A program made the position numbers and the translations under genes. DNA of 34,973 nucleotides. Origin: Phormidium sp. FACHB-1136. Lineage in GTDB: Bacteria > Cyanobacteriota > Cyanobacteriia > Phormidesmidales > Phormidesmidaceae. The DNA is taken from assembly GCF_014697375.1 (NCBI RefSeq), contig NZ_JACJRS010000056.1:1-34973 (forward strand), given 5' to 3'. The notes beneath the pieces are model-generated. The model saw only the letters and a program-made list of their open reading frames with translations, did no database searches and was not told the DNA's origin. Each line of letters starts with the position of its first letter. Within the stretch, counting starts at the first letter, position 1. This document shows, one piece after another, positions 1-34,973 of this stretch.

Positions 1-8
1 AGATCTAC

Positions 9-168
9 GGGATAATACCCGAATCTTAAGGAATTAATAATCATTTTTGCTGGATAACACCGTGGTTTTGGGGTGTTATCCAGCAGATTTGAGGGTTAAG
101 CATGGTAATTGAGGGTATTATCCAGCACATTTGAAGGATAACACCCCTCCTATCGGGGTTATCCAGCA
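9..168. repeat. Cluster of six GGTRTTATCCAGCA-like motifs
   Basis: Related motifs occur at 9-20 (minus), 48-61 (minus), 72-85 (plus), 114-127 (plus), 136-147 (minus) and 155-168 (plus). The copies at 48-61 and 72-85 form a perfect 14-bp inverted repeat with a 10-nt loop. The plus-strand copies recur every 41-43 bp, about four helical turns, and the first two share further flanking sequence (GATTTGAGG / CATTTGAAG). Such an array could be recombinase or transposase binding sites at a mobile-element end, or protein-binding iterons. No transposase is visible beside it inside the window. Confidence 0.6.
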
Positions 169-254
169 CGAAGCTCAACCACTCGCTCAGTCAGCGGCGA
201 CCTAATTCCTGCTGTCAATCACACCGCACCGCGCTCTAGTGGTAGTGGGGTTTT

Positions 255-653
255 CTAGGTGGTGGCTGAGGTTAGGTCAATGCCTAATTCGTCTAGCAGC
301 CAGTTGATCACTTGTTGCCGTTCGCTGGGGGTGAGGTAAAAGCGGCCCGTGTAGCGCAGGCGGTCGTTGATGTCTTCCACGTCGGCGAGGGTAAACAGTC
401 CGGCGGTGGTGGCGATGGTGCAAAGCACGTCATCCTGGCTTTGCTGGTCTAGCCCCCCGTGGCGATAGCGGGCGATGTGCTGGCCGAGTTTGTCGAAGTC
501 GTAGCTTTCCTGGGCGAGGCGCTGTTTTTTGTGGTCGGGGATAGGTTCTCCGGCCACAATTTTGGCGTAGTCGGTATCGAGCAGGTTGAGGTGGACGATC
601 TTGGGTGGCTGCAAACTCAAACGGCCTCCTTCTGCGTTGGGTGCGTGGGCCAA
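255..653 (-). CDS. Conserved-looking hypothetical protein (132 aa)
   Basis: I do not recognise this protein. It is a soluble 132-residue product with no signal peptide or membrane segment and a mixed charged composition. The C-terminal half looks helical and contains phrases such as DVEDINDRLRYTG and LTPSERQQVINWLLDELG, the latter resembling a small helical interaction module. GC-rich third positions like those of its neighbours support real coding. It lies divergent from ilvB with about 400 bp between them, so it is probably a single-gene transcript. No function is proposed. The evidence for a gene is the uninterrupted frame, codon usage and protein-like composition. Confidence 0.65.
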   Translation of the reverse strand: MAHAPNAEGGRLSLQPPKIVHLNLLDTDYAKIVAGEPIPDHKKQRLAQESYDFDKLGQHIARYRHGGLDQQSQDDVLCTIATTAGLFTLADVEDINDRLRYTGRFYLTPSERQQVINWLLDELGIDLTSATT

Positions 654-713
654 ACCCGCAGGGACGGGCAGCGGCGAGGGGTGCCCTAGGGAACGCGACG
701 GGGTTTGATCGGG

Positions 714-741
714 CCTGGGTATAGCATAGGCCAGGTTTTTT
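714..741 (+). terminator. Terminator-like hairpin with T6 tract
   Basis: CCTGG (714-718) can pair with CCAGG (731-735), with an inner TAT/ATA pairing, and is followed directly by TTTTTT (736-741). It looks like a weak intrinsic terminator reading rightward. No plus-strand gene precedes it, so it could end an antisense or small RNA, or be fortuitous. Confidence 0.3.
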
Positions 742-946
742 CGGGGGATGAAATTCCGTTGGATATTTTTCAGAAAGGGGGAAGCAAGGCATCGCTGCCC
801 TGGGGAGAGCTACGGTGCCGACCGACTCCAAAACCCAGTGATGCCTGTCCTTAAACCCCACACACTATAGACTCAAGGTGGGCTTAGGGATTCACTTTTC
901 TCAACTAAAGATCCGTTGACAATCGGGCGAACAGCTTAGGGACTAC

Positions 947-955
947 TGCTAGAAT
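947..955 (+). promoter_or_regulatory. Candidate extended -10 promoter of ilvB
   Basis: TGC-TAGAAT (TG at 947-948, hexamer 950-955) matches an extended -10 element and lies about 97 nt upstream of the ilvB start. No convincing -35 sits at the right spacing. Read from sequence only. Confidence 0.35.
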
Positions 956-1051
956 TGGAGGACTGCCAAAACAAAATGTTACTCAGATCACATTTTGATT
1001 CGATAATTTCTGCACTGATTCCCTACCCTACATCCCCGACTCATCGCCGCC

Positions 1052-2899
1052 ATGACTACCCCTGTCGCGTCCCAAAGTGAAGTTCTTGTTCGCCGTGCTT
1101 CCGGGGCCTTTGCCCTGATTGACAGCCTAAAACGCCACGGGGTCAAGCATATTTTTGGCTATCCCGGTGGGGCGATTCTGCCCATCTACGATGAACTCTA
1201 CCGGGCCGAGGCCGCTGGGGACATTTCCCACATTCTAGTGCGCCACGAGCAAGGGGCTGCCCACGCCGCCGATGGCTATGCCCGCGCTACGGGGCAGGTG
1301 GGTGTGTGTTTTGGCACCTCTGGGCCTGGGGCCACCAACCTGGTGACGGGCATTGCCACCGCCCAGATGGACTCGATTCCTTTGGTGGTGATTACGGGTC
1401 AGGTGCCGCGCCACGCCATCGGTAGCGATGCCTTCCAGGAAACGGATATCTACGGCATTACCCTGCCCATCGTGAAGCATTCCTACGTAGCGCGGTCGCC
1501 TCAGCAGATTGCCCAAATGGTGGCCGAAGCCTTCTACATCGCCCGCACCGGGCGCCCTGGCCCCGTTCTGGTCGATATTCCTAAGGATGTGGGCCTGGAG
1601 GAATTTGACTACATTCCCGTAGAGCCGGGTCGGGTGAACCTCACGGGATATAAGCCCACCGTGAAGGGCAACCCTCGCCAGATCAACCCTGCCATCCGTC
1701 TGCTGCGCCAGAGTGAGCGGCCCCTGCTCTACGTGGGTGGTGGGGCAATTACGGCGGGTGCCCATGCGGAAATTGCCAAGCTGGCGGAATATTTCCAAAT
1801 CCCCGTCACCACCACCCTGATGGGCAAGGGGGCCTTCGACGAGCATCATCCCCTATCGGTGGGCATGTTGGGGATGCACGGCACCGCCTACGCCAACTTT
1901 GCCGTCAGCGAGTGCGACCTCCTGATCGCCGTGGGTGCCCGCTTTGACGACCGGGTAACGGGCAAGCTGGACGAGTTTGCCTCCCGCGCCCAGGTGATTC
2001 ACATTGATATTGACCCCGCCGAAGTGGGCAAAAACCGCACGCCCCAGGTGCCCATCGTGGGCGATGTGAAGCAGGTGTTGACGGATCTGCTGGAGCGCCT
2101 GGAAGCCGAAGACCAACTGCCTCCCCCCAACCAAACCGTGGCTTGGCGGGAGCGCATCAACCGCTGGCGGCAAGACTATCCCCTGGTGGTGCCCACCTAT
2201 CCCGACATCCTGTCTCCCCAGGAAGTGATTACGGAGCTTTGCCGTCAAGCGCCCCACGCCTACTACACCACCGATGTGGGCCAACACCAGATGTGGGCGG
2301 CGCAGTTCCTTAAGAACGGCCCCCGCCAGTGGGTGTCTAGCGCCGGATTGGGTACCATGGGCTTTGGCATGCCAGCGGCCATGGGTGTACAGGTGGCGCT
2401 GCCTGATGAAACGGTGATCTGCATCAGCGGCGACGCTAGCTTCCAGATGAACCTGCAAGAACTCGGCACCCTGGCCCAGTACCACATTCCCGTGAAGACC
2501 GTGATTGTGAACAACGGCTGGCAGGGGATGGTGCGCCAGTGGCAGCAGGCCTTCCACGGCGAGCGCTACTCCTCCTCTAATATGGAAGTGGGGATGCCCG
2601 ACTTTGAACTGCTGGCCCGTGCCTACGGCATCAAGGGCATCGTCGTCCACGACCGCAACCAACTGAGCGAAGCCGTGGCTACCATGCTGGCCCACGACGG
2701 CCCCGTGCTGATGGATGTCCATGTGCGCCGCGACGAAAACTGCTATCCCATGGTGGCTCCCGGCAAGGGCAACCACCAGATGATCGGTTTGCCAGAGGTG
2801 GCTGCGGATGCCGTCGCTACCAACCTAACCTGTGGTCAGTGTGGCCATGAGAACGCCCAGGAGAGCCACTTCTGCTCCCAGTGCGGCACCAAGCTCTAG
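1052..2899 (+). CDS. ilvB: Acetolactate synthase large subunit with zinc-ribbon tail
   Basis: Catalytic subunit of acetohydroxyacid synthase, which condenses pyruvate with pyruvate or 2-oxobutyrate using thiamine diphosphate (ThDP) in valine, leucine and isoleucine synthesis. The N-terminal ThDP-pyrimidine domain holds the activating glutamate (E66, in [14 protein letters not shown]). A central FAD-type domain follows. The C-terminal ThDP-pyrophosphate domain has the GDASFQMN metal-binding motif and the downstream asparagines. Biosynthetic large subunits usually end near residue 590. This one continues into residues 593-615 with two CxxC pairs (C594/C597 and C608/C611), a short zinc ribbon that is not part of the standard enzyme. 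The regulatory subunit ilvN is not in this window. A strong hairpin lies 250 bp downstream. The ATG at 1052 fits the usual N-terminus. Confidence 0.96.
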
Positions 2900-2927
2900 G
2901 CGATGCAGCCCTATCCCTAGCGGCCTT

Positions 2928-3071
2928 GGAGATCCCCCTAAATCCCCCTTAATAAGGGGGACTTTGACTTCGGGTTCCCCTTATTAACTGAGACTTTGAC
3001 TCCGGATTCTCCCTTCAGAAGGGCGACGTTGACTCCGGTTCTCCCCTTCACAAGGGGGGCTAGGGGGGATC
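2928..3071. repeat. MITE-like element, copy 1 (three internal units)
   Basis: The ends are imperfect inverted repeats: GGAGATCCCCCTAAATCCCC on the left, and on the right GGGGGGCTAGGGGGGATC, whose complement resembles the left end. Inside, a unit of about 34 bp of the form TTGACTCCGGTTCTCCCTT..AAGGG is repeated about three times. A shorter relative with one unit is at 14254-14329. There is no coding capacity. It resembles the non-autonomous palindromic repeats dispersed in cyanobacterial genomes. Confidence 0.75.
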
Positions 3072-3145
3072 CATCTCGCAGAAAAACAGGGTCGGAAGTC
3101 CTAGGTAAGCAACGGCTCATATAAAACAGTAACGCCCTAATTTCC

Positions 3146-3180
3146 AGCCCAGTCGGATCCCATTTGGATCAGGCTGGGCT
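3146..3180 (+). terminator. Strong stem-loop downstream of ilvB
   Basis: AGCCCAG (3146-3152) pairs with CTGGGCT (3174-3180), and inner GATCC (3156-3160) pairs with GGATC (3166-3170) around a CATTT loop. Only two T residues follow, so it may be a terminator or a structured leader of the FtsL-like gene. A second potential hairpin (GCTAA 3201-3205 with TTAGC 3217-3221, around a T5 run) lies just after it. The rest of 2900-3290 holds only the MITE-like element. Confidence 0.45.
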
Positions 3181-3290
3181 TTGATGATGGACTGAGAGCC
3201 GCTAAGGCGGGGGTTTTTAGCGAACCATAGCCCAGTTTTCAAAGAATGCAGTATCCTAACCTCAGTTATTTTCTGTGGTGTGGGTTGTTT

Positions 3291-3803
3291 ATGTCTGCTG
3301 CGCTGAAGTCCTACGTTCCCCAGCCCGTGCCCACCTCGGTAACCCAGGCTCAACCCCGGCGGTTTGCGGCACGGCCCACGGCTACGGTGGGGGTGTTGCG
3401 GCCTCTCAAGGCTGGGGCGGTGAAATCCCTGCCTGTGGCTCCGGCCTCTAGCCCCCTGCGGCGTACCTTGACCCAGATTCATCTGGTGTCTTCGGTGCTG
3501 GCGGCCTCCCTGGTGAGTCTGACCCTGGTGGGTTACGGCACCTCCGTCTATGTGGATCGCCAACTGGATCAAGCCACCCGCCGCCTCAGCCAGCTTCAGC
3601 GCAGTGAGCAACAACTCACAACCTCCAGCGCCATTTTGACCCGCCACATGGCTCAACAGGCCGAAGATCCTGCCACGGGCCTTCAGCCCCCCAAGCCCGA
3701 CCAGGTGATTTTTCTGCAACCCGCCCCCCAGCGTCCGGCCCAAACTCCTGCCGATTCTTCCGCAGGCGCTAGCTTTCGCGCTGACCGTCCCCTAGGGTAT
3801 TGA
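3291..3803 (+). CDS. FtsL-like cell-division protein (single TM, coiled coil)
   Basis: A 170-residue bitopic protein. It has a basic, proline-rich cytoplasmic N-terminus (about 70 residues), one membrane segment (about residues 72-94, rich in L, V, A and S), then a short coiled-coil-like stretch (DRQLDQATRRLSQLQRSEQQ) and a proline-rich tail. This topology, placed directly before a PBP2/FtsI-type transpeptidase, is that of FtsL, which links the FtsQ-type scaffold to FtsWI in the septal complex. FtsL is poorly conserved, so the call rests on architecture and position, not on identity. The frame is open from ATG 3246. I prefer ATG 3291 because the extra 15 residues look unlike an FtsL N-terminus, but neither start has a clear ribosome-binding site. 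Confidence 0.7.
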   Translation: MSAALKSYVPQPVPTSVTQAQPRRFAARPTATVGVLRPLKAGAVKSLPVAPASSPLRRTLTQIHLVSSVLAASLVSLTLVGYGTSVYVDRQLDQATRRLSQLQRSEQQLTTSSAILTRHMAQQAEDPATGLQPPKPDQVIFLQPAPQRPAQTPADSSAGASFRADRPLGY

Positions 3804-3909
3804 TGCTTGTGCCCTTGGGTGTGGCCGAGGGCTTGATTCCGTGGTGGCGGTTGGGCAATATGGATTTCCTCAGCCCCGCACCCTTGCCCCTTCGCTGCTC
3901 TGTTTTCCC

Positions 3910-5739
3910 ATGGCTAGCTCCTTTTCCTCTCCCACCCGTCCCCGTCGTCCTCGGCGAACTCGGTCGCGTTCTCTGGATCAGCGTCGCCCTGGCCTTCAAC
4001 GGACGGGGCAGTTGGCCCGAAGACCCGTGGCTCAAACGGTAAGCGATACCCGCCGCCGCTTGGTGATGGTGTGGGCGCTGCTGATGGCCATGGTGGCCCT
4101 GCTGACCGGACGGCTAGTGTGGCTACAACTCATGCGGGGAGAGAGCCTCGGCCAAATGGCGGCTCAGCAGCGAGTACGGCCCCAGCAGCCCCACCCCCTG
4201 CGCTACCCCATCGTGGATCGTCAGGGCAATCTACTGGCGATGGATCGCATTGTGTATACCCTTTACAGCCATCCCCAGTTGTTTAGCCAGACTCCCGATG
4301 AAGTGGCCACAGCCCTTAGCCCACTGTTGGAAAAACCCGCCGCTGAATTGGTGGATCAGTGGGGCAACCAGCCGACGGGCATTCGGGTGGTTGATGGTCT
4401 TTCCGCTGAAACCGCTGATCGCATTCGCCAACTGAGGCTGAACGGGGTGGAACTGGTGCCCCAACAGCAGCGGTTTTATCCCCAGGAAGGGCTCTTTGCG
4501 CCCGTGGTGGGTTTTGTTAACCTGGATGGCGCAGCCCAGGCGGGAATAGAAATTGGTCAAGAAAAACAACTGCTGCTGCCGGAACGGGATCAACGCGATC
4601 CGGCTATGGCCCTGGTGCAAGGACAGAATCATCAGGCCAGTTTGCATCTTACCCTAGACAGTCGTCTTCAGCGGGTGGCCCAAAATGCCCTAGAGGCCAT
4701 GGTGGCCCAGCGATCCGCTAAGGGCGGGGCCATTATGGTCATGGATGTAGATACCGGGGCTATGCTGGCCATGGCCGTGGCCCCCACCTACAACCCTAAC
4801 GAGTACTTCCGGGCCGATATGGCAGCGTTTCGTAACTGGGCCATTAGCGACCTCTACGAGCCAGGGTCTACCTTCAAGCCCATCAACGTGGCCATTGCCC
4901 TAGAGGCGGGTGTGCTTCAGCCCGACGAAATGGTGAACGATAGTGGTCAAATTCAGTTTGGGCGTTGGACGATTCGCAACAGCGACTACGCCACGTCCGG
5001 GGGGCGAGGCACTATTTCCATCACCGATGTGATGAAATACTCTAGCAATGTCGGCATGATTCGCATTATGCAAAAGCTGACACCCCAGGATTATCTGCAA
5101 TGGCTGAAGAAATTGGGTATGGATCAACCCTCTGGCATTGACCTCCCCAACGAGGCCATGGGCCAAATGAAGGACGAGGAACAATTTATCCGCAGCCGCG
5201 TTGAACCCGCTACCACCTCCTTTGGGCAAGGGTTTTCCATGACGCCCATTAAAATGATGCAGCTTCAGGCGGCGACCATGAATGGCGGACGATTGGTGAC
5301 CCCCCATGTTGTCCGTGGTCTGATCGCCGAGGACGGGACCTCGCTATGGCAACCGCCGCGTCCTCAGCCTAAGCAGATATTCTCAGAACGTACCACCCAA
5401 GCCCTGATGCCCATGCTGGAGGCTGTTGTGGCTACGGGCACCGGGAAAGCGGCCCAAATCCCTGGCTATCGCATTGGCGGTAAAACCGGAACGGCCCAAA
5501 AAGCCCTGCCCGGTGGGGGGTATGGCCCAGGCCGCATCACCAGTTTTGTGGGAGTCCTACCCGTAGATAACCCCCGCTACGTGATCATGGCCATCATCGA
5601 CGAACCCAAGGGTGACGACGCCTACGGGGGGACTACCGCCGCCCCCCTCGTGAAGGAGGTAGGCGAAGCCCTAGTGGTACTGGAGGGCATTCCCCCCCAT
5701 GGTGTGACCGCAGCCTCCGAGGCGACAACTTCGGATTAG
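3910..5739 (+). CDS. ftsI: Penicillin-binding protein 2 / FtsI-type peptidoglycan transpeptidase
   Basis: Class B penicillin-binding protein that cross-links septal peptidoglycan stem peptides. It has a basic N-terminal tail, one membrane anchor (about residues 51-75), a dimerisation/pedestal domain, and a transpeptidase domain with all three motifs: S320-T-F-K323 (catalytic serine), S378-S-N380 and K525-T-G527. The length (609 aa) is normal for the family. The frame is open from 3841, but ATG 3910 (MASSFSS...) gives the usual basic, Ser/Arg-rich start, and the upstream 23 residues look non-native. It lies about 105 bp after the FtsL-like gene, so the two probably form one division operon. 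It is convergent with gmk. Confidence 0.93.
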   Translation: MASSFSSPTRPRRPRRTRSRSLDQRRPGLQRTGQLARRPVAQTVSDTRRRLVMVWALLMAMVALLTGRLVWLQLMRGESLGQMAAQQRVRPQQPHPLRYPIVDRQGNLLAMDRIVYTLYSHPQLFSQTPDEVATALSPLLEKPAAELVDQWGNQPTGIRVVDGLSAETADRIRQLRLNGVELVPQQQRFYPQEGLFAPVVGFVNLDGAAQAGIEIGQEKQLLLPERDQRDPAMALVQGQNHQASLHLTLDSRLQRVAQNALEAMVAQRSAKGGAIMVMDVDTGAMLAMAVAPTYNPNEYFRADMAAFRNWAISDLYEPGSTFKPINVAIALEAGVLQPDEMVNDSGQIQFGRWTIRNSDYATSGGRGTISITDVMKYSSNVGMIRIMQKLTPQDYLQWLKKLGMDQPSGIDLPNEAMGQMKDEEQFIRSRVEPATTSFGQGFSMTPIKMMQLQAATMNGGRLVTPHVVRGLIAEDGTSLWQPPRPQPKQIFSERTTQALMPMLEAVVATGTGKAAQIPGYRIGGKTGTAQKALPGGGYGPGRITSFVGVLPVDNPRYVIMAIIDEPKGDDAYGGTTAAPLVKEVGEALVVLEGIPPHGVTAASEATTSD

Positions 5740-5780
5740 GCGTTAGGGCAATCGACCTGAAGGTGGACAATTCGGGATCA

Positions 5781-5807
5781 GATCAGCGTTACCCTGTTGC
5801 GTTGATC
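5781..5807. terminator. Possible bidirectional terminator between ftsI and gmk
   Basis: GATCAGCG (5781-5788) pairs, with one mismatch, with CGTTGATC (5800-5807) in the short gap between two convergent genes. No T tract is present. Position is the main argument. Confidence 0.3.
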
Positions 5808-5835
5808 TTGAGTTCCTGTGATCGTCAGTCGCGAT

Positions 5836-6474
5836 CTAGGCATCGACAGCGTCAAAAATAGCCCCTTCCAACTGCTGCAACGCAATTTCTAGGTCGTCGT
5901 TGACGATCTGGACATCGAACTCTGGGGCGGCGTCAATTTCCACCTGAGCACGGGCCATGCGGCGCACGATGGCTTCCTCAGAATCCTTGCCTCGCTGGCG
6001 AATACGCTGCTCCAGTTCATCCAGCGACGGGGGCAACACAAACAATTGAAGCGCTTGGGGGAAGGTGTCTCGGACCTGACGAGCACCCTCTAGCTCAATT
6101 TCTAGAATCAGCCATTCGCCCTCCTCGAGGTGGCGCTGCACAGCGGCCTTGGGGGTGCCATAGAAATTGCCTGCAAACTCCGCCCACTCTAGCAGTTCGC
6201 CGTTTTTCACCATGGTTTGAAATTGCTCGCAGCTAACAAAGTAGTAGTCTTTGCCGTCTACCTCTCCGGGACGGGGTTGGCGGGTGGTGGCCGAAATCGA
6301 GAGCCTTAGGCTAGGGTAGCGATCCCGAAGCGCCCGCAGCAGAGTCCCTTTGCCCACGCCGCTTGGCCCCGTAAAGACGATCAGCCGCCCGATACGAGGG
6401 GCTGTGGGTAGACCATCTAGGCTATCGCGGAGGTGCTGGTGGAGGTTGGGAGAGGGAGGGGTGCTAACAGCCAT
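5836..6474 (-). CDS. gmk: Guanylate kinase
   Basis: Phosphorylates GMP to GDP with ATP, in purine nucleotide synthesis and recycling. The P-loop GPSGVGKGT is at residues 36-44, followed by the GMP-binding region (SATTRQPRPGEVDGKDYYFV) and the catalytic arginine region R-QRGKDSEE. The first 25 or so residues before the core are an N-terminal extension rich in S, P and H. The total of 212 residues is close to the usual 190-210. A GTG or ATG start nearer the P-loop cannot be excluded, but MAVSTPPS is the only ATG upstream of the core. The gene follows pcyA on the same strand (115-bp gap) and could be co-transcribed with it. Confidence 0.95.
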   Translation of the reverse strand: MAVSTPPSPNLHQHLRDSLDGLPTAPRIGRLIVFTGPSGVGKGTLLRALRDRYPSLRLSISATTRQPRPGEVDGKDYYFVSCEQFQTMVKNGELLEWAEFAGNFYGTPKAAVQRHLEEGEWLILEIELEGARQVRDTFPQALQLFVLPPSLDELEQRIRQRGKDSEEAIVRRMARAQVEIDAAPEFDVQIVNDDLEIALQQLEGAIFDAVDA

Positions 6475-6589
6475 GGCAATGATGTTGGGGTAGAGAATGG
6501 CAGAGTTGATGGGGGCCGGGGGCTTCGCAATGCTGACTCGGTTCTTGGGGCACAGAACGGAAAGCCTTTATTTTAGACAAGGATGGAGG

Positions 6590-7324
6590 TTAGGCAAGGG
6601 TTGGTACATCAAATAAAACGGTGGTCATGTACCGTTCAGCCCAGGCATCGCCAAAGGCTTTTTCGAGGACGCGGCGAGTTTTGTCGTTTTGTTGTTGTTG
6701 GGTGCAATAGCGCTGTTGTCCAGCCAAAATGACGGCGGCGACCTCTGGGGTAGGTTCTGTGGCTACGGCTTGCTGACAATGCAGGGTGAGGTAGTCCACA
6801 ATCAACTGCACAAAGGCGGCTTCCTCGGCGGGGCTGGTGGGGCGAATGAATCGGCAGTGGGGGGAAAAAATCGTGCCCCATTCCGGCAGACCGCGCTCCT
6901 GGGCAAAGGGTGGTGGAGCCAGGGCGGTAAGAGCCGCATCGTAGGCGGGGGGCAGGGTTTCCGCCACGGGTGACAAATCCACAATGGCGGCGCTGATTTG
7001 GCCTCGGCCTCCCACCAGATCACAGCCAAACAGGGGCAGACCGTACTGTGGATTGGGGAACATCACACAGTGGAGAATGTCTAGGGTATTGCCAACTCGC
7101 GCCAATTCTAGGTGTAGCTTGCGGAATTGAGGCGCTTGGTAGCCATGGTTTTCGATAGTCAGCCGTTCGCCCTCTAGCTTGCCCTCCACATAGCCCAAAT
7201 CCTCCGGCAGCGCGTAGGGAGACAGATCCAGATACTCCTGCCACACCGCTTCCATGCGGTTGGCCAAGTCCCGAATCATGGGGTGCTGCTGTTCCCGAAG
7301 GGAAGTCGGAGGGGAGGACGCCAT
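6590..7324 (-). CDS. pcyA: Phycocyanobilin:ferredoxin oxidoreductase
   Basis: Ferredoxin-dependent bilin reductase that makes phycocyanobilin from biliverdin IXalpha by a four-electron reduction, supplying chromophore to phycobilisomes and phytochromes. The family's proton-relay residues are present: E73 (LHLELA), H85 (ILHCVMFP) and D102 (FGCDLVGG), each three residues earlier than E76, H88 and D105 of the Synechocystis enzyme. The C-terminal [14 protein letters not shown] block is also typical. The length (244 aa) is normal. A soluble stromal-type protein without signal peptide. It is transcribed away from the AI-2E-family gene. This is the clearest cyanobacterial marker in the window. Confidence 0.96.
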
Positions 7325-7591
7325 GGCTTCAGAATGCGTATAGTAGACTTTGAGCGTAGACCTTCAGCATATCAGCCCACGATGGCAGGCTGTCAGCCGC
7401 GATACGGTTTTTGAACCCTCCTTAGGGCAACCTCAGGAAAGGGATCACAATCTGAGCCTTAGGGAAGTGTAGGCGCGAGTGGCATCTAACGGCATTGAAT
7501 GGTCTAATAGCACTCAACAGGGTGACAGTGAGCTTGAGTTTAGATCGGCCACGAGGGCGGTAAGCAAAGACTGGGTGGGTAGGCAACGCGG

Positions 7592-8650
7592 GTGAAGCTA
7601 ACCGATTGGATTAATTTAGCCTTACTGGGGATAACCCTATACGTCCTCTGGCGGTTTCGGCAGATTGTGCTGCTAATGTTTGCCGCTGTAGTGCTAGTCA
7701 CGGCCCTGAATGGCCTGACGCGGCTGTTTGTGCGCACCTATGGTTGGCCCCGAAATCGGGCGCTGCTAGTCACTTCGGCCTTGGTGGCCCTGGGGGGCTT
7801 CATCTTTTTGGGCCTAGTATTTCCCCTATTTGCCAGCCAGTTTCAGGAATTACTCGAACTCACCCCCAAGGGTTTTGCAATTCTCGTGGGTTGGTTTGAC
7901 GACTTTAAAGCCAATCCCCCCGATTGGTTCCCCGCCCAAGATATCCGGCTCATTCCCGACTTCAGCGAACTGATCCGCCAGGTCACCAACATCAGCACCA
8001 CAGTTTTTGGGAACTTTCTATCCTTCTTCTCCAGTTCCCTGGCGATTCTGCTGCAACTGTTGCTGCTGATCGTTCTCACCCTCATGATGTTGTCCAACCC
8101 TCCGGCCTACCGAAACCTTCTGCTGCGGCTGTTTCCCTCCAGCTACCGCAAGCGGGCCGATGACATCTTGACCCAGTGTGAAACAGCCCTAATATCCTGG
8201 TTGGGGGGCGTAGCCCTGAGTTCCATGTTTGTGGGCACCCTCAGTTTTGTGGGACTGGTTATTCTGGGCGTGCCCTACGCCTTTGCCCACGCCATCCTAG
8301 CGGGCACCTTCAACTTCATCCCCAATCTGGGGCCAACCCTCAGCGCCATTTTCCCCATCTTTGTGGCGCTGCTACAATCCCCCAGCAAAGCCCTAGCGGT
8401 GCTGGTACTCTACATCGTGATCCAAAACGTCGAAAGCTATTGGTTCACCCCCATGACCATGCAAAAGCAGGTCTCCCTACTCCCCGCCGCCACCCTCGTT
8501 GCCCAGATTTTCTTCACCACCTTCCTCGGCCCCCTGGGGCTGATCCTGGCTCTCCCCCTAGCCGTGGTATGCAAAACCTGGATTGAAGAAGCCTGGATCA
8601 AAGATGTTCTTGACCATGATCCAAAATTTGACCCCCCACGGTTTCCCTAA
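7592..8650 (+). CDS. AI-2E family (PerM/UPF0118) membrane permease
   Basis: A 352-residue polytopic inner-membrane protein of the AI-2E transporter/PerM family. Paired N-terminal helices start at residues 8-45, a further pair at about 55-80, then a soluble segment (about 90-140), and a C-terminal bundle of four or five helices. That bundle includes the typical FNFIPNLGPTLSAIFPIFVALL and the YWFTPMTMQKQVSLLP motifs, where the family keeps the NxIPxxGP and VxPxxxgxxxxLxP signatures. The transported substrate is unknown in cyanobacteria, and AI-2 export is proven only for a few members. Translation starts at GTG 7592. The next gene begins 24 bp downstream. Confidence 0.88.
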   Translation: MKLTDWINLALLGITLYVLWRFRQIVLLMFAAVVLVTALNGLTRLFVRTYGWPRNRALLVTSALVALGGFIFLGLVFPLFASQFQELLELTPKGFAILVGWFDDFKANPPDWFPAQDIRLIPDFSELIRQVTNISTTVFGNFLSFFSSSLAILLQLLLLIVLTLMMLSNPPAYRNLLLRLFPSSYRKRADDILTQCETALISWLGGVALSSMFVGTLSFVGLVILGVPYAFAHAILAGTFNFIPNLGPTLSAIFPIFVALLQSPSKALAVLVLYIVIQNVESYWFTPMTMQKQVSLLPAATLVAQIFFTTFLGPLGLILALPLAVVCKTWIEEAWIKDVLDHDPKFDPPRFP

Positions 8651-8674
8651 GCTCACCTTACCCACTCATCCGCC

Positions 8675-9352
8675 ATGGTTGCCCCCACCCAAACGGTATA
8701 TACTCGCTTATCTAAAAACAATCAATCCAGCTCTTTTGAGTACGTCAATAAGAACCGGATGATTAGTTTTTATAACCAACAACGGCTGTTAAGGGCGTTG
8801 AAACACCCAATTCACGACATCTTAGAAATTGGGATTTTCCAGTCCCTATTGACGGAAATTTTGCGTCGGCAAGGATACCAAGTCACCACCGCTGACAATG
8901 ATCCGGATTTAAATCCCGACATCGTTCTAGATTTGACCCAGCCCTTCAGCTTAGAGACTGATCGTTACGACGTAATTGTCCTGTTTCAAGTCCTAGAACA
9001 CATTCCCTACGACCAGTTTGAACGGGCTGTTCAACGCTTAGTCCAGTCCACTAGGCGGTACATCGTCATTTCCCTACCCTATGCGAGCTGGTACTTCAAC
9101 CTCCACCTCAACACGATGCTGAGCCCTGGTCGCCCTCGCAACCTGTTTCTACAAATCCCCCACTTCTGGAGTCATACCCCCACCCTTCCTGATGAGCACC
9201 ACTGGGAAATCGGCCTCAAGGACTATCCTCTCAACCGTATCCAAGCCTCCCTGCGGGCCACGGGGTTACACATCCAACGAGAATTCCAAGACCCTTTACA
9301 TCCCTACCACTACTTTTTCGTTCTCGAAAAGTCCCCATCTCCTAGCCCCTAG
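8675..9352 (+). CDS. Class I SAM-dependent methyltransferase with degenerate motif I
   Basis: A 225-residue Rossmann-type methyltransferase. Motif I is reduced to E51-I-G53-I-F-Q (HDILEIGIFQSLLTEIL), lacking the second and third glycines of the canonical GxGxG. The acidic residue after strand 2 (D74), the DLTQPF turn and VLEHIPY (residues 106-112) are as in other family members. The C-terminal part (LPDEHHWEIGLKDYPLNRI) looks like methyltransferases from polysaccharide or glycan clusters, but the substrate cannot be deduced. The first 300 bp are more AT-rich than the flanking genes, hinting at acquisition. It is 24 bp after the AI-2E-family gene, so they are probably co-transcribed. Confidence 0.8.
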   Translation: MVAPTQTVYTRLSKNNQSSSFEYVNKNRMISFYNQQRLLRALKHPIHDILEIGIFQSLLTEILRRQGYQVTTADNDPDLNPDIVLDLTQPFSLETDRYDVIVLFQVLEHIPYDQFERAVQRLVQSTRRYIVISLPYASWYFNLHLNTMLSPGRPRNLFLQIPHFWSHTPTLPDEHHWEIGLKDYPLNRIQASLRATGLHIQREFQDPLHPYHYFFVLEKSPSPSP

Positions 9353-9489
9353 CCAAAGTCCTGAACTCCTAGCCCCCAGACGGGGATCATCGAGGCCGCA
9401 TCCAGCGCCAACTCCACCCCCTAGTCCTTACCCAGCCGTGATCAGCCAATTCACGATAAGATCGGCGGGTTGCGATCAAGAGAGATATC

Positions 9490-9825
9490 ATGGCCGATAC
9501 CCCCAACCCTTCCCCCGATAAACCCAAGAAAAAAATTATCACCACGGGCAGCAGCGAACGTAGCGAAGGTGGTGAGCGTGGCGAACGTGGCGAACGTCGG
9601 GGTGGTAAAGGTCGTCGCGGTGGTCGAGGTCGGGAAGAAGAACGCAAACCCGCTGTGCCCCCGGCCCTGATGCGTGGCCCCCGCCCCAAGCCCAAGGCCG
9701 AAGTGGTGGAAGAACCCATCGTAGAAGAGGTCGCGGCTGAGGCCGAACCTGAGGCTCCTGCTGAAGATTCCACCCCTGAAGCGGCCACCCCTGACGCCCC
9801 CGCAGACCCCCCAGCGGAGAGCTAA
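9490..9825 (+). CDS. Small low-complexity RG-rich / acidic protein
   Basis: A 111-residue protein of strongly biased composition: a lysine-rich start, then an Arg/Gly/Glu block (residues 22-52) with repeated GERGERGERR and GGKGRRGGRG, then a proline-rich hinge and a long Ala/Glu/Pro acidic tail. RGG-type blocks often bind RNA and such proteins are usually disordered, so a nucleic-acid-binding role is possible but unproved. AGAGAG about 6 nt before the ATG is a plausible ribosome-binding site. I recognise no family. Codon bias matches its neighbours. A 48-bp dispersed repeat begins 22 bp after the stop. Confidence 0.7.
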   Translation: MADTPNPSPDKPKKKIITTGSSERSEGGERGERGERRGGKGRRGGRGREEERKPAVPPALMRGPRPKPKAEVVEEPIVEEVAAEAEPEAPAEDSTPEAATPDAPADPPAES

Positions 9826-9847
9826 GCTTCACTATCCAAAAACCATA

Positions 9848-9895
9848 GGGGGCATCGCGCCAAGGCAAGGCGGCACTAGCCTGGAGCAATGCACC
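9848..9895. repeat. 48-bp dispersed repeat, copy A
   Basis: Matches 24271-24318 at about 37 of 48 positions without gaps. The shared core is CGCCAAGGC near the left and GCAATGCACC at the right. The ends are partly inverted (GGGCAT / ATGCACC). Confidence 0.65.
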
Positions 9896-9966
9896 CCCTA
9901 GCCCATGGGATAACACGCCCTTGGCGGCTTTTCTGGCTTCAGCCTCCACCTGTCGGCCTACCTACG

Positions 9967-12021
9967 CTAGGGAGACAGCTTGGCCTTTTTGAGACGGTTT
10001 TCCTCATACCAGGCGGCAATGGCCGGAACCCAAGTCTGGAAGTGGGGCCAAATTTCTTCACAGAGCTTTTGGGCCTCTAGTTGGGCATCGGCTTTCCAGC
10101 GCAGATCGAGGAGATGCATCACCGAGCGCACATTGGCTGACATGACCCAATGCTGACGAATATCAAAGGGAATCAGCCCCCTGGCATGTTCTTCCGCAAA
10201 GCCTTGCTCGATACGTTTCTTATAGCGGCGGCTGGCTTCTAAACACCAGTCCAAATCCTGCTGGCGGGCCTCGGCAGTGTATTCATACTTATTGCCCTGG
10301 CGATCCCCATAAAACCCTAGGGGCCGCAGATAAAAGACCTCTTCAATCTCGCGTTTGCCGTCTACCACATCCAAAATGCGTTGTCCGGTATAGCGGAAGG
10401 AATTGTGCACCACAACGCCATTGGCCACAAAATTGTGCCACGGGCCTTCAACTTCCAAATCGTAGGTGGTTTGGATACCCAGATACTCAACCGCTACAAC
10501 CTTTACGGGATGAGCCTTAAGCTTGCGGCCCACGGGCTTTGACTTAGCAGCCCAGAGGTTAGGTTCTGTAATGGGTTGAAACTGTTGGGCGAACTCTAAT
10601 TCTTGGTGATTGTGATGAATATGTTCATGACAGCTCTGGCAGAGAGAAACCAGATTCTCAAACTCGTAGGCTAAGGACTGTTCGGCAAAGACGGGCACTA
10701 GGTGGTGGGCATGGAGATTTCCGCCCGAATCACCACAGCGTTGGCAAATGTAGTTAAACTTGGCGTGTACCTGGGGGGCAATCTGGCGTGTCCAAGCACC
10801 AATTTGTTCGCGTTCCGTGGCGGTGCCACCTTTCCAAAAGTTGGAATCGGCACCCCGTTTGGTAAAGGCTTTGGCGTTGGCACGCCGCTGTTCTAGGCTT
10901 TCCGGCGAAAGGTTGAGCTTGTAGCCCTTGATGCTTCTATTCCAGGGAGAATCGGTGCCTGGTGGGCGCTTATTGAGGGTGAGGCTATGGGCATAGACCC
11001 ATTTTTTTACGGTCTCAATGGAGCAACCAGCCAAAGCGGCCATTTCATCGACATGCAGCCCTTGATCCAGTTGATCTTGCAGCCAGCTTTTATCACGGTA
11101 TAGGCCATTGCCTACGATGGTCTTGGGGCCACGTCGCCGCCCTGAGGGCAACTGGAGGTGAAATTGCTTCGCCCAGTGACGAATAACGTCGGCAGAGCAA
11201 CCACACTGCGCCGCAATTTGGTGGGCCGTTAGCCCTTGATCGATCTGGGCTTTTAACCAGTTTTTTTGACTGTAGAGGGCGTCGGGTCTCACGACTCCGT
11301 TAGTCATCAATTCGCAGTCTTTTGTGATAGCTAAAACATGGTGATCAGCGGTTGTTATTAAACCAATGGCATCTCCCATGCGTTGCCAGCCCTTGGCTGT
11401 GTAAAGACGGTGATTGGTGGTGCAGTCTAGGGTCTTACCATCGGCTAGAGTGAGTCGATAAACGGGTTGCTCACCGCTACACATGACATCGTGAAGACGA
11501 CCCATTTCAAAATTTCCAGTTTCTTCGTTAAGCACCCGCAGGGCCATTTTTTTTAGGCGAGTTTTGCAGTCGCGGCGATAGGTGCCTGGTGCCTCTCCCC
11601 GGCGACCTCGAATCTTGCGATCTCGTGTAGCGTTCTCTCCGTTCGTCCAGAGATCGTAGAGATCGGCAATTTTAAGTTTTCGGAGGCTGCCTGAGGCGTG
11701 AACAAAGGTGACCTCCGTATCTCCAGCGAGACACTGAACATCGAAGCTCACCCCGACCCGATGGGTGCGGATTTGTTGCATGGTGCTGTGGGGAAACCAG
11801 CCGACATTGAAGACAATTTGGGGATGCTCTAGGGGGCCGTAGTGGCCGCGTCCGCCCTTGAGGAGATTGGTGACTAAAATTTCGCCGCAGCGTTCTTCGC
11901 TGGGCCATTTTTCCCGTTCGTGATTCACAAACCCCTCGGCATAGTCCTGATGCATAGCCGCATACATGGTCTGCTGGGGGTTGGGGGTTTGGGAAATGAC
12001 CTCAACCGTAAACCGATCCAT
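9967..12021 (-). CDS. thyX: Flavin-dependent thymidylate synthase ThyX with HNH intein
   Basis: ThyX makes dTMP from dUMP using methylene-tetrahydrofolate, FAD and NADPH. The N-extein is residues 1-96 and the C-extein 541-684. Spliced together they give a 240-residue enzyme of normal size with the intact signature RTHRVGVSFDVQ|SFRY, where the bar marks the intein. The intein (97-540) begins C97-LAGDTEV, has the block B histidine (TTNH, H204), and ends VVVHN540 before Ser541, as expected for a splicing-competent class 1 intein. It carries tandem helix-turn-helix-like repeats and an HNH nuclease. A GAGG Shine-Dalgarno 8 nt before ATG 12021 overlaps the stop of the upstream gene, so translation is probably coupled. 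No thyA is visible here. Confidence 0.96.
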   Translation of the reverse strand: MDRFTVEVISQTPNPQQTMYAAMHQDYAEGFVNHEREKWPSEERCGEILVTNLLKGGRGHYGPLEHPQIVFNVGWFPHSTMQQIRTHRVGVSFDVQCLAGDTEVTFVHASGSLRKLKIADLYDLWTNGENATRDRKIRGRRGEAPGTYRRDCKTRLKKMALRVLNEETGNFEMGRLHDVMCSGEQPVYRLTLADGKTLDCTTNHRLYTAKGWQRMGDAIGLITTADHHVLAITKDCELMTNGVVRPDALYSQKNWLKAQIDQGLTAHQIAAQCGCSADVIRHWAKQFHLQLPSGRRRGPKTIVGNGLYRDKSWLQDQLDQGLHVDEMAALAGCSIETVKKWVYAHSLTLNKRPPGTDSPWNRSIKGYKLNLSPESLEQRRANAKAFTKRGADSNFWKGGTATEREQIGAWTRQIAPQVHAKFNYICQRCGDSGGNLHAHHLVPVFAEQSLAYEFENLVSLCQSCHEHIHHNHQELEFAQQFQPITEPNLWAAKSKPVGRKLKAHPVKVVAVEYLGIQTTYDLEVEGPWHNFVANGVVVHNSFRYTGQRILDVVDGKREIEEVFYLRPLGFYGDRQGNKYEYTAEARQQDLDWCLEASRRYKKRIEQGFAEEHARGLIPFDIRQHWVMSANVRSVMHLLDLRWKADAQLEAQKLCEEIWPHFQTWVPAIAAWYEENRLKKAKLSP
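10402..11733 (-). mobile_element. HNH-endonuclease intein within ThyX
   Basis: 444-residue intein, residues 97-540 of the precursor. Splicing parts: first residue Cys97, TxxH block B at 201-204, penultimate His539, Asn540 and +1 Ser541. Endonuclease: C426-x2-C429, H437/H439/H440, N456, C461-x2-C464 and following histidines, a zinc-braced HNH homing nuclease. Between them lie two homologous segments of about 44 residues (about 248-291 and 306-349). The insertion point splits the dUMP/FAD-binding signature, the most conserved stretch of the host gene, as is usual for inteins. Confidence 0.95.
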
Positions 12022-12031
12022 AGGAAATGCC

Positions 12032-13075
12032 TCAAATGTCTAGATATTCAACGTATTCAACGGTGCGCCGGGGGGAGGGAGGGTAGGCAGGCGAGGTCGC
12101 CGCTACCGAGGGAGGGGATGCTGGGGCGGGCGAGTCAGCGGCGGGGGCAAACCAAGGGTTGGGCTCCAAAGCTGCTAACTCTGGCGATGGGGCAAGGTCG
12201 GGCAGGGGCTTGGCTCCGGCGGGGAGTTGACGATCTTGGGGGGGTGGCTGACGTAGAAGGGCCAGCCCTTCGCGCACGGCGGAACGCACGATAGGTTCTG
12301 GCTCGTGGGCCAGCATGAGATGGAAACAATCGATCAAGTGGGTCTGGATCGAGACCTCGGATGTAGCAATATAGGCATCGCTGGGGGCTTGGTTCACTAG
12401 GCGCACCAGTTGGCGCACAGCGATGAGACGCTGGAGGGGATCGGCCTGGGTGAGGTGGGCGAGGGCTTGCTCAAAACGCTCGGCCTCGGTGATAGGGGGC
12501 TGGCTGGCTGGAGCGGTGGCTGGCTGGGCCGCAACCTCTAGGGTTTGGGCGGTAGGTGGTGGCGTGGTGGCCACGCCGTTTGGGGTAGATCGACCATCGG
12601 CCCGTTTGGTGGGGTGAGGGTCGGCGGTTTTGTCAGCGGGGGAACGCAGCAGGGCCACCACCACAAAGAAGGTGAGGGCCGTTTGCCCGGTCAACACCAG
12701 GGCCATCAGCAGGGAGTGGGTGCTCTGCCAGAGGGCGGTGACGGTGTAGGTGCTGGCTCCCAACATGAGGCTGAGCACCAGCGCCTGCTGACCGAGGGTT
12801 CGGGGCAGGGGTACGGCGGACTGAAGCCGTTGTCGTAGGGCTTGCTGCTGGGCAGGGGACAACTGGGCCAGTTGCCGATAGGCCAGCACCCCGATGCCTG
12901 TGGAGATCACCAAGGCTCCATTCACCAGGCCCAGGGCAAAACTGCCGAGGCCCAGCCCCCATAGGTAGGCTTGCTGGGGAGAGAACCCTCGAACGAGGCC
13001 CGCCCGATGCCGTGGCCTAGAGACCACCGGAGCGGGGGAGAGTGTGTTGGGGGGAGGAGCTACGGGAGAAACCAC
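12032..13075 (-). CDS. Membrane protein with C-terminal helical-repeat-like domain
   Basis: A 347-residue protein of no recognised family. After a proline-rich cytoplasmic start there are about three hydrophobic helices (approximately residues 38-66, 95-117 and 120-143). A long Pro/Thr/Ala-rich linker follows. Next is a helical segment (about 195-275) with a HEAT/armadillo flavour, for example QADPLQRLIAVRQLVRLV and HEPEPIVRSAVREGLALL. The tail is disordered and proline-rich. The start is GTG 13075. Its stop codon overlaps the thyX ribosome-binding site (10-bp gap), so the two are co-transcribed. This linkage does not by itself reveal a function. Possible role: a membrane-tethered scaffold; this is inference. 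Confidence 0.75.
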   Translation of the reverse strand: MVSPVAPPPNTLSPAPVVSRPRHRAGLVRGFSPQQAYLWGLGLGSFALGLVNGALVISTGIGVLAYRQLAQLSPAQQQALRQRLQSAVPLPRTLGQQALVLSLMLGASTYTVTALWQSTHSLLMALVLTGQTALTFFVVVALLRSPADKTADPHPTKRADGRSTPNGVATTPPPTAQTLEVAAQPATAPASQPPITEAERFEQALAHLTQADPLQRLIAVRQLVRLVNQAPSDAYIATSEVSIQTHLIDCFHLMLAHEPEPIVRSAVREGLALLRQPPPQDRQLPAGAKPLPDLAPSPELAALEPNPWFAPAADSPAPASPPSVAATSPAYPPSPRRTVEYVEYLDI

Positions 13076-13134
13076 AGACGCCGTTGGAAAGTCGTTATCG
13101 TCAAAATTTGCCTTTCAATCTTAAGCTGCTTTCG

Positions 13135-13189
13135 GGGTGTTCGCACCCTTCATCCTGGGTCGTTAGATTCCTGTCTGGGGTTACCCCAG
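13135..13189. promoter_or_regulatory. Two tight hairpins in the divergent gap
   Basis: GGGTG-TTCG-CACCC (13135-13148) has a TTCG tetraloop, and CTGGGG-TTA-CCCCAG (13175-13189) has a 3-nt loop. They lie between the GTG start at 13075 and the bestrophin start at 13295. They may be leader structures or protein sites. Neither has a T tract. Confidence 0.4.
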
Positions 13190-13294
13190 GCGCTTGAGGC
13201 TTTCGTATTACACTTTTGTGTGACATCAATGTTGTGAGATCGATGGTAGATCAACGTGCCGGGGTGGCTTGGCGATGCCGTGGAGGGCCAGGTG

Positions 13295-14278
13295 ATGGTT
13301 AAGTCGTCCAGCAACCCAAAGCCATACCGCAAGGAGCGGGCCTGGTTTCGCGATCTCTTTAGCCTAAAGGGGTCGGTCATTCCAGCGGTGTTGCCGCGCA
13401 CCCTGTTCTGCGCCTTGTTTGCCCTGCTAATTTACGCCTTGCATCGGCGGGGGTGGACGGTGTCGTCCCCGATTTTGGGATCCCTGGTTCCGAGTCTGGT
13501 GCTAGGTTTGCTGCTGGTGTTTCGCACCAATACGTCCTACGAACGATTTTGGGAGGGACGCAAGCTGTGGGGCAACGTGGTGAACCTGACCCGCAACCTA
13601 GCCCGCCAAATGTGGGTGGCCATCCAGGAAAAATACCCCGCCGACCACGACGCCAAGGTAAACGCCATTCGATTGCTGCCCGCCTTTGCCGTGGCCCTCA
13701 AGCTACACCTGCGTGGCCAAGCCCCCAATGCAGAACTCGCTACCCTGGTCTCGGCGGCGCAGTTTACCAAACTCGAGCAAATGAACAACCCGCCCCTGGA
13801 AATTGCCTTTTGGGTGGCCGACTATCTGCAAACCCAGCAGGCCCAGCACAAGCTCCATCCTTACCAACTGACCGCATGCCTGGAGGGGCTGGATGGCTTG
13901 GTGTCAACCCTCGGCGGCTGTGAGCGGATTCTTAAAACACCCATGCCGATGGCCTATTCCATTCACCTGAAGCAGTTGTTGATGCTGTATTGCTTGGCGC
14001 TGCCCTTTCAAATGGTGGCTTCCGTGGGGTGGGGCACTCCCTTTTTGGTGGGGCTGATTAGCTTTGCTGTGTTTGGCATTGAGGCCATCGGCATTGAGAT
14101 TGAAAACCCCTTTGGCCATGATCCCAACGATCTGCCCCTAGACGCCATCTGCCAAACGATGGTTCAAAACATCGAAGACCTGATTTCCCTGGCCCCCAGC
14201 ACCGGGGTGTGGCAACAGTCCGCCAATCAGCCTCCCTTGATCGATCTCGGTCAGGAGATTCCCCTAAATCCCCCTTAA
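13295..14278 (+). CDS. Bestrophin-type anion channel
   Basis: A 327-residue integral membrane protein of the bestrophin (UPF0187) family, pentameric anion channels. In cyanobacteria and algae these are linked to chloride or bicarbonate movement. The hallmark FRTNTSYERFWEGRKLWG (about residues 78-95) follows the first membrane pair, and a second hydrophobic pair lies near residues 235-270. The acidic-aromatic FGIEAIGIEIENPFGHDPNDLPLD segment is the conserved C-terminal signature. GGAGG at 13282-13286, 8 nt before ATG 13295, decides this start over a GTG at 13256. The last codons and stop (EIPLNPP) lie inside a MITE-like repeat, so the native C-terminus may have been replaced. Confidence 0.9.
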   Translation: MVKSSSNPKPYRKERAWFRDLFSLKGSVIPAVLPRTLFCALFALLIYALHRRGWTVSSPILGSLVPSLVLGLLLVFRTNTSYERFWEGRKLWGNVVNLTRNLARQMWVAIQEKYPADHDAKVNAIRLLPAFAVALKLHLRGQAPNAELATLVSAAQFTKLEQMNNPPLEIAFWVADYLQTQQAQHKLHPYQLTACLEGLDGLVSTLGGCERILKTPMPMAYSIHLKQLLMLYCLALPFQMVASVGWGTPFLVGLISFAVFGIEAIGIEIENPFGHDPNDLPLDAICQTMVQNIEDLISLAPSTGVWQQSANQPPLIDLGQEIPLNPP

Positions 14279-14329
14279 AAAGGGGAACGGTGACTCCAGT
14301 TCCCTTCCCAAGAGGGGCTAGGGGGGATC
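14254..14329. repeat. MITE-like element, copy 2 (one internal unit)
   Basis: Same ends as the 2928-3071 element (GGAGATTCCCCTAAATCCCC on the left and GGGGCTAGGGGGGATC on the right) but with only one internal TGACTCCAGTTCCCTT unit. Its left 25 bp are coding, giving the bestrophin gene its last residues and stop codon. Confidence 0.75.
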
Positions 14330-14339
14330 AACACCCAGG

Positions 14340-16286
14340 CTAGTTCACCGAAATTCGCAGGGTATATTCAGCGGGTCGGGCCGACTTCACATCCACCCGA
14401 TAGTCCCCCGATATGGACAGTGCCCCCTGCCAAGACAGCACGCTAGCCGCATCGGGAATGATTGCCCCGCTCGGGTCACGCACGTCTAGGGTCACAGGGC
14501 CGCTCACCCTAGGGAGATCAAGGCCCATCACCTGCCCCGCCTGGACGTTAATCACATAGCGACGAACGCGACGCTCATTCACCTGGCCCGACACCTGGGT
14601 GCTGGTTTGCCCTGCGGGAATTTGGACCCGTTGCTCGGTCACATTGGGCTCTTCGGTTGGGGTGGGCTCCGGAGTCGGTTCCGGGGTGGGCGTGGGTTCT
14701 GGAGTCGGCCCTGGGGTGGGTTCTGGGGTGGGTTCTGGGGTGGGCTCTGGGGTCGGTTCCGGGGTGGGCTCCGACACCTCGCTCAGACTGGCCTCTAGAT
14801 CGTAATTGCTTTGGCTCAGCCCTTGCACAGGCCGAAGCTGAATCGTGTAGCGACCACTGGTCGCGAGGGTGCCCTGCCAGCTTTGAACGCGCTCGGCGGT
14901 ACTGTCCACGGGGTTGCCCTGGGGATTCAGCACCGTCAACAGCACACCTTCACCACGAATCCGGGCCGTCAGTGTCTGCCCTGTCTCGCCCTCAAAGGTG
15001 TAGTTGATGGTTTCGTTGCTGCGTAGCGACCCAGAAACCGTACGACTTTGGCCGGGGCCAAGGCGCAGGGTTTGGTTATACTCCACCGGACGTTCCTCCG
15101 GCGTGGGGGTGACAGTAGGGGTCACCGTGGGAGGAATCGGGGCGGGCAAACCGGGGTCAATGGTGATTTCCGGTACCGAGTTGCCGCCATTCTGGGGGGA
15201 GCGGTTGAGCAAGCTCACCACCAACCAGCCGCCCAGCCCCGCCATTAACGCGAGAACCGCCCCAATTAGGGCCACCGCCCAAGGATTTTCCCAAATCGAT
15301 TCCGAGGTTTCAAAGGCTTGGGTGGGGGTCGCAGGGGGATAGGCCCGTGGCCCCGGCACCACTTGGGTGGGCTGATATTGTCGTCCCACGGCCACCGTTT
15401 TTACTTGGGAGGGGAGTGGGGCCGGACGCTGGGCGGTGGGTTGGGCAAGACCGCCAGCGGCCCCTAGCGCCTGGGCCATTTCGCTCACCGATTGATAGCG
15501 ATCCCCCGGTCGATAGTTGATGGCGCGATTGAGCACCTGGGCCAATCCAGGGCTGACATTGGCGTAGGCTTGCCAGTTCCAGGTCAGGTTCACATCGTCG
15601 AACAACGTCTGGGGTTCCTTCCCAGTCAGCAGCACAATCGCCGTCACCGCCAGGGCATAGAGGTCGCTGCTGGGGTAGGCCCGCCCCGACTGAATCTGTT
15701 CGCTGGGGGCATAGCCCAACTTGCCCACGGAGGTGGCGTGGGTGGGGGGGCCAGTCATCTGAATGCGGGTGAAGACCTCCTTCACCACCCCAAAGTCGAT
15801 CAAAATCGGCAGTTGGTCACTGGGGCGCTGCATGACGTTGTCGGGGCTGATGTCCCGATGGATGATGCCCTTGCTGTGAATATGGGCCAACACGGGCAGC
15901 ATATTCTGCAAAAACTGGCGAATTTCGGCCTCCGAGAAGGTCATCCCCTGGCCGAGGCGCTGGTTTAATAAATCCCGATAGGTGGTGCCATCGATGTAGT
16001 CTTGCACCAAAAAAAGCCGCTGATCCTCCTCAAAAATGGCCTGAAACTTGGGAATTTGAGGGTGACTAATGCCGTAGAGAATCGCCGCCTCCCGCTGAAA
16101 CAACTGGAGCGACTTCTCGGTCATGTCGTTTTCCGACTGGGGCTGAAATTCCTTAATGGCGCAACGCTCGTTAAAGCGGCCTAGGTCTTCCGCCAGATAG
16201 GTGCGGCCAAACCCGCCCTGCCCCAAGGGTTGCAGCACGCGGTAACGATTTTGCAAGGTGGTTCCAGCGGGGATGGGAGTTGGCAT
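14340..16286 (-). CDS. Transmembrane Ser/Thr protein kinase with two C-terminal beta domains
   Basis: A 648-residue Hanks-type kinase. The kinase domain (about residues 15-275) has a glycine loop (GQGGFGRTY), the catalytic lysine K45 (AIKEF), E66 in helix C, HRDISPDN (143-150, catalytic D145) and DFG (164-166). HRDISPDN is the variant common in cyanobacterial kinases. A juxtamembrane Pro-rich linker leads to one membrane helix (337-360). Outside the membrane are two related domains, about 400-502 and 548-648, each with a pattern like pre-peptidase C-terminal beta-sandwich folds (VQSWQGTLATSGRYTIQL and VLSWQGALSISGDYRVDV). They are joined by a PTPEPTPE tandem repeat. Probably a receptor-like kinase. 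Ligand and substrates are unknown. Confidence 0.9.
   Translation of the reverse strand: MPTPIPAGTTLQNRYRVLQPLGQGGFGRTYLAEDLGRFNERCAIKEFQPQSENDMTEKSLQLFQREAAILYGISHPQIPKFQAIFEEDQRLFLVQDYIDGTTYRDLLNQRLGQGMTFSEAEIRQFLQNMLPVLAHIHSKGIIHRDISPDNVMQRPSDQLPILIDFGVVKEVFTRIQMTGPPTHATSVGKLGYAPSEQIQSGRAYPSSDLYALAVTAIVLLTGKEPQTLFDDVNLTWNWQAYANVSPGLAQVLNRAINYRPGDRYQSVSEMAQALGAAGGLAQPTAQRPAPLPSQVKTVAVGRQYQPTQVVPGPRAYPPATPTQAFETSESIWENPWAVALIGAVLALMAGLGGWLVVSLLNRSPQNGGNSVPEITIDPGLPAPIPPTVTPTVTPTPEERPVEYNQTLRLGPGQSRTVSGSLRSNETINYTFEGETGQTLTARIRGEGVLLTVLNPQGNPVDSTAERVQSWQGTLATSGRYTIQLRPVQGLSQSNYDLEASLSEVSEPTPEPTPEPTPEPTPEPTPGPTPEPTPTPEPTPEPTPTEEPNVTEQRVQIPAGQTSTQVSGQVNERRVRRYVINVQAGQVMGLDLPRVSGPVTLDVRDPSGAIIPDAASVLSWQGALSISGDYRVDVKSARPAEYTLRISVN
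14649..14768 (-). repeat. Coding tandem repeat (Pro-Thr-Pro-Glu linker)
   Basis: An approximately 120-bp run of 6- and 12-bp units encodes residues 507-546 of the kinase, alternating PEPT with occasional G or extra PT. Proline-rich tethers of this type keep wall-spanning domains extended. The simple repeat makes unit number prone to change by slippage. Confidence 0.8.
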
Positions 16287-16820
16287 GGTTAAGCAGACCG
16301 TGTCGGCGGATGAAGGCGCGGATAAGGAAGTCGCGGATTAATTCTACAGTAGCTTTTTCCTGCAACCGGGTATTCCACCGAATGCCAGCCTGAACCGTCC
16401 TCATTTTAGAACGTCCAGGGTCTAGGCATCAGTTGCCGATGTCTGCCATCAACCCCAGATGGATGAGCAACGGCACGGCCTGTATGGATCCGAACAGCCA
16501 CAACCCAAGGCCCACCCCGCCAAGGCGTTGCTAAGCGTAAATCTCGCTGCGGTGTCCTACTCGATGCCGAACACTGAACGATCATCGTTTTAGGTTATCA
16601 ATGGCTTCAGGAGCATTGCGTAAAGGCCTGTCGCTCTCTGGGATGGCCTATGGGGCAGGGCGGCAGGGCGGATAATGACGACTCGCCTGATCTGAGATTC
16701 TGTAATTGAAAGGAAAAAGACAGAGAAACGAGGGAATAGTCAGTAGATTGTTAGGGGTAGCCGAGCGATGGGGCTGTTCTCCTTGTGGCTACCTAGCGAC
16801 TTGCCGTGAGGAACTCCCCT
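16287..16820. other. Intergenic region between kinase and GMC genes
   Basis: This gap of about 530 bp is divergent and should hold two promoters, but I see no clear promoter pair. It contains a potential stem-loop, GGTAGCC (16756-16762) with GGCTACC (16787-16793), immediately before the GMC ribosome-binding site. I see no tRNA, gene or repeat otherwise. Confidence 0.4.
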
Positions 16821-18332
16821 ATGATTATCGACGATCTCCACTATGACGTAATCATCATCGGCACCGGGGCCGGAGGGGGAACTCTGGCCCGCAAGTTGGC
16901 CCCATCGGGTAAGCGAATTCTGCTGTTGGAACGGGGGGAGGCGATGCCCCTAGCGGAACAGAACATCAGCGATGTGGATATTTTTCAAAAGCAGCGCTAC
17001 CACGCCCCCGAACAGTGGTATGACGAGGCCGGAGAGCCTTTCACGCCCCAAACGAAGTACGCCATTGGCGGCAATACCAAGATCTACGGGGCGGCCCTGC
17101 AACGGATGCGGGAGAAGGATTTTGAAACCGTGGCCCACCAGGACGGCATTTCCCCGGAGTGGGGTTTGAAATACGGTGATTTTGAACCCTACTACACCGA
17201 GGCCGAGGCGCTGTACCAAGTCCATGGCCAAGCCGGGGCCGACCCCACCGAACCCAACCGCAGCGGCGACTTTCCCTTTGCCGCCGTTCCCCACAACGAG
17301 ACTATGCAGCCCATGGTGGAGGGCATCACTAAGCAGGGTTGCCGCCCCTACTCCCTGCCCATGTCCCTCTCGTTGCGGGAGGACGATCCGACGGGTGATG
17401 CCGAAGTGTTTGGCGTGGCCCCAGCCCTAGATTTTGACAATGTGACCCTCAAAACCAACGCCAGGGTGACGGGGTTGCATACCAATCCATCGGGGACGGC
17501 GGTGAAAGCGGTGCAGGCGGAGATGGCGGGACAGCCCCACCTATTTTTCGCCGACATTGTGGTGCTGGCCTGTGGAGCCATCAATTCGGCGGCAATCCTG
17601 CTGCAATCTGCCAACGATAAACACCCCCAAGGCTTGGCCAATCGTTCCGACCAGGTAGGCCGCAACCTGATGAAAATGCGGATGAGTTCCATCGTCGAAA
17701 TCACCACCCATGCCCACTCCGGCACGTTTCCTCGCTCCGTCGGCATCAACGACTACTACTGGGGCGACAACCAGTTCCACTACCCCATGGGTCACATTCA
17801 AAACATGGGTGGCGTGCTGCAAGATGCCATCTTTGCCGAATCGCCCCCGGTACTGTCGCTGATTAGTAAATTTATGCCGAACTTTGGCCTCAAACAACTG
17901 GCCACCCGTTCCATTGCCTGGTGGGTCATGACCGAGGTATTGCCCGACCCCAAAAATCGAGTGGAGGTGAAAAAGGGCAAACTCTACCTCACCTTTGAAC
18001 CCAACAACGCCGAAGCCCACGACCGCCTCGTTTATCGCTGGTTGGATGTGCTAAAAGCCATTGAAAAAGACAGCCACCTCTTTTCCCGCGCCGGAATGCA
18101 TCCCCGTGGCGAAGTGCCCCTGCCCGTCGTGGCCAACCAGTGCGGTACCTGCAAAATGGGCACCGATCCTGCCACCTCGGTGCTGGATCTCAACTGCCGC
18201 ACCCACGATCTTGATAACCTCTATGTGGTCGATAGCAGCTTTTTCCCCTCCATTCCCAGCGTTGGGCCATGTCTAACGGTAATCGCCAACGCCCTACGGG
18301 TGGGCGATCACCTGCTAGAGCGGCTGGAATAG
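16821..18332 (+). CDS. GMC-family FAD oxidoreductase with altered catalytic pair
   Basis: A 503-residue flavoprotein of the glucose-methanol-choline family. The dinucleotide motif G14-T-G-A-G-G19 is followed by LLLERGE and the family block YAIGGNTKIYGAAL. The C-terminal part has the GTCKMGTDPATSVLDLNCR and VVDSSFFPSIPS signatures. The residue that is normally the catalytic His before GTC is Asn439, and the His/Asn of the second signature (usually NP) is Gly482. The enzyme may therefore act differently from classical alcohol oxidases. GAGGA at 16808-16812, 8 nt before ATG 16821, favours this start over GTG 16806. The substrate is unknown. There is no signal peptide. Confidence 0.9.
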   Translation: MIIDDLHYDVIIIGTGAGGGTLARKLAPSGKRILLLERGEAMPLAEQNISDVDIFQKQRYHAPEQWYDEAGEPFTPQTKYAIGGNTKIYGAALQRMREKDFETVAHQDGISPEWGLKYGDFEPYYTEAEALYQVHGQAGADPTEPNRSGDFPFAAVPHNETMQPMVEGITKQGCRPYSLPMSLSLREDDPTGDAEVFGVAPALDFDNVTLKTNARVTGLHTNPSGTAVKAVQAEMAGQPHLFFADIVVLACGAINSAAILLQSANDKHPQGLANRSDQVGRNLMKMRMSSIVEITTHAHSGTFPRSVGINDYYWGDNQFHYPMGHIQNMGGVLQDAIFAESPPVLSLISKFMPNFGLKQLATRSIAWWVMTEVLPDPKNRVEVKKGKLYLTFEPNNAEAHDRLVYRWLDVLKAIEKDSHLFSRAGMHPRGEVPLPVVANQCGTCKMGTDPATSVLDLNCRTHDLDNLYVVDSSFFPSIPSVGPCLTVIANALRVGDHLLERLE

Positions 18333-18665
18333 GCAGGGTCATGCCTGCTGAATTCCTAGATTTTGGAGCCTTAGATTTAAACGACGGTGGAGCCATCAGT
18401 CCTGCCGTAATGCCCGCAGGCTCGGCTCGGTCTCTACTTCATCCTGTCTAGCCATCGCTAAAAATTCATCCCGCTTGATCTTGGGGATCTGAGGGAAGGT
18501 AGGGCTAACTTCAGCCTCTTGATATCGCCTACGTGTAGCCATCCCAGGAATTTAACGAAGGTCTAGGGGGATTGGGTCAGCAGTCCGGGCAGGGTGAAAC
18601 AATGAGCAGCGAGTTTGAGCAGGTGATGCACTTCAACCTTGAATTGGCCCTTTCAGGATGGCCTA

Positions 18666-18693
18666 ATTGCTTTAGTCTGCCCCCTGATACAAT
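18666..18693 (+). promoter_or_regulatory. Candidate gatD promoter
   Basis: Extended -10 TGA-TACAAT (18685-18693) with a weak -35 ATTGCT (18666-18671) at 16-nt spacing. It is about 100 nt before the gatD ATG. Confidence 0.35.
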
Positions 18694-18737
18694 GCAATCG
18701 CCGTGATATGCCATAGACTACCTATTGCTGTTGAGTT

Positions 18738-18751
18738 TCACTGTTCAGTGA
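18738..18751. promoter_or_regulatory. Palindrome upstream of gatD (possible operator)
   Basis: TCACTG and CAGTGA are perfect inverted arms separated by TT, 45 bp downstream of the candidate -10 and 45 bp upstream of the start codon. Confidence 0.35.
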
Positions 18752-18796
18752 GGCGAGTGCACCTCACCCCTCTCGACTCCCCACTCCTCACTCCCC

Positions 18797-19621
18797 ATGC
18801 CCGACTCCCTCACCCTCACCCTCACCCACCTCTACCCCGACCACCTCAACCTCTATGGCGACACGGGGAACTTGATTGTGCTGCGGCGGCGCTGCCAGTG
18901 GCGGGGAATTGATTGCACTGTGAAATCCCTATCCATGGGCGAAGTCTCCCGACCGGGAGAGACCGACCTGTATTTTATGGGCGGTGGCCAGGATAACGAC
19001 CAAGTGGCCGTGGTGGAAGACTTTCACCAACTCAAGGCCGACACCATCCAGGCGGATACCGAGGCGGGGGTGGTGTTTTTGGGCGTGTGCGGCGGCTACC
19101 AACTAATGGGCAACACCTTTTTGATGGGCAACGGCCAGGAAACGCCCGGTCTGGGCATTATCAACGTCACCACCAAGGCTCCTGGCACTGAGGTCAAACA
19201 GCGCTGCATTGGCAACCTGGTGGCGGAAATTCCTGACGCCATGTACGAGGAAATCCAAAGCCTTTACGCCGAGTCCCAAGCTGGCAAATCCCAGATCATC
19301 CCCAAAACCCTAGTTGGCTTTGAAAACCACTCTGGCCAAACCTTTTTGGGGGAAGGGGTGGAACCCTTAGCGAAAACCGTAGCCGGATTTGGCAACAATG
19401 CCGCCGCTGAGTACGAAGGAGCCCGCTACAAAAACGTCTTCGGCAGCTACATGCACGGCTCCCTACTGCCCAAAAATCCTCACTTTGCCGATTACCTGAT
19501 CGGCCTCGCCCTGCGCCGCAAATACCAAGATCCCACCCTCACCCTGCCGCCCTTGGCGGATACCGAAGAACTGGAGGCCCACCATTACGCGGTGGCTCGC
19601 TATGGTTCGACGAGGGGATAG
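18797..19621 (+). CDS. gatD: GatD-like type 1 glutamine amidotransferase (lipid II amidation)
   Basis: A CobB/CobQ-type glutamine amidotransferase of 274 residues. The nucleophile is C98 in LGVCGGYQLMG and the catalytic histidine is H220 in YMHGSLLPKN. The opening HLYPDHLNLYGDTGN block is typical of GatD, which supplies ammonia to MurT to amidate the alpha-carboxyl of D-Glu in lipid II. MurT is usually the adjacent gene but is absent from both sides here. If this is GatD, its partner must be elsewhere. The alternative, a cobyric-acid-synthase-like amidotransferase, is less likely given the small size and N-terminal motif. The 3' end is 86 bp from the GST gene. Confidence 0.85.
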   Translation: MPDSLTLTLTHLYPDHLNLYGDTGNLIVLRRRCQWRGIDCTVKSLSMGEVSRPGETDLYFMGGGQDNDQVAVVEDFHQLKADTIQADTEAGVVFLGVCGGYQLMGNTFLMGNGQETPGLGIINVTTKAPGTEVKQRCIGNLVAEIPDAMYEEIQSLYAESQAGKSQIIPKTLVGFENHSGQTFLGEGVEPLAKTVAGFGNNAAAEYEGARYKNVFGSYMHGSLLPKNPHFADYLIGLALRRKYQDPTLTLPPLADTEELEAHHYAVARYGSTRG

Positions 19622-19707
19622 GGCGAGGGCGGGATGATCGGTGGTCTCCTAGGCGGGGGAGAGTAGCGCTATGCTAATTTGCGGCCCTGTTTGAGTGAGG
19701 TATCTCT

Positions 19708-20373
19708 ATGATTGATCTGTACTACTGGACGACCCCCAACGGTCACAAAATCACCATTTTCCTGGAAGAGGCCGAACTGCCCTACACCATCCATCCCATC
19801 GATATTGGCACCGGGGATCAGTTTGACCCAGACTTTCTCAAAATTGCGCCCAATAACCGCATTCCCGCCATTGTGGATAACGAACCCACCGATGGCGGCG
19901 CACCCCTCAGCGTCTTTGAGTCGGGGGCCATTTTGCTCTACCTGGCCGAAAAGACCGGACGCTTTCTCCCCCAAGATTTTCGGCCTCGCCTGAAGGTGAT
20001 GGAATGGTTATTTTGGCAGATGGGTGGCCTGGGGCCAATGCTGGGCCAAAATAGCCACTTTGCCCTCGCCGCCCCAGAGAAAATTCCCTACGCCATAAAC
20101 CGCTACGTCACCGAAACCGCCCGTCTCTACGGCGTCCTGAATACCCAACTACAAACAAACGAGTACATCGCCGGAGACTATTCCATTGCCGATATGGCCG
20201 CCTATCCCTGGATTGTGCCCCACCGCAAGCACCAGCAAAACCTAGAGGATTTCCCCCACGTTAAACGCTGGTTTGAGGCCATGCAAAGCCGCCCCGCCGT
20301 GCAGCGTGCCTACGCCCAAGGCAAAGCCCTAGATGACCGCATCGCCGCCAGCAAGGCCCAGGCTAAGCCCTAG
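19708..20373 (+). CDS. Glutathione S-transferase family protein (YfcG/YghU-like)
   Basis: A 221-residue cytosolic GST. The N-terminal thioredoxin-fold domain has MIDLYYWTTPNGHKITIFLEEAELPY, where TPN marks the nu/YfcG-type active site that works as a disulfide reductase using glutathione. It also has the NRIPAIVD cis-proline and the FESGAILLYLAEKTG glutathione-contact helix. The C-terminal helical domain has EWLFWQMGGLGPMLGQ and the SIADMAAYPWI N-capping motif. Likely role: thiol-disulfide or peroxide metabolism. The gene shares its strand with gatD but lies 86 bp away. A CCTGGC/GCCAGG inverted repeat (20377-20404) after its stop could be a terminator. Confidence 0.88.
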   Translation: MIDLYYWTTPNGHKITIFLEEAELPYTIHPIDIGTGDQFDPDFLKIAPNNRIPAIVDNEPTDGGAPLSVFESGAILLYLAEKTGRFLPQDFRPRLKVMEWLFWQMGGLGPMLGQNSHFALAAPEKIPYAINRYVTETARLYGVLNTQLQTNEYIAGDYSIADMAAYPWIVPHRKHQQNLEDFPHVKRWFEAMQSRPAVQRAYAQGKALDDRIAASKAQAKP

Positions 20374-20420
20374 CTTCCTGGCTATTTAACTTGGGCTCGC
20401 CAGGGTTCTACCACTCCATT

Positions 20421-20495
20421 ATGACCCAAGTTTTGCGTGCAGTTCTGGATACCAATGTATTGGTTTCCGCATTGGTATTTTATCGATCACTGTAA
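20421..20495 (+). pseudogene. Truncated PIN-domain toxin remnant
   Basis: A 24-codon frame reads MTQVLRAVLDTNVLVSALVF then YRSL and stop. VLDTNVLVSAL is the N-terminal strand and first catalytic aspartate of PIN-domain ribonucleases, commonly the toxin of VapC-like or 'PIN family toxin' modules, which normally run 120-150 residues. Only the first 20 or so residues remain. The frame runs into the end of the convergent molybdoprotein gene, whose stop at 20480 it overlaps. No antitoxin gene is visible. This looks like what is left after deletion or recombination. Confidence 0.65.
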
Positions 20496-21076
20496 CGTTC
20501 TGTAGCCCAGGGATTGCCGCGCATGTGGTAGCCGTGGCGTTCCCAAAAGCCCGGTTCTGGTTGGGCCAAAAAGTCTAGGTTGCTAATCCATTTGGCGCTT
20601 TTCCAGGCATAGAGATGGGGCACCACCACCCGCACCGGGCCACCCCGTTCGGCGGGCAGCGGTTCTCCATTGAGGGTGTGGGCTAGGAAGTTCTCAGGCC
20701 GCAGAAAGTCCGCCAAATCTAGGTTGGTGGTGTAGCCGCCGTAGCAATGCAGCATGACGTGAACCGCCTGGGGATCTAGCTCAACGGTGGCCATCAAATC
20801 CGTGATTTTCACCCCCGTCCACGACACATCCAGCTTCGACCAGGTGGTTACGCAGTGGAAATCGGTGGTGAAGTCGCTCTGGGGCAGGGCCATCAGATCA
20901 TCCCAGGTGAAGGTTTTGGGCTGAACGAGGCCAGAGAGGGTCAGCCGCCAATCGGCCCAGCGAATCTCCGGCGTTTCCCCATAGGTAAGCACCGGAAACC
21001 CCTTGGCCAAGTTTTGCCCAGGGGGCACCCGATCCGCCAATTCTGGGCCAGGTTTCTCAAAAAACTTGCCTGCCAT
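20480..21076 (-). CDS. Sulfite-oxidase-like molybdopterin oxidoreductase
   Basis: A 198-residue protein with the molybdopterin-binding core of the sulfite oxidase/YedY (MsrP) superfamily. The molybdenum ligand is C75 in DFHCVTTWSKLDVSWTGV. Typical later motifs are HCYGGYTTNLDLAD, the GPVRVVVPHLYAWKSAKWI cofactor-binding block and the FWERHGYHMRGNPW C-terminus. It lacks the dimerisation domain and haem domain of full sulfite oxidases and has no Tat signal, so it is a small cytoplasmic member. The substrate is unknown. Its last codons overlap the PIN remnant on the other strand. Confidence 0.9.
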   Translation of the reverse strand: MAGKFFEKPGPELADRVPPGQNLAKGFPVLTYGETPEIRWADWRLTLSGLVQPKTFTWDDLMALPQSDFTTDFHCVTTWSKLDVSWTGVKITDLMATVELDPQAVHVMLHCYGGYTTNLDLADFLRPENFLAHTLNGEPLPAERGGPVRVVVPHLYAWKSAKWISNLDFLAQPEPGFWERHGYHMRGNPWATERYSDR

Positions 21077-21255
21077 CGCCGTTGTCCAAAGGTGGAGTTC
21101 TCCTAGATTTTCCCTTAAGTTTTCCCTGGCGGGGTGATAGTCGGTGCCATTGACCCAAATCTAGGGCAGACTAGACGGTAATTTGGTTGCTCCGTAGTTG
21201 TGTCCGTGTCGGTTATCAACTGCGGTCTGCCCCTGTGTCTCTGCCCATCGCCGCC

Positions 21256-22302
21256 ATGCCCAAAATTCTATTTCTTGCCGCCAACCCCAAAAACACCACC
21301 CGCCTGCGCCTCGATGAGGAACTGCGGGACATCAAAGAAGGACTGCGCCGTGCCCAACAGCGGGACAAGTTTACTCTGATTTCCCATGAGGCCGTGCGTT
21401 CCCGCGACATTCAGCGGGCCATGCTGGACGAAATGCCCCAGATCGTCCACTTCTCCGGTCATGGCGATGGTGAAGCCGGACTAGCCTTTGAGGACGAAAC
21501 AGGCCACGCCAAACTGATCGACGGCAACGCCCTAGCCGACCTATTCGCCCTGTTTGCCGACCCCACGGAATTCCCCGAACCGCTGACCTGTGTGGTGCTC
21601 AACGGCTGCTACAGCGAAGTGCAGGCCAACGCCATCGCTGACTATGTGCCCTACGTCATCGGCATGACCCAAGCCATCCCCGACCGCGCCGCCATCGAGT
21701 TTGCCGTCGGCTTTTACGATGCCCTCGGCGCAGGCCGCAGCGTCCCCTTTGCCTTCAAACTCGCCTGCAACGCCATCGCCCGCACAGGCCAACCCGCCGC
21801 AGAAATCCCCACCCTCCTCAACAAAATCCAGCCCCCCACCCCCACATCTTCCTCTACCTCCCCTCTCCCGTGGGGAGAGGGGCCGGGGGTGAGGGCCAAC
21901 CCCGCCGAAGAGGAATCGCGAACCAACGCCATCCCCCAAGGCCGCACCCAGCTCTACCAATTTTTGCTCCGTATTCCACCTGCTCAATTTGAAATGGTAA
22001 TCTTTGACCTCAACCCACCCAAGGGCAACATTTCCCCTGGTTCTGCCCCCCAAGGCCAACGGGTACCGGAATTGCTGGAATGGCTAGATAGCCCCATCGG
22101 CCCAGGACTAGAAGCCCTACGTACCTCCCTGACCAACGTCCTCTATCCTCAAGCTCAGCCAGGGCCAACGGGGGCCGGAAGCCGCAACATTAGCATTGGG
22201 ACATCTGCGGATGGTTCCGCTGTAATTAGCGGGGATGGCAACCAAGTGAACCAGTCCTATACGATTAACATTCAAAGGGATAGAGGGGACGGTCGTGGCT
22301 GA
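21256..22302 (+). CDS. CHAT-domain protease with EAD-like domain and C-terminal shared motif
   Basis: A 348-residue protein. The CHAT (caspase-like) domain fills about residues 1-190, with catalytic H69 in HFSGHG and C118 in VLNGCYS. The linker (about 192-226) is Pro/Ser-rich and contains a translated REP-like palindrome (PLPWGEGPGVRA, 203-214). Residues about 228-297 (RTQLYQFLLRIPPAQFEMVI..LLEWLDSP) resemble effector-associated domains, small death-fold-like adaptors. Residues 309-340 form a beta-prone motif also found at the start of the next protein. I chose ATG 21256 (MPKILFLAANP, typical CHAT start) over ATG 21187. The stop overlaps the NACHT start by 8 nt, so translation is coupled. Probable effector of an NLR-like conflict system. 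Confidence 0.88.
   Translation: MPKILFLAANPKNTTRLRLDEELRDIKEGLRRAQQRDKFTLISHEAVRSRDIQRAMLDEMPQIVHFSGHGDGEAGLAFEDETGHAKLIDGNALADLFALFADPTEFPEPLTCVVLNGCYSEVQANAIADYVPYVIGMTQAIPDRAAIEFAVGFYDALGAGRSVPFAFKLACNAIARTGQPAAEIPTLLNKIQPPTPTSSSTSPLPWGEGPGVRANPAEEESRTNAIPQGRTQLYQFLLRIPPAQFEMVIFDLNPPKGNISPGSAPQGQRVPELLEWLDSPIGPGLEALRTSLTNVLYPQAQPGPTGAGSRNISIGTSADGSAVISGDGNQVNQSYTINIQRDRGDGRG
21860..21897. repeat. REP-like palindrome inserted in the CHAT coding sequence
   Basis: CCCCTCTCCC (21860-21869) and GGGAGAGGGG (21873-21882) are perfect inverted arms with a GTG loop, followed by CCGGGGGTGAGGGC. This G/C-rich palindrome is a widespread bacterial intergenic repeat (translated as PLPxGEGPGVR). Here it is in frame within the linker. 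Confidence 0.75.
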
Positions 22303-24271
22303 CCAGCGCAACATCGACGTTAAACAATCCGCAGACGGATCAGCCCTGGTTTCTGGCGACCACAACCGCATTGATCAATCCCGCACGGTCAACAATGTCG
22401 TCAACAACTACTATGGGCCGCTGCCCAACCAGCCGCCCTCCCAACGCACCGACCGCAACGAGAAAACATTGCTCAGTGCCGTGTGGGCCGAGGTGCAGGA
22501 TCGCCTCAACCAGTCCCTTCACAATGCGGTGCTGCTGAACCTGGGCAAGGCCGAACAACGCCACCAGGTCAGCCGCCCCTGGGATAGCCAGCTTCGCATT
22601 GCCGACCAAGCCAGCCGCCCCCTCGACCCCGAAACCGCCATTGCCGAGGTGTTTGACCGGGAAGACATTAACGGCAGGCTGCTGATTTTGGGCAATCCCG
22701 GCGCAGGCAAAACTACTACCTTGCTAGACCTCGCCGCCGCCCTAGTGCAGCGGGCCAATGGCGACCCCGCCCAGCCGATTCCGGTGATGTTTAACCTGTC
22801 TTCTTGGCAAGACGACAAACAAACCCTAAAAGACTGGCTGCTGAGCGAACTCAAGCTGAAATACGGTGTATCGACCAAGCTGGGCCAGCCCTGGCTAGAG
22901 GCCCAAACCCTGCTGCCCCTGCTGGATGGCCTAGACGAACTGCCGCCCCACCGCCAAGAACCCGCCGTCCAAAAAATTAACGACTGGCTGCAATCGGGCG
23001 AAGGAGCCAGCCAACTGCTGGTGTGCAGCCGCCGCGAAGAATACGAACTCTACGCCACCAAGCTGTTGCTAAATGGGGCCATTTGCCTAGAACCCCTCAC
23101 CGATGACCAACTGGCCACCTACTTTGCGGCCCTAGGCATGGAACCCCTATGGCACACCGTCCGCCAAGACCCCGACTTTTTGGCCCTGGTACGCACCCCC
23201 CTGCTGCTCAGCGTGTCTATTTTGGCCAACGACACCATCGACCCCGCCCAATGGCAACGCCTCACCACCCCCCAAGAACGCCTCAATTACCTGCTCGATG
23301 CCTACATTCAACGGCAACTGCACGCCCCTATTGCCAGCCGCACCTACCCGCCCCACAAACAACCCACCGCCCAACAAACCCGCCACTGGCTAACCTGGCT
23401 GGCCCAACAACTGCAAGCCCAATCGGAAGATGAGTTTTTGATTGAGAAAATGCAGCCCTCTATGTTAGCGAACAAGAAGGAAACAAGGCTTTATGAGATG
23501 ATTATTGGGCTAAACACTGTGCCGGTTGCTGGGATGATTATTGGGCCAATTGCTGGGTTGATTCTTGGACTGGTTCTTGTGCTAGTTCTTGGGCTGATTA
23601 GAAAGGATGCTGATGTTATTACGATTAAAAACTTCGATTTTTCTTTTTCGCACTCCGCACGAAAAAAAATTATCAAAGGACTACAAAATGGGCTGTTTAG
23701 AGGGCTGATTATTGGGTTGATCGGAGGACTGATTGAAGGTCTAACTGTTGGGCTGATTAGAGGATTGATTGGTGGGCTGATTGGAGGGGTGACTGTTGGG
23801 CTGATCGGAGGATTACTTGGAGGACTGCTTGAAGGGCTGACCAATGCGTCAGACCCTGATCTTGTTAGTCGAACGAAGCCGAATCAAGGCATCTTTAATG
23901 CAGCTCGAAATATCCTGCCTGTTTCATTAGCGATCTATCCATTTACTGTACTTATGGCAATAGGTAGTCAATTTCTTATTGCGATGACTAGTGACAGTAC
24001 TGCGCTTTCCTTTGACTGGTCATGGCTTTTTCTAAGAAGTATTTCCCTCACATTTGTGCTTGGTGGGTTCTACAGCGGCTGGTATGCCTGTGCTCAGCAC
24101 TTCTCCCTCCGCCTAGTGCTGCACCGCACCAACGCCATCCCCTGGAACTATGCCCGTTTCCTCAACCACTGCACCGAGCGGCTATTGTTGCAGCGGGTGG
24201 GGGGTCGGTATCGGTTCATTCACCGCCTCATACAAGAACGTTTTGCCGCCACCGGGGGCCATCGGCTGTAG
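22295..24271 (+). CDS. NACHT-domain NTPase (NLR-like) with glycine-rich membrane region
   Basis: A 658-residue STAND/NACHT protein. Residues 5-38 repeat the motif at the end of the CHAT protein. The NACHT core (about 125-345) has Walker A GNPGAGKT (133-140) and Walker B LLPLLDGLDELP (D211, D214, E215), followed by a helical/winged-helix part. Residues about 401-600 are membrane-like. Two hydrophobic stretches (401-435 and 537-600) flank a tandem array (about 462-516) of GLxxGLIGG-type units. The end (FLNHCTERLLLQRVGGRYRFIHRLIQERF) is the conserved C-terminal block of cyanobacterial NACHT proteins. There is no LRR or TPR sensor. Start GTG 22295 follows a GAGGGG ribosome-binding site. The membrane region is visibly more AT-rich than the rest. 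Confidence 0.9.
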   Translation: MADQRNIDVKQSADGSALVSGDHNRIDQSRTVNNVVNNYYGPLPNQPPSQRTDRNEKTLLSAVWAEVQDRLNQSLHNAVLLNLGKAEQRHQVSRPWDSQLRIADQASRPLDPETAIAEVFDREDINGRLLILGNPGAGKTTTLLDLAAALVQRANGDPAQPIPVMFNLSSWQDDKQTLKDWLLSELKLKYGVSTKLGQPWLEAQTLLPLLDGLDELPPHRQEPAVQKINDWLQSGEGASQLLVCSRREEYELYATKLLLNGAICLEPLTDDQLATYFAALGMEPLWHTVRQDPDFLALVRTPLLLSVSILANDTIDPAQWQRLTTPQERLNYLLDAYIQRQLHAPIASRTYPPHKQPTAQQTRHWLTWLAQQLQAQSEDEFLIEKMQPSMLANKKETRLYEMIIGLNTVPVAGMIIGPIAGLILGLVLVLVLGLIRKDADVITIKNFDFSFSHSARKKIIKGLQNGLFRGLIIGLIGGLIEGLTVGLIRGLIGGLIGGVTVGLIGGLLGGLLEGLTNASDPDLVSRTKPNQGIFNAARNILPVSLAIYPFTVLMAIGSQFLIAMTSDSTALSFDWSWLFLRSISLTFVLGGFYSGWYACAQHFSLRLVLHRTNAIPWNYARFLNHCTERLLLQRVGGRYRFIHRLIQERFAATGGHRL

Positions 24272-24318
24272 GGTGCATAACGCCAAGGCGAGGCTGCGCC
24301 AACGCGAAGCAATGCACC
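24271..24318. repeat. 48-bp dispersed repeat, copy B
   Basis: Counterpart of 9848-9895. Its ends are the perfect inverted heptamers GGTGCAT (24272-24278) and ATGCACC (24312-24318). Its first base is the last base of the NACHT stop codon, so it may serve as the transcript's 3' structure. Confidence 0.65.
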
Positions 24319-24680
24319 AAACCCCTACAAGAAAAAAAACACCATGGATTAGGCGTCAACAGCCCAAACAATGGTGCTGCCATTTGGGCTTCGCACCTCG
24401 TCCAGGGGCTTCCCACCATCCGCCTAATCCCCCCGTTTCCCAACGCTTCAGGGTGGCCCTGACCGTATGCTCATGGCACTCAAACATCTCGGCAATGGGG
24501 CACTGGTTTCTAAAAGTATGATCCTTGATTTCTCGTTGCCTAAGGCGACGATGATTCCCATCGGCAAAAAACGTGCAGCGTCATCCTAGGCCATTCCAGT
24601 CTATTAAGACCAGGGGCCAACTTCGATGACGCCGCACTATTGGCTCGATCAGCGTGGTCTAGGGGGGGAGCAACAAGACC
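24272..24680. other. Intergenic region between NACHT gene and metK
   Basis: No supported gene. It contains the 48-bp repeat and a structured segment at 24346-24430 (listed separately). A 40-codon frame at 24467-24589 is not recognisable. The region sits between convergent genes and probably also holds terminators. Confidence 0.5.
24346..24430. ncRNA. Structured 85-bp element (nested inverted repeats)
   Basis: The outer arms GGATTAGGCG (24346-24355) and CGCCTAATCC (24421-24430) are perfect. Inside, AGCCCAA (24361-24367) pairs with TTGGGCT (24384-24390), extended by ATGG/CCAT (24371-24374 with 24380-24383) around a 5-nt loop. It could be a structured RNA, a small non-autonomous element or a terminator. 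No family was recognised. Confidence 0.35.
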
Positions 24681-25940
24681 CTAAACTGCTGCGAGAAATG
24701 CCTCCGCTGCCTTAGACAGGAGATCAGCCTTGTCTGTGGCTTCCCAGGGCAGATCCAGGTCGGTGCGACCAAAGTGCCCATAGGCCGCCACATCCTGGTA
24801 GAAGCGTCCCCCCCGTTCCTGGGGCAGGGTTTGCAGGTTAAAGGTGGCGATAATCCCGGCAGGGCGCAGCTCGAAGTGATCCTGCGCCAGGGCTAGGATT
24901 TGGTCGTCGTCAATTTTCCCGGTGCCGAAGGTGTCGATGAAGATACTCACCGGACGGGCCACCCCAATGGCATAGCTGAGCTGCACTTCGCACTTTTCCG
25001 CTAGGCCAGCGGCCACAATGTTTTTGGCCATGTGACGGCAGGCATAGGCGGCGCTGCGGTCTACCTTGGTGGGATCCTTGCCAGAGAAGGCACCGCCCCC
25101 GTGGCGAGAATAGCCACCGTAGGTATCCACGATAATCTTGCGTCCGGTAAGGCCCGCATCGCCCTGGGGGCCACCGATGACAAACTTGCCCGTGGGGTTC
25201 ACCAAGAAACGGGTGTCGGCGTCGGGCTTGATGGCCAGGTCGCCAAAGACAGGTAGCACCACCTGTTCCCACAGATCAGCCTTAATTTTGGCCTGTACGC
25301 CCGCTTCATCGGTGATGTCGCCGATGGCGGCGGTGTGCTGGGTGGAGACCAGGATGGTATCAATGCCAACGGGCTTACCATCTTCGTAGGCCACCGTCAC
25401 CTGGGTTTTGCCATCGGGCCGCAGGTAGGGCAGTTGTCCGGTTTTACGCACCGCCGCCAGTTGTCGGGCAATGCGGTGGGCCAAGCTGATGGGCAGGGGC
25501 ATGAACTCTGGGGTTTCGTTGCAGGCAAACCCAAACATAATGCCTTGGTCGCCCGCCCCGGTGGCGTCAAAGATTTCGTCACTGGTGGCAGAGCGAGTTT
25601 CGTGGGCTTGGTCAACCCCTTGGGCGATGTCGCGGGATTGCTCATCCAGCGTCACCATGACCGCACAGCTATCGGCAGAAAAGCCGTTGTTGGTGGGATC
25701 GGTATAGCCAATTTCCTCAATTTTGCGGCGAATGAGGTTGGCATAGTTTACGGTTGCTTGGGAGGAAATTTCCCCCGTCACTAGCACTAGCCCCGTATTC
25801 ACCACCACCTCCGCCGCCACCCGGCTGAGGGGATCTTGAGCCAACGTGGCGTCTAAAATCGTATCGGAAATTTGATCGCAGACTTTATCCGGATGTCCTT
25901 CGGTAACAGACTCGGAGGTAAACAGGTAACGCTTAGACAA
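24681..25940 (-). CDS. metK: S-adenosylmethionine synthetase
   Basis: Makes S-adenosylmethionine from ATP and methionine. The 419-residue protein starts [26 protein letters not shown], holding the ATP/Mg-binding HPDK. It continues with the flexible-loop region ([24 protein letters not shown]) and the glycine-rich [18 protein letters not shown] phosphate loop near residue 280. The start appears to be TTG 25940, since no in-frame ATG lies upstream before the conserved N-terminus. A GAGGG ribosome-binding site precedes it. It is the last gene of the minus-strand run nrdR-rpsA-HAD-metK, but a 187-bp gap with an inverted repeat suggests its own promoter. I found no recognisable SAM riboswitch. Confidence 0.97.
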
Positions 25941-26028
25941 TGATCGGCCCTCTTCTTTTCACAAAATTCAGATCATTTACCCTAGGGATGATGTCGGTGA
26001 ACCTCGACAGCCCCTGAGTCAATCAATG

Positions 26029-26079
26029 GTAAATCCTTGATCCAGCCTATATAAACCACAAGGCAGTGGAAGATTTACC
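26029..26079. promoter_or_regulatory. Inverted repeat in the metK upstream gap
   Basis: GGTAAATC (26029-26036) and GATTTACC (26072-26079) are perfect 8-bp arms around 35 bp that include TATATAAACC. They may be operator half-sites or a leader hairpin for metK. Promoter elements could not be assigned convincingly. Confidence 0.3.
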
Positions 26080-26127
26080 TATCAAAGACTACCGCATTTA
26101 GTTCCCGTTTCAGGACTCTGCACCAGG

Positions 26128-26973
26128 CTAGGGGACAACTTTTAAATCCTCCCAACCACGAAGAATCAGCCTAGCTCCGGCTACAGGTGGGCGTCCCCAG
26201 GCTTCGGAAACCGAGATGAATCCAGCCGTTTCGGCCTGTTGAGCCAGGGCTTGATCTACCCAGCTATCGCCCACGATCACCACTTGGCGAGGGCTAACAG
26301 CCATGCGATTACAGAGGCGATGTAGCAAGGCTGGATTGGGTTTAGGAATATCTCCTGGCTCAGTGCCCTGCCAGTCGTCTATCCAGGCTAAAAGGTCGTA
26401 ATGGCGTAAAAAGTCCTCGATATTGGCCGGACTATCGGAGGATAAAACCCCTAGCTTAATCTTGCTTTGGCTGAAGCGCTGAAGCATGGCCTGGGTGCCA
26501 GGAAAGGGGGGAGTATAGATCGTTTTAGGGCTAAGGTCGCCATCCGCCAAGACAAACTGTTCGGCGACGAGGGTTTGAATCTCTGATTTAGCTGATTGCG
26601 AGGAAACTCCAATGCCTAGCAGTACCTCAACTAGGGCGTCAATATTGGATTGGCGCGTACCAGCGGCCATCAATCCATCGGGGTCGATGCGATTTTCCCA
26701 CACCCCTAATGTGGCCAGGAGTTGATCCACCAGATCGATCGGGAAGGGTTGAGGCTGATAGGTGATCGGAAATCCGGCTAGCGTGTCCTTGGTATTAGCG
26801 GGCCAGGAGACCTCGCCCCTACCGTTTGCCAGGATCGCATCTACACAGCGCTGGCAGCGGGCCTGGGCCAGGTGTTTTAAAAACGGCGCAGAGTCTGCCA
26901 GGGTGCCATCTTTGTCAAAGATGATGGCTTCAATCCCTAACAGACTCTGAGAACCGCAGTAGACCTGACTCAA
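26128..26973 (-). CDS. HAD-family hydrolase (phosphatase-like)
   Basis: A 281-residue haloacid-dehalogenase superfamily protein. Motif I is IIFDKDGTLAD with the nucleophile and acid/base aspartates (about residues 20 and 22), motif II is LGVLSSDS, the motif III lysine is in DIPKPNPALL, and motif IV is VVIVGDSWVD. A helical cap lies between motifs I and II. The DKDGTLADS start is like phosphoglycolate-phosphatase-type enzymes, but the substrate is not predictable. The reading frame starts at TTG 26973, 8 bp after the rpsA stop, so it is co-transcribed with rpsA. Adjacent position to rpsA and metK appears to be a recurring cyanobacterial arrangement (from memory). Confidence 0.88.
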   Translation of the reverse strand: MSQVYCGSQSLLGIEAIIFDKDGTLADSAPFLKHLAQARCQRCVDAILANGRGEVSWPANTKDTLAGFPITYQPQPFPIDLVDQLLATLGVWENRIDPDGLMAAGTRQSNIDALVEVLLGIGVSSQSAKSEIQTLVAEQFVLADGDLSPKTIYTPPFPGTQAMLQRFSQSKIKLGVLSSDSPANIEDFLRHYDLLAWIDDWQGTEPGDIPKPNPALLHRLCNRMAVSPRQVVIVGDSWVDQALAQQAETAGFISVSEAWGRPPVAGARLILRGWEDLKVVP

Positions 26974-26981
26974 GGCGCTAT

Positions 26982-27953
26982 CTAGTCAACGGCGACGGCC
27001 ATTTCTTCGTCGTCGTAGACCTCCTCACCCATCAGGGCGGCTTCCTTCTCGGCGGCTTGCTTACGCAGATTTTCGCGATACTTGGCAGCCATTTCCTCAG
27101 CCTTGTCGAACACCAGGTCGGGGTTCTTCACCATGTCGCCCGGTTCTGGCTCAAGCTGCTTGGTGGAGAGGGAAATCCGACCGCGCTCGGCATCCAGGTC
27201 GATGATCATGACCTTGATTTCGTCGTTGACGTTTAGCACGCTGTGGGGCGTGTCGATGTGGTCGTGGGAGATTTCGGAGATGTGCAGCAGACCGCTGACA
27301 CCGCCGATGTCGATGAAGGCACCGTAGGGCTTGAGGCCGCGCACGGCACCCAACACCACTTCGCCCACTTGCAGGCCGTTCATTTTGCGCTCCACCAGGG
27401 CGCGACGGTGGCTGAGCACCAGACGGTTGCGCTCTTCGTCCACTTCCAGGAACTTCAGGGGCAGATCTTCGCCCACCAGGTCTTCCTTGGGCTTGCGGGT
27501 GCTGATGTGGGAACCGGGGATGAAGCCGCGCAAACCCTCGATCCGCACCAGGGCACCGCCTCGGTTGGTGGCAAACACGCCGGAACGCACGGTGGCATCT
27601 TCCTGCTGGAGCTGGCGCACCCGCTCCCAGGCCCGCATATACTCAATCCGACGGATGGATAGGGTGAGCTGGCCGTCTTCGTTTTCGTCGGTGAGGATGA
27701 AGAACTCACGGGTTTCGTTGAAGCGCAGGACTTCTTCGGGGTGATCCACCCGGTTGATGGACATTTCTTGGATGGGCAGGTAAGCTGCCGTTTTAGCACC
27801 GATGTCAATCAGGGCACCTCTGGGTTCCAAGCTAAACACCGTCCCGGTTACCGTATCGCCCGGATTGAAGTGGTAGTCGTACTTGTCCAGCAGTGCAGCA
27901 AAGTCTTCGTGTGTAAACCCGATTCCCGTGTCCTTTACGTCCTGATTGAGCAT
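26982..27953 (-). CDS. rpsA: 30S ribosomal protein S1
   Basis: A 323-residue S1 protein with three OB-fold S1 repeats (about residues 30-100, 118-183 and 197-265). It is the short three-repeat form of cyanobacteria and plastids rather than the six-repeat proteobacterial form. The third repeat VGEVVLGAVRGLKPYGAFIDIGGVSGLLHISEISHDHI is the best conserved. S1 helps mRNA bind the 30S subunit. The C-terminus is acidic (EEVYDDEEMAVAVD). A consensus-like promoter at 28097-28125 and a leader of about 140 nt precede the ATG. The HAD gene follows within 8 bp. Confidence 0.96.
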   Translation of the reverse strand: MLNQDVKDTGIGFTHEDFAALLDKYDYHFNPGDTVTGTVFSLEPRGALIDIGAKTAAYLPIQEMSINRVDHPEEVLRFNETREFFILTDENEDGQLTLSIRRIEYMRAWERVRQLQQEDATVRSGVFATNRGGALVRIEGLRGFIPGSHISTRKPKEDLVGEDLPLKFLEVDEERNRLVLSHRRALVERKMNGLQVGEVVLGAVRGLKPYGAFIDIGGVSGLLHISEISHDHIDTPHSVLNVNDEIKVMIIDLDAERGRISLSTKQLEPEPGDMVKNPDLVFDKAEEMAAKYRENLRKQAAEKEAALMGEEVYDDEEMAVAVD

Positions 27954-28096
27954 GCTAGTGTTTTCCTAAGGTTTTCTCCGTAAATACTGCGGTTTTCTGT
28001 GCAGACGTACAAAACAATCGACTCAGTGCTATAGAGGCTCGTACCGTACACAAACTGTATCGGCCCGAGACAGCCCGATAAACCCACAGGATTACG

Positions 28097-28125
28097 ATTA
28101 TAACCGATGGGGCCAAGATATTGAA
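28097..28125 (-). promoter_or_regulatory. rpsA promoter
   Basis: Read on the minus strand, TTCAAT (28125-28120) is followed at exactly 17 nt by a perfect TATAAT (28102-28097), about 145 nt before the rpsA start. It lies downstream of the nrdR stop, so rpsA has its own promoter. Confidence 0.6.
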
Positions 28126-28166
28126 GAGGGGGTTTTAAAGATTCAGGGTCTGGTTTGGGGTTAGCG

Positions 28167-28715
28167 TCAAGAAGACAGCACCGGAGCGGTGTAGGCCAGG
28201 GATGGCTCCGTGGGTTGGGGCAGATTTTCTGGCTGGGACAGGGCTTCGGTGTACGTTGGTGATTCGGCGTCTTGGAGTTGGCTGAGGGTGTCGGTGAAGT
28301 CGCGGATGCCCTGGAACTGGCGATAGACGGAGGCGAATCGGACAAAGGCGACTTCGTTCAGCGGACGCAGTTTGGTCAGCACCATTTCGCCAATTTCGGC
28401 GCTGCTTACTTCTCGGTGGTGGCGCTGTTGCAGTTCGGCTTCGATGTCATCCACAATGCCCTCCATCACTTGGGAGCAAACGGGGGTTTTTTCGCAGGCC
28501 CGCACGATGCCCCGCAGGAGTTTGGAACGGTCGAATAGTTCCTGGTCGGCGCTGCGTTTAATCACCGTCACCGGGACGTATTCAATGCGCTCGTAGGTGG
28601 TGAAACGTCGCTCGCACTGGAGGCATTCCCGCCGCCGCCGAATGCTGCGCCCCGACTCGGCAGCGCGGGATTCCAGCACGCGGTTATTGGGATGTTGGCA
28701 AAAGGGACAATGCAT
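28167..28715 (-). CDS. nrdR: Transcriptional repressor NrdR
   Basis: Zinc-ribbon/ATP-cone repressor of ribonucleotide reductase genes that senses dATP/ATP. The start [17 protein letters not shown] gives C3/C6 and C31/C34 of the zinc ribbon, followed by ERRFTTYER and the ATP-cone ([20 protein letters not shown] ... [11 protein letters not shown]). Translation is placed at ATG 28715, which matches the universal family start. The frame is open 8 codons further upstream to 28739. The last 40 or so residues (after SQLQ) are a low-complexity Ser/Pro/Thr tail beyond the usual 150-160 residue length. It lies upstream of rpsA on the same strand. Confidence 0.95.
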
Positions 28716-29048
28716 GGACACACCCCCAAGGGAGGACAACTCGCCTTGATCCCGAAGTCTCGATAGGATGAGTCATCAGCGCGGATGATGGCCAACCGGG
28801 GCGACATTCAGAATCTAGAAATTAGCCTAAACCGCACATTTTCTAGCGATTCACAGAACCATAACTTGTTCTCTATATTAAATAGATTCTGTCCAAAGCG
28901 GTGAAGGATTGGGGACTGATTTCGCCACGGGGTTTACAGTAATTTACTGAAGACGGGGTAAAATCGCATCGTCTGGGTTTTAGGTGCTGCGCTACAAGTA
29001 CCCTATTGCCTGCTAAATCGCATAATCGCAACCGGAGAGAGCACCCCT
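28716..29048. other. Divergent regulatory region between nrdR and acnA
   Basis: AT-rich gap of about 330 bp holding promoters of both genes. It contains a 13-bp palindrome at 28937-28949 and a TAAAAT box at 28959-28964 that may be the acnA -10. No psbT-like or other small gene was found, and no NrdR-box match was recognised. Confidence 0.5.
28937..28949. promoter_or_regulatory. Palindromic operator-like site upstream of acnA
   Basis: CAGTAA-T-TTACTG is a perfect palindrome about a central T. It overlaps TTTACA (28933-28938) and lies 9 bp before TAAAAT (28959-28964), within the probable acnA promoter. Confidence 0.4.
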
Positions 29049-31730
<2,682 letters not shown>

Positions 31731-31771
31731 CGACTCATACTAAATCTGCCTTGTATGCTTCTTGTATTAGC

Positions 31772-31790
31772 GGGCGGGGTCTCCCCGCCC
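31772..31790. terminator. GC hairpin between acnA and the TPR gene
   Basis: GGGCGGGG-TCT-CCCCGCCC is a perfect 8-bp stem with 3-nt loop between convergent genes, followed by CTACGG. No T tract is present. Such GTAGGGGCGGGG-type palindromes are also dispersed repeats in many genomes, so it may be both a repeat and a bidirectional transcription stop. Confidence 0.5.
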
Positions 31791-31825
31791 CTACGGTTTG
31801 GTAGGGTGCAGCCCGGGGGAATGAC

Positions 31826-32668
31826 CTAGCTGTCTAGCAGCTTTTGAAATTGGGGGTGGTGGCGCAGGCCATCGAAATGGGCGTCGATCTGCACCATCAC
31901 CTTATAGACATAGGGGCTGAGGACAAAGGTGCGGTAAAGGCTTTTGAGGGTTTGCTCCAGTTCTCCGGCCATGGCGTAGGTGCGGGCTTTGCCATACCAG
32001 GCATTGGGGTTATCGGCGTGGTGGTGCAGGGACGTATTGAAACTGTCGATGGCTTCTTCGTAGCGACCGAGCTGAATGAGGGCCGTACCGCGCTGGTTCC
32101 AGATGTAGTGGGCTTCGGGCTTCAGCTTTAGGGCAAGTTCGAGGGCGTTCAGGGCTTCTTCGTAGCGGTGCAGGCCGCAGAAGGCCACGCCTTGGTTGTA
32201 GCGGGCTCGGTGGTCTTGGGGGTTGAGCTTCAGGCTTTGTTCAAAACTGGCGATGGCCGCTGGGTATTGGTGCAGTTGGTTTTGGGCGGTGCCCAGGTTA
32301 TACCAAGCCTTGCTGTCAGCAGGGTTGAGCAAAACCGCTTCCTGGAGATGGGTGGCGGCGTCCTCAAAACGGCTAAGTTTGCCGAGGGAGTGGCCCTTGC
32401 CATGCCATGCCAGGGCATATTTGGAATTGAGGGCAATGGCTTGGTCAAAGCTGTGGATCGATTCTTCAAACCGCTTGAGTGCCGCGAGGCAAAAGCCGTG
32501 CAGCGTCCATACTTCGACATGGTTAGGCTGAAGGGCTAGACATTCTTCAAAGCGAGTGAGGGCTTCGCCATAGCGGCCAATGGCATAGAGCGCGTTGCCC
32601 TGGCCTTCAAGCAATTTAACGCGGCTAAGCGGCGGCGGCGGCGGGGGAAGGTCAAAACTCACGGCCAT
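31826..32668 (-). CDS. TPR-repeat protein
   Basis: A 280-residue protein made almost wholly of about seven tetratricopeptide repeats, roughly residues 18-250, each with the W/L-G-Y-A-P pattern (for example AWYNLGTAQNQLHQYPAAIASFEQSLKLNP). A short proline run (PPPPPP, residues 8-13) precedes the array. The end (HFDGLRHHPQFQKLLDS) resembles C-terminal tails of adenylate-cyclase-linked or glycan-linked TPR proteins. It mediates protein-protein contacts. The partner is unknown. No signal peptide. It lies between acnA and glgA; nothing in the arrangement gives a specific role. Confidence 0.85.
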   Translation of the reverse strand: MAVSFDLPPPPPPLSRVKLLEGQGNALYAIGRYGEALTRFEECLALQPNHVEVWTLHGFCLAALKRFEESIHSFDQAIALNSKYALAWHGKGHSLGKLSRFEDAATHLQEAVLLNPADSKAWYNLGTAQNQLHQYPAAIASFEQSLKLNPQDHRARYNQGVAFCGLHRYEEALNALELALKLKPEAHYIWNQRGTALIQLGRYEEAIDSFNTSLHHHADNPNAWYGKARTYAMAGELEQTLKSLYRTFVLSPYVYKVMVQIDAHFDGLRHHPQFQKLLDS

Positions 32669-32912
32669 GCAAAGAGGCTATGGATGGATGGGGTTCTCTA
32701 GGTTTAGCATGCCCAGATCGACCACAAAATCATCAACCTCAGCCCGCTTTGCCCCATTTTACTCCTTGACAATCGCCTAGGAACGCCTTGGTAAATCGCT
32801 GTACACTGCTGTTGTCAATTGCCGTCAGTCGCCAACGGTCGCGAATCAAGCGTCCTTGGTCGGCCCGCCTAGTTCGGCGGTAGGCCATGGTCGTTGGCAA
32901 TAGGGCTAGTGA

Positions 32913-34388
32913 CTATTTGTGGCGTATGTAGTCATACAGAGCCACATAGTCTTGACCCGGATGATTCCAGGAGAAGTCGTACTGCATCCCCTGCTGGGCA
33001 ATTTGGTTGAAGAGGGCAGGCTCTTTTTCCCAAATATCGAAGGCGCGATCCATGGCCGACTCTAGGGCAACGGTATCGCTTTGGAAAAAGACAAAGCCGT
33101 TGCGTTCTTCCGGTTCGTGGTAGCCGTCGTAGTCCCAATCAAACACGGTGTTGACCAGACCACCGACGCCGCGAACGATGGGCACCGTGCCATACCTCAG
33201 GCCAATCATCTGAGTGAGGCCGCAGGGTTCAAAGTTGCTGGGCACCACAATCATATCGGATCCGGCGTAGATCAGGTGAGCTAGTTCTTCGTTGAAGCCG
33301 ATTTCCAAATGCACGTCGGGGTTGTCGTTCAGGTGCAGCTTTTCGTGCCAGAACCAGTCGTTAATGCCCTTTTCGGTGGCAGAACCCAGCAGCACAAACT
33401 GTCCGCCCCGGCTGAGGGTGTAGTAAATGGCGTGGTGGACGAGGTGAACGCCCTTTTGGTCATCCAAACGGCCAATGAAGGCGACGACGGGTTTGTCGCC
33501 GTGGGCCAGCATCAGCCGTTCCCGCAGCACCTTTTTGTTCAAGGCTTTGTCCTCAAAGGTGGCGATGTCGTAGTGGTGGGGAATGTAGCGATCTTCCTCC
33601 GGGTTCCAGACCTCGTAGTCAATGCCGTTGAGGATGCCAGAAAACTTGTACTGATGGGTGTGGAGGGTGTGCCCTAGGCCAAAGCCCTGGTCAGTGTGTT
33701 GGGCTTCCCAGGCGTGGTAGGGGGAGACGGTGTTGACGTGGTTGGCGTAGGTGATGCCCCCCTGCATAAAATTGAGGGCGAAGGGGTTGAAGTTATCGCG
33801 CAGCCGTCCGTACTGGTAGTAATACTCTGGGCGGTTCAGGCCCGTGGCCTCCAGGATATCCGTCCCGGCAATGCCCTGGTGCTTAAAGTTGTGGATGGTG
33901 TAGAGCACCCGCTGGAACTCCATGCCGTTGTATTTGTAAATCTCGAACAGCATGACGGGAATCAGCCCGGTTTGCCAGTCGTGGCAGTGGATCACATCCG
34001 GGCGCTTGTTGCTGCGCAGGAGAAATTCCATCGCCGCCTTGCTAAAGAAGGCAAACCGCATCGGGTCATCGTCGCAGCCGTAGTAGCAGCCCCGGTTGAA
34101 GAACATTTCCCAGGACTTGGGCTCGATGAAGAAGCACAGCCGCCCATGCACCCAGCCGCAATACACATCGCAGAGAATATCCGTCCCATACCAGGGCACA
34201 ACCAGGTCGCAGTAGGCTTCGTGCAGACCCCAAATGTGGTCGTAGCGCATGCAGTCGTACTTCGGCAGAATGATTTCGACGCAGTGGCCCCGCGTTTCGA
34301 GCTCGCGACTGAGGCCATAAACCACATCGCCCAGACCCCCGGCTTTGATGACCGGAGCGCATTCTGAAGCAATCTGTACGATGTACAT
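32913..34388 (-). CDS. glgA: Glycogen synthase (ADP-glucose type)
   Basis: A 491-residue GT5-family glycosyltransferase that adds glucose from ADP-glucose to alpha-1,4-glucan. It opens MYIVQIASECAPVIKAGGLGDVVYGL, holding the K15-A-G-G-L ADP-glucose-binding motif. Later motifs are HCHDWQTGL, the NTVSPYHAWE and ILNGIDYEVWNPEED blocks, IGRLDDQKG and the catalytic SNFEPCGLTQMIGLRYGT. The N-terminal form matches the cyanobacterial GlgA2-like isoform as I remember it. A perfect 18-bp A/T palindrome lies just before the start. Expected to act with GlgC and GlgB, which are not in this window. Confidence 0.96.
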   Translation of the reverse strand: MYIVQIASECAPVIKAGGLGDVVYGLSRELETRGHCVEIILPKYDCMRYDHIWGLHEAYCDLVVPWYGTDILCDVYCGWVHGRLCFFIEPKSWEMFFNRGCYYGCDDDPMRFAFFSKAAMEFLLRSNKRPDVIHCHDWQTGLIPVMLFEIYKYNGMEFQRVLYTIHNFKHQGIAGTDILEATGLNRPEYYYQYGRLRDNFNPFALNFMQGGITYANHVNTVSPYHAWEAQHTDQGFGLGHTLHTHQYKFSGILNGIDYEVWNPEEDRYIPHHYDIATFEDKALNKKVLRERLMLAHGDKPVVAFIGRLDDQKGVHLVHHAIYYTLSRGGQFVLLGSATEKGINDWFWHEKLHLNDNPDVHLEIGFNEELAHLIYAGSDMIVVPSNFEPCGLTQMIGLRYGTVPIVRGVGGLVNTVFDWDYDGYHEPEERNGFVFFQSDTVALESAMDRAFDIWEKEPALFNQIAQQGMQYDFSWNHPGQDYVALYDYIRHK

Positions 34389-34404
34389 GGGCGACTCCCC
34401 GTTT

Positions 34405-34422
34405 AAAAAAGTTCACTTTTTT
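34405..34422. promoter_or_regulatory. Perfect palindrome upstream of glgA
   Basis: AAAAAAGT-TC-ACTTTTTT, 8-bp arms around TC, starts 17 bp before the glgA ATG. It may be a repressor site or a leader hairpin controlling translation. Confidence 0.5.
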
Positions 34423-34848
34423 GATGCCCCTATTCAATCAGGATGTTGGGGCGTAGGCAAGGGGATAGGGCGTTCGACCCAGTGCTTCAACGGTTGTCCC
34501 TGTAACGAGGCATCGACATCTGTGAGGTTCGTCAGCCTAGCGCTTGACCCCCAAAGCGGCCCCCAATGGCCCACCATGGAACGGGTTTCTGGCCCTCCTA
34601 CTCGCCCCACCCCACAGCACCCTCTCCTCCAACACCGACCGCATCACCATCCTCCCCACCGCCACCGTGCCCCGCCTAGACCGCACGGGAGAATGCCCCG
34701 CCTGGTGAAACCCAACAAGGAGGAAGCTTTAGTCCGCGTTACCCAGGTGGCACCTGTCAGAACCCCAGAATCTGCTGCTGAAGAAGGGTAGTTGAGGCAT
34801 TGGTCTAAACAGAAGTTGGACAGTAAGCTGTTAGTCATCTAAACTGCG

Positions 34849-34854
34849 TATAAT
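34849..34854 (+). promoter_or_regulatory. -10 box of the transposase gene
   Basis: Perfect TATAAT 24 bp before the transposase ATG. No good -35 was seen. Confidence 0.35.
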
Positions 34855-34877
34855 ACATTAAAATTATGGAATAAGCC

Positions 34878-34973
34878 ATGGGAGTCAGAAACTATCTAAC
34901 GTCAGAGGAAAAGCAAGAGCTTCAGAAGCAGTTGAAGTTCCATGAACACCCTGACATTCGAGAGCGCATTCTA
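34878..34973 (+). CDS. IS630-family transposase, N-terminal fragment (runs off the window)
   Basis: Only 32 codons are present before the window ends, in frame with the last base. They read MGVRNYLTSEEKQELQKQLK then FHEHPDIRERIL. This is the typical beginning of IS630/Tc1-mariner transposases in cyanobacteria, where a helix-turn-helix (YLS..E..EL...L.....VRERIL) precedes the DDE core. The start and AT-rich upstream DNA contrast with the GC-rich neighbours, which fits an insertion. The whole element cannot be judged from this window. Confidence 0.8.
   Translation, partial: MGVRNYLTSEEKQELQKQLKFHEHPDIRERIL

Follow-up and report, generated by a model that had tools for sequence, protein, structure and literature searches.

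The window analysed here, a 34,973-nt stretch of Phormidium sp. FACHB-1136 (contig NZ_JACJRS010000056.1), contains a thyX gene interrupted by an intein. This locus raises the question of whether the interruption is still an active homing element, and what marks such an element leaves on its host gene. The open reading frame encodes a ThyX precursor carrying a full-length, class-1-type HNH intein, and the element is very probably a homing intein that splices, homes, and in some lineages later loses its endonuclease. The gene and its parts are located as follows:

9967..12021, minus strand: thyX, the intein-interrupted precursor of 684 aa (open reading frame plus Pfam/NCBIfam matches)
11734..12021, minus strand: ThyX N-extein, residues 1-96, terminating in ...RTHRVGVSFDVQ (agrees with the empty alleles)
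10402..11733, minus strand: intein of 444 aa, from C1 to H443 N444, precursor residues 97-540 (profile matches and alignment)
11296..11733, minus strand: Hint splicing domain, N-terminal portion covering roughly intein residues 1-146 (TIGR01445, AlphaFold, Foldseek)
11149..11274, minus strand: helix-turn-helix unit 1, intein residues 154-195 (HTH_23, 2.5e-5; three predicted helices)
10975..11100, minus strand: helix-turn-helix unit 2, intein residues 212-253 (HTH_28, 8.7e-5; three predicted helices)
10612..10746, minus strand: zinc-HNH endonuclease domain, intein residues 330-374 (PF01844, 4.1e-8; invariant residues)
10402..10524, minus strand: Hint splicing domain, C-terminal portion covering roughly intein residues 404-444 (TIGR01443, 7.3e-7; pLDDT ~90 over most of it)
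10399..10401, minus strand: TCC codon of the +1 serine, presumed to be both the nucleophile of splicing and the motif serine of ThyX
9967..10401, minus strand: ThyX C-extein, beginning SFRYTG..., stop included

The precursor matches the ThyX family PF02511 (6e-35, 121.2 bits against a cut-off of 24.8) in two stretches flanking the intein, and the NCBIfam thyX model TIGR02170 (2.5e-45, 154.6 bits against a cut-off of 87.9). Between the two ThyX stretches lie matches to PF14890 (Intein_splicing, 2.2e-10, above its cut-off) and to the HNH family PF01844 (33.7 bits against a cut-off of 21.4), and the models for the intein N-terminus (TIGR01445, 5.5e-6) and C-terminus (TIGR01443) both exceed their cut-offs. 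The ThyX, intein and HNH matches, all on one continuous open reading frame, are not due to chance. The insertion point lies before the serine of S-F-R-Y in the ThyX motif, and removal of the intein in silico leaves a 240-aa ThyX that matches solved ThyX chains (best 2.5e-5). The initial annotation had described the signature motif of ThyX as split by an HNH intein, and its intein boundaries, precursor residues and remaining 240-residue ThyX are confirmed exactly; the tandem helix-turn-helix units, degenerate forms, viral carriers and codon pattern described below go beyond it.

The two helix-turn-helix units are arranged in tandem between the Hint and HNH parts, and 17 of 42 residues are identical between them; both matches fall below the profile cut-offs, unit 1 slightly (24.4 bits against 24.6) and unit 2 at 23 bits against 25. 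The splicing and zinc-HNH residues, which had been described as all present, are invariant in an alignment of 18 full-length homologous inteins: C1, T105/H108, D425, H433, H443 and N444 on the one hand, and C330/C333/C365/C368, H343/H344/N360/H369 and H373 on the other. These are residues to which splicing and zinc/HNH roles are generally assigned in such domains. The residues of a class 1 intein are present (C1, the block B TxxH, the penultimate His, the terminal Asn, and +1 Ser), and the +1 Ser also occurs in the other carriers whose junctions were read, the class-wide search pattern itself having required Ser. In the AlphaFold model (mean pLDDT 71.9), the Hint domain is confident, with block means of 68-94 in its N-terminal part, and the HNH part is of low confidence. 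The best PDB matches of the Hint domain in Foldseek are the DnaB, RecA, and DnaE inteins.

The natural endonucleases of the Ssp DnaB and Mtu RecA inteins are LAGLIDADG enzymes, whereas that of the window's intein is HNH. Both of these inteins (PDB 1mi8, 2in9) have a Hint splicing fold like that of the window's, in different host proteins. The host protein is shared with the Ter ThyX intein (Ter standing for Trichodesmium erythraeum), reportedly the subject of a 2004 paper by Liu and Yang. The Ter ThyX intein is a natural intein of ThyX, as in the window, and its mini-intein splices to ~100% in E. coli (PMC3620165). For mycobacteriophages, another account lists two TdS inteins (PMC5050341). Mycobacteriophages Norm and StAugustine have an HNH intein in the ThyX signature motif, as does the window, although the Norm intein is only ~33% identical to the window's, is shorter (257 aa), and sits five residues upstream of the window's site, in front of the first serine of the motif (HRHRSGF|SYNEESGRY). 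ThyX inteins are already known (Ter ThyX, PMC3620165; mycobacteriophages, PMC5050341), and the window's intein is a further member.

From knowledge of the intein family, the precursor would be translated whole, and the Hint domain would excise itself through a thioester at C1, transfer to the +1 Ser, and cyclization of N444, with ligation of FDVQ to SFRY restoring the ThyX motif. The endonuclease, with its two helix-turn-helix units and HNH domain, would cut intein-free thyX alleles at the insertion place, and repair would copy the intein plus a short flanking tract into the cut allele (co-conversion). Some lineages would later lose the endonuclease by deletion, and the element would spread among cyanobacterial genera, with phages possibly one vehicle. 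For the window's intein, we infer the splicing chemistry, the cutting specificity and the vehicle; what can be read directly in the sequences is the anatomy, a patchy distribution, and some intein-extein discordance, as well as purifying selection, several degenerate forms and, in one case, a tract resembling co-conversion.

The distribution was examined at three scales. The named genomes (Nodosilinea, Leptolyngbya, and other cyanobacteria) provide 25 loci, of which ten have a full-length intein (one cut by a contig end), two a shortened intein, and one only a thyX remnant; the other 12 are intein-free alleles of 240 aa in which the flanks are joined without a gap, as FDVQ|SFRY in 11 and FDVQ|SMRY in one. 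PF02511 is present in 59 of the 63 genomes of the window's family: 13 are intein carriers, 44 have only an empty native allele (including G047, whose allele is frame-broken), one (G024) has a thyX remnant and a divergent ThyX, and one (G029) has a divergent ThyX alone. Many of the intein carriers are MAGs. The initial annotation had regarded a lack of intein-less alleles in relatives as evidence against its reading; relatives do have them, at 12 of the 25 named loci and in 44 of the 63 family genomes. The class-wide set of 388 genomes includes 36 carriers in which the junction before S-x-R-Y can be read, with intein lengths of 199-459 aa in the 31 for which length was measured. Six carriers have an intein of 384-401 aa, and in the five of 384 aa the match passes over approximately residues 149-205, equivalent to one helix-turn-helix unit. 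Mini-inteins with differing endonuclease deletions occur in G028 (229 aa), G046 (291 aa, in a 5.47-Mb contig), and RM118 (294 aa; outside the 63-genome family list). A plasmid search returned a single weak match.

Two further sets of loci deserve mention. In G024 (filamentous cyanobacterium CCT1; L028:5533-7894, and the same region in L090), only a 3' remnant survives of the native thyX, whose place has been taken by an intact, divergent ThyX and an opposite-strand DUF4365 gene, and the upstream gene resembles the window's by eye; replacement of this kind would take out any intein too. Breaks in G277, G288, G291, and G305 were considered as a natural split intein or pseudogene and rejected: G288 contains a run of N and the others frameshifts in draft assemblies, so these breaks are not interpretable and we make no claim from them.

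Serine alone among the amino acids has two codon sets (TCN and AGY) that are unlike at both of the first two positions; a switch from TCN to AGY at the +1 position would therefore alter the target at the insertion point and leave ThyX unchanged. Since both sets encode Ser, splicing chemistry cannot explain a preference between them, and any such pattern must act at the DNA level. Within the genus of the window, none of the nine occupied alleles has an AGY codon for the +1 serine (all nine have TCN), vs. nine of 13 empty alleles (Fisher p 0.0017), an unexpected split. The counts become 0/10 occupied and 9/14 empty (p 0.0020) when both cut alleles of G039 are added, and 0/8 and 9/14 (p 0.0055) when D1MAG and WJT8 are left out with G039 kept. 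D1MAG was counted in the genus set, and its bin is apparently G348, a genome of another family that also holds an empty allele, so that the D1MAG contig is probably foreign to its bin. In a wider set, all 18 occupied alleles are TCN, and the 46 empty alleles are divided into 20 AGY and 26 TCN (the 63-genome list does not include five of the 18 or one of the 46). By exact matches to one pattern, an empty AGY site occurs in 25 of the 388 genomes of the class and an empty TCN site in 127. Of the 36 class-wide carriers with a readable junction, 35 have TCN and one AGT (G257, in a divergent ThyX); AGY is rare among empty sites outside the family, and carriers there are therefore uninformative. In the viral loci L191 and L193, divergent ThyX inteins are followed by AGC, so AGY is compatible with an intein.

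The split between TCN and AGY may reflect either co-conversion or resistance to homing, with shared ancestry a less likely source. Chance shared ancestry, in which the codon is no mark of homing at all, would account for the codon pattern only, and we consider it unlikely. In its favor, the pattern was spotted by eye before any test, and the genus p of 0.0017, albeit the top rank among 202 variable columns, does not survive correction for that number of tests; the rarity of AGY among empty sites outside the family points the same way. On the rpoB tree, nine independent pairs differ in the intein, with AGY accompanying the intein in none, the opposite in four to six, and no codon difference in three to five, giving a p of 0.03-0.125. 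However, in 374 column tests on that tree (three of them the +1 codon itself), the improvement is largest for the +1 codon, at 7.05; the next is 5.55, in one of two linked columns near -177, the other of which scores 4.83. A control serine five codons upstream, which also switches between AGY and TCN, has no signal (4/9 vs. 7/13, p 1; -1.9 in the column tests). Model comparison likewise disfavors independence of codon and intein (AIC 105.5, or 94.1 with dual change allowed) against resistance (90.8 and 90.4) and co-conversion (88.9), with several rates reaching their cap in the independent and resistance models.

The resistance reading, in which the +1 serine codon lets thyX evade a natural gene drive by a synonymous change and the AGY thyX alleles of Nodosilinea are resistant, is offered only tentatively. 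If it holds, the TCN empty alleles would be ones that are susceptible or that once held the intein. The same footprint would result if each invasion co-converted an AGY target to TCN, and the AIC values do not separate the two. The thyX system would allow a direct test of whether a silent serine switch lets host genes escape a homing element, which bears on gene drives. For the haloarchaeal MCM-d intein, the codon that follows the insertion site is likewise not the same in occupied and empty alleles, and co-conversion and resistant alleles are discussed (PMC10643990). There the difference is Ser vs. Pro and is explained by splicing, whereas in the window's ThyX family both alleles have Ser, which places the difference at the DNA level. 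No published synonymous codon pattern of this sort was found in the titles and abstract openings screened or in the accessible parts of PMC10643990, PMC3024317, and PMC2814812, and the codon pattern is the part that specialists might find new.

The annotation's claim that the intein is mobile agrees with its patchy presence, its discordance with the extein in some genomes, and the empty alleles of relatives. Presence and absence require 14 changes on an extein tree of 61 rows and ten on an rpoB tree of 38 rows having both traits, and the spliced ThyX protein is identical in WJT8 (occupied) and G033 (empty). The inteins of G061 and G046 are far closer to those of G026, G032, and G034, which belong to another genus, than are their exteins or rpoB: for G061, pS is 0.42-0.47 in the intein, 0.68-0.76 in the extein, and 0.61-0.64 in rpoB, and for G046 it is 0.35-0.38 (first 239 intein codons), 0.71-0.72, and 0.69-0.70, respectively. 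Among 13 other pairs compared, G028/G034 likewise has the closer intein (0.41 vs. 0.61 and 0.72 outside it), as slightly does G028/G026; the remaining pairs have an intein whose divergence roughly equals or exceeds that of the extein. Conversely, the sister genomes G027 and G028 (rpoB pS 0.25, extein 0.39) hold unlike inteins (0.66, 148 codons); for mini-inteins, pS covers the common N-terminal codons only. The comparisons with relatives as a whole suggest that the intein moves between species, taking along a short piece of neighboring DNA. By comparison with extein and rpoB, the G061 and G046 inteins have spread into the matching site of other lineages independently of the host gene; the window's own copy gives no such sign, its divergence from other inteins (pairs with the window's genome, G000) being like that of extein and rpoB.

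It is very unlikely that the intein is a degenerate passenger that still splices but no longer cuts, its patchiness being old vertical inheritance with many losses. Mini-inteins with deleted endonucleases are indeed common, and in the close pairs G026/G034 and G000/G040 divergence is greater in the intein than in the extein. Old inheritance, however, fits poorly with the G061, G046, and G027/G028 comparisons, and loss of cutting fits poorly with the invariant zinc-HNH residues of the 18 copies. Median omega is also as low in the HNH region (0.034) as in the extein of carriers (0.032), with dS saturated in many pairs, the HNH value absent for five of 11 pairs, and the pairs non-independent; by this measure, the HNH codons are under purifying selection.

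An active homing intein should leave tracts of copied flanking sequence, and one candidate was found. The MAG G039 has an occupied and an empty thyX allele on separate contigs of one bin, and the alleles, which have 277 nt in common, show 14 differences within 58 nt (-10 to +48 of the site) and none in the 219 nt outside. In a span test, the chance of 14 differences in 277 nt spanning at most 58 nt is 4e-9 (1.7e-9 for the 13 third-position differences alone), whereas differences are spread out in three close pairs inspected in the same way. The pattern is like that expected of repair copying over a short, asymmetric tract, and suggests that co-conversion happens, as a single case at two contig ends whose overlap was set by the assembler, in a bin rated 4% contaminated. 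Broad flanking co-conversion was not found in a nine-allele clade (occupied G026, G032, G034, and WJT8; empty G031, G033, G044, G045, and G025) that was picked once its codons were known: mean identities differ by no more than 0.03 between like and unlike pairs in all nine other segments of the gene, and only the +1 codon separates the alleles (identity 1.00 for occupied-occupied, 1.00 for empty-empty, and 0.00 for occupied-empty pairs). Exchange of whole thyX alleles by ordinary recombination, intein included and without homing, could explain why occupancy varies among close relatives and why G039 holds both forms, but it is highly improbable given the narrow separation in this clade, the 58-nt confinement in G039, and the intein-extein discordance.

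The initial annotation also held that the thymidylate supply depends on splicing, and proposed a search for a second thymidylate synthase. The window's genome has a single ThyX, the interrupted one, and the search found a ThyA-like protein in it: 517 aa, with a C-terminal pterin-binding DUF4346, matching PF00303 (2.2e-12) and, below the cut-off of 174.55, the methanogen-type TIGR03283 (130 bits). The ThyA cysteine and the R-S-x-D...N segment align with a solved ThyA chain. Its gene lies in a nucleotide cassette (L072:4447-8906, contig C146) together with a dCTP deaminase-like DCD gene, a deoxyribosyltransferase-like gene (slightly below the Pfam cut-off), a 414-aa DCD-like gene, and a dCMP deaminase. 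PF00303 matches in only this one of the 63 family genomes, some of them incomplete, and in none of the other 12 intein carriers, among which completeness is only 83% for G028 and 87% for G040; G039 has an empty thyX contig besides its occupied one. The lack of a PF00303 match in 12 of 13 carriers, like the low extein omega of carriers (0.032), is an indirect sign that splicing takes place. Dependence of dTMP supply on splicing is therefore likely in the other 12 carriers, where dTMP synthesis without ThyA should hinge on protein splicing; for the window's genome, the claim is only partly supported, given the ThyA-like gene. Four family genomes (G013, G030, G035, and G041) have neither a PF02511 nor a PF00303 match, and two of these are rated 98% and 100% complete.

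ThyX inteins were also found in viral sequences. Among seven viral loci, L187 has a full HNH intein at the window's site and L189 and L190 have mini-inteins. The L187 ThyX (2635-4794 of an IMG/VR contig) has an intein of 447 aa that is at most 59% identical to the inteins compared (extein at most 49%), and neighbors a polymerase-A-like ORF (below the Pfam cut-off), a RuvC-like resolvase, and a GGDEF-EAL protein; the L189 mini-intein ThyX adjoins a tail-fiber-like gene. Phages are possibly one vehicle of spread. The cyanobacterial genome G360 (L130) has its intein at a second ThyX-motif site, five residues upstream and likewise before a serine, which is the site used in mycobacteriophages Norm (L185) and StAugustine (L186). 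Within one bacterial family, thyX offers an unusually complete natural homing cycle: alleles that are empty, full, stripped of the endonuclease, or carried by viruses, plus a tract resembling co-conversion and a silent codon difference that follows occupancy. Elsewhere in the window (21187-24271, plus strand), a CHAT-domain gene and a NACHT gene share an 8-bp overlap (PADLOC 'chat', 5.2e-19), and the two form a candidate anti-phage pair.
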